DNA of 64,000 nucleotides, from the NCBI GenBank assembly GCA_020344415.1, contig CP070825.1, positions 2,266,015 through 2,330,014 on the forward strand, read 5' to 3'. The stretch comes from Candidatus Aminicenantota bacterium. Its GTDB lineage: Bacteria; Acidobacteriota; Aminicenantia; Aminicenantales; Aminicenantaceae. Numbering within the stretch: the stretch's first letter is position 1; every line of letters starts with the position of its first letter. Below, piece by piece: positions 1 through 64,000 of the stretch. A program made the translations under genes and the position numbers. The notes beneath the pieces are model-generated. The model was not told the origin of the DNA, ran no database searches, and saw nothing but the letters and a program-made list of their open reading frames with translations.

Positions 1-195
1 GACAGCACAAGAGTTCTGGCCACTAAGGTCTATTCTTTTCTCCTGAGTTCTGAAGGTGTGGAACTTTCTGCTGTATCAGACTTCACTCAGGTCAACAGCG
101 TTGATATCGCTGTGACAACAAAACAAATTCGGTTTGGCCGAGATTACGAGCAAACCCTAGATAGCACAGTAAAGCTTCGGAATAAATCTGATTAA
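1..195 (+). CDS. pilin-like protein, C-terminal fragment
   Basis: An open frame runs from the window edge to TAA at 193-195, giving 64 residues that end TVKLRNKSD. The start lies outside the window. The tail, with a beta-strand-like VNSVDIAVTTKQIRF stretch and a closing LRN, resembles the C-terminus of PilW-like minor pilins, and the next gene is PilX-like, which fits a minor pilin cluster. The family call rests mainly on that neighbour; the fragment alone is too short to prove it. Confidence 0.55.
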   Translation, partial: DSTRVLATKVYSFLLSSEGVELSAVSDFTQVNSVDIAVTTKQIRFGRDYEQTLDSTVKLRNKSD

Positions 196-258
196 GAGAT
201 CGCTCCTGCATCTGAAGCTATAAGAATAAGGAATACACTTCAATCGGAGGTAAGAAAG

Positions 259-1536
259 GTGAAAAAAGAAAGGGGCAAGAACTTCAAAAGAGAGAGCAAA
301 GAGCAAGGATTTATCTTGGTTATCGGTGTTCTCATCATAATTTTCTTGCTTCTTCCTGTTTTGCCATTTTTATTCCAGCTCTCAACAGATTTCAGATTAA
401 CTGAAAAATCTTATAAATCCTTGGCAGCCTTTTCATTGGCAGAAGCTGGTGTGGAAAGAGCTATCTGGGAATTGAATTACGGAGATATTTCAGACTGGAG
501 TGGAGATGAATCCTTGCGAACAATGACCATTTCATCCTTCAACACTTCTGATGGGAATGTGATTGGGGATATTGAGATAAGGGTGGAGAATCCTGGTGGA
601 GACAATCCTGTCGTGGAAGCTGCAGGAAATGTTGCTTATGTTGGCTCCCTTACAGTAACCAAAGCTGCCAGGGTAGTATTAGAGAAAAGCGAATATCATC
701 CTTTCGATTATGGGATTTTCGGGGATGAGGGAGTTAATATGAATTCCAATGCAGTTGTGGACAGTTATGACTCCAGGAATGGCGCTTACGGCGACACAAA
801 CATGGGCTCACATGGAAACGTGGGCACCAACGCCACTCATGATGGCGCTATCGATTTAAGGTCCAATGCTCAAATCTACGGTAATGCCATATCAGGGCCT
901 GAGACTGATCCAGAAGCGGCGATAACAACCGGTCCCAACGCCTACATTGATGGAATGAAGCTGGCCTTAGATGCTCCTAAGGAGCTCCCATCAATCTCTC
1001 CTCCTGAAGGTCTTTCTCCAAAAGGAGACTATTTTCTTGGGGGCAATGACCTAGACATAATCAACGAGAGCGGAGAATACTCCTCATTCATGATAGACAA
1101 CAACGCCAAGGTCACAATCACGGCTGATGTCACCCTTTACATAACGGGTGGTTTTTCCCTGTTAAGCAACTCGCAGCTTGAGATTGCCGACGGTGTTTCA
1201 GCCACGATATACCTGGGAGGAACTTTCGAGCAAAACTCAAACACCCAAATAAATAATCTATCAATGGACCCCACAAAGCTTGCAGTTTATGGAACAGACA
1301 CATTTAATTCACAAATGATATGGAATTCCAACACACAATTCTTTGGAGCCGTTTATGTGCCACGCGCTGATGTTCTCTATGACAGCAATGCTGATTTTTA
1401 CGGCTCGATTGTGGGCAAATATCTCCAGAGCATAAGCTCTAACGCAAGACTCCACTATGATGAGGCTTTAGGAGATGTGGGCATGGGAACGGACAGCTCA
1501 ACATACGTTATCAGATCCTGGCAAGAGAAACTCTGA
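259..1536 (+). CDS. PilX-like minor pilin / pilus assembly protein with beta-rich C-terminal domain
   Basis: A 425-residue protein starting at GTG 259 behind GGAGG (246-250). Residues about 18-42 (EQGFILVIGVLII...) form one hydrophobic helix after a basic N-terminus. They are followed by SLAEAGVERAIWEL, the usual PilX_N helix end. The rest is rich in Asn, Gly and Ser with recurring SNA and N-A patterns (MNSNAVV, LRSNAQI, DNNAKVT, SSNARLH), suggesting a beta-solenoid like that of DUF7305-type pilus proteins. The role is probably a minor pilin or pseudopilin initiating a type IV pilus-like fibre, processed by a prepilin peptidase such as the one at 62276. It lies 63 bp after another pilin-like gene. 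The family is fairly secure, the exact role is inferred. Confidence 0.75.
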   Translation: MKKERGKNFKRESKEQGFILVIGVLIIIFLLLPVLPFLFQLSTDFRLTEKSYKSLAAFSLAEAGVERAIWELNYGDISDWSGDESLRTMTISSFNTSDGNVIGDIEIRVENPGGDNPVVEAAGNVAYVGSLTVTKAARVVLEKSEYHPFDYGIFGDEGVNMNSNAVVDSYDSRNGAYGDTNMGSHGNVGTNATHDGAIDLRSNAQIYGNAISGPETDPEAAITTGPNAYIDGMKLALDAPKELPSISPPEGLSPKGDYFLGGNDLDIINESGEYSSFMIDNNAKVTITADVTLYITGGFSLLSNSQLEIADGVSATIYLGGTFEQNSNTQINNLSMDPTKLAVYGTDTFNSQMIWNSNTQFFGAVYVPRADVLYDSNADFYGSIVGKYLQSISSNARLHYDEALGDVGMGTDSSTYVIRSWQEKL

Positions 1537-1591
1537 TTTTTTCTGAATTAAGTCCTCTGAATATCAAAATACTCTTAGGTCACCTATTATC

Positions 1592-2926
1592 TCAACTCCT
1601 GTGTTTGACCAGGTGCTTAATCCCCTCTATAAGCATATCAACATGCTTTAAAGAGACATAAATATGGGTTGAGACTCTCACTCCATGAGTTCCCTCTCTC
1701 TTATTCCCGATCGTCCTTACCACGATATTGTATTTTTCCCTGAGATAATTGACAATATTTTGAGACTCAACACCCTCCACATGGAAAGCCGTCAATCCTC
1801 CACTGAGATATGCGTCTTGTGAAGTGTGCAATACTACTCCGGGAATCTTGCTCAATTCCCTTTTCAGATAGCCAGCAAGAGTCTTGACCCTCCTTTCTAT
1901 CCTCTCCTTGCCAATAGCATTCTGGAAATCAACAGCCTCTCCCAGAGCGATTGTAAGAGCGTCTGCCCTCTGTCCTAGAGTTTCGAATTTCCTCGAATCC
2001 TTATAACTATCCCATCCACCAGTGGCAATCGTTGGCCACAACTTGTCTTGAACTCCTTTTTTTACATATAATAGTCCAACTCCTGTGGAAGCCCCAAGCC
2101 ATTTGTATGGACTGGTAGCAAAGAAATCAACACCTAATGCTTTCATGTCGAGACTCAGCATACCTATCCCGTGCGCACTGTCTGCCAAGACAAGAACGTC
2201 CTTCTCATGTGCCATCTTGCTCAATTCTTTGAGAGGAGATATCAGTCCTGAGATATAGACCGTGTGGCTGATGCTGATGACTTTTGTTCTTGAGGTTATG
2301 GCTTTCCGAAAACCGTCCACAATCTCATCGACACTTTTTGGAGGCAGCCCGATAGGAACATTTTTGATCTTAATCCCGTATCTTTTTGCCTTGAGCTTCC
2401 AAGGGTGGGTTCCACCTGGATGTTCCATTGTAGAAAGAAGCACCTCATCTCCTTCCTTTAAATCCAAGCCATTGGCAACGAAATTCATCCCTTCAGTCGT
2501 ATTCCTTGTGATGACAACTTCTTCAGGGGAAGCATTTATGAAGCTCGCTAGCTTGGTTCGAACTTCTTGTTTTTTTCTGGGGATGAAATTATAGACATCA
2601 AAAGGATTAGTGACCTGAATTCTAAATGACTTAATCAAAGTGTTAAACACCGGCTTAGGCATGGGACCAACTGTTCCATTATTCATCATGATGAGCCTGT
2701 CTTTGAAAAGGAAATGTTTTCCTATGGCATCCCAGTAAACTCCATCCGGAGATTCATCCTCTATGTACTTCTGGTTCAAAGTAGTTATGCTTTGATAAAC
2801 ACTGGCATTTAATTTGCCAAGAGAAGCAACAGAAAGAGCGGAACCTGCCAGAAGGTATCTGACAAAATCTCTCCTTGACAGCCCTTTAAAGCGGTTCTCA
2901 AAAGTGGGTTGTATTTTTTGATCCAT
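1592..2926 (-). CDS. aminotransferase class V, Tat-exported (isopenicillin N epimerase-like)
   Basis: A 444-residue PLP enzyme of the class V aminotransferase / cysteine desulfurase-like fold. The N-terminus carries a twin-arginine signal (SRRDFVRYLL, residues 17-26, then a hydrophobic stretch ending near LNA), so it should be folded in the cytoplasm and exported. The PLP lysine is K275 in SPYKWLGAS, with the D-x-A-H type motif LADSAHGIG at 248-255. NTTEGMNFV (142-150) matches the cofactor phosphate-binding region. A clear AAGGAGA precedes the ATG at 2926. The substrate is unknown: the family includes epimerases, desulfurases and lyases. It is on the same strand as the DUF362/DUF6599 pair but separated by a 236-bp repeat-bearing gap, so it may be transcribed alone. 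Confidence 0.85.
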   Translation of the reverse strand: MDQKIQPTFENRFKGLSRRDFVRYLLAGSALSVASLGKLNASVYQSITTLNQKYIEDESPDGVYWDAIGKHFLFKDRLIMMNNGTVGPMPKPVFNTLIKSFRIQVTNPFDVYNFIPRKKQEVRTKLASFINASPEEVVITRNTTEGMNFVANGLDLKEGDEVLLSTMEHPGGTHPWKLKAKRYGIKIKNVPIGLPPKSVDEIVDGFRKAITSRTKVISISHTVYISGLISPLKELSKMAHEKDVLVLADSAHGIGMLSLDMKALGVDFFATSPYKWLGASTGVGLLYVKKGVQDKLWPTIATGGWDSYKDSRKFETLGQRADALTIALGEAVDFQNAIGKERIERRVKTLAGYLKRELSKIPGVVLHTSQDAYLSGGLTAFHVEGVESQNIVNYLREKYNIVVRTIGNKREGTHGVRVSTHIYVSLKHVDMLIEGIKHLVKHRS

Positions 2927-3003
2927 CTCTTAATTCTCCTTTGTTCGATTTGCTTCATTTTATTCACAATAATATTCACCTGTCAAACAAAATGGAAAGC
3001 GTC

Positions 3004-3134
3004 AAAAAGAAGCCTGTCCCCTTTTTATGTAGGGCTTGATTCATCAAGCTCACCTTATCTTAAATTTGTAGAAGACTAGCAGATTTGATAAATCAAACGC
3101 CATCAGGATGGAAAAAAGAAGCCTGTGCCCTTTT
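3004..3134. repeat. REP/MITE-like repeat, GGGGACAGG-type arms
   Basis: Two same-orientation copies of an arm of the form AAGAAGCCTGTCCCCTTTT lie at 3004-3026 and 3112-3134, the second with one change (TGTGCCC). Between them sits the short palindrome GCTTGATTCATCAAGC at 3034-3049. Related arms occur at 5201, 5307, 13112, 13164 and 24578. No transposase is encoded, so this is a non-autonomous or decayed copy. Confidence 0.75.
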
Positions 3135-3162
3135 CACAATTGACGCTCTGGGAAGAAAGTTT

Positions 3163-4113
3163 TTATCCAGTCCCGATATTCTCTTGAATTCGGGCAAAAA
3201 TCTCATCTGCCTGATCCTGACTGACTGTTCCTTTGACTATCAGTATGTATCTTTCAACTAGTGAGACAAAAATAAGCCCTCCCTTTTTGTCTCTCACCAC
3301 GAAGAGCTTTTCATTAACTGGTTTAAAATCGTTATACCTAGAGCTTTCAGCAAAGCTTTCCCTCACTTCTTTAAATTTCTTCTGACACGCATCAATGCTT
3401 TCATATTCAATTATATAAACGCTATACCCATCACTATAGTCAGCCTTTATTCCCTGATTAAAGGCAAAGACATCTTGCGTGAAAAATGAATAGATGTTGT
3501 ACAAACCCAAGTTTCCTTTGAAATACTTTATGCTGAGGGTAAGCAAATCGTTTTTGGGGATCATAGAGACCAAGGGAGGCTTTTTTCCTCTGACCTTGAT
3601 CTTTGCATCCACTGCCCGGGCAATCCTCAGTAAACCCTTAACTGTCTCCTCATCTTCATCAAATCCAGTAAGTGTGACTAAATAATTCCCCTTCCAGAAA
3701 TTCATATAGTAGCCCTCAAGCAGTGCTTCATTTCCTATTGCTAAAACTTCACCTTGAGAACTGGTTTTGAATGTATACATTCCATAGGCGCTCTCAGAAT
3801 TTACCATCTCAAATATTTCCAGAGAAATTGATTTTCCATTTTTGCTCAAGTAATCCTGAACAATGACTTGACTGAAGCCATATTCATGGTATATTTCCGC
3901 TCCTCCATCTATGTACAGAAATAAATCTTCCCCTCTGTATTCTTGAGGAGAATCATCTTTTTTCCATTCACCCAATTCTGTTTCCTCGGGTATGTATGTA
4001 AGAAGATTCTGTTGGAGACAATTTGAGAGGTTTTCAGAAGAATAAAGCGAAAGAGACAGACATAAAAGAAATAGAGCGGCTAAAAAATCCGAGCCTCTCA
4101 CGATCTTAACCAT
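3163..4113 (-). CDS. DUF6599 family secreted protein
   Basis: A protein of about 316 residues with an N-terminal signal peptide (SDFLAALFLLCLSLSLYSS). The ETELGEWKKD and YRGEDLFLYIDGGAEIYHEYG segments match the DUF6599 family as I know it from Aminicenantes and acidobacterial genomes; its function is unknown. The frame stays open upstream to a TTG at 4170, but that start has no ribosome binding site and would push the signal peptide inward. The ATG at 4113 is therefore preferred, although its own ribosome binding site is weak. It lies downstream of and on the same strand as the DUF362 gene, 67 bp away or less, and is probably co-transcribed with it. Confidence 0.75.
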   Translation of the reverse strand: MVKIVRGSDFLAALFLLCLSLSLYSSENLSNCLQQNLLTYIPEETELGEWKKDDSPQEYRGEDLFLYIDGGAEIYHEYGFSQVIVQDYLSKNGKSISLEIFEMVNSESAYGMYTFKTSSQGEVLAIGNEALLEGYYMNFWKGNYLVTLTGFDEDEETVKGLLRIARAVDAKIKVRGKKPPLVSMIPKNDLLTLSIKYFKGNLGLYNIYSFFTQDVFAFNQGIKADYSDGYSVYIIEYESIDACQKKFKEVRESFAESSRYNDFKPVNEKLFVVRDKKGGLIFVSLVERYILIVKGTVSQDQADEIFARIQENIGTG

Positions 4114-4180
4114 TATTACTATCGTTTGCTTTATAATATAGATTAACTCTTTACAAGGGCTGTGGGCCAATATCGAAAAA

Positions 4181-5128
4181 TTAAGCTTTTATCTCTTTAA
4201 TCTTCACCTTAGCAAGGTCAATCTCACCGAGTTTATGTTCATATCCACGGTTAATCATCACGATATCTTTGGCTTCCAATCCCCACAAAGTTGTGCAGTA
4301 GGCATCGGCAGCCACTCTGTCTACTCCCGCCACAATTTTCTGTGGCTTAATCAACTTTCCTGGGCCAAAGGGCCCATTTGTCGTGATAAATTCAGTAGCA
4401 TCCACAATGCATAGAGTTGGCTCGACTACAGTATTTAAATCAGCAATGCACTGGTCCAGGAATTCGATAGAATTTTGGTTTGTCGCCCAATCTTCTTTAT
4501 GGAAAGACCTGTTATTCATCCGGTAATTCAAGCCCATCAAGTTTTTCATTGTCCCGGTGAATTTGTTTCCGGCATGGTCCTTAGTAATTGGCATATTAAT
4601 GAAAACATCGTTCGTATATAACTCTTTCATGATCTGTGCTTCCTTGAGTTCCTTACCATTAGGTATAGGTATGGTTTTGAAAAGAGATTCATCACTATTG
4701 TCTATTAATTTCAAATTGGCTCCTTCCTCTTCAACTGCTTGAGCCAAGCCCGTGCTCTCCCAATGCTTTCTTGTCAGCCAACTGAGGCAGTTGACCTCTG
4801 CCGCTCCAGCCTCTTTACACATCCTTATGACAGTGCGGACTATCTCTGGTTTGGTGTATGACCCTGGATGTCTGCTTTGAGTATTCGGTAAAATGGCCAC
4901 TTTAGAATTCTTTGGCACAAACTTTTCTATCCCTCCGAGAATCTCGACGGCTTTGATCGTGCTTTTCGTATAATCACTTCCTGCGACCACAGCCATATCT
5001 ACTTTTTCACCCGGCGCACAGCCAGAATGCCCGATGAGCTGATAGAAGACGCTGCTTCCCAATGCAGTAGAAAGACTGATTTTCGCACTTTTTTTAATGA
5101 AATCCCTTCTCCCTATTTTTTTTGTCAT
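4181..5128 (-). CDS. DUF362 domain-containing protein, Tat signal
   Basis: A 315-residue protein beginning with a twin-arginine signal (GRRDFIKKSA) and a Cys-containing end of the leader (HSGCAPGEK). The body carries the DUF362 pattern: VAILPNTQSRHPGSYTKPE, then KDHAGNKFTGTMKNLMGLN, and a closing DRVAADAYCTTLWG. DUF362 proteins are often linked to iron-sulfur or redox roles, but this one has no visible ferredoxin-type CxxCxxC cluster, so it is the plain form. GGAAGGAGAG precedes the ATG. It is probably the first gene of a two-gene unit with the DUF6599 gene. Function unknown; the export signal is well supported. Confidence 0.82.
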   Translation of the reverse strand: MTKKIGRRDFIKKSAKISLSTALGSSVFYQLIGHSGCAPGEKVDMAVVAGSDYTKSTIKAVEILGGIEKFVPKNSKVAILPNTQSRHPGSYTKPEIVRTVIRMCKEAGAAEVNCLSWLTRKHWESTGLAQAVEEEGANLKLIDNSDESLFKTIPIPNGKELKEAQIMKELYTNDVFINMPITKDHAGNKFTGTMKNLMGLNYRMNNRSFHKEDWATNQNSIEFLDQCIADLNTVVEPTLCIVDATEFITTNGPFGPGKLIKPQKIVAGVDRVAADAYCTTLWGLEAKDIVMINRGYEHKLGEIDLAKVKIKEIKA

Positions 5129-5200
5129 GAAAACTCTCCTTCCATGAGTTTTTCAAATTCTCTCATAATTTTCTCTCGATAATCAAGCTTCAAAGAGGAA

Positions 5201-5328
5201 AAAGGGGACAGGTTACTTTTTTCCCTCTTGCTTTAAGCGATTACAACGCTCCGCTCGTAATGATATCCTGCAGGTGGGCTTGATGAATCAAGCCTCGACA
5301 GTATGAAAAAAAGTAGCCTGTCCCCTTT
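5201..5328. repeat. inverted-repeat element, GGGGACAGG-type, with GCAGGTGGGCTTGATGAATC core
   Basis: Arms of 22 bp at 5201-5222 and 5307-5328 are inverted and match at 21 of 22 positions (GGGGACAGGTTACTTTTT against AAAAAGTAGCCTGTCCCC). The core holds CCTGCAGGTGGGCTTGATG and the palindrome GCTTGATGAATCAAGC (5278-5293). The same core recurs at 56213-56250 inside an element with different arms. A lone related arm, AAAGCCTGACCCCA, lies at 5367-5380 just before the end of the DUF89 gene. Confidence 0.8.
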
Positions 5329-5383
5329 CTTGATTATGTTTTTTTAGTGAAATTATAAAACTTATGAAAGCCTGACCCCAATG

Positions 5384-6223
5384 TTACTTCTTCATCAGGA
5401 TGATACTGCCCCTTTCCACTCCAATATCGCGGGCAACAACCTGACATTTCGCCTTTAAGAGAAAAAATATGGGTCGATCCTCATCTGAAAGCCCCTCATA
5501 ATTGCCCTGCCCTTTGCTGATTATGAGAGGCGCAGAATTGAAAGCGTTAAAAAAATCTTCCGAGCAGAATTTCAAGATGTTTCCCGGAGCATCATATCCT
5601 GAAGAGATGATTTGTGCCACTCTGTCTATCCCAGAATCAAGAGCATCCTCTCGAGTGGCATCATTAATGATCGGATTTTCCCTAACAACGTAAATAACAG
5701 GTTTATTGAGCTCTTCAATCAAAAGTCGGTCAAAAACTGTCTCACCTGCATTATCCGCTATGTATAAAATATTTTGAGCTTTAGCAAGCGCTTTACAAAA
5801 TTGCGGATAGTGATTTATCGCAAAACCTTGGGAAAGAATCGTCTCGAGGTCTCTTTTCAAATCAAAATCTGCATTGGCTCCAAAATCAATGACATTTCCA
5901 GCAATGGAAAGCCTTATGGCAGTCATCAATCTGTCTTCTGAGGAGTTTATCAACTTTTTCAGCTCAGGAAATAGGGAAAGTGCCTGGCGAGTGCATTTCT
6001 CTTTTATTTCTTTGAAGGGATCTTCGAGGCCCGTTCTCTTGGAGATTATCTGGTAGACTTTCCGTCCAATTTCAGGAGGAGTTGCTCCAAAAGGTATCTC
6101 AGGAATGACTAAGCTGACTTCATTCAATATCTCCCATGTTTTTTTCTCATCAAGATTGAGCATCTTTGAAGTTCTAAGTGCTTGCGTGAAAAAACAGGGG
6201 TAGCAATCTAAATAAGCTCTCAT
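5384..6223 (-). CDS. DUF89 family metal-dependent phosphatase (damage-control type)
   Basis: A 279-residue protein of the DUF89/ARMT1-like fold, whose known members are metal-dependent phosphatases acting on damaged or surplus sugar phosphates and cofactor intermediates. Seen here: the N-terminal CYPC pair (C7, C10) of the short prokaryotic subfamily, DFGANADFD near 117-125, IADNAGETVFDRLLIEEL near 157-174, VVRENPIINDAT, and the C-terminal ISKGQGNYEGL. The Asp and Asn residues in the FGAN and DNAGE motifs are the usual metal ligands. Its ATG overlaps the Nudix stop codon by four bases (ATGA), indicating translational coupling. The natural substrate is not predictable from sequence. Confidence 0.85.
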   Translation of the reverse strand: MRAYLDCYPCFFTQALRTSKMLNLDEKKTWEILNEVSLVIPEIPFGATPPEIGRKVYQIISKRTGLEDPFKEIKEKCTRQALSLFPELKKLINSSEDRLMTAIRLSIAGNVIDFGANADFDLKRDLETILSQGFAINHYPQFCKALAKAQNILYIADNAGETVFDRLLIEELNKPVIYVVRENPIINDATREDALDSGIDRVAQIISSGYDAPGNILKFCSEDFFNAFNSAPLIISKGQGNYEGLSDEDRPIFFLLKAKCQVVARDIGVERGSIILMKK

Positions 6224-6726
6224 TTTCTCTCTATTGTTACCTCATCCTTAATCATCTTTCTATGACTGGAGAAAGGAATAGCAGGAAGATTACGGACAGA
6301 AAAAAACTCTACTTTTTGAGAATCTGACCCAGGCGAAAGCTTTCCTCTAGCATCCACTTCATATCCAATAATCAAGACATTTTTATATAGCATTGATTCT
6401 TGAGAATAAACACCGAGCAACCTGACAATCTCTCCTTCAAGCCCTGTCTCCTCTTTTAGCTCCCTGAGACATGCCTTTTCAGGAGTCTCATCAATTTCAA
6501 TAAATCCCGAAGGCAATGCCCATTTTCCTCTCGCAGGCTCTACTCCCCTCTTGACCAGAAGAATCTCGCCATTTCTATTTCTCACAAAAGCGGCTGCACT
6601 GGGCAAAGGATTCTCATAATTAACCCAACAACAACCAGGACAGACAAGCCTTTTCTTTTTTTCTATTGTTCCTGCTTTTAATCCAGCACCGCAATTGGGA
6701 CAATATTTGAATGTGCCTCTCACCAT
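6220..6726 (-). CDS. Nudix hydrolase with N-terminal zinc ribbon
   Basis: A 168-residue Nudix hydrolase. Cys9, Cys12, Cys29 and Cys32 form a zinc ribbon like that of NADH pyrophosphatase (CPNC...CPGC). The Nudix box spans about 74-96 with the signature elements GFIEIDET, REL and EETG, so the catalytic Glu residues are present. It hydrolyses a nucleoside diphosphate linked to another group; NAD(H) or ADP-ribose type substrates are plausible but unproven. It overlaps the downstream DUF89 phosphatase by four bases, suggesting a two-step house-cleaning unit. Confidence 0.88.
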   Translation of the reverse strand: MVRGTFKYCPNCGAGLKAGTIEKKKRLVCPGCCWVNYENPLPSAAAFVRNRNGEILLVKRGVEPARGKWALPSGFIEIDETPEKACLRELKEETGLEGEIVRLLGVYSQESMLYKNVLIIGYEVDARGKLSPGSDSQKVEFFSVRNLPAIPFSSHRKMIKDEVTIERK

Positions 6727-6796
6727 TTTAAAATAACAGTCCTCTTATTCTACCATAACTGCTGTAAGAGGTACGAACCTTCATCTCTTTTTCCTT

Positions 6797-7900
6797 TCAA
6801 TCATTCGCTTTTCGAAATGATTCAAAAATAATGATATCTTCAAGTTTCTTCTTAGTTGGAGTATCAGGCCATTCATCAGGGATCCCGATAGGAGTAAAAC
6901 ATATAAGCTTGTATTGGTCAGGCATGTTGAAAAATTCTCTTATCTTTGCTTCTGGGAAAAATGATGTGAAAAACCCGGTTCCATACCCCAAGGCTCGGGC
7001 TGCTACCATCAAGTATCCTGCAGCCAGCGTTCCGTCATAAAGAATGTAATCAGGGTACTTTGCCTTAGAGTCAACAAGGACAGCCACATAAACCGGGGCT
7101 GAAAGAACATTATCCAATACCTTTCTGAGGCTTTCTCTGGTTTTAGCCAGTTCCTCTCCAGAAGGCTTTCTCCCCTTTTTGTATTCATCAAGATACCAAA
7201 AGAGAGCCTCATTCTGCAGCTTGTCCAGCTTCTCTCTATCCTGGATGACCAGAAATTTCCAGGGTTGCTGATTGCCGGCTGTTGGGGCGAAGCGCGCAGC
7301 ATCAAGAATTTTAAGAATATGCTCTTTGGGAACAGCTTTAGATTTGAATTTTCGTACTGTGCGCCGGCTTTTTATTATATCGAAGAGATATGCCTGATCT
7401 GAAGTGTACTTTATCTCGGAGTTTGCTTCTGTATAGTAACGATTTATTGGAGTACAGACATCAGCCACGACTTTCCACATTCCTTCCTCCTTGTGGAAAA
7501 CCAGCGTAAAATATGAATCAAGAATATACATCCCTCCCTGAAGGGTTTTACTCCTATAATGAAAAATAGCAACGGTATATCCGTATTCTTTCCCCTCATA
7601 AGCTTCCAACAGTTCTACGGGCATCTCCCAGTCTTTTTCCTTGAACCAATCCTCATGGAATTTCAGGTAGCCGTTACGAGTATCGATGAGCACTCCTGTA
7701 CTTGTGAGGAAGAAAAATTTTTGATTCTCCGTGACCGTGGAGAAAAGCCCTTTCAAATCAGAGCTCTGAATTGACCGAACATAAATCTGGAATGTCTCTT
7801 TCAAAGAAAGTCCCGGTTCGTTTTCTTCTGCTGCCATGAGCAATGAATGGAAAATCAGAGAAACAAGAAGAATAGCGAGGCCTATACTTATCTTTTTCAT
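6797..7900 (-). CDS. secreted nitroreductase fused to an NTF2-like N-terminal domain
   Basis: A 367-residue protein with a signal peptide (residues 1-23), a region at about 30-155 that resembles SnoaL/NTF2-like domains (SLKETFQIYVRSIQSSDLK ... FHKEEGMWKVVADVCTPI), and a C-terminal nitroreductase domain at about 170-360. The latter shows the FMN-binding start IKSRRTVRKF, APTAGNQQPWKFLVI and GYGTGFFTSFFP. Nitroreductase-fold proteins reduce nitro groups or quinones, or dehalogenate, using FMN. Export of an FMN enzyme without a Tat motif is unusual. AAAGGAGGG precedes the ATG. It is 70 bp upstream of the Nudix gene on the same strand. Confidence 0.82.
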   Translation of the reverse strand: MKKISIGLAILLVSLIFHSLLMAAEENEPGLSLKETFQIYVRSIQSSDLKGLFSTVTENQKFFFLTSTGVLIDTRNGYLKFHEDWFKEKDWEMPVELLEAYEGKEYGYTVAIFHYRSKTLQGGMYILDSYFTLVFHKEEGMWKVVADVCTPINRYYTEANSEIKYTSDQAYLFDIIKSRRTVRKFKSKAVPKEHILKILDAARFAPTAGNQQPWKFLVIQDREKLDKLQNEALFWYLDEYKKGRKPSGEELAKTRESLRKVLDNVLSAPVYVAVLVDSKAKYPDYILYDGTLAAGYLMVAARALGYGTGFFTSFFPEAKIREFFNMPDQYKLICFTPIGIPDEWPDTPTKKKLEDIIIFESFRKAND

Positions 7901-8084
7901 AATCCCTCCTTTATGCCATGTTCATACTTTAAATTCTCTTCTTTTTACTTTTGAAAGAAAAAAGACGAAAAACAAATAAAACGAAATTTCCTAACAGCCT
8001 TTCCTCTGGCTGAATATTATTCTAGAGGATGAGCGCAGGGCGCAAATGCCATAGGCCACAAAGCAATGAAGATACGATGCCCCT

Positions 8085-9668
8085 TCAAATTTTCTTGTTA
8101 ATCTCTCGATAAAAATCTACTATTTCCAATTTGAGGAGACCTATGATTTCAGAGACAGCCTGAGCCATTTCCTTGAAAATATTCTCGTCAAGCGCGCTGC
8201 GGCCAAATTTGAGATGAGTGGCGTCGGTGTAATGTTCACCGCTTTTCCTGTCAATGGCCAGCCATTTGGCATCAAGGCCAATCCACCGACCCACATACAC
8301 TTCAGGCCACATATGATAGGCAAAAATGCCATGGGCATACATGACACCTACAGCCGCCCTTGCTGGAATCCCTGCTGCACGACAAAGCGTGACCGTCAAC
8401 ACAGTATGCTCGGAACAATCTCCCTCTCGATTTTTCAATATTTCTTTCGCTGAAGCGAATCCCACATCATAGTTGGGCGTCAACTCCCGCCTGATCCACT
8501 CCGCAATTTTCTTGGCTGCACGCCATGAATTTCTTTCTTTTCCAACGATTAGGTCTGCAGTCTCCTTTATTTCTGAATCGTCAGACTGGCAGAACGAGGT
8601 TGGTTTTAAGTACTTCCGAAGTTTTTCATCTTCAACGGGAAAGGAGATCGCCTCTGCCTCCTTAAATATCAAGGAGGAAGTCTGAACAAGGGCATAATCT
8701 TTTCCTGTCTCTAGTATTTCCTGGCTTCCATCATCGAAAGGGAATTTTTTGATTTTATCTATTGAGATTCCGCTGAGCTTAAAAGTGACTTTTTGAATTT
8801 CTTGAGGATTTTCGAAGATGACATTGGATTCAATGATTGTTGAAAAAGCAATGTCAAAATTTTCATCTGAAACTTCCTGGGCTTTCTCCTTGGACATCCT
8901 AATGGATGTTGTATTGATCAAGCTTGCCTTGCTAATATTCTTCCAGGAGATTCCGCTATCATCAATCCAATCCTCCATTGTAACCGGAACAAGATGTGCG
9001 GCCTCTGTCTTCACATGCCAGAGGTTCATTTTATTCCCTAAAATTAAAACATCTTCCCTTCCGATCACCTCAAAGGAACAATCCACAAAAGAGTGGGTAA
9101 GGGGCTCAAGTATTTTAAACTTGTATTTTTTTCCCGATTTTAAACCTTCCTCATTGATAATCTTCTCAATAGGCACTCCGAGATAGAATTTTTCTTTATA
9201 AGGCAATTCTTTTATAAGCTTTCCATTGGATTTGAATAATATTCTCTCCGGGTGGATCTCAGCTTTTATTACCATCTCAATCTCTGACATTTTCGTTCTC
9301 AATAGAGTTTCCAAAGGCCTATCGTCCTCATCATACAAGGATTCCTGTTTTGTCATGATTTCTACTGGATTCCCTCCCAAACGCGAAACTTTCATCCATG
9401 ACTCACTGTAGCTTTTTTTATATTTCATTCCACCTTTTAACAGTGAAATCTCCAGTTCGTGGCTGTAGCCTACTTTTAATTCATTCATATAAATTCCCAT
9501 CCAGCTCTCTTGAGTTACTTCCTCTTTTATCTTCCCCGACTCTTCTTTCTCTGGGTAATAAATCTCGGTTCTATTCTCACCTAAAAGGAAAAAACCAACC
9601 AAAAGAATGCAGAATCCAAAACTCAGCCATGACTTAAAGTTATTCTTATTCATTATAATTACCCTCAT
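8085..9668 (-). CDS. transglutaminase-like (papain-like fold) protein, membrane-anchored or secreted
   Basis: A 527-residue protein with one N-terminal hydrophobic segment (residues about 14-30, WLSFGFCILLVGFFLLG). A long beta-rich region follows, with the transglutaminase-like core at about 375-475. The likely triad is C418 (GDCSEH), H452 (YHMWPEVYV) and D466 (GLDAKW). Bacterial members act as peptidases or crosslinking-type enzymes outside the cytoplasm. AAGGAT precedes the ATG at 9668, although the ATG at 9653 (MNKNN) would give a more usual signal peptide. No obvious operon partner. Fold is confident, substrate unknown. Confidence 0.82.
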   Translation of the reverse strand: MRVIIMNKNNFKSWLSFGFCILLVGFFLLGENRTEIYYPEKEESGKIKEEVTQESWMGIYMNELKVGYSHELEISLLKGGMKYKKSYSESWMKVSRLGGNPVEIMTKQESLYDEDDRPLETLLRTKMSEIEMVIKAEIHPERILFKSNGKLIKELPYKEKFYLGVPIEKIINEEGLKSGKKYKFKILEPLTHSFVDCSFEVIGREDVLILGNKMNLWHVKTEAAHLVPVTMEDWIDDSGISWKNISKASLINTTSIRMSKEKAQEVSDENFDIAFSTIIESNVIFENPQEIQKVTFKLSGISIDKIKKFPFDDGSQEILETGKDYALVQTSSLIFKEAEAISFPVEDEKLRKYLKPTSFCQSDDSEIKETADLIVGKERNSWRAAKKIAEWIRRELTPNYDVGFASAKEILKNREGDCSEHTVLTVTLCRAAGIPARAAVGVMYAHGIFAYHMWPEVYVGRWIGLDAKWLAIDRKSGEHYTDATHLKFGRSALDENIFKEMAQAVSEIIGLLKLEIVDFYREINKKI

Positions 9669-9898
9669 ATCAAGTATATCCTTCTGTTCAGCTATTACGC
9701 AAGTTGTTAAATGCGCATTTTAAATCCGTGATACCTCAAATGATTTTGGAAATCCTTGAAGCAACCTTGAAGATTTTGGATAACAGGAAGAATCTATATT
9801 ATAAAATAAGCCTTGCTTGGTATTCCATATCCGACGGGAGATTTATTATAGACTTTGACTTTTAAGTTGGATAATTTTTCATTCAAAGATATTATTGC

Positions 9899-9927
9899 TT
9901 GACATCATGCCCTTTTTTGCATAATTT
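9899..9927 (+). promoter_or_regulatory. sigma-70 type promoter for the PLP enzyme gene
   Basis: A perfect -35 box TTGACA at 9899-9904 is followed after 17 bp by TAATTT at 9922-9927 (an overlapping CATAAT is at 9920-9925). The 418-bp gap 9669-10086 has no other convincing feature. Transcription from here would give a leader of about 150 nt before the ATG at 10087. A second TTGACA at 9995-10000 has only a weak -10. Confidence 0.55.
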
Positions 9928-10086
9928 TTTTTTAAAACTAAAAAGTAGAAAACGTGCTATGGCTGCGCACCTGTTCGGAACACACTGCTCACAGTTGACA
10001 AAGAAATTCTGGGCTTTTCATTTTTTTTTATGGCAAAACAACATGCAAATTGAATTTTATTATTGTAAAAAAACAGGACTTCTAGG

Positions 10087-11556
10087 ATGAGAAAAACAAA
10101 AAAAGTATTGGAAAATACTATTAAGAGATGCAGGGAAAAAGATATTATCATCCCCACCTATGAGGAAATGGTTCATCCTGAAAAGATTCCCAATGGCGTG
10201 AAGGATGAACTTCGAAACATAGGACTATGGGACCTCCATTCAAGAAACCTTTTTAGAATCACATGGAAGAATGAACCGATAAAATTCGGAGGTGGATTTG
10301 GCGACGTTAATTACATGGAAATTCCGAAAGAATTAACAGGCATTAAAGCCAGAATCATAATGCTAATTGGAAAATATTTCCCTACAGGTTCTCACAAAGT
10401 TGGGGCCACATTCGGACCTCTTGTGGAAAAATTGGTAAGAGGTGCTTTTGATCCGACGACTCAGAAGGCTTTGTGGCCTTCTACAGGAAATTACTGCCGC
10501 GGCGGAGCATATGATTCTTATCTTCTTGCTTGTCCAAGCATAGCAGTGTTACCTGAAGGAATGTCCCGTGAAAGATTTGAATGGTTGGAAAAAATTGAGG
10601 CAGAAATCCATGCAACCCCTGGCTCGGAAAGCAACGTCAAAGAAGTTTATGATAAGAGTTTCGAATTAAAAAGAGCTCGACCTGATGAGGTCGTTATTTT
10701 AAATCAATTCGATGAGATCGGAAACGCCGTTTGGCATTATGTATGCACAGGGCAGGCGATCGAAGAAGCCTACAATAAAGAAAGAAAAGATAAACAAAGG
10801 CTTACTGCCATATTTTTGACACAGGGTTCTGCAGGAACGTTAGGATGTGCGGATTATCTACGAGAAAAATTCCCGAGAATAAAGGTCTGTGCTGGTGAGG
10901 CCTGGCAGTGCCCTACTCTTCTTTATAATGGATATGGAGCCCATAGGATTGAAGGCATCGGGGATAAGCATGTTCCCTGGATACACAATCTGAAAAACAT
11001 GGATATGGTTGCCGATATAAATGATGAGTTTTGCATTCGACTGCTTCGACTATTCAACGAGCGCTCTGGAAAAACCTATCTTAAATTTAAGGGCATTTCA
11101 GAGGAAATCGTAGATAAATTGCACTTGCTTGGAATTTCCTCCATCGCCAACCTCGTCGGCTCCATCAAAATGGCTAAGTATCATGAGATGAATGAGAATG
11201 ATATCGTGTTCACTATAGCCACCGACTCTATGGAATTTTACCAATCTCGGATTGAAGAATTGCGGGTGGAAAGAGGCGAATATACAGATAACCAGGCTGC
11301 AGTGGATTATGATACCTGCCTCATGAATCTTACCACAGATCATATGCTCGAGCTAAGCTACTGGGATAAGAAGAGAATGCACAATCTCAAATATTTCACA
11401 TGGGTCGAGCAGCTTGGGAAAGACGTGGAAGAGCTGGACCGTCAATGGTCCGATGAGAATTATTGGATAGGAAAATATCATTCTTGGAAGGAATGGGACA
11501 AAATCATCAGAGAATTCAACAGAAAAACAGGACTGCTTGAGAAATATATAAATTAA
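10087..11556 (+). CDS. PLP-dependent fold-type II enzyme (cysteine synthase / tryptophan synthase beta-like)
   Basis: A 489-residue protein of the tryptophan synthase beta superfamily. The PLP Schiff-base lysine is likely K104 in PTGSHKVGA. The substrate-binding loop STGNYCRGG lies at 131-139 and the glycine-rich phosphate loop GSAGT at 246-250. It is longer than classic O-acetylserine sulfhydrylase (about 310 residues) and belongs to a less studied group usually labelled PLP-dependent protein, subunit beta. The reaction is probably beta- or gamma-elimination/replacement on an amino acid, but the substrate is not evident. It stands alone, with a good promoter upstream. Confidence 0.82.
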   Translation: MRKTKKVLENTIKRCREKDIIIPTYEEMVHPEKIPNGVKDELRNIGLWDLHSRNLFRITWKNEPIKFGGGFGDVNYMEIPKELTGIKARIIMLIGKYFPTGSHKVGATFGPLVEKLVRGAFDPTTQKALWPSTGNYCRGGAYDSYLLACPSIAVLPEGMSRERFEWLEKIEAEIHATPGSESNVKEVYDKSFELKRARPDEVVILNQFDEIGNAVWHYVCTGQAIEEAYNKERKDKQRLTAIFLTQGSAGTLGCADYLREKFPRIKVCAGEAWQCPTLLYNGYGAHRIEGIGDKHVPWIHNLKNMDMVADINDEFCIRLLRLFNERSGKTYLKFKGISEEIVDKLHLLGISSIANLVGSIKMAKYHEMNENDIVFTIATDSMEFYQSRIEELRVERGEYTDNQAAVDYDTCLMNLTTDHMLELSYWDKKRMHNLKYFTWVEQLGKDVEELDRQWSDENYWIGKYHSWKEWDKIIREFNRKTGLLEKYIN

Positions 11557-11843
11557 ATATCACACGCAATCTGTAACTCATAGTGCCTACAAATATTGCA
11601 GGAAATTACACTTAAACTGTTAAAAAAAGGGGATATAAAAGCTACGCAGGCGAATTGAAACTACGCCCTAATATAATTCGGGAAATTAAGATTATATTAG
11701 TCAAAGGGGGGACTTTGGAACAATTGCTGTTCATCTGGTTGGATTTAACGATCTTAAGACGATTCGCAAAATCTCGCGATTGCCGCGTCGCGGCGCTCCT
11801 CGCAGCGACATTAGCGGTGAGATCGACTCGTGAATGATCCAGG
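11557..11843. other. intergenic gap with a G+C-rich repeat-like stretch
   Basis: No credible gene. At about 11760-11812 the sequence (CGATTGCCGCGTCGCGGCG, then CTCCTCGCAGCGACATT) resembles the widespread palindromic TCGC...CTCCTCGCAATGACA type intergenic repeat of environmental genomes. The resemblance is from memory and only one copy is seen here. Confidence 0.35.
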
Positions 11844-12284
11844 TTAGATGTACTTGTAAGGTGCTTTCCGGAAACAAATATGGTGTTTCTTTATCTTTTC
11901 GTTCAATGTCGTGTATTTCACTCCCAAGAATTTTGCTGCATCCTTCTGACTTCCATTGAATCTTGAAAGAGCTCTCATTATTAAACTTCTCTCCAATCCT
12001 CCTATAAGCTCTTTAAGAGGAAGTGCTCTGCTCATACAAAAATATTCAACGAATAGATTAAAGAGGTTCGACCTAAAATTTCCTTCTCCAAAAGTGAAAT
12101 TCGCAATGTCCGCGTAATTGACAAATAAATCCTCCATATCATCTCTTGTTTTGCTATCTGTCTCATCCAGAAAATCCAGTCCCAGCTTCTTAAGATCTTT
12201 GAACTCGGGCATTATTTCAATACTTGGGAAATCGGATTGTGCCTTTTTCTTACGGGGAATTGATTTTGTAATATTTACGGCCAT
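11844..12284 (-). CDS. Fis-type helix-turn-helix regulator
   Basis: A 146-residue protein. The C-terminal part (about 95-142) is a Fis/HTH_8 DNA-binding domain: LERSLIMRALSRFNGSQKDA then AKFLGVKYTTLNEKIKKHHI. This is the type found at the end of NtrC-family activators. The N-terminal 90 residues carry no domain that I recognise and no AAA+ core. It follows the single-domain receiver gene on the same strand after 100 bp and is probably part of that sigma-54 type transcription unit. It could be a DNA-binding partner of the receiver, or a nucleoid-type regulator. The HTH call is firm, the role inferred. Confidence 0.75.
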   Translation of the reverse strand: MAVNITKSIPRKKKAQSDFPSIEIMPEFKDLKKLGLDFLDETDSKTRDDMEDLFVNYADIANFTFGEGNFRSNLFNLFVEYFCMSRALPLKELIGGLERSLIMRALSRFNGSQKDAAKFLGVKYTTLNEKIKKHHICFRKAPYKYI

Positions 12285-12384
12285 TTCCCACTCCTAATTA
12301 AATTTTTTTCTTCATCCCCCAACCTGGGCATAGAAATCTGCCTTAAATGTCTCCATTCCAGAGAGTTTAAAAATGATCAATAAT

Positions 12385-12771
12385 CTAGATCCTTTTTTCT
12401 GGTATTTCTTTCGAATTTAAAAGGTAGTCTATCGACTGATTAAGCGCTTCTAAATCCAGAGGTTTAACAAAGAAATGAGAAATGGACAGGTTAGATAGCT
12501 CATCAACTTTTACCAGGTCTGGGAACGCGGAAATCAGGATGACTTCTCCCCTATAACCTGACTCTCTGAATTTGGCGACCATCTCAACTCCATTGAGATA
12601 AGGCAACTTTAAATCAGCGATGATAAGATCAATGTCGGCTTTCTCAAAACGCTGTAAAGCCTCTCTTGAATCCTTTGCTAGATAGACTAGATATTTCTTA
12701 TTAAGAATCAGGAAAAAAGTTTGCCTGATGGATTCATCATCATCGACAACGACAATTTTCTTCTCTGCCAT
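12385..12771 (-). CDS. single-domain response regulator (CheY-like receiver)
   Basis: A 128-residue receiver domain with the acidic pair VVDDDES, the phospho-acceptor Asp in LIIADLKLP and the conserved Lys in FFVKPLDLE; there is no output domain. The frame is open back to an ATG at 12807, but GAGGTG sits just before the ATG at 12771. A start at 12807 would leave only a few bases of leader after the sigma-54 type promoter at 12823-12839. The 12771 start is therefore chosen. The likely signal source is a histidine kinase such as the one at 14529-16016, but cognate pairing is unproven. Confidence 0.85.
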   Translation of the reverse strand: MAEKKIVVVDDDESIRQTFFLILNKKYLVYLAKDSREALQRFEKADIDLIIADLKLPYLNGVEMVAKFRESGYRGEVILISAFPDLVKVDELSNLSISHFFVKPLDLEALNQSIDYLLNSKEIPEKRI

Positions 12772-12822
12772 TTTATTTTCACCTCGTTTTAATCTCAACG
12801 ATTCCATGAGACTTGGTTTAAA

Positions 12823-12839
12823 TGCATATTTTGTGCCAA
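12823..12839 (-). promoter_or_regulatory. sigma-54 type promoter for the receiver/Fis unit
   Basis: Read on the minus strand the site is TTGGCACAAAATATGCA: GG at -24 and GC at -12 separated by exactly 10 bp, close to consensus TGGCAC-N5-TTGCA. The predicted start of transcription near 12811 fits the chosen ATG at 12771 with a leader of about 40 nt. The 390-bp gap 12808-13197 also holds the repeat arms listed separately and a cluster of CTATCA-type palindromes at 12986-13026. Confidence 0.75.
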
Positions 12840-13111
12840 ATATTCCCTTGATGCCCCGCAGAGGAATACTCCCGAAAAAGCAAACGATCGCTCGGGAAAG
12901 TTACTGAAAGGGGTCAACTCAATGATACTCTCCCTCATGTAACTGGCAGATATTATTCAAGTTAAAGAACTGAGTTATTTCCCTTCTATCATAGACAGAT
13001 TGAAACACCTATCAATAGCCTGATAGAAAAAATAAAAGGACTGGTACGTCGCCTTATTTATTTAAATCCATATGAAAAAATGTTTACATCAGGTAAAAAG
13101 CATTTACAGTC

Positions 13112-13187
13112 AAAAAAAGGGCAGGCTACTTTTTTGTATTAACCGGGAAATGCATAATCCAGGAAAAAAGGAGACAGGCTACTTTTT
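13112..13187. repeat. two direct copies of the GGGGACAGG-type arm (degenerate)
   Basis: Copies AAAGGGCAGGCTACTTTTT (ending 13135) and AAGGAGACAGGCTACTTTTT (ending 13187) lie in the same orientation 52 bp apart, each with a change in the GGGGACA block. They sit just downstream of the NtrC-type gene stop at 13198 and look like eroded members of the family at 5201-5328. Confidence 0.7.
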
Positions 13188-13197
13188 AAATTACAAA

Positions 13198-14532
13198 TTA
13201 AAGGTTGAGCTTGTATTCTTTTATTTTCTTGTCCAGGGTAGGACGGCTTATGTGCAGGATTTTGCTTGTTCGAGTCTTGTTGCCTTTTGATGTCTTCAAG
13301 ACATGTTGGATATAGTCTTTCTCAACTTCTCTTAAGGGAACAAGTTCTTTTGGAAAAAGTTTTTTTTCTCCGGTCTCCAGAGGCAGATTTTCCTGAAGGA
13401 TAACATCTCCTTTAGCGAGGATGACGGCACTGGTTAAAGCATTCTCCAATTCCCTGACGTTCCCCTTCCAGGGAAAATTCATCAGGAGCTTCATAACCTG
13501 AGGAGGAACCTTCTTCACTTTCTTTCGAAGTTCTATGTTTATTTTCTCCAAAAGATAAGCAACCAAATCGGGGATGTCCTCTTTTCTCTCTCGTAGTGGA
13601 GGCATGGATATTTCAACCACTTTCAAACGATAATAGAGGTCTTCTCTGAATTTTCCCTCTTCAATTAATGATTTGAGGGCTTGGTTAGTGGCAGCGATTA
13701 TCCTGGCTTCTGCCTTTAGGATTTTCTCCCCTCCGACTTTCATAAAATCCTTTGTTTCGATGACTCTCAAAAGCTTGGATTGGAGATTGGGAGATATATC
13801 CCCTACCTCATCAAGGAATAAGGTGCCCTTGCCAGCAATCTCAAACTTTCCCTTTGTTTCACAAACAGCATCGGTGAAAGCACCCTTAACATGACCAAAC
13901 AGTTCGCTCTCCAGCAGTGTATCTGTGATCGCTGAACAATTGATGACGATAAAAGGTTCTCCTCTGTAAGGGCTGTTATAGTGAATCGCTTTAGCAACCA
14001 ACTCCTTTCCTGTCCCACTTTCTCCATGGATGAGCACGTTGGTTCTCGTGTTAGCTACTGATCCGATCAACTTAAACACCTCTCTCATCTGCGGGGAACG
14101 ACCGATGATATTATCTATGGTGTATTCCCTCTGTATCTCTTCCACTAGATAGGTGACTTTTTCCTCCAAGCTTCTTATTCGGATAGCTTTATTTATGGTT
14201 AGATCCAGTTCAACATAATCAAGAGGTTTGACCAAATACTCAAAGGCACCCAGTTTTATGGCCTCTACGGTTGTCTTCATATCATCGTAAGCGGTCATAA
14301 TTATTACGTAGGCATCATCATTCTTTTCTCTTATCTTCAATAAAACTTCAAGGCCGTCCAAATCGGGAAGACGAATATCTAGAATAATCAACTCAGGAAA
14401 GCTTTCCTCGAATTTTCGAAGCGCTTCCTCACCATCTTCAGCAAGGATGACTTCAAAACCTTCCTTCGAAAGATGAGACGAAAGAGTCTTCCTGATCAAA
14501 GGATCGTCGTCAACGACTAATATTGATTTCAT
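13198..14532 (-). CDS. NtrC-family sigma-54-dependent response regulator
   Basis: A 444-residue activator with a receiver domain (phospho-acceptor D52 in LDIRLPDLDG), a central AAA+ sigma-54 interaction domain at about 140-370 and a C-terminal Fis-type HTH (GNKTRTSKILHISRPTLDKK). Walker A is GESGTGKE (170-177) and Walker B is LFLDEVGDIS. The sigma-54 contact loop reads GAFTDA at 217-222 instead of GAFTGA. It should activate sigma-54 promoters when phosphorylated by the kinase whose gene it overlaps by four bases. Its own operon promoter at 17657-17673 is of sigma-54 type, so autoregulation is plausible. Confidence 0.93.
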   Translation of the reverse strand: MKSILVVDDDPLIRKTLSSHLSKEGFEVILAEDGEEALRKFEESFPELIILDIRLPDLDGLEVLLKIREKNDDAYVIIMTAYDDMKTTVEAIKLGAFEYLVKPLDYVELDLTINKAIRIRSLEEKVTYLVEEIQREYTIDNIIGRSPQMREVFKLIGSVANTRTNVLIHGESGTGKELVAKAIHYNSPYRGEPFIVINCSAITDTLLESELFGHVKGAFTDAVCETKGKFEIAGKGTLFLDEVGDISPNLQSKLLRVIETKDFMKVGGEKILKAEARIIAATNQALKSLIEEGKFREDLYYRLKVVEISMPPLRERKEDIPDLVAYLLEKINIELRKKVKKVPPQVMKLLMNFPWKGNVRELENALTSAVILAKGDVILQENLPLETGEKKLFPKELVPLREVEKDYIQHVLKTSKGNKTRTSKILHISRPTLDKKIKEYKLNL

Positions 14533-16016
14533 TTTTCTTCCTCACTGGGAATAATGATTTCAAAAGAAGTACCTTCCCCTTCTTTATCCCTAACTTTTAT
14601 AGAACCTTTATGTTCTTCAATAATTTTTCTCGCATTGGCTAGGCCCAGACCAATTCCGGAAGATTTAGTTGTATAGAAAAGTTCAAAGATAACTTCCCTG
14701 TCATGCGCTGGGATTCCACTGCCATTATCGGAAATGAGAATCCTGATTTTTCCAATAGAGTCTTCTTGGAAGTAAGAAAGAGAGAGATTTATCTTTCCTC
14801 CTTCTTCCACAGCTTCATAAGCATTGCGCAAAATGTTTAAAAAAACCTGTCTTAACTTGTCGCCGTCCACCAAGACTTGAGGCAATCCCTCTTCGATATT
14901 CTTTTCCAGCGTTACCTTTTTCAACTCCAAAGAATCTGCCATCATTTTGACGGCTTCATCAACTATCTGCTCGATGGAAAATTGCTCTAGATTTAGTTCA
15001 GAATCGCGAGTGAAACTCAGAAGCTCCTTCACAAATTTTTCCATCTGGGTTATCCCCTTCTGCGATAAGCCCAAGTGTTCTTCTTCTATCTTGTCTAATC
15101 GATTACTCTGGAGCAGCTTTTGAATGTTCAGTTTGACTGAAGTCAAAGGATTTCTAATCTCGTGAGCGATTCCGGCTGCAAGGCGTCCAATAGAGGCAAG
15201 TTTTTCCGCTTGGATTAATTTCCTGTGTGCTTCTTCCATTCTTTCCCTCGTCAGGAGGAGTTGATGACTCATCTCGTTGAAGCTCTGAGCCAAATTTCCG
15301 ATTTCATCCTGGGAGGTGATAGGAATTTTGTGATAAAAATCTCCTTTGGAAATCTTTTCTGTTCCCTCTGCCAATCTTTTCAGGGGATTTGCTATTCTTC
15401 TGGCTAATAAAATTGCCCCTCCTATACCGACCAGAAGCCCTATGCCGTGTATCACAACCAACCAAAAGCGTGTCTGACGAATCTCTGCTCGCATCTCTTC
15501 CAACGAAAGGCCGATCATTATAGAGCCCCATCTACTTGGAGAATCTCCCGCAAAAATGGGAACCTCAATTTCAAGAACCCTCAGGATCTGTCCTGTATCC
15601 CTGTCTAATAAATCTTTCTTTTCAAAGAGGAAAGTTTCTCTATCGGCATCCTCTCCTAGACGGCCGTACCGATAATTCTCTTCGTAATCCCTGATAAAAG
15701 GAGTGGCCACAAAAAGATTATTGAAACGATTATAGAAGATGACATAGACAACTTCTCCATTTACCTGTTCCTCAATATTCCTTTGGATCCCTTCTTCATC
15801 CCATTGAATAAGTGGCTGCAAATTTAATTGAGCAATGTTCTTAGCTATCAATACTCCTTTGCTCTTCTGCTCCTCAAAAATCGCATCCCTTTCTCTCAGT
15901 TCGATAACGAAGAAAATCAAGAGCACTAGTACAGTGAGCAGAACGATTACATGGAGCATGAACCTTGTCTGAAGGGACATACGTATGGGCAATATCAGTT
16001 TCCTGTTCTTATTCAT
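14529..16016 (-). CDS. membrane-bound sensor histidine kinase
   Basis: A kinase of about 495 residues. From the N-terminus it has a transmembrane helix, an extracytoplasmic region of about 140 residues and a second helix (FWLVVIHGIGLLVGIGGAIL). HAMP, HisKA with the phospho-His in IAHEIRNPLTS, and HATPase_c with N, G1 (DNGSGIP) and G2 (GIGLGLANA) boxes follow. The start at 16016 (MNKNRK) is favoured over 16037: it overlaps the binding-protein stop by 8 bp. It feeds the NtrC-type regulator, whose gene overlaps its end. The partner gene upstream encodes a solute-binding protein, which may present the ligand to its sensor region. Confidence 0.92.
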   Translation of the reverse strand: MNKNRKLILPIRMSLQTRFMLHVIVLLTVLVLLIFFVIELRERDAIFEEQKSKGVLIAKNIAQLNLQPLIQWDEEGIQRNIEEQVNGEVVYVIFYNRFNNLFVATPFIRDYEENYRYGRLGEDADRETFLFEKKDLLDRDTGQILRVLEIEVPIFAGDSPSRWGSIMIGLSLEEMRAEIRQTRFWLVVIHGIGLLVGIGGAILLARRIANPLKRLAEGTEKISKGDFYHKIPITSQDEIGNLAQSFNEMSHQLLLTRERMEEAHRKLIQAEKLASIGRLAAGIAHEIRNPLTSVKLNIQKLLQSNRLDKIEEEHLGLSQKGITQMEKFVKELLSFTRDSELNLEQFSIEQIVDEAVKMMADSLELKKVTLEKNIEEGLPQVLVDGDKLRQVFLNILRNAYEAVEEGGKINLSLSYFQEDSIGKIRILISDNGSGIPAHDREVIFELFYTTKSSGIGLGLANARKIIEEHKGSIKVRDKEGEGTSFEIIIPSEEEK

Positions 16017-17607
16017 CAAGCCATATCTTTTTAGCATTAAGGTAATAGAAGCCCAGAGGAGGCACTTCTAATCCCCTGACGTTTGCCTGTATAGCTACTC
16101 TATTTTGATGAGAAAAAAGAGGAAAAGCAGGGATATCCGCATGAAGGATTTCTTCAATTTTCCTAAAAAGCTTTATCCTCTTGGTCCAACTTCTTTCTAT
16201 TTCAGCCTCCTGCAAAAGCCTATCCAGCTCAGGATTATCATAGCCGAAAACATTGAACACAGATTTTGAGAAAAATAAAGGGCGAATGATATCCTCAGGA
16301 TCAGGGAAGTTCATTATCTTCCCGATAAAAATCAAATAAGGGTCTTCAAATCTTTGGATTTCACTGGATGACCTGTAATATCTCAACCTCAATCCAACAC
16401 CCAATGCGCCGAGCTGTCTCCTTATTTCTCTATAAATCTTAAATTTTAAATCCGTTCTTGGGCCCTCAAGAAGAAGGGTAAGCGTAGGGAAATTTTCTCC
16501 TTCTGGGAAACCGGTCTTCAAAAAGATATCTTTGGCCTTTTCAATATCAAACATATTCTCATCATCTCTGGGGAAAAAACCAGGTAGTCTTGAAGGAATA
16601 AAGTTGTTTATCACTTTGCGCACATATCTCATATCATAGGTCGCTCGAGCCATTTCTCTTTTATCGATTGCATATGAAATAGCTCTCCTGATTGCAGGAT
16701 TATCGAGAGGAGGGATGTGGCAGCTCATTCCTAAGAATATGGGATGGAGCGATCCGTCCTGAAAGACCTGGTAATTCTTTCCGATTAATCTTTCTGATAC
16801 AACTGGAATGGAATGGATCTCATCATTTATAAAATGATCCAGGGTGTAATGAGGGCTGAATTCCACGGCACTAAGATAGGGCATTCCTCTAAAGTACTCT
16901 TCATATCGTTTCATTCGGACGCCTACGATATCCAATCTGGGACTTCTTAAGTAGTAATCAAACTTGAATGGTCCTGTGCCACTCGGTTCTCGGAAAAAAC
17001 CTCTTCCCTGGTCAAGAACAAGGTCTTTGGGAAGAATCTTACAAAAATGCATGCCCATTAGATAAAGTGCAGAGACGAAAGGTCGCGTCCAATAGATTTC
17101 GAAAGTATGTTTATTCAGAACCTTAAATCCCTCCACATCTTCGGCTTTCCCTTCTCTAAAATCTTTGGCTCCGACAACTCTCGGAAGGAAGAATTGATAG
17201 TAAGGAGAATTGGTTTCCGCATCGAGGAGGCGTTCAAAAGAAAATTTCACGTCTTCGGCGGTAAGCTCTCTCCCGTGATGGAACTTAACTCTCTTTCTCA
17301 AATAGAATGTATATTTCTTACTATCCGGAGATATCTCCCAGTACTCAGCTAAACAAGGCACAATATGCAAGTTCTTATCCAGCTTGACCAATCCATCATA
17401 AATCTGTTCTGACACGAAGATAAAAGATTCCGGACTTGTAGGGTCGAATTGCCCTCGGAATTCGTTGGCAAAAGATTTCACCCGAAAAACTCCTCCGTAG
17501 CGAGGTTTTTTTCGGACAGGCTCTTGGTAGAAGTTAAGCAAAGGTAGCGCTAAGCTAAGAACAAGAAAAATGATAAGGGCTGCGCGTGTATTGAAGTCCT
17601 TTGCCAT
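16009..17607 (-). CDS. family 5 extracellular solute-binding protein (peptide/nickel type)
   Basis: A 532-residue SBP_bac_5 protein with an N-terminal hydrophobic leader (residues 8-27, no lipobox, so perhaps a membrane anchor). The family pattern is clear: YGGVFRV, IYDGLVKLDKN, AEYWEISPDSKKYTFYLRK, FHHGRELTAEDVKFSFERLLD. Such proteins bind oligopeptides or similar ligands for ABC importers, but no permease or ATPase is encoded nearby. Instead the gene overlaps a histidine kinase gene and shares its operon with an NtrC-type regulator. The role is therefore probably ligand sensing for that two-component system. Transcription probably starts at the sigma-54 type site 17657-17673. Confidence 0.88.
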   Translation of the reverse strand: MAKDFNTRAALIIFLVLSLALPLLNFYQEPVRKKPRYGGVFRVKSFANEFRGQFDPTSPESFIFVSEQIYDGLVKLDKNLHIVPCLAEYWEISPDSKKYTFYLRKRVKFHHGRELTAEDVKFSFERLLDAETNSPYYQFFLPRVVGAKDFREGKAEDVEGFKVLNKHTFEIYWTRPFVSALYLMGMHFCKILPKDLVLDQGRGFFREPSGTGPFKFDYYLRSPRLDIVGVRMKRYEEYFRGMPYLSAVEFSPHYTLDHFINDEIHSIPVVSERLIGKNYQVFQDGSLHPIFLGMSCHIPPLDNPAIRRAISYAIDKREMARATYDMRYVRKVINNFIPSRLPGFFPRDDENMFDIEKAKDIFLKTGFPEGENFPTLTLLLEGPRTDLKFKIYREIRRQLGALGVGLRLRYYRSSSEIQRFEDPYLIFIGKIMNFPDPEDIIRPLFFSKSVFNVFGYDNPELDRLLQEAEIERSWTKRIKLFRKIEEILHADIPAFPLFSHQNRVAIQANVRGLEVPPLGFYYLNAKKIWLDE

Positions 17608-17656
17608 TTTACTGTTCCCTATAGCCTAAGTATATATTAGACCAATGGTAAATAAA

Positions 17657-17673
17657 TGGCAATTTTTATGCCA
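17657..17673 (-). promoter_or_regulatory. sigma-54 type promoter for the binding protein-kinase-regulator operon
   Basis: On the minus strand the site reads TTGGCATAAAAATTGCC: GG and GC separated by 10 bp (TGGCAT-N5-TTGCC, one change from TGGCAC). The predicted transcription start is about 40 nt before the ATG at 17607. The perfect palindrome at 17744-17762 lies about 106 bp upstream of that start, a usual distance for an enhancer site. Confidence 0.65.
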
Positions 17674-17743
17674 AATTTCCTCGTTGCTTAACTCTTTGAA
17701 TATGAGTAAGTTAGAAAGGTCTTTTAAAAAATATCGAAATTTT

Positions 17744-17762
17744 TTGTAAAATTATTTTACAA
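17744..17762. promoter_or_regulatory. 19-bp perfect palindrome, candidate activator (UAS) site
   Basis: TTGTAAAATTATTTTACAA is a 9-1-9 perfect inverted repeat lying between the ferritin-like gene stop and the sigma-54 type promoter. Its position suits enhancer binding by the NtrC-type regulator of the same operon. With its short arms it could alternatively be a weak terminator of the ferritin-like gene, but no T-run follows. Confidence 0.5.
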
Positions 17763-17765
17763 TAT

Positions 17766-18287
17766 TCAAAACTTACCGTCCATCTGGAATTCCGCACTGT
17801 CTAACCAGAATCCTGAATGGGTCAGGGAGTCACGCTGCGACTGGAGCATATCGTAATGGAACTTCTCTTCCTCGCATATATTTAAAAAGATCTCCCTCGC
17901 TTGAGGATCATCCACTTCTTCTGCAGATCTCCGAAAGTATTCTATGGCCTTCTCTTCAAGCTCCATTCCTATGCTTAAAGCCTCTATATCGCTTTTCCCT
18001 TCTGCTCTCTTCATTCTTAAAGCCAATTCCTCAATCAGCGGAGATTTCTCTTTGAGTTCTTCTCCTCTGATAAACTTTTTCCAGTTTTTTTCTTTGAGAA
18101 TAGAAGTGAATAGCTTGCTAAAAGCCTCGAGATGTTTCACCTCTTCATCAGCAAGCCTCTGAAACATCTTCTTTCCAAGTTCATTATGTGTGATTTCTGA
18201 TGCGTGTGAAAAAAAGTTTTTTCCGTCAATCTCTAATTTAATAGCTTCCTTGATAGCGCTTTCAACCTGCGTACTAATTTTCTCCAT
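17766..18287 (-). CDS. ferritin-like (rubrerythrin-type) diiron protein
   Basis: A 173-residue four-helix protein with the rubrerythrin-like pattern of carboxylate ligands: AIKLEIDGKNFF, RLADEEVKHLEAF, MELEEKAIEYF and CEEEKFHYDML (two E-x-x-H pairs). There is no rubredoxin CxxC domain, so it is the domain-only form. Members reduce peroxide or store iron in anaerobes. AAGGAGA precedes the ATG. It may protect the cell from oxidative stress; the electron donor is not encoded beside it. Confidence 0.85.
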   Translation of the reverse strand: MEKISTQVESAIKEAIKLEIDGKNFFSHASEITHNELGKKMFQRLADEEVKHLEAFSKLFTSILKEKNWKKFIRGEELKEKSPLIEELALRMKRAEGKSDIEALSIGMELEEKAIEYFRRSAEEVDDPQAREIFLNICEEEKFHYDMLQSQRDSLTHSGFWLDSAEFQMDGKF

Positions 18288-18324
18288 ATTATTTCTCCTT
18301 GTTGACCTGACTTATTCATTCTTA

Positions 18325-19230
18325 TTACTTCCTAGCCTTTTTCCAAGCTTCAATGAACTTTACAGCCTGACTCACCATTCTTTGAACGACCCTTTCTCCA
18401 AACTCTCTTGTCGCTCTCTTTGGATCTCCAGTAGACCAGATTCCGTTGTTCGAAAGTTCATGGCTGGCTCCACCTTTTTTCGTTTCAGATGGTACTCCCT
18501 GCAAAGCGCCTAAGACAGCCATCAAATCTGGATTTTCTCGGCTCAAAGTCAGCAGCTCTAGCATTTTAGGTGTGAAATGTAGTTTCGGCTTTTCGGCTCG
18601 CTCCATCTTTATCAATTCGGGTTTGAGGTAGAGCATGATGGATGTTTCATGGATCCCTGCATGTTGATCATATTCGACTCCCTCCACTCTTTCTCCCCCT
18701 CCCTGGAAGGATGCCCCTATTCCGATAGATACGGCAATGGCCTCTGTCGCGTGGTTGATTCTATGGATGACATTGCTTTCTGCGATTCGATTTCCTCCAT
18801 GATAGTTGAAGAACATAATCCGGCGGAATCCATATTTCATAAGAATTTCTGAAGTCTCGAAAAGGACCTGCTCCATGGTCTCAGGTTTAAGGCTCAAGGT
18901 TCCAGCGAATCCAGAATGATAAACGCTATATCCAGCCAGAAGAACCGGAGCAATCACTACTCCTGTCCTAGCAGAAATCAACTTGCACATACCCAAAGCT
19001 TCATAAAAATCCGTGCCTAAGGGCAAATGAGGACCGTGTTGCTCTGTGCTTCCAAGAGGAATGATCACCATATCGTTTGTTTTTAGGTAATCCCTCACAT
19101 CTGTCCAAGACATCTCCTGCAGAATGAGGGGGTCTCCTTCTTCTTGGGCGGAGATAAATGCTCCTGAAAGAAAGAAAACCAAAACAAGAATTGACACTCT
19201 CGGAAAATAGGAAATTTTTGTTACAGCCAT
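18325..19230 (-). CDS. creatininase family amidohydrolase, secreted
   Basis: A 301-residue protein with a signal peptide (residues about 8-28) and the creatininase signature IIPLGSTEQHGPHLPLGTD near 57-75, where Glu, His and Asp bind metal. The later DQHAGIHETSIML supplies another His and Glu. Members open cyclic amides (creatinine) or act on formamide-like substrates in cofactor pathways, such as mycofactocin and 3-dehydro or FAPy hydrolysis. An exported member suggests a hydrolase for external cyclic amides. GGGAGG precedes the ATG. 37 bp downstream on the same strand begins the ferritin-like gene; co-transcription is possible. Confidence 0.87.
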   Translation of the reverse strand: MAVTKISYFPRVSILVLVFFLSGAFISAQEEGDPLILQEMSWTDVRDYLKTNDMVIIPLGSTEQHGPHLPLGTDFYEALGMCKLISARTGVVIAPVLLAGYSVYHSGFAGTLSLKPETMEQVLFETSEILMKYGFRRIMFFNYHGGNRIAESNVIHRINHATEAIAVSIGIGASFQGGGERVEGVEYDQHAGIHETSIMLYLKPELIKMERAEKPKLHFTPKMLELLTLSRENPDLMAVLGALQGVPSETKKGGASHELSNNGIWSTGDPKRATREFGERVVQRMVSQAVKFIEAWKKARK

Positions 19231-19343
19231 GTTTTTCCTCCCATAATGGATAGAGGATAATTCTCTCTTAAATATCCTGGATTATTCACGAATTGCGATA
19301 ATTGCAGAAAGCATGGGCATTTTTTATGAATAATTCAAGTTAC

Positions 19344-20306
19344 TCACTTTTTTAAAATATAGAAGCTCCTTTTACCATCATCTTCTTCGATCTGTCGGAA
19401 ATCAATGATCCTATAACCTCTTTCAAGCAAAGTCTCGAATGCCTTCCTAGTCTTCATCCTCCAATCTAAAGGTATGCTCCTTACTTTGTCATCGGTCACG
19501 TCTGTCTCCCTGAGCATCCTATAAAAATCAAGAGGTATTTCAACCAACAAGAACTCATGCTCCAGATCAAGATTTAATTCTTTAACAACCTCGAGCTCAA
19601 GCGGCCCACTTCTGCCTTCTATTTCAACCGAATCCGCGCTGACTGCGATTTGACCGGAGTTAATCAAAGATTCCAAATCGTACTCAGGCCTATCTATCTT
19701 CTTTTCCAGGTCCCATGAGACGAAAAACCTGTCACACGGAATATCCAGTCTATTTAAAAATCCTTCAAATTCTCCATAAAAAGCTTCTTTGTATTCTAAG
19801 ACATCCATCCCAAAGTGGTGGATATTCCTGTAAGCATTCACTCCAGTCAGAGGATCAAAGGTGCATATTACAGTATGGATCCCGAACACATCTATCAACT
19901 TATCTCTCTGAAATTCTTTGATCAATATCCCAAGACCCAAACGATAAAAATCTTTTCTCACTCCTGTATATTGGGAATAAAACTGAATGTTGGGAAGCTC
20001 TCTGAATCCAATCTTTTTGTCCTTGACTCCGATAAAACCATAAGAAAATCCGACTAAATGTTCTTTGTCTTCTTTGAACCGACCTTTTCCATCGTCAACA
20101 AAAACTCCGATAAAAAGACTGCTTCCCTCATGAAAAAAATTCTCGCATATCATGTTTCGCGTGCCTGCCAGGTTATCCTTCGGATCACCCCAAATCTCCT
20201 CTCTTATCTCCTCGTACTTCAAGTAATCATCGTGATTGTTTGAGTCCTCCACTCTAAAAAGAAACTTCCTTCCTTTGATCTCGTGTATCTTCTCTAGTTC
20301 TTGCAT
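19344..20306 (-). CDS. GNAT superfamily acyltransferase (COG3375-like)
   Basis: A protein of about 320 residues. The acetyl-CoA binding motif is VRKDFYRLGLGILIKEFQ and is followed by TFDPLTGVNAYRNIHHFGMD, a combination typical of the predicted GNAT group COG3375. The start at ATG 20306 is preferred over a TTG at 20315. No substrate can be named; a MenC-linked or amino-group acylation role has been suggested for relatives, but nothing nearby supports it. Monocistronic, with a 113-bp gap to the creatininase gene. Confidence 0.72.
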   Translation of the reverse strand: MQELEKIHEIKGRKFLFRVEDSNNHDDYLKYEEIREEIWGDPKDNLAGTRNMICENFFHEGSSLFIGVFVDDGKGRFKEDKEHLVGFSYGFIGVKDKKIGFRELPNIQFYSQYTGVRKDFYRLGLGILIKEFQRDKLIDVFGIHTVICTFDPLTGVNAYRNIHHFGMDVLEYKEAFYGEFEGFLNRLDIPCDRFFVSWDLEKKIDRPEYDLESLINSGQIAVSADSVEIEGRSGPLELEVVKELNLDLEHEFLLVEIPLDFYRMLRETDVTDDKVRSIPLDWRMKTRKAFETLLERGYRIIDFRQIEEDDGKRSFYILKK

Positions 20307-20424
20307 TCTTAACAAGCTTCCGTAATTATACTATGGATAAATGACGATTTTATAGGAAAAAAAGTGAGGAAACAATGCTTAATTGCTCATAGTTAGCGTC
20401 TCTATTTCCGTGACACTATCAAAA

Positions 20425-20562
20425 GCAGTCACGCAAGCTGATGAGGAAGTCATCCGGAGGCGAGCGGGCATGGTTCCTCGAAGAGGAGAGCGAGCCGAGG
20501 AATAAGCGGATATTCCACGCTGGGAAAAATCCGTGGGCTGACGAATCAGCTTGCATGACTGC
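20425..20562. repeat. long imperfect inverted repeat in an intergenic gap
   Basis: In the 436-bp gap 20316-20751 the stem GCAGTCACGCAAGCTGAT (20425-20442) pairs with ATCAGCTTGCATGACTGC (20545-20562), 17 of 18 positions. The 102-bp interior is itself G+C-rich and self-complementary in parts (CCTCGAAGAGG, CGAGCCGAGG). No coding frame is convincing. It could be a decayed mobile element or a structured RNA. The following AGGAGGG at 20739-20745 is the ribosome binding site of the next gene. Confidence 0.6.
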
Positions 20563-20751
20563 CACTGTTTCGCGGTTTTGAGGATGCTTCCTTGCTCATA
20601 GGAGATTACTAAAATCTTTACCCTATTTTGCAATTAAGAATTGTATCCCCCTTTCTCAAAAAAAATTTGAATTCATCCTATTTTTAGTATATTGTAAATA
20701 CCTTTATATGAATTCAAACAAAGAGCTATTTATACATTAGGAGGGCACGTT

Positions 20752-23244
20752 ATGAAGGCCATCAATAAAATTCTGTCAATAACGTTCTTCTTAATCGTCC
20801 CTCTTTTTCTCTACGGTGCAGAATTTCAGGTAAAGGTCATAAAGGGTGCAGACGATCTTCCAGAAGAATTCTGCAGCCATTGGAAGGCTGGGGATATTCT
20901 CATTTCTGACGGAAAATATCTGACAATAATCGGCGGGACTGAAAGGCCAATAAGAACCCTAAACAACTATGTTCGAGCTAACGCCATGGGAAGTATTATT
21001 AGCTTCGTTCCTGCTGGAAAAAATTTGCTGAACAACCTGAATATCGGGTCCCCGGTTTTTAAGATAAATGAGAGAAGAAAATATATAACCTTTAGCTCTG
21101 TGGAACACCTAAAAGAATCTCTTCAAGGAGATACCCTTATTTTTGAAGCTCAAGCCGCCTATATTGGAAAAAGGGGAGAAAAAGCTAGTGTCGAGACAAC
21201 TTATCAATTTTTTCCTAAAAAAGGAAGAATAGATATCGCTTCAACCCTGACCAACACAGGAAAAAAAGAAATTCAAGACCTGAATTACTACCTTTATTTT
21301 GATCCTCTCCACAGGTATTACTTTAGTCCTTTCAACAGGAAAAAACATCCAGGCTTGAATTTTCGAGTTTATCAGAAAAATGGCTTCTACTTAGCCTGGG
21401 TCAATCAGAATCCTATACCCGAGGAAGACGAAGCCTTGCCAGGAAGGTTAGCTCCCAAGGATGTCTATGAGATTCGTCATATACTGCTTGTGGATACCCA
21501 GCACCAACAACTATTAAAGAAAATCTACGAAATTTTAGACATCAAGCTTGAGGAAGCCACCATTCACTTTAAGAATTTTGGCGGGAACTTAATGGAAGTC
21601 ATTGTCAGAGATGCCTTCTCCTCCTCTGTCTTTTTTCGTTCGTTTCTTGAAAATTCCTTTTCACTCAACATTTCGCTCCCCAAAGGATTCTATAAAGTCA
21701 GGGCAAATTTCTTCCCAGCGGTCCGCGAAGGACTCATGGCAGTTCAGAAAGGCGAGGAAAACTGGTGCATTCTCGAAGACATTCCTTGTGGACGAGTAAA
21801 AGTGAAAATCAAAAACAAAAAGGAAGAATTTGTCCCAGGAAAGGTTACTTTTATCGGTCTGGCGCAGACAAAAACGCCCTATTTTAAACCCGATAACCCC
21901 ATAAAAAATGGAAAGTATTGGGAAACCTTTAAAAACTCCTGCTTCCCTAAAGAAGACGGAATAGAAGTGAAGCTCCCTGTAGGAACATATCTTATAACCG
22001 CATCGAGAGGACCAGAATATTCTCTGGATAAAAAAATTGTTGAAATATTCAAGGATGAAAGACAAGAATTGGTTTTCCTTATAGATAGAGTGATAGAAAT
22101 TCCCAATCTTATCTCCGTGGACCCTCACATGCACACCCAGAATTCGGATGGAAGAACGCGCATCCCTGAAAGGATAAAATCCGTTGTAGCCGAAGGAGTC
22201 AATGTGGCTATATCCACAGACCACAATATCATCACGGACTACTACCCCACGCTTAAAAAACTTGGTTTGAATAAATACCTGGCTGTAATAGCAGGCAGTG
22301 AAGTCACTCTCAGCGGCTTAATCCATTATAATACTTTTCCTTTAAAATACAGGCCGGATGAGGAATATAACGGCGCCATCTACCCTCTCGCTGAAGAGGT
22401 TCCTCCACTTTTTAAAGCCAGCCGTACAAAAGACCCAGAAGCCATCCTTCAAGTGAACCACCCTCGTTCAGAGGATTTAGGTTATTTCAATAACTATAAA
22501 TTGGATAAGGAGTCAGCAGCTTTTGCTCGAGAGCATTTCGATATATCTTTCGATGTGCTGGAAGTCATGAACGGACCTTATTTCTATTCTTCCTCCAATT
22601 ATGAGTCTATTGAAGATTGGTTTCATCTTCTGAACCGTGGTTATTATTTCCCGCTCACTGGTTCTTCAGATACTCACTCTATAGACAGGGAAGAACCAGG
22701 TTATTCCCGCACGTATGCAGTTTATGAAGGAAAAAAGGGTGATTATCTGAACTGGGATGCCCTTGCCCGTTCGATTAAAAAAGGTCACTCCTTTTCGAGC
22801 AACGGTCCAATTGTGGAGCTTAAAGTCAATGGCAAATACTCATCAGGTGATTCATTTACAGAAAGAAGCGGTAGAGTGGATGTCTGGATAAAAGTCAAAA
22901 GTGCTCCATGGATTGCCGTAGATGAGGTACGAATAATCGTGAATGGAGAAAGAAAAATCATATTTCCTGTAAAAACTGCAAAAGAAGTCATTCAAAAATT
23001 CATGGGGGAAATTGGGCTGAAACTGAATAGAGACTCCTACATAATAGTAGAGGTCTTAGGCAAAGAGAGTCTCTTTCCTGTCTTACAGAGTACACACTGG
23101 AGTGGACTCCTCGAAAAGGCCATCCTCCCCTATGCTCTGACAAATCCCGTATTCGTAGATGTAGACGGAAACGGCGAGTATGATCCTCCGTTACCTCGAA
23201 AAATCGAGATGACTTCTGAGGACTTTGAATCGAAAAGTCGATGA
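20752..23244 (+). CDS. secreted PHP-domain metallohydrolase (CehA/McbA family)
   Basis: An 830-residue protein with a signal peptide (residues 1-22), a beta-rich N-terminal half and a PHP-type metallohydrolase domain from about 455. Metal-binding motifs are VDPHMHTQNSDGR, ISTDHNIITDY, GSEVTLSG...HYN, LQVNHPR and TGSSDTHS. CehA/McbA members include carbamate and other ester or phosphoester hydrolases. A strong AGGAGGG lies 6 bp before the ATG. It is first in a same-strand run with CDP-alcohol phosphotransferase, VTT-type membrane protein and lipid kinase genes, so a lipid headgroup or phosphodiester substrate is possible, though this is only contextual. Confidence 0.83.
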   Translation: MKAINKILSITFFLIVPLFLYGAEFQVKVIKGADDLPEEFCSHWKAGDILISDGKYLTIIGGTERPIRTLNNYVRANAMGSIISFVPAGKNLLNNLNIGSPVFKINERRKYITFSSVEHLKESLQGDTLIFEAQAAYIGKRGEKASVETTYQFFPKKGRIDIASTLTNTGKKEIQDLNYYLYFDPLHRYYFSPFNRKKHPGLNFRVYQKNGFYLAWVNQNPIPEEDEALPGRLAPKDVYEIRHILLVDTQHQQLLKKIYEILDIKLEEATIHFKNFGGNLMEVIVRDAFSSSVFFRSFLENSFSLNISLPKGFYKVRANFFPAVREGLMAVQKGEENWCILEDIPCGRVKVKIKNKKEEFVPGKVTFIGLAQTKTPYFKPDNPIKNGKYWETFKNSCFPKEDGIEVKLPVGTYLITASRGPEYSLDKKIVEIFKDERQELVFLIDRVIEIPNLISVDPHMHTQNSDGRTRIPERIKSVVAEGVNVAISTDHNIITDYYPTLKKLGLNKYLAVIAGSEVTLSGLIHYNTFPLKYRPDEEYNGAIYPLAEEVPPLFKASRTKDPEAILQVNHPRSEDLGYFNNYKLDKESAAFAREHFDISFDVLEVMNGPYFYSSSNYESIEDWFHLLNRGYYFPLTGSSDTHSIDREEPGYSRTYAVYEGKKGDYLNWDALARSIKKGHSFSSNGPIVELKVNGKYSSGDSFTERSGRVDVWIKVKSAPWIAVDEVRIIVNGERKIIFPVKTAKEVIQKFMGEIGLKLNRDSYIIVEVLGKESLFPVLQSTHWSGLLEKAILPYALTNPVFVDVDGNGEYDPPLPRKIEMTSEDFESKSR

Positions 23245-23291
23245 CGCTTTATTGAAATTGAGGAAAAATTCTTACAGAAGAAGTTTAAAAA

Positions 23292-23897
23292 TTGAAATGT
23301 AGACCATTTAAACCGAAAGAACCCAATTGCTTCTACAGCGAACCTAACCTGTTGACCTTACTTCGATTGGTCCTTTCTCTCACTTTTTTTATTCTCGCTA
23401 TCATTAAACAGAGCCCCACCCACAACTTCATAGGCTTGGGGATTCACTGGCTTGGCGATGTCCTTGATGGATTTTATGCTCGTAAATTCAAGCAGGAGAC
23501 CATCCTAGGAGCTGAAATTGATATCATTGCCGACCGCGTGGAAATCCTTTTTTTCTATGTGAACTTTCTCTACTTCCATCCTCAATTGTACTTTCCCGTC
23601 GCCGTCTACCTTGTCGATTTCGCTTTTATCGATTTCTACCTGAGCTACCAATTTTTAAAGTACGACCTCATCTCTCCTATCTACTTCCACAAAGTCGACA
23701 GAACAGTGTATCTACTCAATTTTAGCTCTCCAGGTAGATTCTTCAATTCCACTGCTGTCACTTTGATCCTGATTTTTCTTCCTCAGTTCCAGATCATAGC
23801 CACAATTATCGCTTTTGCATTGATTGGAGTGAAATCATATTCAATCTATCTCCTGAATAAAAAGAAACTCGCTGATAAAAAGATGTATTTAAGATAG
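23292..23897 (+). CDS. CDP-alcohol phosphatidyltransferase family protein
   Basis: A 201-residue integral membrane enzyme. The full family motif is present: D-G-x2-A-R-x8-G-x3-D-x3-D, seen as VLDGFYARKF...LGAEIDIIAD. These enzymes displace CMP from CDP-diacylglycerol or a CDP-alcohol to make phospholipids. Several hydrophobic helices surround it. The only available start is TTG at 23292, with a weak AGAAG before it, so the true N-terminus is uncertain. The gene lies 47 bp after the PHP gene and just before a VTT-type protein, supporting a membrane-lipid role. Confidence 0.87.
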   Translation: MKCRPFKPKEPNCFYSEPNLLTLLRLVLSLTFFILAIIKQSPTHNFIGLGIHWLGDVLDGFYARKFKQETILGAEIDIIADRVEILFFYVNFLYFHPQLYFPVAVYLVDFAFIDFYLSYQFLKYDLISPIYFHKVDRTVYLLNFSSPGRFFNSTAVTLILIFLPQFQIIATIIAFALIGVKSYSIYLLNKKKLADKKMYLR

Positions 23898-23912
23898 AGA
23901 AAAATTGGACCG

Positions 23913-24581
23913 ATGAGTAGAAACAAAAGCCTCGACTCCTCGCCACTCAAAGGGAAAAAATCTCCTGCCTCCAAAATAAAACTGTCCATATTCATTCTGG
24001 AAATCGTTTTGATCGTTTTGCTACTAGTATTATGGTTTAGCTCAGAGGAAATCAAAAGAAGCAAGAATCTGTGGGTCCTCTTTTTCTATAGCTTCCCTTC
24101 AGAGTTCTTGATCGCCATTGTCCCCCATGAACCCGTTCTTCTTTATTTCGGCAAATTCTACCAACCTCTAACCGTTGCCATAGTAGCCGTCATCAGTACG
24201 GTGATGACAGAGGCACTCAATTATTCTGCCTTTAAATTTGTGACAGATAGTAGTTTCTTTAAGAAAATTCAACATAGAAAATTTGTGACTAAAATTGTAG
24301 ACCTTTTCAACAAAGCTCCTTTTATTGCCCTCCTGGTGGCAGGCTTTACACCCATTCCTTTCTATCCTTTCCGCTTCCTGGTTGTACTCGCCCATTACCC
24401 CTGGGTAAAGTACCTCCTTGCTGTTTTCCTTTCCAGAACTCCACGATTCTTTATTTTCGCTCTACTAGGTCATATGATTAAGATTCCTGACTATCTGTTA
24501 GTAGTGATCTTTTTTATTCTGATTTTAGTCGCCAATATCCCCTTACTGAGAAGATTTTTGAAAAACAGACAGAAGAAATAA
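23913..24581 (+). CDS. VTT-domain (DedA/SNARE-associated type) membrane protein
   Basis: A 222-residue protein with about five hydrophobic segments. The segment VAGFTPIPFYPFRFLV (about 139-154) followed by SRTPRFFIFALLGHMI matches the re-entrant loop pattern of VTT/DedA proteins, thought to flip or scramble lipids such as undecaprenyl phosphate or phosphatidylethanolamine. The N-terminal 25 residues are polar. It lies between two lipid-metabolism genes. The stop codon falls inside a copy of the ACCTGTCCCCTTTTTT repeat arm, so the last residues (RQKK) may derive from that element. Confidence 0.72.
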   Translation: MSRNKSLDSSPLKGKKSPASKIKLSIFILEIVLIVLLLVLWFSSEEIKRSKNLWVLFFYSFPSEFLIAIVPHEPVLLYFGKFYQPLTVAIVAVISTVMTEALNYSAFKFVTDSSFFKKIQHRKFVTKIVDLFNKAPFIALLVAGFTPIPFYPFRFLVVLAHYPWVKYLLAVFLSRTPRFFIFALLGHMIKIPDYLLVVIFFILILVANIPLLRRFLKNRQKK

Positions 24582-24597
24582 CCTGTCCCCTTTTTTA
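24578..24597. repeat. solo CCTGTCCCC-type repeat arm overlapping a stop codon
   Basis: ATAACCTGTCCCCTTTTTTA matches the arms at 3004 and 5307. Its first bases supply the TAA stop (24579-24581) of the VTT-domain gene. The GGGGACAGG block and A/T flank are intact, but no partner arm is found within 1 kb. Confidence 0.6.
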
Positions 24598-24679
24598 TGT
24601 TTTCCCGACTAAATTACGTGGGACATCCTTTGACTTCAAAATTGCCAGATGCTATAAGTAAAATACACTCGAGATCGAT

Positions 24680-25597
24680 ATGAGAAAAAAAAATAGCACT
24701 GATCAAAAATTCTTTTTTGTCGTTAATCCTCAAGCTGCTAACAGAAAATGGGCCCGAAGGAAGAAGCTGAGAAATCATATCCAGGATAATTGGCCGGGAG
24801 AAATAATCGATATCCAGGGAAGCAAACGAGACACGATTGAAAAAACAAAGGAGATGAGCTTAGCTCAAACAACAATAGTAGCTGTTGGAGGTGATGGAAC
24901 TGTTGCCGACGTTATTCAAGGCATCATCGAAGCACAAAAGGGGAAAAAAACCCTCTTGGGAATCCTTCCTTTTGGAAGCGGAAACGCTTTCCGTAAATCT
25001 CTCGGGATTCCCAAGAATGTGAAAAAAGCCATGAACCTGCTCCATGAAGGATCAATCCATGAAATCGATCTCATCCATCTAGAGGGAAAAACGGCTGGAT
25101 TCGCCAGTGTAGGGGCAACAGCCAAAGTCACTGAGGTGAAGCTTCAGCACAAGATTCAAGGTTTATTCGGACATATATTAGCATCTAGGATCCTCTTCAC
25201 CTTCCAAAGAGAAGAGAGGGAAATAGAACTCATCGACGGCATAGATGATTCCGGAGAACATTTTGATAAAAAAATTTTGAACATAAGATTCCTTGATTGT
25301 GTTGTCGGAAAGACAAATTATTTTGGCTATAGCTGGAAAATCGCTCCTAAAGCAAAAATCGATGACGGCTTCCTCGATATTACTCTCTTCGAAACGAGCG
25401 GACTAAAATATTTACTTTGTTTCCCTCTCATATATTTTGGATTCTATCAAAGAACGCAGAGACACTTTAAAGCAAAAAAAATGATCATTCGAGGCCACAA
25501 TCTCCCTGTTCAGTACAACGGAGAGTTTCTTGGCTCAAAGGATAGAATAGAATTTAAAGTCCTTCCTCGAGCCTTAAAAGTCATCGCCAAAAAATAA
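24680..25597 (+). CDS. diacylglycerol kinase-type lipid kinase
   Basis: A 305-residue protein of the DAGK_cat/YegS/sphingosine kinase family. Seen: VVNPQAANRKW at the start, the nucleotide-binding loop VAVGGDGTVADVIQG near 73-88, LPFGSGNAFRKSLGIP, and the C-terminal IDDGFLDIT. It phosphorylates diacylglycerol or a related lipid alcohol with ATP. Together with the CDP-alcohol phosphotransferase and VTT-domain protein upstream it suggests a lipid synthesis or recycling cluster. The gene ends directly against a GGGGACAGTCCCC palindrome. Confidence 0.9.
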   Translation: MRKKNSTDQKFFFVVNPQAANRKWARRKKLRNHIQDNWPGEIIDIQGSKRDTIEKTKEMSLAQTTIVAVGGDGTVADVIQGIIEAQKGKKTLLGILPFGSGNAFRKSLGIPKNVKKAMNLLHEGSIHEIDLIHLEGKTAGFASVGATAKVTEVKLQHKIQGLFGHILASRILFTFQREEREIELIDGIDDSGEHFDKKILNIRFLDCVVGKTNYFGYSWKIAPKAKIDDGFLDITLFETSGLKYLLCFPLIYFGFYQRTQRHFKAKKMIIRGHNLPVQYNGEFLGSKDRIEFKVLPRALKVIAKK

Positions 25598-25678
25598 AAA
25601 AAGGGGACAGTCCCCTTTTTCTCTTTTTCTGATGGATAACCCTTTTCATGTAAAGAAAAAGGGGACTGTCCCCTTTTT
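25598..25678. repeat. paired GGGGACAGTCCCC palindromes between convergent genes
   Basis: Two 23-bp palindromes lie at 25598-25620 and 25656-25678, each AAAAA-GGGGAC-A/T-GTCCCC-TTTTT and each the reverse complement of the other. They fill the whole gap between the stop codon of the lipid kinase (25595-25597) and the stop codon of the amidohydrolase (25679-25681 on the other strand). Each G+C-rich stem is followed by a T-run in either direction, so the pair could work as a bidirectional intrinsic terminator. Confidence 0.8.
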
Positions 25679-27166
25679 TTATTTTTTTCTTGCCTTTGAC
25701 ACGATTCCTTTCACATCTTCAAGCAGCGCGGGAGCATGATAGATAATACCATCTTTGATCGTCCATTTGATCCCACCCCTTGAAACAAGCTTTCCGTCTT
25801 TTAAATCCTGAACACCGGTTGGGTAGAGAAACTTCAAGTTCTCCAGAGGATTTTCATCCACTAGAATGAGGTCAGCAAGGTAGCCCGCTCGGATTCGACC
25901 CAACTTCTCTTCCACCCCTAATATTTTGGCGTTGTTGCCTGTTGCATGCTGGATAACGTCTATTGGATGAAATCCTGCTTCTTGATGGAGCTCTAACTCG
26001 CGGATAAGACTGAAACCGTAAAGCATGTAAATGTAGCCAGCGTCTTCGCCGACACCGACCACGCCTCCCATACGGGCGAATTCCTGGACAGCCTTCATCC
26101 AGATTCTATAATTCTCCCGCCAGAAGAGTTCATCTGTTGTTGTCCAGTTCCAATGATAGGAGCCGTGATGACGAGGATTGGGCTTAAAATATTCTTCCAC
26201 AGCTGGATGCAGATAATCTTCAAACCAGGGTTGATTCATAGCCCGCAGGAGATCTCGGTTGGCTTCATAGATTACAAATGTCGGACACCAGGTAACTCCT
26301 TTCCCGACAAGAGTCTTAAGAACTTTAGCTAGCTTCTTGGGGTCGGCTTCCCGCCAGAGACGTCCTGCATACCGGAAGCGGTCGCTCTCATTGCTGTAAT
26401 TGTACCAATAGGGAAACTTTTGTGAACCATGCAGGGCTGCATCAGGAACACCATACCAGTGTTCGATAGAAGTTACTCCGAAGTTCGCATCATCCCAGGC
26501 ATCTGTTTCTTCAACCCCTACGTGATGGGCAACCCTGAGACCCAGCTTATTGGCTTCGTCCAGAGCTGCCTTCATGACATCACGGTCCATGCCAAAAATT
26601 TTCACACCATCTCCGCCTCGTTTTTTAATCTCTTGTATCCTTTTGCGAACTTGCTCAGCCGTGCTTCCCCAAGCACTCATATATAGGAATATCCGCGGTG
26701 CAGTGATCAAGCCTTCCTGACTCTTACGGCGCTCCCCTATCGTCTTTTGATAGTTGCTTCCCACATCCCGGATTGAAGTTATGCCGCAGGCCAGCCAGAG
26801 TTTGTAGAGATATTCAAAAGGAAGGGGCTTGCCAGCGCGGCCTTCATGGATGTGAGCATGAATGTTGATCAGGCCTGGGAGAAGGTACATTCCTGTTCCA
26901 TCAAGAACATGCTCTTCCTTAGCATAGGCATCTTTTCTTCTGCTTGCAGACCGGATGGACTGAATCTTATTGCTTTCGACGATGATATCAAAGGGGCCTC
27001 TCGGCGGCGTACCCTTGCCATCAACTACAACGACATTCCTTATTACTAACCGGCCATACCGCTGGCCATGCTCTACCCCTCTTGTTTCGCTTCTCAGCCC
27101 TTGATTCAATAATAGGCAAAGTAAAATAATTGAAATCGCTACAAATAATTTTCTTGCATCTCTCAT
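25679..27166 (-). CDS. secreted amidohydrolase
   Basis: A 495-residue metal-dependent amidohydrolase with an N-terminal hydrophobic leader (residues 6-22). Key motifs: GLINIHAHIHEG (metal His-x-His), GVKIFGMDRDVM (possible carbamylated or bridging Lys), VAHHVGVEE, TSIEHWYG and the C-terminal GYLADLILVDENPLENL. This is the imidazolonepropionase/prolidase-like branch. It probably cleaves an amide or a dipeptide in the periplasm. AAAGGAGT precedes the ATG at 27166. Monocistronic and convergent with the lipid kinase gene. Confidence 0.87.
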   Translation of the reverse strand: MRDARKLFVAISIILLCLLLNQGLRSETRGVEHGQRYGRLVIRNVVVVDGKGTPPRGPFDIIVESNKIQSIRSASRRKDAYAKEEHVLDGTGMYLLPGLINIHAHIHEGRAGKPLPFEYLYKLWLACGITSIRDVGSNYQKTIGERRKSQEGLITAPRIFLYMSAWGSTAEQVRKRIQEIKKRGGDGVKIFGMDRDVMKAALDEANKLGLRVAHHVGVEETDAWDDANFGVTSIEHWYGVPDAALHGSQKFPYWYNYSNESDRFRYAGRLWREADPKKLAKVLKTLVGKGVTWCPTFVIYEANRDLLRAMNQPWFEDYLHPAVEEYFKPNPRHHGSYHWNWTTTDELFWRENYRIWMKAVQEFARMGGVVGVGEDAGYIYMLYGFSLIRELELHQEAGFHPIDVIQHATGNNAKILGVEEKLGRIRAGYLADLILVDENPLENLKFLYPTGVQDLKDGKLVSRGGIKWTIKDGIIYHAPALLEDVKGIVSKARKK

Positions 27167-27267
27167 AACTGACTCCTTTCAGACAAAATAACTATCCCAT
27201 TAATACTAAAAATATCTGTTTTGGTCTATAGAAAAAATCGCAAAAAATGATAAGATAGAATGCCGCA

Positions 27268-28380
27268 ATGATAAAAAAGGTAAAAATTTTCCCTCTCCTT
27301 TTCATTCTGCTGAGCTGTTTATCCACTCTTCATGCTGATATCGATATCTTCGGCTATTTTGAAAACCGCTTCTTTATCCTTAAAAGGGGCAACATGAACC
27401 TGAACGACATCTCCGAAAAATTTTCCCTTGGCGATTACAACCGCCTTCGTCTTCAATTCAAATCTTCTGTCGCCAAAAACATCTCGTTAAATCTGGCTAT
27501 CGATTTCTTTACTTTTCACGGAATCATAAAAGGCCCTTTGGGAGCTTATGGAAATAATACTCAACAAAACTCGACTCAAACAACTCTGGACCGGGCTTAC
27601 ATCGATCTCTACTTTCCCAAGTTCGACGTTACTATCGGAAAGCAGCGAGTGGCCATGGGAGTGTCTTACATCTGGGCACCTTTAGATCTTTTTAACCGTG
27701 TCAATATCTTCGAACCCAGAGAGGAAAAACCCGGAGTCAGCGCTTTCAAAATATACATTCCCATGGGGCAGGCTTCAGGTATTACCGGGGTCTTCTCCCC
27801 AGAGGAAAACTTCAAATCCTCTAAATCAGGGATTCGTGTTCAGACTCAATATAAGGGTGTGGATATGGCTGTGAATCTAATCCGCTATGGGATGAAAAAC
27901 GAAACTATCTATGGAATAGACTTCCGTGGAGAAAACATAATCGGTTGGTGGTTTGAGGGAGGATATTTTTCATCTCCTTTAGAGAATAATCTAAAAATTG
28001 TAATCGGCTTCGATTATACTTTTCCCTACAAGAGAGGAATCCTCTGGTTGAATGAATTCTTCTACGATGAGAGTGGCGAAAAAGACAAGGCTCTGTATGA
28101 CTATGAAAAACTTCTAGAAGGAGACCGTTTCACCTTAGGACAAAAATACTGTATGTCGTCTTTAAGCTACAGCTTGACTGATTTTCTCTCCGCCAGTACA
28201 ACCTATATCGGAAACTTGACTGATGGATCTTACATCCTAAGCCCTAGCCTTCAGTATGAAGTCGCTCAAAACGTCTCTTTGAGGACAGGCATATTCTTTT
28301 TGATGGGTAAAAAAGGAGGAGAGTTTAACCGAGAAGGGGGAAATGATATATTATTTATCTGGCTCAAGATTCATTTTTAA
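27268..28380 (+). CDS. porin-like outer-membrane beta-barrel protein
   Basis: A 370-residue protein with a signal peptide (residues 6-23) followed by alternating hydrophobic/polar beta-strands and a terminal aromatic residue (FIWLKIHF), the outer-membrane barrel signature. IDLYFPKFDVTIGKQRVAMG is typical of phosphate-selective porin-like or DUF1302-like barrels. It is directly upstream of an ABC/FtsX permease and LolA-like set (14-bp gap), suggesting that these act together, for example in moving lipids or lipoproteins across the envelope. The precise barrel family is uncertain. Confidence 0.72.
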   Translation: MIKKVKIFPLLFILLSCLSTLHADIDIFGYFENRFFILKRGNMNLNDISEKFSLGDYNRLRLQFKSSVAKNISLNLAIDFFTFHGIIKGPLGAYGNNTQQNSTQTTLDRAYIDLYFPKFDVTIGKQRVAMGVSYIWAPLDLFNRVNIFEPREEKPGVSAFKIYIPMGQASGITGVFSPEENFKSSKSGIRVQTQYKGVDMAVNLIRYGMKNETIYGIDFRGENIIGWWFEGGYFSSPLENNLKIVIGFDYTFPYKRGILWLNEFFYDESGEKDKALYDYEKLLEGDRFTLGQKYCMSSLSYSLTDFLSASTTYIGNLTDGSYILSPSLQYEVAQNVSLRTGIFFLMGKKGGEFNREGGNDILFIWLKIHF

Positions 28381-28394
28381 AATGGGAGTGAGAA

Positions 28395-29090
28395 ATGCCT
28401 ATAGCAAAGCTTGAAAACATCACCAAAATCTATCGCATCGGAAAAATAGATCACCCAGCTCTAAGAAGGGTGTCCTTCACTGTCGAAGATGGAGAATTTC
28501 TCTCTATTGCCGGGCCATCAGGCTCTGGAAAAACAACGATCCTCAATATCATCGGCTGTCTGGATAAGCCTTCCGAGGGCGAAGTCTATCTAGATAATAA
28601 CAATATCACAGAATTATCCACTTCCAAACTGGCTGATGTCCGCCGCCACAAAATCGGATTCGTGTTCCAGACTTTCAATCTGATTCCAGTCCTAACAGCT
28701 GCAGAGAATGTGGAGTTTCCCTTGATCCTGGAAGGAGCGAAAGACCCGAAGGAAAGAAAGCACTGTGTCGAGGAAATCTTAACTGATGTAGGACTCAAAG
28801 ATTTTATCCATCGCCGTCCCAATGAGATGAGCGGCGGCCAGCAGCAGAGGGTGGCCGTAGCCAGAGCTCTGGCCAAAAATCCAAAGCTTGTTCTGGCTGA
28901 TGAACCGACAGCAAACCTTGATTCCAAAACAGGTGAAGAAATCTTGAATATCATGCTCGAACTCAATCAAAAAACATCCACGACTTTTATCTTTTCCACC
29001 CATGACAAAATGGTCATGGATTTTGCCAGAAGACTCATAAAACTCAGGGATGGAAAAATTGAATCTGATCAGAAAGTGAGCCAAACATGA
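28395..29090 (+). CDS. ABC transporter ATP-binding protein (LolD/MacB type)
   Basis: A 231-residue ATPase with Walker A GPSGSGKTT, signature MSGGQQQRVAVARAL, Walker B LVLADEPTANLDS and a C-terminal H-loop (STHDKMV). This resembles LolD/MacB/FtsE ATPases that power FtsX-type permeases. GGGAG precedes the ATG. It overlaps the first permease by four bases. Mechanotransmission of lipoproteins, peptides or lipids from the inner membrane is the likely role. Confidence 0.93.
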   Translation: MPIAKLENITKIYRIGKIDHPALRRVSFTVEDGEFLSIAGPSGSGKTTILNIIGCLDKPSEGEVYLDNNNITELSTSKLADVRRHKIGFVFQTFNLIPVLTAAENVEFPLILEGAKDPKERKHCVEEILTDVGLKDFIHRRPNEMSGGQQQRVAVARALAKNPKLVLADEPTANLDSKTGEEILNIMLELNQKTSTTFIFSTHDKMVMDFARRLIKLRDGKIESDQKVSQT

Positions 29091-30352
29091 AAATGTTTCT
29101 TAAGCTTGCCATCCGGAATGTTTTCCGTTACAAGAGGAGAACTTTTATAACTTTCATGGCCATCTCTTGGGGGCTGGGTCTGATGCTCCTCGGCATGGCC
29201 CTTTACAACGGCATAAACAGGCAGGCACTGGATAATATCATCAATAGCCAGACAGCACATCTCAAGATTCTAGCTGACGGATACTTCGAGAAACAAGATG
29301 AATTCCCTCTAGATCTTACGATCGATAATCCCCAGAGAATCAAAGACCTGCTCAAAGAAACAGACGAACTTCAGGGCATGGAGGCCCGGGTACTCTTTGG
29401 CGCTTCTCTCATAAACGGATTGGATGAACTGCCTTGCTTAGGAGTGGCTTTTGAACCAGAAGCTGACCCGGGAGCGTTTAACCTAAAAGAATCCATCATT
29501 GAGGGGAGCTATCTGGAAGCTTCAGATCAATCTGCGCTTCTCGGGATAGGTTTAGCTAAAGACATGCGATTAAAAGTCGGGGATACGTGCGTCGTCAGAA
29601 TGTTCTTCTCTATAGAAGATTTTGTGTGGAATGCCTTGGATCTGGAGATAAAAGGAATTGTGGATACCGGAAATCCGCAGGTGGACAGTTCAACCATCTT
29701 CATCCCTCTCTCCCTCGCTCAAGAAAGCCTAAGCCTGGATTCCCATGCGACTGAAATTTCTATACGTCTTAAAAGCGAAGACAGACTTGTAGAAATGAAG
29801 GAATCCATCCAAAGCAAGTTGAAAGCCATTAGCAACAATTATGATGTCTATACATATGAAGAGTTGGCTTCAGATTTTATCGAATTCAGCAGAACTAGAG
29901 CACGATTACAAGCTATCATTCCTCTCATCATGCTCCTCATTGCTACTCTGGGAATCGTCAATACCATGCTCATGGCTGTGCTTGAGCGAATAAAGGAAAT
30001 CGGGATGCTCGCTGCCATGGGCATGAAAAAACTAGAGGTTATGTTGCTCTTCATCTTTGAAGGTGCAATCATCGGTTTCTTCGGTTCTCTTGCAGCCTGT
30101 CTCATTGGAGGTCTGGGAGGCTGGTACCTAGAAGTGAAGGGATATCGTCTTTCTGCCTTAGGCTTAGGGGAGAGGTACGCTGAGCTCGCCGAAGCTGCCT
30201 ATCCTGTTAAAGATGTTTTTTACGGGGATATAACCTTTGGGCTCCTGGTTTTCACGCTTATTTTCGGAACAGCAGTTTCTATCCTGGCCAGCCTCTATCC
30301 AGCCTACAAGGCTGTAAGACTCGACCCAATAAAAGCATTGAGGCATGAATAA
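29087..30352 (+). CDS. FtsX/MacB-type ABC permease (first)
   Basis: A 421-residue permease with an N-terminal helix after LAIRNVFRYKRRTFITF, a large periplasmic MacB_PCD-type domain (about 45-265) and three C-terminal helices in the FtsX arrangement (LLIATLGIVNTMLMAVLERI). It ends with PAYKAVRLDPIKALRHE, the classic FtsX/LolC tail. The ATG overlaps the ATPase stop (ATGA), and its TAA overlaps the next ATG by one base. It likely pairs with the next permease as a heterodimer such as LolC/LolE. Confidence 0.92.
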   Translation: MKMFLKLAIRNVFRYKRRTFITFMAISWGLGLMLLGMALYNGINRQALDNIINSQTAHLKILADGYFEKQDEFPLDLTIDNPQRIKDLLKETDELQGMEARVLFGASLINGLDELPCLGVAFEPEADPGAFNLKESIIEGSYLEASDQSALLGIGLAKDMRLKVGDTCVVRMFFSIEDFVWNALDLEIKGIVDTGNPQVDSSTIFIPLSLAQESLSLDSHATEISIRLKSEDRLVEMKESIQSKLKAISNNYDVYTYEELASDFIEFSRTRARLQAIIPLIMLLIATLGIVNTMLMAVLERIKEIGMLAAMGMKKLEVMLLFIFEGAIIGFFGSLAACLIGGLGGWYLEVKGYRLSALGLGERYAELAEAAYPVKDVFYGDITFGLLVFTLIFGTAVSILASLYPAYKAVRLDPIKALRHE

Positions 30353-31602
30353 TGAAGGCTATAGCAAAATTAGCATGGCGTAACATTTGGAGGAACTCGA
30401 GGCGCACATTTCTCTCTTCTTTTGCCATAGCCCTCGGGGTCATCTTTATAATTTTTCTTCAGAGTTACGTATACGGAATCGTGGATATGTTTTTCGAGAA
30501 TTTGATTCGCAATGAAATCGGTCATGTGAAAATCGCTGCGAGAGAATTTTTGAGACTGGAGAAAAGCTTGCCCAAGGAACATCTGATCTTTAATTCTCAA
30601 GACCTCAAAGAAACCATCTCTCCACTTCCAGGGATAAAATCAATGACCGAAAGAATCAAGTTTCACCTGATGCTTAGCCATGGTGACAAGAATGAGCCGT
30701 GTCTGGGCTTTGGGATAGACCCTGAAAAGGAAACAAATTTCTTAAATATCAAAAAGTATATTACCCATGGTAATTATATCCAGGATTCAAAGTCAGAAAT
30801 GATAATCGGCTACAAGCTGGCAAAAAAACTGGGCGTCGCTGTCGGGGACGAACTGCTCGCTGTAACCACAGATATCAATTTCTCAACCTATGCTTTGACA
30901 TTCATTGTTTCTGGAATATTCGAAACAGGCTTTCCGGTCCTGGATAAAAATTATTTTTATATACCCTTGGAGAAAGCCCAAGAGCTGCTGGATTGTGAGG
31001 GAGCATCTCATGAAATTATCCTTCTTGCCAAGGATTCTGTTCAAGCCCCTGAAATCACGGAGAATATTCAAGCAATCCTTAAAGAAAAAGGGCTGGACGA
31101 GACTCTTACGGCTGTTCCCTGGCAAGACCATTATATGGTTAGTTTCATGCCCTGGTTTAACTATATGATAGGAGTGATCATGTTCATCATCATGATGATT
31201 GCTGGTTTGGTCATTCTCAACACAATGCTAATGGCGGTTCTCGAACGAACCCATGAAATCGGCATCATCAAATCCATGGGAATGAAGGATAGAGGGGTTG
31301 TCTCTCTGATCCTCACAGAATCGCTATACATAGGAACTATCGGAGCAGCAATAGGCGGCGCCATCGGCAGCAGCTTGTCTATACTCACGGAAAAAACCGG
31401 GATCGACTATTCCTGGGCTTTGGAAAAAGTAGAATTCCCGGTCCCTTTTATGACTTCAGTGTTCTATCCAAAATTTGCCCTAACGTATCTGTTCATCTCA
31501 ACTATTTTCGCTATCGGAATGACACTCTTTGCTACTCTCTATCCAGCCATTAAAGCATCGAGGATGGCGCCTGTTGAAGCATTAAGAACAACCTTAAAAT
31601 GA
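30352..31602 (+). CDS. FtsX/MacB-type ABC permease (second)
   Basis: A 416-residue paralogue of the preceding permease: IAKLAWRNIWRNSRRTFLSS, a periplasmic domain, then helices with VILNTMLMAVLERTHEIGII and the tail PAIKASRMAPVEALRTTLK. Two different permeases beside one ATPase imply a heterodimer. Its stop overlaps the next ATG by four bases, so the whole unit 28395-32372 is translated as a coupled block. Confidence 0.92.
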   Translation: MKAIAKLAWRNIWRNSRRTFLSSFAIALGVIFIIFLQSYVYGIVDMFFENLIRNEIGHVKIAAREFLRLEKSLPKEHLIFNSQDLKETISPLPGIKSMTERIKFHLMLSHGDKNEPCLGFGIDPEKETNFLNIKKYITHGNYIQDSKSEMIIGYKLAKKLGVAVGDELLAVTTDINFSTYALTFIVSGIFETGFPVLDKNYFYIPLEKAQELLDCEGASHEIILLAKDSVQAPEITENIQAILKEKGLDETLTAVPWQDHYMVSFMPWFNYMIGVIMFIIMMIAGLVILNTMLMAVLERTHEIGIIKSMGMKDRGVVSLILTESLYIGTIGAAIGGAIGSSLSILTEKTGIDYSWALEKVEFPVPFMTSVFYPKFALTYLFISTIFAIGMTLFATLYPAIKASRMAPVEALRTTLK

Positions 31603-32372
31603 GGCAAAAAATAATGAAAAAAATCCTAATGACTATCCTTATTATAATCACGATAAGCTTTTTAACTGAAAGCTATACACAAGAAAAGATGACAGCCGAA
31701 GAAATCCTCAAACGCAGAGACGAGAACATGGCGTTCGAATCAGCTTATACTGAAGTTGAGATGATCATCACCATAGGAAATAGGGTCAACAAAAAAGAAC
31801 TAATCAGCTACTCAGAGGGCACGGAAAAATCCTTTATCGAATTCCTGAGCCCGGCTAGAGATAAAGGAACAAAAATGCTGAAAATCGGAAAGGTTCTCAA
31901 AATCTACTTTCCTTCAGCAGAGAGGGTTATGCGCCTCTCCGGGCACATGCTCCGTCAGAGTATGATGGGTTCGGATTTTTCATATGAGGATTTGACAGAA
32001 ACAGCGGAAGAGTTGAGGGAAGAGTACGAGGTAAAACTCCAAGGAGAAGAGAATTTCGAGGGAACCCAGTGCTATGTCCTGGAGCTCGAATCAAAGGTTG
32101 AAAACAAAACCTATTTCTTCCAAAAAATTTGGATGGATAAAGAAAAACTCATCGGCCTCAAAGTCGAACTTTATGCTAAAAGCGGGAAATTGTTGAAAGT
32201 AATGCGAGCACTTAACGTCCAATCATTCAAGAAAAGATACTATCCCACCAAAATTGTTATGGAAGATAAATTGAGGAAAAATTCGAAGACCGAGATGATC
32301 CTCAAGAAGATCGATTTTGATATTCCGATATCTCCTAACATCTTCAGCGAAAGAAATCTGATGAGAAGGTAA
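31599..32372 (+). CDS. LolA-like outer-membrane lipoprotein-sorting protein
   Basis: A 257-residue periplasmic protein with a signal peptide (about residues 7-28). It carries the LolA-like (PF17131-type) pattern: MTAEEILKRRDENMAF, FLSPARDKGTKMLKIGKVLKIYFPSAERVMRLSGHML, and a C-terminal FDIPISPNIFSERNLMRR. Such proteins form half-open barrels that carry lipids or acylated proteins between ABC permeases and the outer membrane. It completes a porin, ATPase, two permease and carrier set. Either the ATG at 31599 (overlapping) or 31614 could be used. Confidence 0.85.
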   Translation: MRQKIMKKILMTILIIITISFLTESYTQEKMTAEEILKRRDENMAFESAYTEVEMIITIGNRVNKKELISYSEGTEKSFIEFLSPARDKGTKMLKIGKVLKIYFPSAERVMRLSGHMLRQSMMGSDFSYEDLTETAEELREEYEVKLQGEENFEGTQCYVLELESKVENKTYFFQKIWMDKEKLIGLKVELYAKSGKLLKVMRALNVQSFKKRYYPTKIVMEDKLRKNSKTEMILKKIDFDIPISPNIFSERNLMRR

Positions 32373-32574
32373 GCCTGCCTAAACTATAGTCAGCTCATTT
32401 GCGGCTTCCCAAAATTGATCACATGAAAGTGGTGCATCCCCAATTTGCCTAAAAAAATGCGATATTGGGGATTCCTGGCACAGAAAGGCCCACTGGCAGC
32501 TAGCCTATTGACATCTCATACTATATATGGTATTAGAATCCACCTGAACAGCAATATTTTGAGGTGCATCCGTT

Positions 32575-32940
32575 TTGAGGGAAAAAATCCAGATAACTCC
32601 AATAAGCGTGATGAAGATGAAAACGAACCTTAAGGAAAATTATAGGCTTCAAAAAGATAGAAATAGAATAGAAAAAATGTTCTTTGAATATAAGGAATTA
32701 ATATTTGAAAAGGTAGATGGCTATAGAAAACATTACAATCTTTGCGAGACTTCCTATGAAAGCCTCATTTCTGTCGGGATCGTCACTTTATTCAAAGCAA
32801 TAGTGAACTTTAATTGTGAAAATAGAATGAAATTCTCATATTATGCTCGAACAAATCTCGATAAAACCATGGAACGCTATCTCACACGCACCATCTTTCC
32901 ACAAAATTCATTCAAGAGACGGCCTGTATCCCTTCAGTAA
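32575..32940 (+). pseudogene. short sigma-70 region 2-like ORF, possibly truncated
   Basis: A 121-residue frame from TTG 32575 (ATG at 32611 possible, neither with a good ribosome binding site). The middle reads ETSYESLISVGIVTLFKAIV then FKFSYYARTNLDKTMERYL-like text (MKFSYYARTNLDKTMERYL), resembling sigma factor region 2 (D-L-x-Q-x-G-x-x-G-L-x-x-A...KFSTYA). Region 4 is absent and the frame ends soon after, so it is either a remnant of a sigma factor or a minimal relative. It has no clear operon partner. Low confidence that it is functional. Confidence 0.4.
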
Positions 32941-33034
32941 AATCATCACTATCATAGTAATATCGATTCAAATTTTCTGTTATACAATAGCCGTGGAAAT
33001 AACCCAGCGTGAGTTCATGAAAAGGCTGGATGAA

Positions 33035-33967
33035 TCATGAAGGAGAGATCAATCGTTGCAACGCATTGACGGCGGCTACGGGAAATGCACGACCGGCGAG
33101 CCCTTCAATATCCATCATAGATTTTATTTCCCTTCCGCCCAGTGAGGTAGGAACCTCAGCTGAGACCTTATCAAAAAAGTCAGCAAGAGCTATTATGCTG
33201 CTTCCTTGAGGAATATTTTCCAAATTTTTATCAAGCACATCTGCTTTCTCCACATAATGTTGGAAATAAGCCGCAAGAAGGGGCTCTACTTCTTTTAACA
33301 AAGAGGCGGTTGTTCTCAGGAGCACCTTTTCTTTATCTCCCAATGTCGTATCATAAAGCTTTACATCACTTTCCATGAAACCGGCCACATCTTCGAAAAG
33401 ATGAAGGCTTGTGCGCAGGTCTCCTGCTTCAAAAAGAAGAGCAGCCGATTTTATGTTTTCCACATCAGATGTATTAAGTCCCAGTTCTTTGGCAATCCTT
33501 CCAGCTAGAAACGAAACTCTCAGTGAACGGGGCTTAGCGTCGTCAGCAACCTCAAGATACTTGAGCATAATATCCAGAACTCCGATATAGGACCTCCTCA
33601 ACTTTGCAACTCTAGCCTCTCTCTGTTCAGAAACTGTCCCAATGATACCGCCAGTTAACACTAGAAAGCTTGCCCATGTGGTGAGGGTAATGATCTCATC
33701 AAAGGAAAACTGTACGCTCTGATTCGTAAAAACTTTGGAAAAAATGAGATAGAGGATGACCAAAAGGGCACAAAAGATTCCGGTCAGAACGGCTTTTCTC
33801 TTCCCGAGAAAATACCCTGAAAGAATGACAGGAAGGAAGAAAAAGTTCAGGAAGGAAAGCTTATAATAAACTAAAAAGGCAATGGCAAAGACTCCAAGAA
33901 AGACGAGAAGGATTATTGCCCCTTCAAAATGCGCCAGGATGAAAGCCCTTATTTTTTTCATTTCCAC
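33035..33967 (-). CDS. membrane protein with degenerate HD-type domain
   Basis: A 310-residue protein with four N-terminal helices (about 8-115, like sensory membrane modules). A cytoplasmic region follows with RSLRVSFLAGRIAKELGLNT then VENIKSAALLFEAGDL. This is the layout of HD-GYP/HD domains (R-V-x-x-x-A-x-x-I-A...AALLHDIGK), but the His-Asp pair is replaced by FEAGD, so it should lack phosphohydrolase activity. It may act as a scaffold or ligand sensor. A start at ATG 33961, six bases inside and 5 nt after GGGAG, is as likely as the GTG at 33967. Confidence 0.65.
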   Translation of the reverse strand: MEMKKIRAFILAHFEGAIILLVFLGVFAIAFLVYYKLSFLNFFFLPVILSGYFLGKRKAVLTGIFCALLVILYLIFSKVFTNQSVQFSFDEIITLTTWASFLVLTGGIIGTVSEQREARVAKLRRSYIGVLDIMLKYLEVADDAKPRSLRVSFLAGRIAKELGLNTSDVENIKSAALLFEAGDLRTSLHLFEDVAGFMESDVKLYDTTLGDKEKVLLRTTASLLKEVEPLLAAYFQHYVEKADVLDKNLENIPQGSSIIALADFFDKVSAEVPTSLGGREIKSMMDIEGLAGRAFPVAAVNALQRLISPS

Positions 33968-34236
33968 TCCCTTTCGAGGGAATCCTGCCGAATAAATCTA
34001 TCTCTTTTTATAATCTCTGAAAAAGATTCTAGAATCATTAACGGAGCTGAATTCAAAAAATTGAGCTTAATTTATTTCTTTTCACTTCTTTCCTGAACCG
34101 ATGTATATCATCTAAAGACACTTTAGTCAATAGAGTGAGGAATCCATCCCAGAATATCCGATGGCTCGAGAGACTTCCAAAAAGAGGACGTCTCCATCTT
34201 TATCAACTAATGTTTGGAAAGGTCTAATCGCTAATA

Positions 34237-34268
34237 TGGTATAATTTAAAAAGAATGCTTTCAGGAGG
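34237..34268 (+). promoter_or_regulatory. extended -10 promoter and ribosome binding site of sppA
   Basis: TGGTATAAT at 34237-34245 is an extended -10 box with a perfect TATAAT; no good -35 is needed or seen. AGGAGG at 34263-34268 lies 5 nt before the ATG at 34274. The rest of the 306-bp gap 33968-34273 holds nothing that I can identify. Confidence 0.6.
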
Positions 34269-34273
34269 AAAAA

Positions 34274-35254
34274 ATGAAAAAAAATTTAGTTCTATTTGTA
34301 ACCTTGTGTATACTTCTATCCGGATGTGCACCCCACTTTCATCTCGATTTCTTGGGTAAAGATAAAATTCAAGAAGTGGTCCTTATAAAAAGCAAGGCCA
34401 AAGAGAAAATCTTAATTCTCGATGTTTCAGGGATTATCGGAACTTCCCTCAGCTTCAGCATGTTTGAAAGAGAAAAAGACCTCCTTTCTATGGTCTATCA
34501 CAGGCTGGAGAAAGCCTCAGAAGACGAGGCAGTCAGTGCAGTCATCCTTCGGCTAGACACTCCTGGAGGCGAGGTAACAGCCTCGGATATTTTGTACAAT
34601 GAGATATTAAGGTTTAAAGAAAAAACTGGCGTCCCTGTTGTGGGCTTAATGATGGGCCTGGCTGCTTCTGGAGGTTATTATATCGCCTCAGCCAGCGACT
34701 ATATTATTGCACATCCCTCTACTATTACAGGCAGCATAGGAGTGATCTCAATATTTCCAAACCTCCAGGAACTCTTCACAAAAATCGGAATAAAGGTGAA
34801 GGTCATTAAATCAGGAGAAATGAAAGATTCCGGAAGTTCCTTCCGAGATATGAGCGAAGAAGAAAAAGAGGTTTTTCAAGGTATCATCGATGAACTCTAC
34901 AAGAACTTCCTGGAAGTGGTCTATGAAAAAAGAAAGAAAGCTCTTTCCTTTGAAAAACTTAAGGATATTGCTGATGGCCGGGTTTACACGGCTCGCCAGG
35001 CTTATGATCTTAAGCTTATAGATAAGATTGGCTATTTCGATTCAGCCCTGGAGAAAGCCCTCTCTCTGAGTCGTCTTAAAGAAGCAAAAGTCATCGCTTA
35101 CACTTATTATCCCAAGAGGAAAACAAATATCTATGCAACCAGCCTAAAGAAATCATCCTTCTTGGAGGGGAAAAGCCTTGAAGATGTGCTCCCATCTTTG
35201 AAAAGCGGCTTTTATTATCTGTGGCTGCCTCAGCTTTCAAATTTTTATCAATAG
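34274..35254 (+). CDS. sppA: signal peptide peptidase SppA, lipoprotein form
   Basis: A 326-residue S49 serine peptidase. The N-terminus is a lipoprotein signal (ILLSGC, lipid-modified Cys18). The fold motifs include ILRLDTPGGEVTAS, the Ser nucleophile in LAASGGYYIAS, and the Lys base probably in VKVIKSGEMKDSG. GRVYTARQAYDLKLID follows, as in other members. It degrades leftover signal peptides or membrane peptides. At this length it is the single-domain (bacillus/archaeal-type) form rather than the double-length E. coli protein. Confidence 0.92.
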   Translation: MKKNLVLFVTLCILLSGCAPHFHLDFLGKDKIQEVVLIKSKAKEKILILDVSGIIGTSLSFSMFEREKDLLSMVYHRLEKASEDEAVSAVILRLDTPGGEVTASDILYNEILRFKEKTGVPVVGLMMGLAASGGYYIASASDYIIAHPSTITGSIGVISIFPNLQELFTKIGIKVKVIKSGEMKDSGSSFRDMSEEEKEVFQGIIDELYKNFLEVVYEKRKKALSFEKLKDIADGRVYTARQAYDLKLIDKIGYFDSALEKALSLSRLKEAKVIAYTYYPKRKTNIYATSLKKSSFLEGKSLEDVLPSLKSGFYYLWLPQLSNFYQ

Positions 35255-35360
35255 CCCAATGTATTTATGTAAGGGTAAAAATTGCCGATGAATATAAAGG
35301 ATTCCTTCTGATATTGCTGAAATAATAAAAAGTATCGGCAGTTTTTATGAGTAATTCAGG

Positions 35361-35762
35361 TTAGCCTATCTTGGCTTCTATATCAAAAGCTGGCGGGCTG
35401 AAAATGTGGGCTTTGACAGAACAGCCTTCTACAGCTCTGATGACAGCCTGTTTGTATTTCTCTGGAAACTCAGGAGGCAGATGGATCTCGAGCGAAACCC
35501 TCTCGACCATCTTGGTCTCGGGATTCTTTTCTGTTTTCATAACAAGATGTGCTTTTTCTGTCGGAATTCCTCGATTCTGACAAAATGAAAGAGCATATAT
35601 GCCGGCACAAGTAGCAATAGAGATCAAAAATAAATCAAATGGAGCAGGAGCCGAACCATCGCCTCCAGCGTAAACCGGCTGATCGGTATTTATTAAAAAC
35701 CCTTTATATTCAGCATCCACACGCTTTCCGCCTGGGAAAAAAACCCTCATTTCTTTTTCCAT
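35361..35762 (-). CDS. OsmC/Ohr family protein
   Basis: A 133-residue OsmC-like protein. The reactive Cys pair characteristic of the family is present: ISIATCAGIYALSFCQ and AVEGCSVKAHI. These act as thiol peroxidases on organic hydroperoxides or as related redox enzymes. The TDQPVYAGGDGSAPAPFDL motif is the usual active-site cover. GGAGGAG precedes the ATG. It is upstream of three repeat arms and appears monocistronic. Confidence 0.85.
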   Translation of the reverse strand: MEKEMRVFFPGGKRVDAEYKGFLINTDQPVYAGGDGSAPAPFDLFLISIATCAGIYALSFCQNRGIPTEKAHLVMKTEKNPETKMVERVSLEIHLPPEFPEKYKQAVIRAVEGCSVKAHIFSPPAFDIEAKIG

Positions 35763-35783
35763 ATCTCTCCTCCCTTCTTTTTT

Positions 35784-35942
35784 AGGGTCAGGTCTACACT
35801 TTTAAAGTTTTTAGGGTCAGGTCTACACTTTTAACTTATTCCTTCATCTCAATTCAACAACTAGCTTAAACCTTAATCATATCTTTCAACAATAATTTTA
35901 GCATTTGTAAGATAAATAAGTTAAAAGTGTAGACCTGACCCT
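35784..35942. repeat. inverted-repeat element, AGGGTCAGGTCTACACTTTT-type arms
   Basis: One arm at 35784-35805 is directly repeated at 35813-35840, and the latter is exactly inverted at 35915-35942 (28 bp, no mismatch). Tips read AGGGTCAGGTCTACACTTTT. The element fills the gap between the OsmC gene and the TrmJ-like gene; it contains no open frame. It shares the GGGTCAGGTCT tip with the element at 56163. Confidence 0.85.
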
Positions 35943-35944
35943 AT

Positions 35945-36649
35945 CTATTTTGAAAAAAGAGCCAGCAATAACTTCTTATCCCTAGAGGTCATAGCTAATC
36001 TCCCGAAAAGGTCATAAATCATCTCCGTCATATGCTGTTTGTTGGTCTTATGGATAAACTTTTTTTTCTCTAGTTTGTCTAAAACGAGCTGGATGCATTC
36101 ATCTTGCTCTTTTCGGGAAATGGGCTTCTCCCAACTAATCTGGGTTTTTTTGAGACCAGTAGAGCTATATATGTGAAATAAAGTCAGTAATATAGCAGAG
36201 GCAAGATTATAAGAAGGCTGTCTCGCAGACTGCGTGATTGCGAACCTGAAATTCGAACTGAGGAGCTCATCAGAGGTCAGGCCTGTTCTTTCGTTTCCGA
36301 AGAGAAGCCCAATCTTTGTAGCTGGTGGGAACTCGAACATCTTGGTCACAGCATCTTCTAAGGATAAAAAGGGGAAATTTTTCCTTCTTTTCGAAGTAGC
36401 AGCAAAAATAAGATCAAGGTCGCCCGTGGCTTCAGATAGACTCGAATAAAACCGAGTTTTTTCTAATATATCACGTGAATGGACGGCTGTTTTATATGAT
36501 TTTGAATCCAGTTCCCTTTGTCTAATAATCCTAAGATTTTCGAATCCTGTATTCTTCATGTTTCGAGCAACAAGACCTATATTCTCAGGATTCTGAGGCT
36601 GGACAAGGATAACTGTGAAATTACTCATCGTTTTGCTCTCTTCAGTCAC
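35945..36649 (-). CDS. trmJ: TrmJ-like tRNA/rRNA methyltransferase (SPOUT)
   Basis: A 234-residue SPOUT methyltransferase. N-terminal VILVQPQNPENIGLVARNMKN is motif 1. ATSKRRKNFPFLSLEDA and the knotted-domain motifs LLFGNERTGLTSDELL and PSYNLASAILLTLFHIY follow, and there is a TrmJ-like C-terminal extension. Probably 2'-O-methylates tRNA position 32, using S-adenosylmethionine. A start at ATG 36628 (MSNFTVI) is an alternative. The stop lies 3 bp beyond a repeat element. Confidence 0.82.
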   Translation of the reverse strand: MTEESKTMSNFTVILVQPQNPENIGLVARNMKNTGFENLRIIRQRELDSKSYKTAVHSRDILEKTRFYSSLSEATGDLDLIFAATSKRRKNFPFLSLEDAVTKMFEFPPATKIGLLFGNERTGLTSDELLSSNFRFAITQSARQPSYNLASAILLTLFHIYSSTGLKKTQISWEKPISRKEQDECIQLVLDKLEKKKFIHKTNKQHMTEMIYDLFGRLAMTSRDKKLLLALFSK

Positions 36650-36768
36650 TACAAACCTCGAATAAAAGAGGAATTCTTTTAAATCAAACCTTTTGGGACA
36701 CAGCCGATTTCTTTATTATATACAACACAAATGGGAAAGGCGAGACAAAGAATTATGGGTCCCCCTAA

Positions 36769-36948
36769 TTAAAATAAGATGTTGGCAATAAGAGCCCCAA
36801 GCACAGCCCAGTAAATCGTGGAAATGTAGGGATTTCTCGTTATTATACATGCTCCACTCTTACATCCGATGAAGCGATAATAAAGAAAACCGACTATAGC
36901 ACCTACAAAAGCTCCGATCAATAATTTAATCACCTTCTTGTGTCCCAC
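36769..36948 (-). CDS. DUF6132-like small membrane protein
   Basis: A 59-residue frame starting at GTG 36948, six bases after the dut stop codon. Two helices (KLLIGAFVGAIVGFLYYRFI and YWAVLGALIANILF) flank the conserved loop GCKSGACIITRNPYIS. This two-helix, C-x-S-G-x-C and N-P-Y-x-S pattern matches DUF6132 small membrane proteins as I recall them. The function is unknown; the Cys pair may bind a metal or thiols. A GGGGAAG-like site in the end of dut could serve as ribosome binding site. It closes the nrd-dut operon. Confidence 0.75.
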   Translation of the reverse strand: MGHKKVIKLLIGAFVGAIVGFLYYRFIGCKSGACIITRNPYISTIYWAVLGALIANILF

Positions 36949-36954
36949 GATTTT

Positions 36955-37380
36955 CTAATACTTCCCCGTACTGCCAAATCCTTCCTCCCCTCGCGGTGTC
37001 TCTTCAAGTTCCTCTGTCTCTACAACTTCCACCTCGTTTACGGGCTGGATCAAAAGCTGAGCGATTTTCATCCCTTTCTCGATGACAAAAGGCTCATCCC
37101 CTAGATTGACCATAACCACCCTGACTTCACCCCTGTAACCTGAATCGATAACTCCTGCCAGTCTATGAATCCCCTTAAGAGATATGCCGCTTTTATCCCA
37201 AATCAACCCTACATAACCCTCAGGAATTGCTACTTTTATCCCAGAGGAAATCGGCTTAATGTCCCCTTTTTCTAAAACGCAGTCTATAGAGGAAAAAACA
37301 TCTAACCCCGCATCTCCTTTATGCTGGTAAAGGGGGAGCTTGGCATCTTCATGAATCCTTTTAACCTTGAGTTTCACCAC
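36955..37380 (-). CDS. dut: dUTP diphosphatase
   Basis: A 141-residue trimeric-type dUTPase. The five motifs are seen: GDAGLDVF, WDKSGISLKG (Lys in place of the usual Arg-Ser), GVIDSGYRGEVRVVMVN, KIAQLLIQP and the flexible P-loop-like GFGSTGKY. It makes dUMP for thymidylate synthesis and keeps uracil out of DNA. The GTG start directly follows the nrdG stop, so translation is coupled. Being with nrdD and nrdG places it in one deoxynucleotide pathway operon. Confidence 0.93.
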   Translation of the reverse strand: MVKLKVKRIHEDAKLPLYQHKGDAGLDVFSSIDCVLEKGDIKPISSGIKVAIPEGYVGLIWDKSGISLKGIHRLAGVIDSGYRGEVRVVMVNLGDEPFVIEKGMKIAQLLIQPVNEVEVVETEELEETPRGEEGFGSTGKY

Positions 37381-38079
37381 TTATATACCCTCAACCCTGA
37401 TTTCTGGAAAATGACTTTCTGCAATCTTGGCAAATTCCTTCATGACATCCCTTGTATAAGGCTTTTTTTGGAGAAAATCGCTGTCAATGGTATTTGTTGG
37501 GATAAACTGTTGAAGCTGGAAGACCTTGGCACCATCAAGCATTTTGCTGATTTCCTCTATATCTCCTGCACCTATCAAGTCAGGAACCGCGGTAGTCCGA
37601 AAGACATACTCAAGACCTGATTTTTTTATAATATCAATGCTGTTCGAAATATCCTCCACTGCAACACTTGACCTGGTCACCTCTTGGTATCTCCCCAGGG
37701 GAGCTTTAATGTCCATGGCAATATTATCAACGAGCTGTTTTTTGATTAACGATTCTAACCTGGACGGAAAGGAGCCGTTAGTGTCAATTCTCACTAAAAG
37801 CTTCCTTTTTTTGATAAGGCGAAGGAGCATTTCTAAATCATCGTGAAGAAGGGGCTCACCGCCTGAAACACATATACCTTCAAGCCAGCCGCTTCTCGAA
37901 TCCATGAATTGAATGAAATCATCTATAGGATACGTCGGGAGGGTTTCCGGCCTCAGGGCTAAATCAGAATTATGGCAGTAAGGACAACTAAAGTTACACC
38001 CGCCTAGAAACAAGGTGGAGGAAATGTAGCCAGGGAAATCTTTAGAGGCGAATTTTTCTATTCCTTTGATTTCAACCAA
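37381..38079 (-). CDS. nrdG: anaerobic ribonucleotide reductase activating enzyme
   Basis: A 232-residue radical SAM protein with GGCNFSCPYCHNSD carrying the C-x3-C-x2-C cluster ligands. ICVSGGEPLLHDDL and VRIDTNGSFP follow, as in pyruvate-formate-lyase-type activases. It cleaves S-adenosylmethionine to place the glycyl radical on NrdD. The start is TTG at 38079, overlapping the glutaredoxin-like gene by 22 bp, with GGAG upstream. Pairing with nrdD two genes upstream makes the assignment firm. Confidence 0.9.
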   Translation of the reverse strand: MVEIKGIEKFASKDFPGYISSTLFLGGCNFSCPYCHNSDLALRPETLPTYPIDDFIQFMDSRSGWLEGICVSGGEPLLHDDLEMLLRLIKKRKLLVRIDTNGSFPSRLESLIKKQLVDNIAMDIKAPLGRYQEVTRSSVAVEDISNSIDIIKKSGLEYVFRTTAVPDLIGAGDIEEISKMLDGAKVFQLQQFIPTNTIDSDFLQKKPYTRDVMKEFAKIAESHFPEIRVEGI

Positions 38080-38324
38080 CTCTCCAACTCCTGCCGGCTA
38101 TTCAGAACAGCTCGAACTTCTCCTTCATCCTGGAGCAACAACGTTGGGATGATAATCGCACCTTTATCGTCTCGCTTGAGGATACCCAAGAACTCCCTGA
38201 TCTTTAATTTGCTCTCCTTCTGGACGAGATTGTATTCCTCCCACTCCAAAGCGGTTTCATTTAAATATCTCTTGAGCCCTTCACACTTCGAACAATTTGG
38301 ATAGGTAAACAGAAGGAACTCCAT
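38058..38324 (-). CDS. glutaredoxin/NrdH-like thiol protein
   Basis: An 88-residue thioredoxin-fold protein, MEFLLFTYPNCSKCEG, with a C-x-x-C active site (C11, C14) in the TYPNCSKC context. It is likely an electron donor for ribonucleotide reduction or for keeping NrdD/NrdG thiols reduced. It lies 3 bp after the nrdD stop and overlaps nrdG. Class III enzymes usually use formate, so a glutaredoxin partner is of interest: some NrdD lineages are reduced by NrdH-like proteins. Confidence 0.82.
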   Translation of the reverse strand: MEFLLFTYPNCSKCEGLKRYLNETALEWEEYNLVQKESKLKIREFLGILKRDDKGAIIIPTLLLQDEGEVRAVLNSRQELESWLKSKE

Positions 38325-38327
38325 ATG

Positions 38328-40430
38328 TTATGCTATCTTTGTATAGGGGGTTCTCTCTTTGAATTCCTGTTGTTTTCCATCATTCCAGGTACTTATAGGT
38401 CTCAGATACCCGACTATTCTGGAGTAAACTTCTGTCTCTTCACCACATTCAGGACAGTCAGGATTTACTCCTTTGATATAGCCATGATTTGGACAGATAC
38501 TGAAGGTTGGGGTTATGCTAAAATATGGAACTTTTGTCTCGGCAATCTTTCTCACCAATTTTTTGCATGTTTCCCTATCGATGGCTTCGGGAAGAAATGT
38601 ATGAAAGATGGTCCCTCCAGTATAGAGAGGTTGGATATCTTTTTGATGTTCGAGAGCTTCAAAGACATCACGAGTTGCATCCACGTTGAGTTGAGTGGAA
38701 TTGGTAAGATAGGGGTATCTATCTGTTCCTGAAGTAGCGATTCGCTTATACTTTTGTTTATCAAGTCTTGCCAGGCGATAGGAAGTGGATTCAGCCGGCG
38801 TCGCCTCTAAATTGTAAAGATTGCCTGTCTCCTCTTGAAACTCTCTGATTGTATCCTTCATGAATCCAAGGGTTTCGATAGCAAATTCCTTTCCTTCAGC
38901 TGTACCGATCCCCTTTCCTAGAAAATTGAGACAGGTCTCATTCATCCCGCAAATACCGATGGTCGAAAAATGATTGTCAAAGTGACCGAGGTAAACCAAC
39001 GTATAAGGCATGAGTCCTTTAGCCAGCATATTGTTGACGACCTCTCTTTTTGTCTCGAGAGACTCTTTGGCCATTATCATTACAGTCTTTAACTTTGTGA
39101 AGAATTCGTCACGCGTGGTCGCTTCATAGCCAATCCTATTGAGGTTGATAGTAACAACTCCTATGGAACCGGTCGAATCTCCTGGTCCCCACATACCTCC
39201 AGGTCTTCTCAGAAGCTCCCTTTGGTCAAGGTTTAAGCGGCAGCACATGGCTCTTATATCACCAGGGTCTAGTTTGGTCCCCATGTAATTCTGAAAATAA
39301 GGAATTCCATACTTGGCTGTGACTTCAAAGAGGAGATTGGCATTCTGAGAGTCCCAATCAAACTCATAGGTCAGATTATAAGTGGGTATAGGAAAGGTGA
39401 AGACTCGCCCCTTCTGGTCGCCTTCGATCATCAATTCCAGGAAAACCCTGTTGATCATGTCCATCTCTTCCTGGTAATCACCATATGTGGAATCCCGTTC
39501 TTCTCCTCCAACGATAACATGTTTATTTTTCATGTCTTCGGGAACAGTCCAATCAAAAGTCAGGTTGGAAAAAGGAGTCTGCCATCCCCAGCGGGAAGGA
39601 ACATTCAGCCCAAAGATGAGCTTCTGAATATCCTGTTTGACTCTCTCATAATTAAGATTATCCGCTCTGACAAAAGGCGCCAAGAGAGTATCGACGCTGC
39701 TGAATGCTTGAGCTCCGGCAAACTCTCCCTGCATTGTTCCAACAAAATTCACCATGTGCAGTGTGGCTGTTTCCAGGTGCTTGGCAGGAAAAGAGTGGGC
39801 TTGGCTGGGCACGTGACCGAATCCTTTTTTAAGAAGGTTTTCTAAAGACCAACCCGCGCAGTAACCCACAACAGGGTATGAAAGGTCATGGATATGAAAA
39901 TCTCCCTCCATATGGGCCTTTTTTATTTTTTCTGAATAGAGCTGGTTGAGAGCGAAATTGGACAACACTTCCCCAGAAACTCGGGCATTTAACCCAGAAA
40001 AACTCATCGCTCCTTCATTGCTGTTCTCTTTTATCTTCCAATCTAAATCATTTATATAATCTTTAATCAGCCTCTCCAGATTGACGCCTATTATGCGAGC
40101 CTCTCTTATCTCTTTGTGCCTCTCACGGTAAAGAATGTAGGACTTGGCAATATCATGATATCCCCGCTTCATAAGAACCATTTCAACAATATCTTGAATC
40201 TGTTCCACAGATGGAATGGTATAGCCGCCAAACTTCTCATCAAGAATGAAGGTAACTATATCACACACAGTCTTGGCAGCTTCGCGATCGGCTTGTCCAT
40301 GAGCTTCCATGGCTTTGTAAACAGCATTAGTAATTTTATCCTGAGTAAAGTCAACGACAGTCCCATCTCTTTTCTTTATTCTTGAGATTGCTCTCTGCAT
40401 CTCAGCTTTCCTTTCCTTGTTCAAAGTCAA
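38328..40430 (-). CDS. nrdD: anaerobic ribonucleoside-triphosphate reductase
   Basis: A 700-residue class III enzyme. The N-terminal ATP-cone (RIKKRDGTVVDFTQDKI) gives allosteric control. The core contains the active-site regions, and the C-terminus has the zinc site (CPNHGYI...CPEC) and the glycyl-radical motif RIVGYLRP. It converts NTPs to dNTPs without oxygen. Translation starts at TTG 40430, five bases after a strong AAGGAGG. It heads the operon nrdD, glutaredoxin, nrdG, dut, DUF6132. A palindromic operator pair lies upstream. Confidence 0.95.
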   Translation of the reverse strand: MTLNKERKAEMQRAISRIKKRDGTVVDFTQDKITNAVYKAMEAHGQADREAAKTVCDIVTFILDEKFGGYTIPSVEQIQDIVEMVLMKRGYHDIAKSYILYRERHKEIREARIIGVNLERLIKDYINDLDWKIKENSNEGAMSFSGLNARVSGEVLSNFALNQLYSEKIKKAHMEGDFHIHDLSYPVVGYCAGWSLENLLKKGFGHVPSQAHSFPAKHLETATLHMVNFVGTMQGEFAGAQAFSSVDTLLAPFVRADNLNYERVKQDIQKLIFGLNVPSRWGWQTPFSNLTFDWTVPEDMKNKHVIVGGEERDSTYGDYQEEMDMINRVFLELMIEGDQKGRVFTFPIPTYNLTYEFDWDSQNANLLFEVTAKYGIPYFQNYMGTKLDPGDIRAMCCRLNLDQRELLRRPGGMWGPGDSTGSIGVVTINLNRIGYEATTRDEFFTKLKTVMIMAKESLETKREVVNNMLAKGLMPYTLVYLGHFDNHFSTIGICGMNETCLNFLGKGIGTAEGKEFAIETLGFMKDTIREFQEETGNLYNLEATPAESTSYRLARLDKQKYKRIATSGTDRYPYLTNSTQLNVDATRDVFEALEHQKDIQPLYTGGTIFHTFLPEAIDRETCKKLVRKIAETKVPYFSITPTFSICPNHGYIKGVNPDCPECGEETEVYSRIVGYLRPISTWNDGKQQEFKERTPYTKIA

Positions 40431-40531
40431 AAAGTCCTCCTTATTTTCATGACGTTGGGTTTAATTTCCCGGATTTATCCTCTTTAATTCACTCAGGATA
40501 AGAAAAAGAAAAATAAAAAACGTCACCATAT

Positions 40532-40577
40532 GTTGTATATGCAACCGATTATTAATACGAAATATTGTATTTACAAC
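40532..40577 (-). promoter_or_regulatory. tandem palindromic operators upstream of nrdD
   Basis: Two 14-bp palindrome-like sites, GTTGTATATGCAAC at 40532-40545 and ATTGTATTTACAAC at 40564-40577, have centres exactly 32 bp apart (three helical turns). This geometry matches NrdR boxes, which repress ribonucleotide reductase genes when dATP is high. The sequence differs from the well-known consensus (ACACWATATATWGTGT), so the regulator is inferred. On the minus strand TTGACA (40604-40609) and TATAGA (40583-40588, 15-bp spacing) put the start of transcription inside the first site. The remaining gap 40431-40785 shows nothing else. Confidence 0.6.
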
Positions 40578-40785
40578 GGAACTCTATACTTGTTTTTTTT
40601 CGATGTCAAGTATTTTTTTAAAATTCTTTCTAAAGACCTTTTCACGTCAAGGAACAAGACAAGCTTACTGGATAAAGGAAGTATCTCTAAAACCGTGATG
40701 GCTAAAATTTATCTCTACGAGGCTCTCTGTGTTAGAATAATCTTGGTTTATCTATATATATAAGCTTAAGAAAAAGAGGTATAAG

Positions 40786-41181
40786 ATGAGAATAATAGAA
40801 GTAAAAACCCGGACCAAAGAAGAGCTGATTGATATAACGTCAAAAGTAAAGGAGGAGGTTGCTCATTCAGGCCTGAAGAATGGCATCTGCTATGTCTATA
40901 TCCCCCACACAACTGCTGGTGTAACCATAAACGAAAACGCTGACCCTTCTGTGAAAGAAGATATCCTCATGACTGTAAAGAAACTCGTTCCAGAGGACCT
41001 CCCCTACAGACACTCTGAGGGAAATTCCCCAGCCCACGTAAAAGCCAGCCTCGTTGGCTCTTCAGTAAATGTAATAATTGATGAGGGCGAGCTTCTGCTC
41101 GGAACTTGGCAGGGCATCTTCTTCTGTGAATTTGATGGACCGAGAAGACGAAGAGCTTATATAAAAGCTTCTTCTTTTTAA
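40786..41181 (+). CDS. yjbQ: YjbQ family protein (UPF0047; thiamine-phosphate synthase-like)
   Basis: A 131-residue protein with the complete YjbQ pattern: [39 protein letters not shown] and [17 protein letters not shown]. The conserved His, Glu, Arg and Asp residues form a metal-binding pocket. Family members can carry out weak secondary thiamine-phosphate synthase activity. AGAGGT precedes the ATG. It is divergent from nrdD and monocistronic. Confidence 0.92.
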
Positions 41182-41297
41182 ATTCTTATCTCAATAGAAA
41201 ACTCTTTCACCGATTCTTTTATTTATCTCTATCTCTGATGGATTGGGCACAAGAAAGGAAGAAATCTTTGTTTCTGAATTTTCCTGATTACGAATGA

Positions 41298-41909
41298 TTA
41301 GAAGGAAAGGCCCATTTCTCGAAGATCAGATTCAAGGTCTGTCTGGGGCATAAAATGGATGACATTTATTCCCAACCTCACGGCAACCTCGATATTCTCT
41401 TCTCTATCATCGATAAAAACACAGTCTTCAGCTTTTGCTCTGGCTTTTTTTAAGGCTTCTAGGTAGATTTGAGGATGGGGTTTCATAAAACCCACTTCGT
41501 ATGAGAGAACATATTCATCAAAAATTTGAATCCCAGGGAATTTCTCTTTAATAAAGCTGTAGCGCATGATATCTGTGTTGGAAAACAAAACGAGCCTATA
41601 ATTTCTCTTCAATTTTTCCATGATTTTCAAAACAGGTGGGTTAGGCGAAAACACGTCGTTATAGATTGAATAGAATGTATCATGATCAATACGGGCCTTT
41701 AGATTCCTCACGACTCGATTGTAAAATTCCACCGGAGTAATCCTGCCGCAATCAAAAGTTTCAATAAGATTCATATGAGTGAACGTCAATTCCCGGATCT
41801 CTTCTTTTGAAAAAGGACAGTAATCTGCCATCTTTGTGAAAAAAATATTGTTGTCAAAAAAGATAATCACCTTACCCAAGTCTGATATCACACAACGGAT
41901 ACGTCTCAT
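41298..41909 (-). CDS. HAD superfamily hydrolase (subfamily IA)
   Basis: A protein of about 203 residues. Motif I is CVISDLGKVIIFFDNN, motif II is the LVLFSNTDIM Ser/Thr-Asn stretch, motif III is the Lys in YEVGFMKPHPQIYLEALKKA, and motif IV is VFIDDREENIEVA. It is a phosphatase or dehalogenase-like enzyme of subfamily IA; substrate unknown. The frame is open upstream to TTG 42017, overlapping the MFS gene, but the ATG at 41909 begins exactly at the usual family start, so it is preferred. Confidence 0.85.
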   Translation of the reverse strand: MRRIRCVISDLGKVIIFFDNNIFFTKMADYCPFSKEEIRELTFTHMNLIETFDCGRITPVEFYNRVVRNLKARIDHDTFYSIYNDVFSPNPPVLKIMEKLKRNYRLVLFSNTDIMRYSFIKEKFPGIQIFDEYVLSYEVGFMKPHPQIYLEALKKARAKAEDCVFIDDREENIEVAVRLGINVIHFMPQTDLESDLREMGLSF

Positions 41910-42003
41910 GGAAATAGCATCTTCCTTGAAAAATAGACTTTGGGACAAAGCTGAAAAATAAGAAGTGATTTTACAACAAAAAAGAGAAAAATCAAAGACG
42001 TCC

Positions 42004-43266
42004 CTAAGCCTGGGCAATTTTCGTTGGCAGTTCGATCCCTGCCTTCTCTTTTCTGTCTGCGTATTTCAGCAAGAGTGAAAAAATAAAGCCAACAATACCC
42101 AGCGAAGCAAACATGATCATCGTATTCGTGAAATCTCCTCCAGAAAGATCCCTTATTTTCCCAGCCAAGAAAGGAAAAATTGTCATCCCGACATTCTGGA
42201 TCATGGTCATAAGGCCAAAAGCTGTTCCTAACCGTCTCTCCTCAACTAATATTGGGATTACAGGCCACAAAGCAGCCGGAACAAGGGAAAAAGAAATCCC
42301 GATCAAAATCATGGAAAAGGCAGGATGGGTGTGGGTTAGCCCCAGGATCAAATGAGCAGGACCCAACAACAGGGAACCGATGATCAATATTGTCCCTCTT
42401 TTTCCAAGCTTATCGATGAACAATCCAAGCAGCGGAGTAAAAATCATGGCAGCTAGAGTAATAAGAGATACATAACGGCCACCAAGAACATCGCTAAATC
42501 CGAATTTTGCCTTGAGGAAAACTACTGCAAAGGCTGTAAAAGGGAAAATTGCAGAGTAAAAGGTCATGCAGAGCAGAGAGACAAGCCAATAGGAAGGTTT
42601 AAATCTATAGACGTCATGAAAAACAAATTTTTCTGTCCCTTCCTCTTCATTTTCTCTTCTAAAATACGCTTCCTTGGATTTATCTATACCTGAATATACC
42701 AGGAAAAGTAGGAAACTCACGAACATGACCACTGCCGAAATCCAGATAGCCATACGCCAGGAGCCGCTCCATTCCTGAATATTCGCTGCAGTATTCAAAG
42801 CGGCAATTGTGCCAAGTCTGGCTATAGATACAAGCGATCCGAAGGCGAATGCCAGTTCTTTTCCTTTGAACCATCTGGAGAGAATCTTATCCATGGTGAT
42901 GATGAGGGATTCTGAGCCGAGGCCATAGACAAATCTTCCTGCCAACATAATCAGGATGGTGGAACCTGAAGCCGTGATAAATACACCGATGGCACAGAGA
43001 GCCGCATATATTGTCCCTGCCTTTCTAATGCCTATTACATCCAGGAGAATACCGCCCAGGAGAACCCCTATGACATTCGGTAAGGAGTATAAACTGAAGA
43101 GAAGGCCGTATTGAGCATTGCTTATACCCATTCCTTGCATGATATAATCCGCAATAGGAGTCACTGCATCATAGGCATAATAAGAGCCAAAAATCACCAG
43201 CCCCATAAGAACCAAGACAAGCCATCTCAGCTTGAAGACAGCTTCTTTTGTTTTCTCTTTCATCAT
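42004..43266 (-). CDS. MFS family transporter
   Basis: A 420-residue protein with 12 predicted hydrophobic segments and major facilitator features: LGGILLDVIGIRKAG between helices 2 and 3 and a similar GLFIDKLGKRGTILII in the second half. The N-terminal WLVLVLMGLVIFGSYYAYD and loop spacing suggest a nitrate/nitrite or oxalate/formate-type antiporter-like branch, but substrate is not inferred. Starts MM at 43266 after GAGAG. Probably co-transcribed with the HAD hydrolase downstream (94 bp gap). Confidence 0.88.
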   Translation of the reverse strand: MMKEKTKEAVFKLRWLVLVLMGLVIFGSYYAYDAVTPIADYIMQGMGISNAQYGLLFSLYSLPNVIGVLLGGILLDVIGIRKAGTIYAALCAIGVFITASGSTILIMLAGRFVYGLGSESLIITMDKILSRWFKGKELAFAFGSLVSIARLGTIAALNTAANIQEWSGSWRMAIWISAVVMFVSFLLFLVYSGIDKSKEAYFRRENEEEGTEKFVFHDVYRFKPSYWLVSLLCMTFYSAIFPFTAFAVVFLKAKFGFSDVLGGRYVSLITLAAMIFTPLLGLFIDKLGKRGTILIIGSLLLGPAHLILGLTHTHPAFSMILIGISFSLVPAALWPVIPILVEERRLGTAFGLMTMIQNVGMTIFPFLAGKIRDLSGGDFTNTMIMFASLGIVGFIFSLLLKYADRKEKAGIELPTKIAQA

Positions 43267-43396
43267 CTCTCTTTTCCTCTGATAACTCTATGAATGAGAC
43301 TTATGCACTAAAACAGTTTCTTTAGAAATGCCTTTGAAAAATATTAAATTAATGGAAACCTGTCAAGATTTTTTTCATCCTCTTTTCGCACAACGG

Positions 43397-43430
43397 TCCT
43401 GCAGGTTTGCTGATGAAAATTTGATTGGAA
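43397..43430. repeat. eroded core of the CCTGCAGGTGGGCTTGATG repeat
   Basis: GTCCTGCAGGTTTGCTGATG followed by AAAATTTGAT resembles the shared core at 5263 and 56213, with gaps. No arms can be recognised. This gap (43267-43483) otherwise holds nothing obvious. Confidence 0.35.
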
Positions 43431-43483
43431 ACCTATATAGAATTATGAGGATATCTAACTGAGGCAACGTCTGGACTCGAGAA

Positions 43484-44278
43484 CTAAAAAAGCCCAGCAC
43501 ACAGAAGGTCGGCGTGGAAGAGCTCTCGAGTTCTCCTCCTGACGCTCCAATCCACAGTATCCTTTATGGTGACATAAAACCAGAACTTATCAAATAGCCT
43601 TAATTTTGTTATGTAATATTGACTAAAATCTGTAAGGCTATCAATGATTATCTTGCCTATTTCTCTATCTTTTTCGCCTAAGACAATGACCTTGTAGACA
43701 TCTTTCTGCTCCCCTCCTTCGGTAACAGTATCCTTTTCTAGCTTTCCATACACTTTTGCTCTTTCGATCTCTTCCCAACCCTGTTTTTTGTCATATGCCA
43801 AGTCTTTTAAAACATGAAATTCTTCTCTTGTTTTTAAATCTAAATAGTCATCAAGGACAATCTCTCCAGTTCTTGTGAAGACATTCATCCAGTCTCCGCT
43901 TTCTTCCTTAACATCTATGCTATTGGCAATTAAAACCGAAGGCCTCTCAGGGAAAAACTGCCCTTCACCTCTGACTTCTTTACCTATCCAGGCGCTTGCA
44001 TCTATTTCGTCTTGAACGATCATATCAAATCCATGGGTTTCAGGCACAAAAAAATACTTGCCAACTGCAACTTTTACAGAACCCTCAAACGCAATGATGC
44101 CCTCTTCTTTAATCTTAGCTCCTTCTTCTTGGGTAACTACCTCTTCGCCTTCTTCTTTCTTACAAGCTGTGCTCCCTGCTGATACTAACAAAAAGGCTAA
44201 CATAGTCAATCCAAGAATCAGAGTCACCCTTTTAGCGTTACCTTTTCCTCTGGTTGAAACCAATGATCCAATGCTCAT
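43484..44278 (-). CDS. secreted or lipid-anchored protein of unknown function
   Basis: A 264-residue protein with a hydrophobic leader (about 19-38) ending VSAGSTACKK, a possible but imperfect lipobox, then an acidic stretch (KEEGEEVVTQEE). The mature part shows an OB-like repeat: VAVGKYFFVPE, DEIDASAWIGKEVRGEGQF and EERAKVYGKL. I recognise no named family. GAGGAGG precedes the ATG. The gene is alone between the MFS gene and a repeat-bearing gap. Confidence 0.6.
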   Translation of the reverse strand: MSIGSLVSTRGKGNAKRVTLILGLTMLAFLLVSAGSTACKKEEGEEVVTQEEGAKIKEEGIIAFEGSVKVAVGKYFFVPETHGFDMIVQDEIDASAWIGKEVRGEGQFFPERPSVLIANSIDVKEESGDWMNVFTRTGEIVLDDYLDLKTREEFHVLKDLAYDKKQGWEEIERAKVYGKLEKDTVTEGGEQKDVYKVIVLGEKDREIGKIIIDSLTDFSQYYITKLRLFDKFWFYVTIKDTVDWSVRRRTRELFHADLLCAGLF

Positions 44279-44433
44279 AGCTCATACCTCCTCTGTAGCT
44301 TTTAATCCTTCAATACTGTCTAGTCAGAGGCGATGGATACACTCTTTTCCTTACAAAGAAACATCCATGCTTTTTGTCTAATGAAAAATAATTTATACCA
44401 CTGAAAAGAATAAAAGTAAAGTGGAAAATTGGT

Positions 44434-44626
44434 TAGGTCTTTGGGAATGACGTTGCTCCCGCAAAGATTTTTTTCGCCATGAAAATTCCGGCCTTCTCAG
44501 CGCCTGCGTAACTCACCTCTAAAGAGGCTCAAACATACTCGGCGATCCACTAGGTGGATTTCCCTCGAAGACCAGAATTTCCAGGCTAAATCTTTGAAGG
44601 TCGCATCATCTATTCCCAAAGACCTA
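44434..44626. mobile_element. intergenic element with 15-bp perfect inverted ends (family 2)
   Basis: TAGGTCTTTGGGAAT (44434-44448) is exactly inverted at 44612-44626, enclosing 163 bp without an open frame. Internal pieces GCGCCTGCGTAACT, TTCCCTCGAAGACC and AGGCTAAATCTTTGAAGGTC match the element at 59399-59642. This occupies most of the 425-bp gap 44279-44703. Confidence 0.7.
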
Positions 44627-44703
44627 TGAGACGTAGGAGAAAACCGGCTATCTGCTATCACCGAAAAAGGATTGCTTCCGTTAATGGTTTGGAGATGATT
44701 GTT

Positions 44704-46776
44704 CTATTTCTTTTTCACTCTTTTGACTGAGGAAGAGCGCGAAGAAACAGAACGGCTTCCGGATGAGCTTCTGACTCTCGAACTGGAAGAAATGCTTCGA
44801 GAGGGGGATCTGGATGAGGAAGTCCTGCTCCGTATCCGCGAAGGAGATGCAGACCTAGAGGAAAAGGATCTGGCTCTCGAAAAACTCCGGCTCGAGGATA
44901 CAGGTGAGCTTCTTTTGCTCGAACGACTAGAGCGGCTTGTGATGCTCGGCGAAGAATATCCTCTCGAAGAGGGAGCGTTCCTGATACGGGGAGTTACAGA
45001 CCTTGAGGAGGAAGATTGGAGCCCCGAGAGACTTCTTTTTTGTGCAGTAGACAGACGATTCCTATATGATCGCGGGGAGTTCTGTCGAATACGAGATGAA
45101 TCCATGCGGTCCCTACTCGTAGAGTTCGAATCGCTGCGAATGGATCTTCTTGAGGAACCAAACCTGGGAGTTGAATAAGTGCTTCTGGAAGCATAACCTT
45201 TTATAGAGGAACTGCCCCTTGACACTTTTTTTCTTTCAGAACTCAGAGAGATAGACCTCGTCACTTTCCCCGAAGAGCTAGAAGAAAAAGATCTTTGCCG
45301 AGAAGAAGGAGAGGCTCGTCTTGAAGGATAGGTCCTTGTTAAGGATGTGCGGGAAATACTTCCGGATGGACTCAAAATCTTTCCACCTCTCCTCGTAACA
45401 ATCCTTTTCTCGGCTTTCGAGGAAGAGGCCCTAGAGAATCTGGAAACACTCTTGATTCCAGTTGATTTCAGTCTGGAAGAAGATATGCCAGCCTTGCCAG
45501 AGACATAGCCTTTCCCTACCTTCCGTATATTGGATCTCGAAAGGACATTAGCTGCCTTTTTGGCTTGAGGGCTGGATCGGTTAATATTGGGCTTTAGATT
45601 CGGCTGTTTGGCTGACAGAGATATTTTTCCCAATCTGCTCACTCTCTTCTGGCTCAACGCCACTTTGGAAACATGGCGCGCTTGGAGCTGTCTCTTGTGA
45701 ACAACGGTTAGGACCCGAGAATTAAGTGGGTAATGTCTATGATAATAGCGTCCATAAAAACGGTTGTTGATGATGACTGCGGGATGTCCGTAATAACTTA
45801 AGGGACACCATCCAATATAATCATATCCGTGCCACCAGTGTACCCAAGCAGGTCCCCAGATTCTGGTTGGGATCCAATGCCAACCAAGGCCTAACCTCCA
45901 GTGCCATCTTCCATAATGGTAAACACACCATCCCCATGGATCATAAGATACCCAATTCCAACCGATAATAGGATACCAGACCCATCTGCCATAATAATAC
46001 GGTCTCCAATCATGATGAACAACATAGGGAACCCAAACATATCCATATGGCTGTTCATTGACCCAACGTCCATTGTCCGCCAACTCAACTTCGTACTCAT
46101 CAAGTTCTGCAGGTAGATATCTTCTGGCCACAGCTCGACTATGGAGAGCATCTCTAGACCTGCTCCATCCAGAGAAGCTATCATCGAGGCTCGCATAGAA
46201 ACGGACAGGGTCAGAATTAAAATAACCGCCTGAGGCAGTCACTCTCTCTTCACTGCTGACTAAAAGTGACGCCTCCTCTCCGGCAGCTTCCACGCTCCCC
46301 TCAAAAACAAAAAGTTCACTCGCTTCCTCTCTGATGTCAAAACGGTAAAGGCCCTCCTCCAATATGTAGAATGAAGCGTCAGGTGTATGAATTTCAAAAT
46401 CTTTCTCTCTATCTAAAACGCTAATCCTTAAATAGACGTTTCCTGAAAGTAAATGAAGTTTAATCTGATCATTGCCTCTCTGGGGAAGTTTTGCAAAATC
46501 AATCTGAGTATGGCTATCAATACGGAGGTAGTTTTTCCTGCCAAAATGAATTTCTGCACGGCCTTCTCTTGTTCCTAACTTATCACCTTCAACAACGGGC
46601 AAATTAACCACTCCACTCTCATAACCTAAATCTTCGGCTCTCTGAATGTACACATCCCCCTTTACATAACTAAGGTGGGCATAGCTGTAGCTATAATATT
46701 CTTCCTCGGGAGAAGAAAAGGCAAAGCTAACAAGAAATGCCAAAAATGCTGAAAAGACGGCGAGTTTTCTCATCAT
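44704..46776 (-). CDS. FecR-domain/DUF6600 protein with serine/arginine-rich tail
   Basis: A 690-residue secreted protein. Residues 1-22 form a signal peptide. About 35-200 resembles a FecR domain (VKGDVYIQRAEDLGY, VEGDKLGTREGRAEIHFG). About 230-345 is rich in Trp and Tyr (YGYVWVPYVVHHDWRPYYYG, GRWVWYPIIGWNWVSYDPWG), a DUF6600-type pattern. About 375-690 is low complexity, very rich in Ser and Arg (SRSSRSSKRSSPVSSSRSFS). AAGGAGG precedes the ATG. Such proteins are common in Aminicenantes-like genomes. The tail is probably extended and positively charged, perhaps binding polyanions. Confidence 0.8.
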   Translation of the reverse strand: MMRKLAVFSAFLAFLVSFAFSSPEEEYYSYSYAHLSYVKGDVYIQRAEDLGYESGVVNLPVVEGDKLGTREGRAEIHFGRKNYLRIDSHTQIDFAKLPQRGNDQIKLHLLSGNVYLRISVLDREKDFEIHTPDASFYILEEGLYRFDIREEASELFVFEGSVEAAGEEASLLVSSEERVTASGGYFNSDPVRFYASLDDSFSGWSRSRDALHSRAVARRYLPAELDEYEVELADNGRWVNEQPYGYVWVPYVVHHDWRPYYYGRWVWYPIIGWNWVSYDPWGWCVYHYGRWHWRLGLGWHWIPTRIWGPAWVHWWHGYDYIGWCPLSYYGHPAVIINNRFYGRYYHRHYPLNSRVLTVVHKRQLQARHVSKVALSQKRVSRLGKISLSAKQPNLKPNINRSSPQAKKAANVLSRSNIRKVGKGYVSGKAGISSSRLKSTGIKSVSRFSRASSSKAEKRIVTRRGGKILSPSGSISRTSLTRTYPSRRASPSSRQRSFSSSSSGKVTRSISLSSERKKVSRGSSSIKGYASRSTYSTPRFGSSRRSIRSDSNSTSRDRMDSSRIRQNSPRSYRNRLSTAQKRSLSGLQSSSSRSVTPRIRNAPSSRGYSSPSITSRSSRSSKRSSPVSSSRSFSRARSFSSRSASPSRIRSRTSSSRSPSRSISSSSRVRSSSGSRSVSSRSSSVKRVKKK

Positions 46777-47038
46777 TCCTCCTTTTCAGCTAAGAGAGAA
46801 GCAAAATATATGCCATTCATTTCCCCCCTAAGAAATAGAAAGAATGCCCTAAAAGATGTCCTTTTTAAAGGACAAATGATAACAGTTTAAGTCAAGTTTA
46901 ATGTGAGTTTGGTACTTTGCTTAAAGAAAAAGAGTCCTTTTATATTTTTTTGAGGGCAGGAATAGGAAAGAGTATAAATGAAATAAAAAAAAGGAAGAAT
47001 TTCAGCTCGTTTCTAAAGATGTAAGGATGAAAGTAGTT

Positions 47039-47068
47039 CCGGGGAAGAAATGTGTATTTCCTCCCCGG
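47039..47068. terminator. 13-bp hairpin with GTGT/ACAC loop, no T-run
   Basis: CCGGGGAAGAAAT (47039-47051) pairs with ATTTCCTCCCCGG (47056-47068); the single mismatch becomes a G-U pair in a minus-strand RNA. It lies 70-100 bp downstream of the small gene at 47136-47333. No T-run follows on the minus strand (on the plus strand CCCCTTTTT comes 10 bp later), so it is not a classic terminator. The gap 46777-47135 shows nothing else. Confidence 0.4.
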
Positions 47069-47135
47069 ACTAATCCCCTTTTTAATGCAAGAAAAAAGTC
47101 TTTTAAGACTACAGAATCAGATCAGCGAAAAAATT

Positions 47136-47333
47136 TTACGCTTTTTTCAGGATGGGCATACCGGTTCTTTCTGTTTCAACAGCTTTATAGCCAGCCGGTA
47201 TATCATCTAAGGACCCATCTCTGATATCTCGAGCAAAAAAGTAAATTCTCTGAATTCGTCCTCCTTTTAGATTGACATCCTTGAAATGGAGATAGTACTT
47301 CACACCTTTTGAATTGGTGAATTCATAAGCCAT
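47136..47333 (-). CDS. small conserved protein of unknown function
   Basis: A 65-residue protein starting behind a strong GGGAGGT. The sequence MAYEFTNSKGVKYYLHFKD then GGRIQRIYFFARDIRDGSL and TGMPILKKA resembles a short family seen in Patescibacteria and other uncultured bacteria. The pattern suggests a compact beta-hairpin fold; I know no function. It lies 29 bp from the FadL-type gene on the same strand and could be co-transcribed with it. Confidence 0.7.
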   Translation of the reverse strand: MAYEFTNSKGVKYYLHFKDVNLKGGRIQRIYFFARDIRDGSLDDIPAGYKAVETERTGMPILKKA

Positions 47334-47362
47334 CTCTTTACCTCCCGTTTAAATTTTTTAAG

Positions 47363-48745
47363 TTAAAAAACAAATCCCAAGCTAACCCCAATAAGATGGG
47401 CAGTTGTTTTATAGGTGCCTTTCCACGGATTGAACGTAGCCTGAGGATTAAGATCAAAATACCTGTTTTCACTCTCTCTGTCTTTGAACGGCTCGAACTG
47501 ATAGGCGACATTTAGAACAAAGTTGCCGGACTTATAACCAAAACCTCCAGTAACAGCCCATCGTTCAGAATCAGGAAGAATTGGATCCACGGATTCATCA
47601 GGCTGAGGAGTTTGATCATAAAGAAATCCTGCCCTCAGGGCAAGGTTTTCATTCAGATTATACTCAAGGCCGCCTCGGAAGACAAAGGAATCCTCCCAGT
47701 TTTCCTTAACATGTTTATCATCAAAACCAGGAACTTCAACCGCAACCGTAAATTCATCATAAGTGCTCCACAGGAGATAATGTACATCAGCCGACATTAT
47801 AAGGCTCTCGGTCAAATTAAATGCCAGTCCAACACCAAATATGTGAGGGAAGTTGAAAGATGTGGAAGCGGTACCTCCGCTTGGAACTTGGGTTGCAATA
47901 ACCGTTTCGATTGTCTCGGCTGTCCCTGGTGGCAGTAATTGGTCAAAAGGAGGAAGAAGCTGAACATTGACATCGGGAGCACTCAATTCTAAATTTCCGT
48001 CAAAATCTATCTTGAAGCCACCACGCCAATTGAATCCAAGGGAAAAATTTTCTCCCTTGTAAAGAGCTCCTGCGTTCAAGCCCCACGCACTACCGGTAGC
48101 ATCGAAAAGAACGGGGATTTCAACTGTATATGAACCTATAGCAGGAAAAGGTAGACCAACGACTGAACCAGGAAGCGTATCCTCGTCACGTTCAACGAGC
48201 TCAAATTCCAGGGTTGAATAGATATAGGAAACACCAAAACCCAAAGAGAAATTCTCATTAACCTTGAAAGCCACGGTAGGATTGAAGATCAACGCCTTCA
48301 TGTCATCCCGAACAGAAATATACTTCAGAGGATAATCTTCAGGCCACGTAATCCCCAGACCATATGGAACAAAAAAGCCAAAACCAGCAACAACGCTGTC
48401 AGAGATTTTATGAGAGATATAGAAGGTCGGAGGATAGAACCACTTTTTTTCCCTTTCTACTGTCGTATTAAATGTAGGATCTACTAATGCGTAGTTTGGC
48501 AAGCTCAAATCGCCTATGGATGTGATCAGAGTTGTTCCAAAGTTAATCTGGGTTCCTTCCAACCAGGCCAAACCAGCCGGGTTGTGAAAAATAGCTGTCG
48601 GGTTATTCGCAATAGCAACGAACGCGCCAGCCATCGCCATTGCTGCGGCACCGTGCTCATAGATAAGAAAACCTGCACTATGGGATAAAGTGCTTATGGT
48701 TAAAAATATCAGGCAAAAAATTGAAACAGCAATTATTCTCTTCAT
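47363..48745 (-). CDS. FadL/OmpP1/TodX family outer-membrane transporter
   Basis: A 460-residue outer-membrane protein with a signal peptide. The FadL hallmark is at the mature N-terminus (AGFLIYEHGAAAMAMAGAFV then NNPTAIFHNPAGLAWLEG). A barrel pattern ends in an aromatic residue (LGFVF). Members import hydrophobic compounds such as long-chain fatty acids or aromatics. TTAGGAG precedes the ATG. The Cys-less C-terminal strands and periodic aromatic belts fit a 14-strand barrel. Confidence 0.9.
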   Translation of the reverse strand: MKRIIAVSIFCLIFLTISTLSHSAGFLIYEHGAAAMAMAGAFVAIANNPTAIFHNPAGLAWLEGTQINFGTTLITSIGDLSLPNYALVDPTFNTTVEREKKWFYPPTFYISHKISDSVVAGFGFFVPYGLGITWPEDYPLKYISVRDDMKALIFNPTVAFKVNENFSLGFGVSYIYSTLEFELVERDEDTLPGSVVGLPFPAIGSYTVEIPVLFDATGSAWGLNAGALYKGENFSLGFNWRGGFKIDFDGNLELSAPDVNVQLLPPFDQLLPPGTAETIETVIATQVPSGGTASTSFNFPHIFGVGLAFNLTESLIMSADVHYLLWSTYDEFTVAVEVPGFDDKHVKENWEDSFVFRGGLEYNLNENLALRAGFLYDQTPQPDESVDPILPDSERWAVTGGFGYKSGNFVLNVAYQFEPFKDRESENRYFDLNPQATFNPWKGTYKTTAHLIGVSLGFVF

Positions 48746-49002
48746 TCGAGTCTCCTAAAGAAACAATTTTGCCCTATGCTTATGTATGATCAAGCTTTCT
48801 GTCAATTTTTCTCAGTCTTTCTCAAGTATTTATAAAAAAAACAGGGTAATGTCAAGATAAAATTAGAAAAATTTACCCAGAATATCTCTGGATAGATCTT
48901 CAAAAGACACATAGAATATAACCAAAAATCCTTTATTGCGTTGTTGTGTTTATCTAAAAAATAAAAAAATTTTTTTTTATTTGTAATATTCTTTTTTTTT
49001 TG

Positions 49003-49130
49003 TATAATGGGATTGGTTCTTTTTTGCGGGCTGGAGAGGACCCCCACCTTTTTGGTTCCCATCATCAACCCCCCTTTTGCTGACAACAGCCCGCACCCCT
49101 CCCCCTTCATCAACGGCAAGAAAATAATCC
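49003..49130 (+). ncRNA. candidate structured non-coding RNA with its promoter
   Basis: TTGTAA (48981-48986) and a perfect TATAAT (49003-49008), 16 bp apart, would start a transcript near 49015. The transcript opens with TGCGGGCTG (49025-49033), which pairs perfectly with CAGCCCGCA (49087-49095), closing a 53-nt loop that holds a small ACC-TTTTT-GGT hairpin (49046-49056). TCATCAAC occurs twice (49062 and 49107). No ORF and no ribosome binding site are seen. I cannot match it to 6S, SRP, tmRNA or RNase P. It sits in the 569-bp gap 48746-49314, which has no gene that I accept. The 3' end is a guess. Confidence 0.45.
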
Positions 49131-49314
49131 TTTCTAAGAAAAATGAAATCTCTTCAGACATCTGACGAAATAATGCGGAAAAGTGGGAATTTTAAATTTA
49201 AGACATAAGGTGTCGTGTAATCAATGTGCTATCAAGGGCAGTCATTACTGTTATATTAATATAATATTGTGCTCCCTTAATAGCGGATCTCGCGTTAGAG
49301 ATTGAAGGTTATTT

Positions 49315-50175
49315 TTACCGGAGGACCTCCCCATCAGGATATTTTTTTATGACCTCTACAGGGACGTCAAAAACATTATCCCATCCGCCTAAACGCCGAA
49401 GAACCTGAATAGAGGCAAGACCGCGTTTTTTGCCTTCTTCGATGAGATAAACTGGGCTGCCCCGTGGCCGACCCAATTGTATGATTATATAGCCTTCAAA
49501 AGTAAGGTCAATCATCGGACCTTTTTCCATTTTTTCTAAGGTGTCGTAGGAGACCTTGACAAGATATTTCCAGGGATCTTTTTCTCTATTTAAGTCATAG
49601 TTGAAACGATATAGGCTCTCTAAATTCTTGAAAGGACGACGGACATAGACACCTATGCCCCTCCTTTCAATCATGTAGACTGAAGCGTCTCGTGCTTTTA
49701 CATATCTCTGGTGAAGATAGGCCAGATTGTCAGCAGCTGGCCATCCTGAGAATTCATATTCCATGTTTTCCAGGATCTCTCGACAATTGGAAAGACTGTA
49801 AGGCATCACACTCCCTCTTCTCATCTCTTCTTCTAAGTCATTGAAAGAACGGGTTAGGTAGATGAATGCATTATAGAGATTGGTTCTCAAATACCCCTCT
49901 CTAAAATATCTGGATCTATCTTCTGCGATCTTCAGGAAAAGCCTACAAGAAGCGGCAAAAGCCTCTGATTTAAAAAGAATGGCCTGTTCCTGATCAGAGA
50001 TTTCTCCATTCCAGCCCTTAAAATGTTCATAACTACTCTGTGCGAGATAAGCTGCCTGCCTCTCCAGTTCTACGCCAAGTCTATAAACCGCTTTCCTTCT
50101 ATCCGCATAAGAGGTCGTTATTAAGACAAATACCATAAAGAAAATAGCGTGGATTTTGATTGTTCTGAATCCCAT
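49315..50175 (-). CDS. secreted protein of unknown function with C-terminal repeat-like motif
   Basis: A protein of about 286 residues. The ATG at 50175 has GGAGG 5 nt upstream, better than the ATG at 50187. A signal peptide ends near TSYA. The middle is helical with Arg, Glu and Tyr. The last 45 residues (GSPVYLIEEGKKRGLASIQV then WDNVFDVPVEVIKKYPDGE) match a motif I have seen in surface proteins, in the form VYLIENGKKRHI...YPEG. No named family. Monocistronic. Confidence 0.6.
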   Translation of the reverse strand: MGFRTIKIHAIFFMVFVLITTSYADRRKAVYRLGVELERQAAYLAQSSYEHFKGWNGEISDQEQAILFKSEAFAASCRLFLKIAEDRSRYFREGYLRTNLYNAFIYLTRSFNDLEEEMRRGSVMPYSLSNCREILENMEYEFSGWPAADNLAYLHQRYVKARDASVYMIERRGIGVYVRRPFKNLESLYRFNYDLNREKDPWKYLVKVSYDTLEKMEKGPMIDLTFEGYIIIQLGRPRGSPVYLIEEGKKRGLASIQVLRRLGGWDNVFDVPVEVIKKYPDGEVLR

Positions 50176-50246
50176 CTTTGCCTCCATTCTTGGACACTAG
50201 GAAAAACATAGCGAAATAGAAAGGGAATGTCAATTTCATGTTTCCT

Positions 50247-50386
50247 GGGGACACAATACTTAATTGTAGAATTAAAATTTAAATATTGTCTGAATGGACC
50301 TTTAGCCCAATAAAACTGTTCTCATAATATTATCTAATGAAGTGATCACCGAACGCTGGTAATAAGTAACTAAGTATTGTGTCCCC
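50247..50386. repeat. inverted-repeat element, GGGGACACAATACTT-type arms
   Basis: GGGGACACAATACTTAATT (50247-50265) is inverted at 50368-50386 with 18 of 19 positions matching. Between the arms are about 100 AT-rich bases with no frame. The right arm ends 20 bp before the ATG of the sulfoxide reductase gene and could supply its upstream region. Confidence 0.8.
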
Positions 50387-50406
50387 CTAATTTTACATAT
50401 GATATA

Positions 50407-50883
50407 ATGAACGATAAGATGCTCACCGAAGAAAGCCTCAAAAGAAGATACGAGAGAGTCTATCTTCAACTCCAGGAACTTCTTCTTAAAACTGAAAACA
50501 GGACAGCTCAGATGGCGACAGTCGCCGCCATTCTCCATAATAAAATGCCTCAATTTTTCTGGACAGGCTTTTATATCCTAACGGAAGGAGAGTTGATCGT
50601 CGGACCATACCAGGGCCCCCTTGCTTGCCAGGTTCTGGAAAAAGAGAAAGGAGTTTGCTGGGCGGCACTATTGAAGGAAAAAACAATCGTTGTTCCTAAC
50701 GTTCACAAATTTCCTGGCCATATCGCCTGTGACAGCCGCTCTAAGTCTGAAATAGTAGTTCCCTTGTTCGATGAAAATGGAGGAGCCTGGGCTTTACTGG
50801 ATGTAGACAGCAGAAAAGTCAACACATTTTCAGATATCGATAAGGAATGGCTGGAGAAGATAGTGAAGTTGATCAAGCTATGA
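50407..50883 (+). CDS. msrC: free methionine-(R)-sulfoxide reductase (GAF domain)
   Basis: A protein of about 158 residues, a single GAF domain. The three reductase Cys are in GPLACQVL, KGVCWAAL and HIACDSRSKSEIV, the last with the characteristic DSRSxSEIVVP. It reduces free methionine-R-sulfoxide with thioredoxin. The frame begins inside the repeat arm at TTG 50377; ATG 50407 (MNDKML) or 50419 are more likely starts, since TATAAT lies at 50403-50408. The start is therefore uncertain. Confidence 0.82.
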   Translation: MNDKMLTEESLKRRYERVYLQLQELLLKTENRTAQMATVAAILHNKMPQFFWTGFYILTEGELIVGPYQGPLACQVLEKEKGVCWAALLKEKTIVVPNVHKFPGHIACDSRSKSEIVVPLFDENGGAWALLDVDSRKVNTFSDIDKEWLEKIVKLIKL

Positions 50884-50891
50884 GGCTTCTT

Positions 50892-52142
50892 CTATTGAGA
50901 GTTAAGGGAACAAACGAGGAGGAGGACCTGTTTCATTGCCAGAAATAAGCCGCCTATTTCCGCCTCTTCCCTAAGGCTGTGTTTATATCGGCCGTAAGTT
51001 CTCCCCAGATTCACAGAAAGTATTCCCTTTTTTATACCGACATTTGCATCGGTTGATCCCAGGGGATCCACTTCTATACCCCTGACTTTAAGAAACTCAA
51101 GAATATCAACGACAGTCTCCACCAAGAAGGATTCTCTTGCTCCAGGAATCTGGTGGGCTTTTGAACTCTTGTTGAGATTCATTTCTAACTCAACATCAAC
51201 TTCAGAGGCGATTTCTTCGCAAATTTTCCTGATCTTTCCCTGTGCCTTCTCAAGTTCCTCTTGATTTGCTGAGCGAAGGTCTACAGTAAAATAAGATTCC
51301 TGAGAAACAGCATTCCGGACTCTTCCTCCTCCTATCATTCCAACATTAAGAATTGTCCACCTCTCTGGTGGTTTGGATGGAAGCTTTATTTTATATATCC
51401 TCTCTAAAGCCTTAGCCACGGCTAAATTTGGATTGGGCACCCCTCTGCTCTGCATCGTATGCGCTCCAGGGCCACGGAAAGTTATTCTCCCTCCTCCAAA
51501 GCCGAGGGCACCATAATGGACTTTGCCCAAATCTCCATCGAGAGCTATTACCAAATCAAACTTTTCTTCTGTCTCTTCCATGAAAGCCTGCATCCCAAGG
51601 AATCCGACTTCTTCTCCCACAGTTGTCACGAAATAATAGGTATCTTTCGGTTTAAACCCCGCATGTTTCAAGGCTCTTACCGACCAGAGAATATTTATCA
51701 AGCTAGCCGTATCATCCCCAATGCCAGGAGCCTTAAGAATATTTCCTTCTCTCTTTACCTTTATTTCCTTTACTCCTTGGAAGACAGTATCCATATGAGC
51801 AGGCATGACGATCTTTCTTCCCTTCTGAGACCCTCTCCAGATGCCGATGACATTACCTGAACGATCCACAAAGGCCTCATTCAAACCGGCTGCTTCGAAC
51901 TGCTTTTTCAGGTAAACAGCTCTTTTTTCTTCCTGTCCGGATGGAGCCGGAATTTCTGTGAGGTAAATCCACTCTTCAATAATCTTCTCGCGGTTTTTTT
52001 CAAGGAAAGAAAATAATTTCTGAACCAATGGAGAGCTGGCTATCTCAGGAGTAAAGAGCGACTCTTCTCCCCAAAGGGTAAAATTTGAAAAGAGAGCATA
52101 AAGGCAGAGAAAAACAAACCCTAATCTAAATAATTTTGGCAT
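50892..52142 (-). CDS. M20 family metallopeptidase, secreted
   Basis: A 416-residue peptidase T-like protein with a signal peptide (about 6-24). Zinc ligands: PAHMDTVF, APGIGDDTAS, TTVGEEVGFLG, and a C-terminal HSLREEAE. The catalytic Asp-Glu motif is intact. The lid domain is present (GFGGGRITFRGPGAHTMQSR), so it cleaves peptides or acyl amino acids. AAAGG is upstream of the ATG. The gene is convergent with msrC, 9 bp away. Confidence 0.88.
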   Translation of the reverse strand: MPKLFRLGFVFLCLYALFSNFTLWGEESLFTPEIASSPLVQKLFSFLEKNREKIIEEWIYLTEIPAPSGQEEKRAVYLKKQFEAAGLNEAFVDRSGNVIGIWRGSQKGRKIVMPAHMDTVFQGVKEIKVKREGNILKAPGIGDDTASLINILWSVRALKHAGFKPKDTYYFVTTVGEEVGFLGMQAFMEETEEKFDLVIALDGDLGKVHYGALGFGGGRITFRGPGAHTMQSRGVPNPNLAVAKALERIYKIKLPSKPPERWTILNVGMIGGGRVRNAVSQESYFTVDLRSANQEELEKAQGKIRKICEEIASEVDVELEMNLNKSSKAHQIPGARESFLVETVVDILEFLKVRGIEVDPLGSTDANVGIKKGILSVNLGRTYGRYKHSLREEAEIGGLFLAMKQVLLLVCSLNSQ

Positions 52143-52251
52143 CCTTTTCTTACTCCCTTCATTAATATTACCTAACCTGGCTTATCCATCAATTGGAGTT
52201 CTCTCTTGAATCCAATAATTGATGGGCCTGGTAATTCTCCGCCCTAAAGAT

Positions 52252-53733
52252 TCAAGAATCGACCTTACTATAATGTTTGATAACTCTTACAACAGCCTTT
52301 TCGCAGACCTTGCAGAAAGGCTTTTTCCCTCTTGTGAACATGAGGCAATCAAGCATAGGACGGTAAAGGCCTTGGGCTGAATAACCTGCACCCTCGAACG
52401 CACCAACCTTTTCCTTGAACTTACTTTTTTGGAAATAACTATTTACCTTCTTTGCATGCTCTCTGGATAAGCGGTCAGACTCTTGCTCAATCTTATTGAC
52501 TTCAGCTTGAGCGGCTCCTTCTTTCTTCATCGTAGCAATCTTAGCATTGATCTCACGGCGTATCTTCTGGTAAGCATAATCCATCTCTTCATAACCTTCT
52601 TTTTCCCAGGGTGTAGGGATTTCGACTCCTGGAGTAAGAAGATCTTTCCACTTGAGATTTTTAGAATCTAGCAGCGCAGTGATGTTAGGCTCTTTAGGCT
52701 CAATGCCTCTTGGATAAAACTCGTTATAGGCCACAGAGGACGTATAGTATTCATCTGCGAGCCCTGCAAAAGAATGGCCAAATTCATGGAGGAAGAGATA
52801 CTCAAACCACTGATTGTCAACAGTAAATGTACAGTATAGATTATAGATGCCTCCGCCTCCATAGCGCTTATGGTTGACCATGATGACGAGGGTATCATAG
52901 GGAACATGAGCAGCGATGTCCCGGAGAGATTTGTTGTCTTCTGTCAGGAGATATCGTTCCGACCCAAGGGAGTTAAAAGTGGCGCTAAGGGCTGTGTTCT
53001 TAAAGATTCCACGCCGTGGCTCATCGCATCCACTATCACCCGATGGCTTGAATACCCCATAAATATTAAAACTAGCTCTGAGTGTCCTATAAGGCTCCTG
53101 GCGAAGAAAAATCCCAGTGAGGCGCTCTAAATCACCTTTAAACTTCTTCTTCTCTCTTCTAGTATAACCCTCTGCGATGAAAGCGACATCTACCTTCTTG
53201 TGAGGTTTTCCGCTTTTTATGATCTCAAAGACCTCTACTCCCTCTTCCACGCGTTCTCTTATGATACCCACTGCTGCGGGATCGATGTCATGGCTGAAGA
53301 AAGGCTGAAGAATATTTTCCCGATTCCTGGCTTCCAGTCGAAACCTTATCTTCTTTTTTGGATAAGGAATGAGAACACTCTCGTGATAGGCCCTTTTTAT
53401 GCTTTTCATGGCCTTAGCTGTCGTCTTATATTCAGCGAAATAACTATCAAATCCCTTGGAGAAAAGAAGTTTTCCTGAGAGAGCATCGTAGATCTTTACA
53501 TAATAACGGCCATTATCGAACTTATCGACGAGGTTGCGTTTGCTCCCAGCCCAAATGCCTTGCTGGTAAATCTGATCTAGGGTAACCTCTTCCTCTTTAG
53601 CATCGCCGATGTGGAAATAATCGATCCTCATAGTTTTGTCGACAAAATAATCATCAAATTTTACTGGTTGTTGAGCGAACACTGTCCCTAAAATTAAAAG
53701 GAATTCCGCGATAAAAACAAAGACACGACTCAT
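52252..53733 (-). CDS. secreted IgA-type metallopeptidase (M64)
   Basis: A protein of about 493 residues. The zinc-binding motif HEFGHSFAGLADEYY carries H-E-x-x-H and a downstream Asp-Glu. Upstream is VAFIAEGYTRREKKKFKGDL and the family N-terminal region KTMRIDYFHIGDAKEEEVTLDQ. A signal peptide (MSRVFVFIAEFLLILGTVFA) starts at ATG 53733, right behind AGGAGG, better than the upstream 53790. Peptidases of this group act on proline-rich or surface glycoproteins. Secreted as a protein scavenger is likely. Confidence 0.88.
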   Translation of the reverse strand: MSRVFVFIAEFLLILGTVFAQQPVKFDDYFVDKTMRIDYFHIGDAKEEEVTLDQIYQQGIWAGSKRNLVDKFDNGRYYVKIYDALSGKLLFSKGFDSYFAEYKTTAKAMKSIKRAYHESVLIPYPKKKIRFRLEARNRENILQPFFSHDIDPAAVGIIRERVEEGVEVFEIIKSGKPHKKVDVAFIAEGYTRREKKKFKGDLERLTGIFLRQEPYRTLRASFNIYGVFKPSGDSGCDEPRRGIFKNTALSATFNSLGSERYLLTEDNKSLRDIAAHVPYDTLVIMVNHKRYGGGGIYNLYCTFTVDNQWFEYLFLHEFGHSFAGLADEYYTSSVAYNEFYPRGIEPKEPNITALLDSKNLKWKDLLTPGVEIPTPWEKEGYEEMDYAYQKIRREINAKIATMKKEGAAQAEVNKIEQESDRLSREHAKKVNSYFQKSKFKEKVGAFEGAGYSAQGLYRPMLDCLMFTRGKKPFCKVCEKAVVRVIKHYSKVDS

Positions 53734-53858
53734 GAATCCTCCTAATGCTACTGAATTATTCATAAAAAATGCCGCTACCTTTGCAATCACAGCAATATCA
53801 GGAAGTTATCCTGATACTACTGTAAATCCTGTTAAAAACTTTTTTGGGGAAAATATAT

Positions 53859-54701
53859 TTATCTTTTCGATACAATGATTTTCCCTGCTGTTTCTTTGAT
53901 GATTTTCACGGCTGCAGCTGCCGTGATCCCGGCCATATCCCGCTCTGGATTGACCTCTACAACATCCAAACCCACGATTCGAGCATTTAAAGCATGAATC
54001 ACATTGATTGCCTGCCGGGTCGTAAGACCTCCTGATTCGTGGTGGGAAACTCCTGGGGCAAAGGCAGGGTCAAGGGCGTCCATGTCAAAAGAGATATAGA
54101 GTGGATTCGAAAAATCAAGAACCATTGGCTCCTTAAAATCTTTCATTTCTATGATCCGAACCCCATGTTTCAAAGCTTTCTCCCTCTGTTGACCAGTTGC
54201 GGCCCTTACTCCCACCTGTACTAGGTTTTGGGCCAAACCCTCTTCCATTATTCTCGCAAAGGGACAAGCATGGGAATAACGGTCTCCACGAAGTTCCTCA
54301 TAAAGGTCTGGATGAGCATCGAAATGGAGAATGTCTAAAGGCTTAAATTTCCTGGAAAACGCCCGAACCACAGGGTAACTGACAGAATGGTCTCCGCCTA
54401 AAACGATCGGAATAGCTTCTTTTTCCAAAATCTCAGAAATACTTTCCTCGATTCGAGAAAATACATCTTTGAAGTCTCCTGAAACATCTATATCTCCCTG
54501 GTCAACCAGCACGGTTTCTTCCTCTAGGTTTACGGCGAGTTCGGTCCAAGGGTTGATGGCTTTCCCTGTGGACGCCTCCCGGATGGCCTCTGGCCCTTTC
54601 GAGGCTCCTCTTAGATAACAGGATTTTTCATCAAAAGAGACCCCTATGATAGCCATCTCGTACTCTTGGCTTTTTTTTAACGCTCCGCCAAAATCAGTCA
54701 T
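53859..54701 (-). CDS. speB: agmatinase/arginase (ureohydrolase) family protein
   Basis: A 280-residue ureohydrolase. The manganese-binding motifs are VLGGDHSVSY, ILHFDAHPDLYEE and ISFDMDALDPAFAPGVSH. The gene product hydrolyses agmatine to putrescine and urea, or arginine, or a related guanidino compound. The final stretch TTRQAINVIHALNARIVGLD is as in agmatinases. Start ATG 54701, with a modest GAAGATAAG upstream. The MEMO family gene lies 100 bp upstream on the same strand; co-transcription is possible. Confidence 0.9.
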   Translation of the reverse strand: MTDFGGALKKSQEYEMAIIGVSFDEKSCYLRGASKGPEAIREASTGKAINPWTELAVNLEEETVLVDQGDIDVSGDFKDVFSRIEESISEILEKEAIPIVLGGDHSVSYPVVRAFSRKFKPLDILHFDAHPDLYEELRGDRYSHACPFARIMEEGLAQNLVQVGVRAATGQQREKALKHGVRIIEMKDFKEPMVLDFSNPLYISFDMDALDPAFAPGVSHHESGGLTTRQAINVIHALNARIVGLDVVEVNPERDMAGITAAAAVKIIKETAGKIIVSKR

Positions 54702-54801
54702 TCTTATCTTCTCAAATAAATTCTTTTCTGGCTCGCTTCCAGATATATCCGGAGGATAGAAGAATTATACAAAAAAAAGGAAGAAATTAAAGCCTTTCAT
54801 A

Positions 54802-56025
54802 CTATTTTCTTTCGAAGGCGATGGCTGCAAAGCTTACGGCTGACTGAGTCGTTTCCTCTTGCCAGATATCATAAGCTAGGAGCTGGCCCTGGGCCTCCTT
54901 TATAATCTCCAGGAGGCAGGCTATGGCTGAAAAACCACAGACATTGTATCTGTCCTTAACCTCTCTTGTCGTTTTCCAGAAATCTTCAATCTTCCCCTTG
55001 CATATGGCATCTATCAAGACTTTATCATGATCTTTTGTTTCTAAAAGCATGGATGAAGCTCGCTCGCTATGGCCAAATTTTGGACCGACGTGTGAAAAAT
55101 CGACACCAGCAACAAGAAGAGTATCTGACACATGACCTTTGACAAAATCACCTAAGACTTTCAAGAAACTGTCCACGCCAGGGATATCCGAAGGTCTCAA
55201 CACCTTGTCAAGCACCTTATGAAAAGAGCCACAAAGGAAGGGTATCAGAGAAAAACTCGAGCCAAAAATATGCTGGAGGAAAATGAGTTGAAATTCAAGG
55301 GAGTGCTCGCTTCGATGAGCAATATCGTTAGGAGAAACAGCTCCACTCCCAGCCTTCCTTAGCTCTCTTACAAAATCTTTATCCGTCATCACCCGACCCA
55401 ATGGCGTTTCAAAATCTTTCTCAGTTAAAGCCACGAAAGACTCATGCAGGTTATGGCCTGTTCCGAGAAGAACGATTCTTTTAGGAGTTATATTTTTTAT
55501 GGCCCGGTAGGCCTTAGCATAGGCCCTTTTTCCGGTCTCCAAATCAATATGGGGAGAAATCAATGCGATGATTTTGTTGTTCTCTAATCCTTCCTCCGGA
55601 TCCTCTTCACGATAAAAAAAAGAATCAACGTAGGCTCTGAGTTCCTTTGGAGTTTGAGGATAAGAGCGACCTGCATGGCAGGCTTTCCTGACCTCAAGAA
55701 GAGAATACTCAGAGATTATTCTATTTTTTTGCTGTCGATAGTTTTCGCTGTCTAAAATAAAAACTGAATCGAGCTCTGAAAGAAGACCCTTAACATCGTC
55801 AGAACTTACGAAGGCTCCACGTTTCTGCCGCATAAGCTCAATTTGAATGTCCCTGATGGTCCTTTTTCCATCAATGAGGCTCATCAGTCCCACGGGTTCC
55901 CCTTTCAAAAAAATAGGTTCTTTAATCAGGCCGAGGGGATCCCTTACAAGCACCCCCCTCTCCCCTTGGTAGTAAGTAGGGAGGAGTTCAATATCTTTCC
56001 TGAGTTTGGGGACTGATTCTTCCAT
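54802..56025 (-). CDS. AmmeMemoRadiSam system protein B (MEMO1 family) with N-terminal PqqD-like region
   Basis: A 407-residue protein. Residues about 15-115 look like a PqqD-like winged fold (GERGVLVRDPLGLIKEPI then GLMSLIDGKRTIRDIQ). From about 117 to the end is the MEMO domain: ISPHIDLETGKRAYAKAYRA, LLGTGHNLHESFVALTEKDF, AHRSEHSLEFQLIFLQHIFG and AGVDFSHVGPKFGH. MEMO folds resemble dioxygenase metal sites with His-Asp-His ligands. The AMMECR1 and radical SAM partners are not in this window. The function is unknown. Confidence 0.88.
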   Translation of the reverse strand: MEESVPKLRKDIELLPTYYQGERGVLVRDPLGLIKEPIFLKGEPVGLMSLIDGKRTIRDIQIELMRQKRGAFVSSDDVKGLLSELDSVFILDSENYRQQKNRIISEYSLLEVRKACHAGRSYPQTPKELRAYVDSFFYREEDPEEGLENNKIIALISPHIDLETGKRAYAKAYRAIKNITPKRIVLLGTGHNLHESFVALTEKDFETPLGRVMTDKDFVRELRKAGSGAVSPNDIAHRSEHSLEFQLIFLQHIFGSSFSLIPFLCGSFHKVLDKVLRPSDIPGVDSFLKVLGDFVKGHVSDTLLVAGVDFSHVGPKFGHSERASSMLLETKDHDKVLIDAICKGKIEDFWKTTREVKDRYNVCGFSAIACLLEIIKEAQGQLLAYDIWQEETTQSAVSFAAIAFERK

Positions 56026-56162
56026 ATTTCAATGATTAACCTGAATTATTCCGGTCTCTTTAAATTTGAATCCTTCTAATTTCGACATAATATTTTGAGT
56101 TAATATTATGCTCAAAAAATTCAACTTTTAAAAGCCATTTCAAATGCATGTAATAAATAGGA

Positions 56163-56317
56163 TCAGGTCTTGCTTTTTGCTTTTTGATTATTTTTCCTAT
56201 CTCCCTTAATGACATCCTGCAGGTGGGCTTGATGAATAAAGCCCCTACAATTCAAATGTGGGTTTGATAAATCAGATCCCTGGGATGTCTTTTATTGAAG
56301 CAAAAAGCAAGACCTGA
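56163..56317. repeat. inverted-repeat element, TCAGGTCTTGCTTTTTGC-type arms
   Basis: TCAGGTCTTGCTTTTTGC (56163-56180) is inverted exactly at 56300-56317. Between the arms is CATCCTGCAGGTGGGCTTG and a GCTTGATGAATAAAGC palindrome, the same core as in the element at 5201-5328. It shares the GGTCAGGTCT tip with 35784. The 344-bp gap 56026-56369 holds only this element. Confidence 0.85.
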
Positions 56318-56369
56318 CCCCTCTTTTTTGATAATATCGACTTATCCCACTCTCTGAGAGAAGCGAGAA

Positions 56370-57464
56370 ATGTCATACTGGAGAATGAGCAAAAGGTTCA
56401 ACCAGATTTATAAAAAATCAAGAGAGCCGGAAAACAGTATCCCCTTTGACCCAGAAAAAGACTCTCTCGCTATTTTTTCAGACCACCATAAAGGGGATGG
56501 AAGTGCTGCGGACGACTTCAAGAAAAACGCCTACCTTTATGAAACAGCCCTTTCTTTCTATAAAGAAAAAGGATTTGAGCTAATCGTCCTTGGAGACAAT
56601 GAAGAGTTCTGGGAAAACCGTTATGAACAAATCCAAGAAAATTATGAAGAAATAATTAGAAAAGAAATAGAAATTGCGATGTTCACCCCCGAACAATTAA
56701 AAATAAGAATTTGGGGAAACCACGATAAAGAAGTCTCACTGCGGAGGTTCAAAAGGCTTTATAAAATGTTCGGCAAGACTCCTCTGAGTACAATTGAGTT
56801 CAAAGAAGGTCTTTGCCTGGGGGAAGATATTTTCCTCATCCATGGACATCAGGGTCGTTTTTTTGAGGACAAGGCCTGGAGAGTGAGTCGTTGGGCTGTT
56901 CAATTCGTCTGGAAAACAATACAAAAACTCTTCCATATCGGCAATGACGGCCCAGCAGAAAATTTTGAAATTCGAGATAGTTTAGAACTTCATTACTACG
57001 ATTGGGCCAGGAAAAAAAGAAAGATGTTGATTTGTGGCCACACTCACCGTGCAATATTTGGCTCATTGACCCATTTTGACCGACTTCAGATAGAAATCCG
57101 CCACCTGGAACAGCTATTGGCAGAAACTCCTTCAAAGGACAAGGTAAAAACAGAGAAAAAGATAGAAGATAGAAAAAAAGAGACAGAAAAAATTCTAAAG
57201 AAAAGAGCAGGAAAAGAGCCAAAATCCTTTACAGAACATCCCAATTGGCCGGTTCCTTGTTATTTTAATGACGGATGTTGTGGATATACGAACGGAATTA
57301 CCTGCATTGAGATCGATAAAGGTACGATTCGCCTTATCAAATGGCAAAGGCAAAATTTCCAAAGGATTATCTTGGCTGAAGAAAAGCTGCAACTCCTTCT
57401 TAAGTATATTAAAGAAAGCCGTCCTATCGACGAAATCCTGGAGCCTAAATTGAAATCCTTCTGA
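56370..57464 (+). CDS. calcineurin-type metallophosphoesterase
   Basis: A 364-residue phosphoesterase. Motifs: IFSDHHKGDGS (D-x-H), LIVLGDNEEFWENR (GD), IWGNHDKE (GNHD), LIHGHQGRFFEDK, and LICGHTHRAIFG (GHxH). It is like UDP-2,3-diacylglucosamine hydrolase or other outer-membrane-lipid phosphoesterases. Charged helical segments sit near 240-280. Start ATG at 56370 after AGAGAAGCGAG. Sole gene; upstream is a repeat element. Confidence 0.85.
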   Translation: MSYWRMSKRFNQIYKKSREPENSIPFDPEKDSLAIFSDHHKGDGSAADDFKKNAYLYETALSFYKEKGFELIVLGDNEEFWENRYEQIQENYEEIIRKEIEIAMFTPEQLKIRIWGNHDKEVSLRRFKRLYKMFGKTPLSTIEFKEGLCLGEDIFLIHGHQGRFFEDKAWRVSRWAVQFVWKTIQKLFHIGNDGPAENFEIRDSLELHYYDWARKKRKMLICGHTHRAIFGSLTHFDRLQIEIRHLEQLLAETPSKDKVKTEKKIEDRKKETEKILKKRAGKEPKSFTEHPNWPVPCYFNDGCCGYTNGITCIEIDKGTIRLIKWQRQNFQRIILAEEKLQLLLKYIKESRPIDEILEPKLKSF

Positions 57465-57478
57465 ATGTCCGTTTTATC

Positions 57479-57625
57479 GGAAGCGTTTTCAATTCAGAAA
57501 TAATGAAATATATATTCAAGACCAAGATTTTAGGAAATAGGCGCAGCGACCATTGAAGATTTTGCCTTCGGAATTTGCTCTTCTTCCCAAAACCTTTTCT
57601 GATTATGGAATTGGAAACGCTTTCC
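57479..57625. mobile_element. intergenic element with inverted ends (family 2), opposite orientation
   Basis: GGAAGCGTTTTCAATTC (57479-57495) is inverted at 57608-57625 with one mismatch and one inserted base. An inner pair (ATTTTAGGAAATAG at 57527-57540, against CTTCTTCCCAAAACC) frames GCGACCATTGAAGATTTTGC, which is the reverse of the core AGGCTAAATCTTCAATGTCG at 59607-59626. No coding frame. Confidence 0.55.
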
Positions 57626-57703
57626 TTTTTGTCTTTTCTTTTGCCCAAAAAATGACTATAATGCAAAAACATAAAATATAATCTCCGGGAGGTACAAAGT
57701 ACC

Positions 57704-58684
57704 GTGAAAAAAAATAAACAAATTAAAACTACAGAAGATGCTATAAAACTCCTAAACATCGCCCTTGAGCATGAATGGGCTGTAACCCTCGAGTATACAA
57801 TTCATGCCTATTCCATGCCAAAGGGAAAATTCTTCTATGAAGATCCGATCATGAAGAATAAAACAGATGCCCGGGCTCAAACGATACAGATTGGAATCGA
57901 TGAGATGTATCACTCCCTCCAGCTCGGGATTATCATCACCCAGATGGGAGGAATTCCTTCATTTAAAACAGATGAAGTCATACGATATCCCCGGATAATA
58001 GATAACCTGAGAAGAGACAAAGAGACAGAGGACATGGTAACTCAACTTTATCAATCAGCAGATTTCAAAGAGGGTGCCTTTCCTAAAATACAAAACATGA
58101 TCCTAAACATATCCTACGATGAAGTACGTCACTCTAAGCAGTTTGATGCCATGATGGAGGCGATGAAGAAGGAAGGGGTAGAAGATGCCCTTTGTTTTCA
58201 GCCGGACTCTGAGAATCGAGACAAAGAAGAAGTCAAACTCCTGCATGAAATCACTCACGCTGAGAACGAGCTTATGCACCGCTATTTAAAGTATGTTCTT
58301 CTCTTTAGCGAACACCAGGACCTCAGCCAACGTCTGTTCAAAAACGCTATCGATCATATGAGGCACTGGGATAAAAACTCTGGCATCCTGATTAAAATGG
58401 GAGATGTCATTCAGGTTGAAAATGCAAAGAAAGACGCAGATGGAGTGGAAAAGAGCCGTTCTCCAATGCCTTCTCTTTACGCGGGAGAAGACCGACGTTC
58501 AGCCTTAGAGACTTTAATCCCTGCAGAGGAAGTTCTCCTAGCCAAATATGAAAAACTCATCTCTTTGGTGCCTGACGGAGAAATTAAGGATCAATTGCAG
58601 CTCCATTTCTCTCTCAATAGAGAACATCTCTTCACCCAAGAATGGCTCCTTAAAAATCTGCAGAAAATAAAGGGCCTGAAATAG
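57704..58684 (+). CDS. tandem ferritin-like (diiron) protein
   Basis: A 326-residue protein with two ferritin-like modules. Module 1 (about 10-165) has carboxylate pairs in LEHEWAVTLEYTIHAY, GIDEMYHSLQLG and YDEVRHSKQF. Module 2 (about 175-320) has LLHEITHAENELMHRYLKY, HMRHWDKN and LNREHLFTQEW. Known single-module relatives bind two irons and reduce oxygen or peroxide. Start GTG 57704 after GGGAGG. The next gene encodes a flavin reductase, a likely electron donor. Confidence 0.78.
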   Translation: MKKNKQIKTTEDAIKLLNIALEHEWAVTLEYTIHAYSMPKGKFFYEDPIMKNKTDARAQTIQIGIDEMYHSLQLGIIITQMGGIPSFKTDEVIRYPRIIDNLRRDKETEDMVTQLYQSADFKEGAFPKIQNMILNISYDEVRHSKQFDAMMEAMKKEGVEDALCFQPDSENRDKEEVKLLHEITHAENELMHRYLKYVLLFSEHQDLSQRLFKNAIDHMRHWDKNSGILIKMGDVIQVENAKKDADGVEKSRSPMPSLYAGEDRRSALETLIPAEEVLLAKYEKLISLVPDGEIKDQLQLHFSLNREHLFTQEWLLKNLQKIKGLK

Positions 58685-58734
58685 AAGAAATTTATCCGAA
58701 CAGACCCGGGAGCTTGACGTCCCAGGAGGTAGCA

Positions 58735-59295
58735 GTGAAAAAAATTACCAACGGGATAAAAAAATTTCAGCATTTCTATCCTTACACTGTGGCCCTTGTT
58801 GGCGGACAATCAGGAGGTCAAATCAATTATATGGCCTGTGCGTGGCATACTGCTTTCTCATTCGATCCCCCTCTCTTTGGAGTGCTCATCTCCAAAAAGA
58901 GACTCACGCATAAAATCATCTCCGAGGCAAGGGAATTCACAGTGAACTTTATCTCTGCCGAGCGAGTGAAGCTTTCTGCCCAAATGGGAAGGAAATCAGG
59001 TCATGATATGGACAAGATCAAAGAGTTTGAGGTGAAGCTTTCTCCATCTAAAATCATCAAATCTCCTGTTATCGAAGAAGCCTATGTCTCTTTCGAATGT
59101 AAATTGACAGATATCAAGGCTTACGGAGATCACGATCTGTTTGTTGGAGAAGTATTGGTCATCCATGAAGAAGAAAAAAGTTTCGATTCAGAGGGAGTCC
59201 TTAACACCGGAAAAACTCATCCTCTTCTTTATCTCGGGAGCGACTTCTACATCACAATCAACCCTGATACTCTCAAGCATGTTCTTCCTGATTGA
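58735..59295 (+). CDS. flavin reductase family protein (FMN-binding split barrel)
   Basis: A protein of about 186 residues with the split-barrel pattern: TVALVGGQSGGQINYMACAW then FDPPLFGVLISKKRLTHKI and VNFISAERVKL. The GTG at 58735 follows AGGAGG at 58722-58727 by 7 nt and is preferred to the frame's TTG at 58714. It binds FMN and uses NAD(P)H, or serves as an oxidoreductase. It lies 50 bp after the tandem ferritin-like gene and is likely co-transcribed with it. Confidence 0.87.
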   Translation: MKKITNGIKKFQHFYPYTVALVGGQSGGQINYMACAWHTAFSFDPPLFGVLISKKRLTHKIISEAREFTVNFISAERVKLSAQMGRKSGHDMDKIKEFEVKLSPSKIIKSPVIEEAYVSFECKLTDIKAYGDHDLFVGEVLVIHEEEKSFDSEGVLNTGKTHPLLYLGSDFYITINPDTLKHVLPD

Positions 59296-59398
59296 TATTT
59301 TGCTATCTGCAAACTCGCTTATTCTGAAAATCTGATAATGAACTTGGAGATGCTTACCCGACGAAGGAAGCATCTCCAAATAAATGAGGATAGCATGA

Positions 59399-59642
59399 TT
59401 TTGGAAATTCCTTTGCTCCGTTCAGATTTTTCACGCCATTCCCTCACTGTCTTTCGCGGCGCCTGCGGAACTGCGCACGTTTGTCCTCATCTACCTGAAG
59501 TTATGTCCTCTGTTCGAACAATAGTCCACGTCCTTTATAAAGGCAGTGCTCAATACATCCTCGGCGCCCGACTTTGTCAGGTTCCCTCGAAGGACAGCTC
59601 GGGAAGGCTAAATCTTCAATGTCGCTTTAGGAATTTCCAAAA
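59399..59642. mobile_element. intergenic element with 14-bp perfect inverted ends (family 2)
   Basis: TTTTGGAAATTCCT (59399-59412) is exactly inverted at 59629-59642. The interior shares GCGCCTGCGGAACT, CCTCGGCG, TTCCCTCGAAGGAC and AGGCTAAATCTTCAATGTCG with the element at 44434-44626. A frame of 116 codons overlaps it, but it shows no protein features. It fills most of the 451-bp gap 59296-59746. Confidence 0.7.
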
Positions 59643-59746
59643 CCATTTCGGTTGTCACGGGTTTAGACATGTTTACTCAAAAAACTAAAATTTGAAATAG
59701 AAAGCTATTTAAGTATAATAATTTAAGTATATTAGAGAAGAGCTCC

Positions 59747-60658
59747 ATGAGTGCCGTACTTCAGATTGAAGACCTTCATAAAACCTTCAAGACTGGTTTT
59801 ATCCCCAAAAAAACAAAGATCCTCAAAGGTATTTCTTTGACCGTGGAAGAAGGGGAAATCTTTGGATATCTTGGACCCAACGGTGCAGGAAAGACAACGA
59901 CCCTAAAATGTATTCTGGGCCTTCTTTTCCCTGAGAGAGGAAAAATTGAAATCTTTGGCCATCCCCACCTTCATCTCAAGGCCAAAGAAAATGTGGGCTT
60001 TCTTCCTGAAAATCCTTACTTTTATGATTATCTGACAGCTTTAGAATTCCTCCGCTTCTACAATCATCTATTCCCTGAGAAGAAAAAGGAAGAAAAAATA
60101 ACCAATCTCCTCAATATGGTTGGATTGGAGGAATCGGCAGATCTTCAGCTCCGAAAATTCTCTCGGGGGATGCTGCAGAGGATCGGTCTAGCCCAAGCTC
60201 TTCTCCATGATCCTTCGCTTGTTCTTCTCGACGAGCCTTTGGGAGGCCTCGATCCCTTGGGAAGAAAAGAACTACGGGATATCATCGTCCGTCTTAAAGG
60301 GGAAGGAAAGACTGTTTTTCTCTCATCCCATATTCTTCAGGACATTGAGATGATATGCGATCGTGTTGCGATCATTGTCAATGGACAGATCATCAATCAA
60401 GGAGCTCTTCGTGATCTGATCTCAGAAAAAATACTGTTTACAGAAATCACACTCTCCGGTCTCTCCCTGAAAGAACTTGAAATATCAGGAGAATGTGTCT
60501 CAGACCAGGGAGGAATGATACTGCTCAAGGTCTTTGATGAAGTGAATGTGGACAAAGTCCTCGAGTTTGTCCAGTCCAAGAAAGGGAAAATCCACTCCCT
60601 TATCCCTAGGACTGAAACTCTAGAAGACCTTTTTGTAGAAATGGTCAAGCAAAGATGA
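59747..60658 (+). CDS. ABC transporter ATP-binding protein (ABC-2 exporter type)
   Basis: A 303-residue ATPase with Walker A GPNGAGKTTTLK, a signature reading FSRGMLQRIGLAQAL in place of LSGGQ, Walker B LVLLDEPLGGLDP and LSSHILQDIEMICDR with the H-loop His. The C-terminal 80 residues are the usual extension of drug- or polymer-type exporters. Stop overlaps the permease start by four bases. First gene of an operon of five with TPR and prepilin peptidase genes. Confidence 0.92.
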   Translation: MSAVLQIEDLHKTFKTGFIPKKTKILKGISLTVEEGEIFGYLGPNGAGKTTTLKCILGLLFPERGKIEIFGHPHLHLKAKENVGFLPENPYFYDYLTALEFLRFYNHLFPEKKKEEKITNLLNMVGLEESADLQLRKFSRGMLQRIGLAQALLHDPSLVLLDEPLGGLDPLGRKELRDIIVRLKGEGKTVFLSSHILQDIEMICDRVAIIVNGQIINQGALRDLISEKILFTEITLSGLSLKELEISGECVSDQGGMILLKVFDEVNVDKVLEFVQSKKGKIHSLIPRTETLEDLFVEMVKQR

Positions 60659-61419
60659 AAATTCGAGCCATTGCTCTAAACACTTTCAAGGAAACAATCA
60701 GAGATAGGATCCTTTATCTTCTTCTCTTTTTCGCCGCCATCTTCATTATCTTTTCCAGGCTGCTGGCCCTCCTTACGGTAGGAGACAGGGTTAAAATCAT
60801 CAAAGACGTAGGACTCTCCTCCCTCTCTCTCTTTGGAGCTTTAATGGCCATCCTGATGGGGACAGGCCTTGTCTACAAAGAAATCGATAAAAAAACAATC
60901 TACACCCTTCTCTCTAAGCCTATCCACCGGTATCAATTTGTTTTAGGTAAATTTTTTGGTCTCGTTTTAACCCTTTTTCTTATGCTCCTGTCGATGAGCC
61001 TAATCTATTTAATCGTAGTTTTTCTCCATACATTCCAGATTGAATGGAAGATGCTCATCGCCATATTCTTTATCTTTGTGGAGCTTCTCCTCATAACGTC
61101 AGTAGCCATCCTCTTCTCTTGCTTCTCGACACCAATCCTGAGTTCGATCTTCTCCCTCTCTTTTTATCTTATCGGTCATGTGTCTTGGGGACTGGAGACA
61201 CTCATCCAAAAAATCCAGCCCGGCTTCGGCAAAACTTTAGCTCAAATCCTTTACACTTTTCTCCCTGACCTGGAAAATTTCAATTTCAAAACAGAAATCG
61301 TCCACAATCTTCCCATTCCCTCGAATGTCTATTTTTTCTCAATCCTATACGGGATATTCTATGCTCTTTTTATGCTTGTGCTAGCGATGCTAGTGTTCAG
61401 AAGAAGAGATTTTATTTAA
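60655..61419 (+). CDS. ABC-2 type permease
   Basis: A 254-residue membrane protein with about six hydrophobic helices (LYLLLFFAAIFIIFSRLLAL, LSLFGALMAILMGTGLVYKE, and others) and the KKTIYTLLSKPIHRYQFVLG stretch typical of ABC-2 permeases. It pairs with the preceding ATPase for export of an unknown substrate; the setting with prepilin peptidase suggests pili or another surface structure. Starts ATG overlapping the ATPase stop. Confidence 0.87.
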   Translation: MKIRAIALNTFKETIRDRILYLLLFFAAIFIIFSRLLALLTVGDRVKIIKDVGLSSLSLFGALMAILMGTGLVYKEIDKKTIYTLLSKPIHRYQFVLGKFFGLVLTLFLMLLSMSLIYLIVVFLHTFQIEWKMLIAIFFIFVELLLITSVAILFSCFSTPILSSIFSLSFYLIGHVSWGLETLIQKIQPGFGKTLAQILYTFLPDLENFNFKTEIVHNLPIPSNVYFFSILYGIFYALFMLVLAMLVFRRRDFI

Positions 61420-61424
61420 GAATA

Positions 61425-62288
61425 ATGAAAATAAACCTTTTTGGGGCTAAGGGCTTGAGTGCTGTATTCCTTGCCTTCTTGCTCATCCTAACCTGTGGCG
61501 TCTTTATGGGCCTTAAGCTCAAAATCGACGATATCACTCGCAATAAAATTCCTGGTGCTTCTATCATCTATGTCCCTTCAGGGAAATACCTAAAATACGG
61601 AACTTTTGGCAACTCCTCTCTCCTGGCCGATCTTGTATATCTCTGGGCCATCCAATACTACAGCACATACACTATTGTCGACAGGTATGAAAACCTGGAC
61701 CACATTTTCTCTATTATAGCCGAACTAGATCCTCGTTATCTCGATCCCTATGAAGTAGGGGCTGTCATTGCCAATTATGAGGCTGAAGATTTGGAACTCG
61801 CACTTAAAATCCTGGATAAAGGATTGGAGAAAAATCCTGACCAATGGATTTTCCCTTATGAAGCCGGTCAATACGCCCGGTTTAGAAAAGAATACAGGCT
61901 GGCTCAAGAATATTTTAAAAAGGCCATGGAGATCGAAGGCGCTCCAGATTTTGTGAAACGTCTGTATGCCGACGCTACCTTCATGTCAGTAGACTATAAA
62001 TCAGCCTGGGAGACCTGGATGGAGATTTACAAGACGGCAGAGGATGATCGAATAAAAAAAATCGCTTCCAACCACCTCTACAGGGTAAAAGCAGCCTTAG
62101 ATATAAGAACTATCAGAAGAGCTATCATTAAATTCCATGAAAAATACGGTCGCAACCCATCGGACCTCTCACGGCTCATACGAGCTGGATTCCTGAAATC
62201 TATCCCCAAAGATCTTGACGGAAAAGAATACGTTTATGACCCCAAGACAGGGAAAGTTGACCCTCCGACAATCCCATGGAAAAGATAA
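61425..62288 (+). CDS. membrane-anchored TPR protein
   Basis: A 287-residue protein with one N-terminal helix (about 9-30, LSAVFLAFLLILTCGVFMG), then TPR-like repeats (ELALKILDKGLEKNPDQW, AQEYFKKAMEIEGAPDF). The C-terminal section YGRNPSDLSRLIRAGFLKSI then DGKEYVYDPKTGKV resembles the end of type II secretion pseudopilins. Together with the ABC genes upstream and the prepilin peptidase, whose start it overlaps by 13 bp, it probably helps pilus or polymer assembly at the membrane. Confidence 0.8.
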   Translation: MKINLFGAKGLSAVFLAFLLILTCGVFMGLKLKIDDITRNKIPGASIIYVPSGKYLKYGTFGNSSLLADLVYLWAIQYYSTYTIVDRYENLDHIFSIIAELDPRYLDPYEVGAVIANYEAEDLELALKILDKGLEKNPDQWIFPYEAGQYARFRKEYRLAQEYFKKAMEIEGAPDFVKRLYADATFMSVDYKSAWETWMEIYKTAEDDRIKKIASNHLYRVKAALDIRTIRRAIIKFHEKYGRNPSDLSRLIRAGFLKSIPKDLDGKEYVYDPKTGKVDPPTIPWKR

Positions 62289-63052
62289 TCTTTATTGTTC
62301 TTTTCGGCCTTGTATGGGGAAGCTTTCTCAATGTTGTGATTTATCGTCTCCCGTCAGGAATGAGCCTCCTTAGACCCCCATCTTCATGTCCCCGTTGTAA
62401 AAAGAATATAAAATTTTATGATAATATTCCCGTCATTTCTTTTCTCCTTCTTAAAGGGAGATGTCGCTTCTGCAAGGAAAAGATTCCCTTTTCTTATCCC
62501 TTAGTAGAGTTTATGGCCCCTGCGAGCTTTCTTCTCCTTTACAGTCAACATTCGCTGAGTTTCTTTTTCTTTGCTTCCTGTCTCTTTGCCAGTGCAATGA
62601 TTGTTCTGGGGATCATCGATTTCTACCATCAAATATTACCCGATGAAATAACACTGCCAGGATTAGTCCTGGCACTGGTCTATTCCCTTTTCAGGCAGGA
62701 TCTCAATCTGACTCAGGCTTTAGTCGGCGCTGTGGCCGGAGCTGGGTTCCTTCTTTTTGTCTATGGAGCTTATTATCTATTGAGGAAGAAAGAGGGCTTA
62801 GGAATGGGTGATGTAACGATGATGTTGTTCATGGGTGCCTATTTAGGTTGGCGCCAGGCCTTCCTTGCTCTGATCTTGGCTTCTTTCGCTGGGGCTATTG
62901 TCGGCATTTTTTTCATCCTGTTTAAAAAGAAGGATTTTCAATACTCTCTTCCCTTTGGGACCTTTCTTTCTCCGGCTGCCTTTGCTGTCCTTCTCTGGGG
63001 TGAGAAGATCATCAAATCCTACTTAAGCCTGTATAAAGATTTGGCTCCTTAG
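62276..63052 (+). CDS. pilD: prepilin peptidase (A24)
   Basis: A 258-residue polytopic membrane protein. The N-terminal domain has two Cys pairs (CPRCKKN...CRFCKEK). Catalytic Asp residues are in IIDFYHQILPD and GMGDVTMMLF, and VWGSFLNVVIYRLPSGMS leads the N-terminal cytoplasmic domain, as in PilD. It cleaves type IV prepilin leaders and may N-methylate the new N-terminus. It probably processes the PilX-like protein at 259-1536 and other prepilins. Starts ATG 62276 inside the TPR gene. Confidence 0.94.
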   Translation: MEKIIFIVLFGLVWGSFLNVVIYRLPSGMSLLRPPSSCPRCKKNIKFYDNIPVISFLLLKGRCRFCKEKIPFSYPLVEFMAPASFLLLYSQHSLSFFFFASCLFASAMIVLGIIDFYHQILPDEITLPGLVLALVYSLFRQDLNLTQALVGAVAGAGFLLFVYGAYYLLRKKEGLGMGDVTMMLFMGAYLGWRQAFLALILASFAGAIVGIFFILFKKKDFQYSLPFGTFLSPAAFAVLLWGEKIIKSYLSLYKDLAP

Positions 63053-63112
63053 CTCGTCCCTCTGGGTCAGGCCTCCACATGGGGGAAGCAAGAAATATTA
63101 AGGGCAGATATC

Positions 63113-64000
63113 ATGAGTGGCATATGTGGAATTGCCAAGGCAGAAAATAGAGAAGGAATCCCCGCTTCTCTTCTTTCTTCTATGTGCCAAACATTGATCC
63201 ATCGAGGTCCAGACGATCAGGGCTCTTTTATCGAAAAGAATATAGCACTAGGGGCAAGGCGCTTGAGTATCATCGACCTCGAGGGCGGCCACCAGCCCTT
63301 AGCAAACGAAGACGGCTCTATATATGTGGTTCATAATGGAGAAATCTATAATTTCCCCGCCCTTCAGACTGAACTTAAATCCAGAGGTCACATTTTCCGA
63401 ACAAAATCGGATACAGAAACCATTGTCCATTGCTACGAAGAGTGGGGAGATGATTTTGTCCAAGAACTTAGAGGAATGTTCGCCTTTGCCCTGTGGGATA
63501 GAAGAGAAGAAAAGCTCATCTTAGTCCGAGACAGGATCGGCATAAAACCACTTTATTACACCCTTCATGAGGACGGGACTCTGATCTTTGCTTCTGAATT
63601 GAAAGCTATCCTCGTCCATCCTAAGGTGAAGCGGGCCTTAGAGCCTCGAGCCCTCGACCTCTTCTTAACTCTCGAGTATATCCCTTCGCCTCTTTCCATC
63701 TTTAAAAACATTCATAAGCTTCCTGCAGGATGTATCCTTATCTATAAGAGAGGTAAAACCCAGATAAAAAAGTATTGGGATATTAAACAGGAGTCGAAAA
63801 CATCGGAAAAAATATCAAAGGCCACTCTCGTTTCTATAACAGACAAGCTTTACTCTCTTCTTAAAGAATCTGTCCAATTAAGGCTGATCAGCGATGTTCC
63901 CTTGGGTGCTTTTTTAAGCGGCGGCATCGACTCCTCCTCAATTGTTGGCTTGATGAGTGAGCTAAGGATATCTCCTCTAAGAACATTTTCCATCGGCTTC
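63113..64000 (+). CDS. asnB: asparagine synthase (glutamine-hydrolysing), N-terminal portion
   Basis: An open frame of 296 codons runs from ATG 63113 to the window edge with no stop. It begins MSGICGIAKAEN, a class II glutamine amidotransferase domain (LIHRGPDDQGSF, ARRLSIIDLEGGHQPL, YVVHNGEIYNF), and reaches the PP-loop of the synthetase domain, FLSGGIDSSSIVG. It makes asparagine from aspartate, ATP and glutamine, or a related amide. The nucleophile Cys is at position 5, not directly after the initiator Met, which is unusual. GGGCAGATATC upstream is a weak ribosome binding site. Confidence 0.9.
   Translation, partial: MSGICGIAKAENREGIPASLLSSMCQTLIHRGPDDQGSFIEKNIALGARRLSIIDLEGGHQPLANEDGSIYVVHNGEIYNFPALQTELKSRGHIFRTKSDTETIVHCYEEWGDDFVQELRGMFAFALWDRREEKLILVRDRIGIKPLYYTLHEDGTLIFASELKAILVHPKVKRALEPRALDLFLTLEYIPSPLSIFKNIHKLPAGCILIYKRGKTQIKKYWDIKQESKTSEKISKATLVSITDKLYSLLKESVQLRLISDVPLGAFLSGGIDSSSIVGLMSELRISPLRTFSIGF

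Follow-up and report, generated by a model that had tools for sequence, protein, structure and literature searches.

A candidate family of sibling small RNAs with a predicted pseudoknot and an invariant loop in Candidatus Aminicenantes

Introduction

The 64,000-nt stretch of a Candidatus Aminicenantota genome analysed here (contig CP070825.1, positions 2,266,015 to 2,330,014; hereafter, the window) contains a gap of 569 bp (48746–49314) between a FadL-type and a lipoprotein-like gene, which was originally predicted to be gene-free and to encode an orphan structured RNA that could not be placed in any class. The gap is indeed free of protein-coding genes, and it raises the question of whether an RNA gene resides there and, if so, which kind of regulator it encodes. 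RNA regulation is nearly undescribed in this widespread uncultured group, and we found no study of small RNAs in the open-access literature on Aminicenantes.

Distribution of the RNA among genomes

A 93-bp core of the gap was found by DNA search in 54 out of 60 relatives, representing all 32 genera sampled, with the best match per genome typically demonstrating 90–97% identity over approximately 70–90 nt. A covariance model search of the class revealed matches in 93 of the 142 genomes, at one to many copies per genome; within the order (the home genome, its family and the order), 89 of the 94 genomes match the model. Outside the order, there is one clear match, G100 (E 2.9e-17, two copies). 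Three weak matches (G105, G131 and G141, E 3.7e-4 to 9.6e-4) were not counted, and G105, the only one of them inspected, shows by eye no fold of the kind described below. Among the 396 genomes of a phylum sample, 29 match, none of them outside the class.

A scan of named genomes recovered at least 115 stretches. Among the 80 matches listed, nearly all are titled Candidatus Aminicenantes, Candidatus Saccharicenans or Acidobacteria/Acidobacteriota, while one is titled 'uncultured bacterium' and one 'Bacterium'. A 3.96-kb contig from a Nitrospirota-labelled bin (L194) contains a pair of intact copies, each with a promoter, at a distance of 3.3 kb from each other, which reflect either mis-binning or horizontal transfer. 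A Clostridiales-labelled contig (L195) appears to match contig C40 of G045, a genome placed in the same order. The Syntrophomonadaceae-labelled match L183 was rejected: it has no stem A (see below) and, lying within a coding stretch, seems fortuitous. Viral contigs, searched by exact pattern, and phage and plasmid records, searched by blastn, yielded no match to the RNA.

No Rfam 15 family matches the window above the gathering threshold, and at E<=10 the region 48800–49300 yields four chance-level hits (E>=1) to other families, far below threshold. No earlier description was found in the open-access literature subset, including the accessible parts of PMC5900883, PMC8632094 and PMC2864571, although a description that is not indexed there is conceivable. 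As judged from Rfam 15 and this literature, the RNA family is undescribed. Its presence in most relatives, its covarying fold and the lack of an Rfam family thus support the original proposal of an orphan structured RNA, and we regard it as nearly certain that the locus represents a real, conserved and independent RNA gene.

Promoter and boundaries of the RNA gene

The predicted promoter comprises a -35 box TTGTAA (48981–48986) and a -10 box TATAAT (49003–49008) on the forward strand, separated by 16 nt, exactly as originally read. Among 88 full-length copies, a -10 box with at most one mismatch to TATAAT ends 4–8 nt 5' of stem A in 82, and in 73 it ends precisely 6 nt from it; at a control offset of 30–34 nt, such a box occurs in a single copy. 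A -35-like box (TTGACA/TTTACA-like, at most one mismatch, spacer 15–19) accompanies 54 of the 82 copies having a -10 box, with a spacer of exactly 16 nt in 40 of these. We propose that this is a sigma-70-type promoter. Because standard promoter spacing and the position of the -10 box place +1 at the G with which stem A begins, transcription should start at 49015, as inferred from promoter geometry.

The predicted small RNA gene extends over 80 nt on the forward strand, from this 5' end to the end of stem B (49015–49094), as delimited by homologue searches and alignment. Stem B is followed by a C-rich tail without a U-run (49095–49108, forward strand), and comparison of the copies revealed TTTT within 14 nt after stem B in just 11 of 88; a U-run therefore does not explain the 3' end. 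Conservation among canonical copies (those with an unchanged stem B) equals 0.56 in the first 10 nt past stem B and 0.32–0.37 farther on, so that the background level is reached within about 10 nt. The length between the two strands of stem B (aligned span, gaps removed) is 68, 69 or 70 nt among canonical copies. Since it varies by single bases, there is no conserved reading frame, and a coding sequence is rejected.

Pseudoknot architecture

Homologue searches produced 97 profile hits in 94 loci, of which 88 were full length after removal of one duplicate and of partial copies. The alignment contains 86 of them, omitting the indel-rich L081 and the second copy in L089; loci from L095 onward are absent from it. 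The perfect pairing of TGCGGGCTG (49025–49033) with CAGCCCGCA (49087–49095), 53 nt apart, on which the original prediction was based, is present in the sequence. In the alignment it corresponds to an 8-bp stem B, formed by GCGGGCTG (49026–49033) and CAGCCCGC (49087–49094). A second helix that was not part of that prediction, the 9-bp stem A formed by GGTTCTTTT (49015–49023) and GAGAGGACC (49034–49042), is interleaved with stem B, and its first base is the predicted transcription start. The predicted fold is thus an H-type pseudoknot in which stem A abuts stem B directly, with a 2-nt loop 1 (49024–49025; position 49025 is also able to pair with 49095), no linker and a loop 3 of about 44 nt. The interior is pyrimidine-rich and contains a small hairpin, as originally noted; this hairpin, ACC-TTTTT-GGT, lies inside loop 3 (49046–49056). 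All these elements are on the forward strand.

The case for this predicted structure is comparative. Across the 86 aligned rows, 96.5% of cells are paired, and two-sided changes are seen at 10 of 20 pairs, including 7 of the 9 pairs of stem A. Doubly changed cells number 114 versus 37.9 in shuffles, and the covariation score of 0.268 (shuffles, 0.157 +/- 0.006) was reached by none of 500 shuffles; sliding the partners by 1–3 columns reduces it to at most 0.119. Within the 57 canonical rows, stem A is paired in 501 of 513 cells, with six pairs doubly changed and 62 doubly changed cells, and since this is seen within copies with canonical stem B alone, the covariation of stem A is not merely a contrast between paralogues. 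Stem B is paired in 98.1% of cells and covaries much less than stem A. When uncompensated changes were sought in it, the stem was found unchanged in 57 of the 86 copies, whereas its third pair flips on both sides from G-C to C-G in 26, is U-G in one and is unpaired in two. The hairpin of loop 3 is paired in 94.1% of cells with little covariation, and it is missing in a shorter-loop subfamily and in the G100 copies. The single-sequence folding energy is unremarkable (z = -1.79), by a method that is blind to the knot.

Sibling copies in the home genome and its relatives

Besides the pseudoknot and the invariant loop described below, the analysis uncovered further copies in the home genome, where a DNA search with the gap finds the locus itself and three other places matching the same central block, and the covariance model finds nine matches. 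Genomes thus hold several homologous standalone genes, as a trans-encoded sibling sRNA of the csRNA or LhrC kind requires. The siblings mostly have a GCCGGC-type stem B and are located away from the canonical locus; some of them are decayed, and diverged ones tolerate deletions in the loop. Syntenic siblings adjoin a gene labelled by eye as PAS/LuxR-type in L055, L064, L072 and L076, or an ORF family of 154–256 aa in L085, L090 and L092.

Several side observations concern these copies. In L066, L070, L077, L083, L084 and L086, which represent different genomes, diverged copies are followed by a common repeat roughly 100 bp long that includes words resembling TTGTGCAA and TTATCCACAG; this may be a distinct dispersed element that moved together with the RNA copies. 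Two RNA subfamilies form a tandem pair within about 150 bp in L089, as well as in G059, G069 and G072, and are located about 1.2 kb apart in G062. A further subfamily, with stem B GCTGGCTG...CAGCCAGC and the loop ...AACCC(C/T)CCTTTTGCTTATT..., is represented by L323, L324 and L347 from three genera and is too diverged for the covariance model used.

The invariant loop and its potential partners

The single-stranded part of loop 3, TCCCATCATCAACCCCCCTTTTGCTGACAA (49057–49086, forward strand), is invariant in 28 of its 30 columns across the 57 canonical, orthologue-type rows, with a mean identity of 99.6%, and presumably represents the interaction surface of the RNA. The minimal loop core common to siblings and the G100 copies is AUCA(UCAA)CCCCCCUU(UUGCUGAC), and its complement, AAAGGGGGGUUGAUGAUG, resembles a ribosome-binding site followed by a start codon. 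In the home genome, just two non-self sites, at C1:2800664 and C1:3283919, match this complement with at most two mismatches, and both are located on the ribosome-binding site and start of an ORF, encoding a 300-aa CAAX-protease-like and a 393-aa PAP2-like membrane protein (labels assigned by eye). At up to three mismatches, there are 12 near-complementary sites, of which only these two are clearly at a start. Among relatives, one of 16 fetched near-complementary sites is on a start (L331), and no fewer than two of the remaining sites, L323 and L324, are by eye diverged copies of the RNA itself. The PAP2-like gene was rejected as a conserved target: of 60 genomes, 23 encode a homologue, and such a site is missing from the five closer ones that were inspected. 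The complement of the other loop half has a single site with two mismatches, which is not at the start of an ORF of at least 60 aa.

We also compared the loop with translation initiation regions in general, using 118 loci with 510 initiation windows and 600 of 880 internal ATG windows, where starts were taken as the first ATG and some are wrong. The loop shows no preference for starts (difference +0.08 kcal/mol), whereas the anti-Shine-Dalgarno tail in the same comparison gives -1.40 kcal/mol; shuffled loops performed equally well or better than the real loop in 27 of 40 cases. The loop is similar to the 16S rRNA 3' tail, and the shorter loops AUCACCCCCCUU of some copies are more so. The long 16S tail pattern has no match in the home genome, and GGATCACCTCC has two, neither of them in a 16S context. 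The preference for initiation regions expected of a generic anti-Shine-Dalgarno mimic is absent, and a general role of this kind is disfavoured, while pairing with a few specific mRNAs is possible.

The closest functional parallels appear to be the csRNAs and the LhrC family, by analogy and with no sequence relation or homology claimed. Streptococcal csRNAs are reported to be multi-copy, mutually similar sRNAs with an unpaired region complementary to the Shine-Dalgarno sequence and AUG (PMC3091779). The present RNA likewise forms a multi-copy family, and the complement of its loop is AAAAGGGGGGUUGAUGAUG; csRNAs are described there as having two stem-loops and as being under CiaR control, whereas here an H-type pseudoknot with a far more constant loop is predicted and a general preference for initiation regions is lacking. 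The sibling sRNAs of the Listeria LhrC family are reported to pair AG-rich Shine-Dalgarno regions through CU-rich single-stranded regions (PMC5880928); they possess multiple CU-rich loops and are not known to show a constancy across an order like that found here. Among Acidobacteria, the Acido-1 and Acido-Lenti-1 motifs (RF01686 and RF01687) are presented as candidate non-cis-regulatory RNAs obtained by comparative genomics (PMC2864571); our stretch matched neither these nor any other Rfam family above threshold.

RsaI/RsaOG of Staphylococcus is an sRNA that combines a pseudoknot with a pyrimidine-rich unpaired segment, and the likeness consists of these two traits, its sequence having been compared through Rfam only. 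6S RNA (RF00013), a global regulatory RNA of many bacteria, differs from the present RNA in size and fold. It has no match in the window or in any of 31 genomes of the order, while 5 of 14 control genomes match; this may reflect either loss or a divergent 6S RNA.

These data bear on whether the partner of the loop is an mRNA or a protein. Invariance at 28 of 30 positions exceeds what mRNA seeds usually need, and it fits well with the partner being a protein or a conserved RNA. A ribonucleoprotein RNA, the pseudoknot and loop of which bind a dedicated protein to sequester its activity or to serve as a scaffold, as 6S and CsrB RNAs do, would need no mRNA pairing at all, and it would fit both the indifference of the loop to initiation regions and the lack of detectable 6S RNA in 31 genomes. 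However, there is no candidate protein, the repeated exposed GGA motif expected of a CsrA decoy is absent by eye, and diverged siblings tolerate loop deletions. We thus consider such an RNA somewhat unlikely. A bolder version, a housekeeping-grade and lineage-defining regulatory RNA whose loop would dock with a conserved dedicated protein or a core RNA and act as a global regulator, with the siblings specialised, seems unlikely.

A different use of the same region would be a nested switch, in which the 3' strand of stem A (GAACC) alternatively pairs with GGUUC at 49054–49058 and the exchange is regulatory. This helix can form in 90.8% of cells, but its covariation does not exceed that of shuffles, 255 of 500 of which attain its paired percentage and 241 its score, and its 3' side stays constant whereas stem A varies, making the switch very improbable.

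Genomic context

The gene is flanked by a divergent FadL/OmpP1-type outer-membrane protein gene (47363–48745, reverse strand; PF03349, syntenic family f3) and a convergent lipoprotein-like gene without a Pfam match (49315–50187, reverse strand). Beyond the former lies a gene for a conserved small protein of 65 aa, also without a Pfam match (47136–47333, reverse strand), and its family (f1, 21 members) is a recurrent upstream neighbour of the RNA throughout the order. The neighbourhood of canonical copies includes the 65-aa small protein and the FadL-type gene upstream, and then the lipoprotein-like gene, a GAF protein, an M20-type peptidase, an M64 peptidase and an arginase-family protein. The next gene is inconsistent: of 59 canonical copies, 18 have their nearest downstream ORF of at least 140 aa within 500 nt on the same strand, 26 have it on the opposite strand and 15 have none or one farther away, and downstream gene families differ among copies. 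Because neighbours recur while the strand and presence of the next gene do not, the RNA is an independent, vertically inherited gene and not a leader.

A role in cis, as a leader or riboswitch acting on the following gene, is thereby largely refuted. A conserved pseudoknot with an invariant loop would be typical of a riboswitch, and some copies lie 17–90 nt 5' of a same-strand gene, but the arrangement downstream of the remaining copies leaves this explanation highly improbable. A type III antitoxin RNA (ToxI-like) was also rejected, the gap holding a single copy without tandem repeats and no Pfam toxin family being adjacent. Finally, a dispersed repeat or mobile element that is not a functional RNA would account for the variable copy number and for the downstream repeat shared by several diverged copies across genomes, but it is scarcely credible given the neighbours kept by the canonical copy across genera, the covarying fold, the lack of matches in the viral, phage and plasmid collections and the absence of any transposase noticed among the listed neighbouring proteins.

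Discussion

The best reading of the locus is that it represents the canonical copy within a family of sibling sRNAs in the order titled Candidatus Aminicenantes. Its most plausible account is a trans-acting sibling sRNA in which a pseudoknot scaffold presents an invariant loop to an mRNA or protein partner, and we would give this account an even chance of being correct. Trans base pairing falls a little short of even as the main mode of action, while binding of a dedicated protein is a doubtful option. Under this account, a sigma-70-type promoter would set the start of transcription at stem A's first base, and the interleaved stems A and B would lock its 5' end and close its 3' end. The knot would then serve as a scaffold showing the invariant C-rich loop AUCAUCAACCCCCCUUUUGCUGAC in trans to its partner. 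The most likely mechanism would be base pairing of the loop with G-rich segments in a limited number of mRNAs, whose translation would thereby be reduced, and the diverged copies would act as siblings with overlapping target sets. An Hfq-like protein perhaps assists the pairing; of 31 genomes, 28 contain an Hfq-like gene at E<=1e-3, and 19 have one above the Pfam cut-off.

The RNA probably does something essential to these bacteria. It provides a ready covariance model for annotating the order, as well as a phylogenetic marker, and it gives metatranscriptomes a concrete object, namely the presence of the RNA, its 5' end and its partner. It also raises the question of which partner fixes 28 of 30 loop bases across a bacterial order. 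If the RNA were indeed a lineage-defining housekeeping RNA, it would represent a global regulator in an order without detectable 6S RNA.
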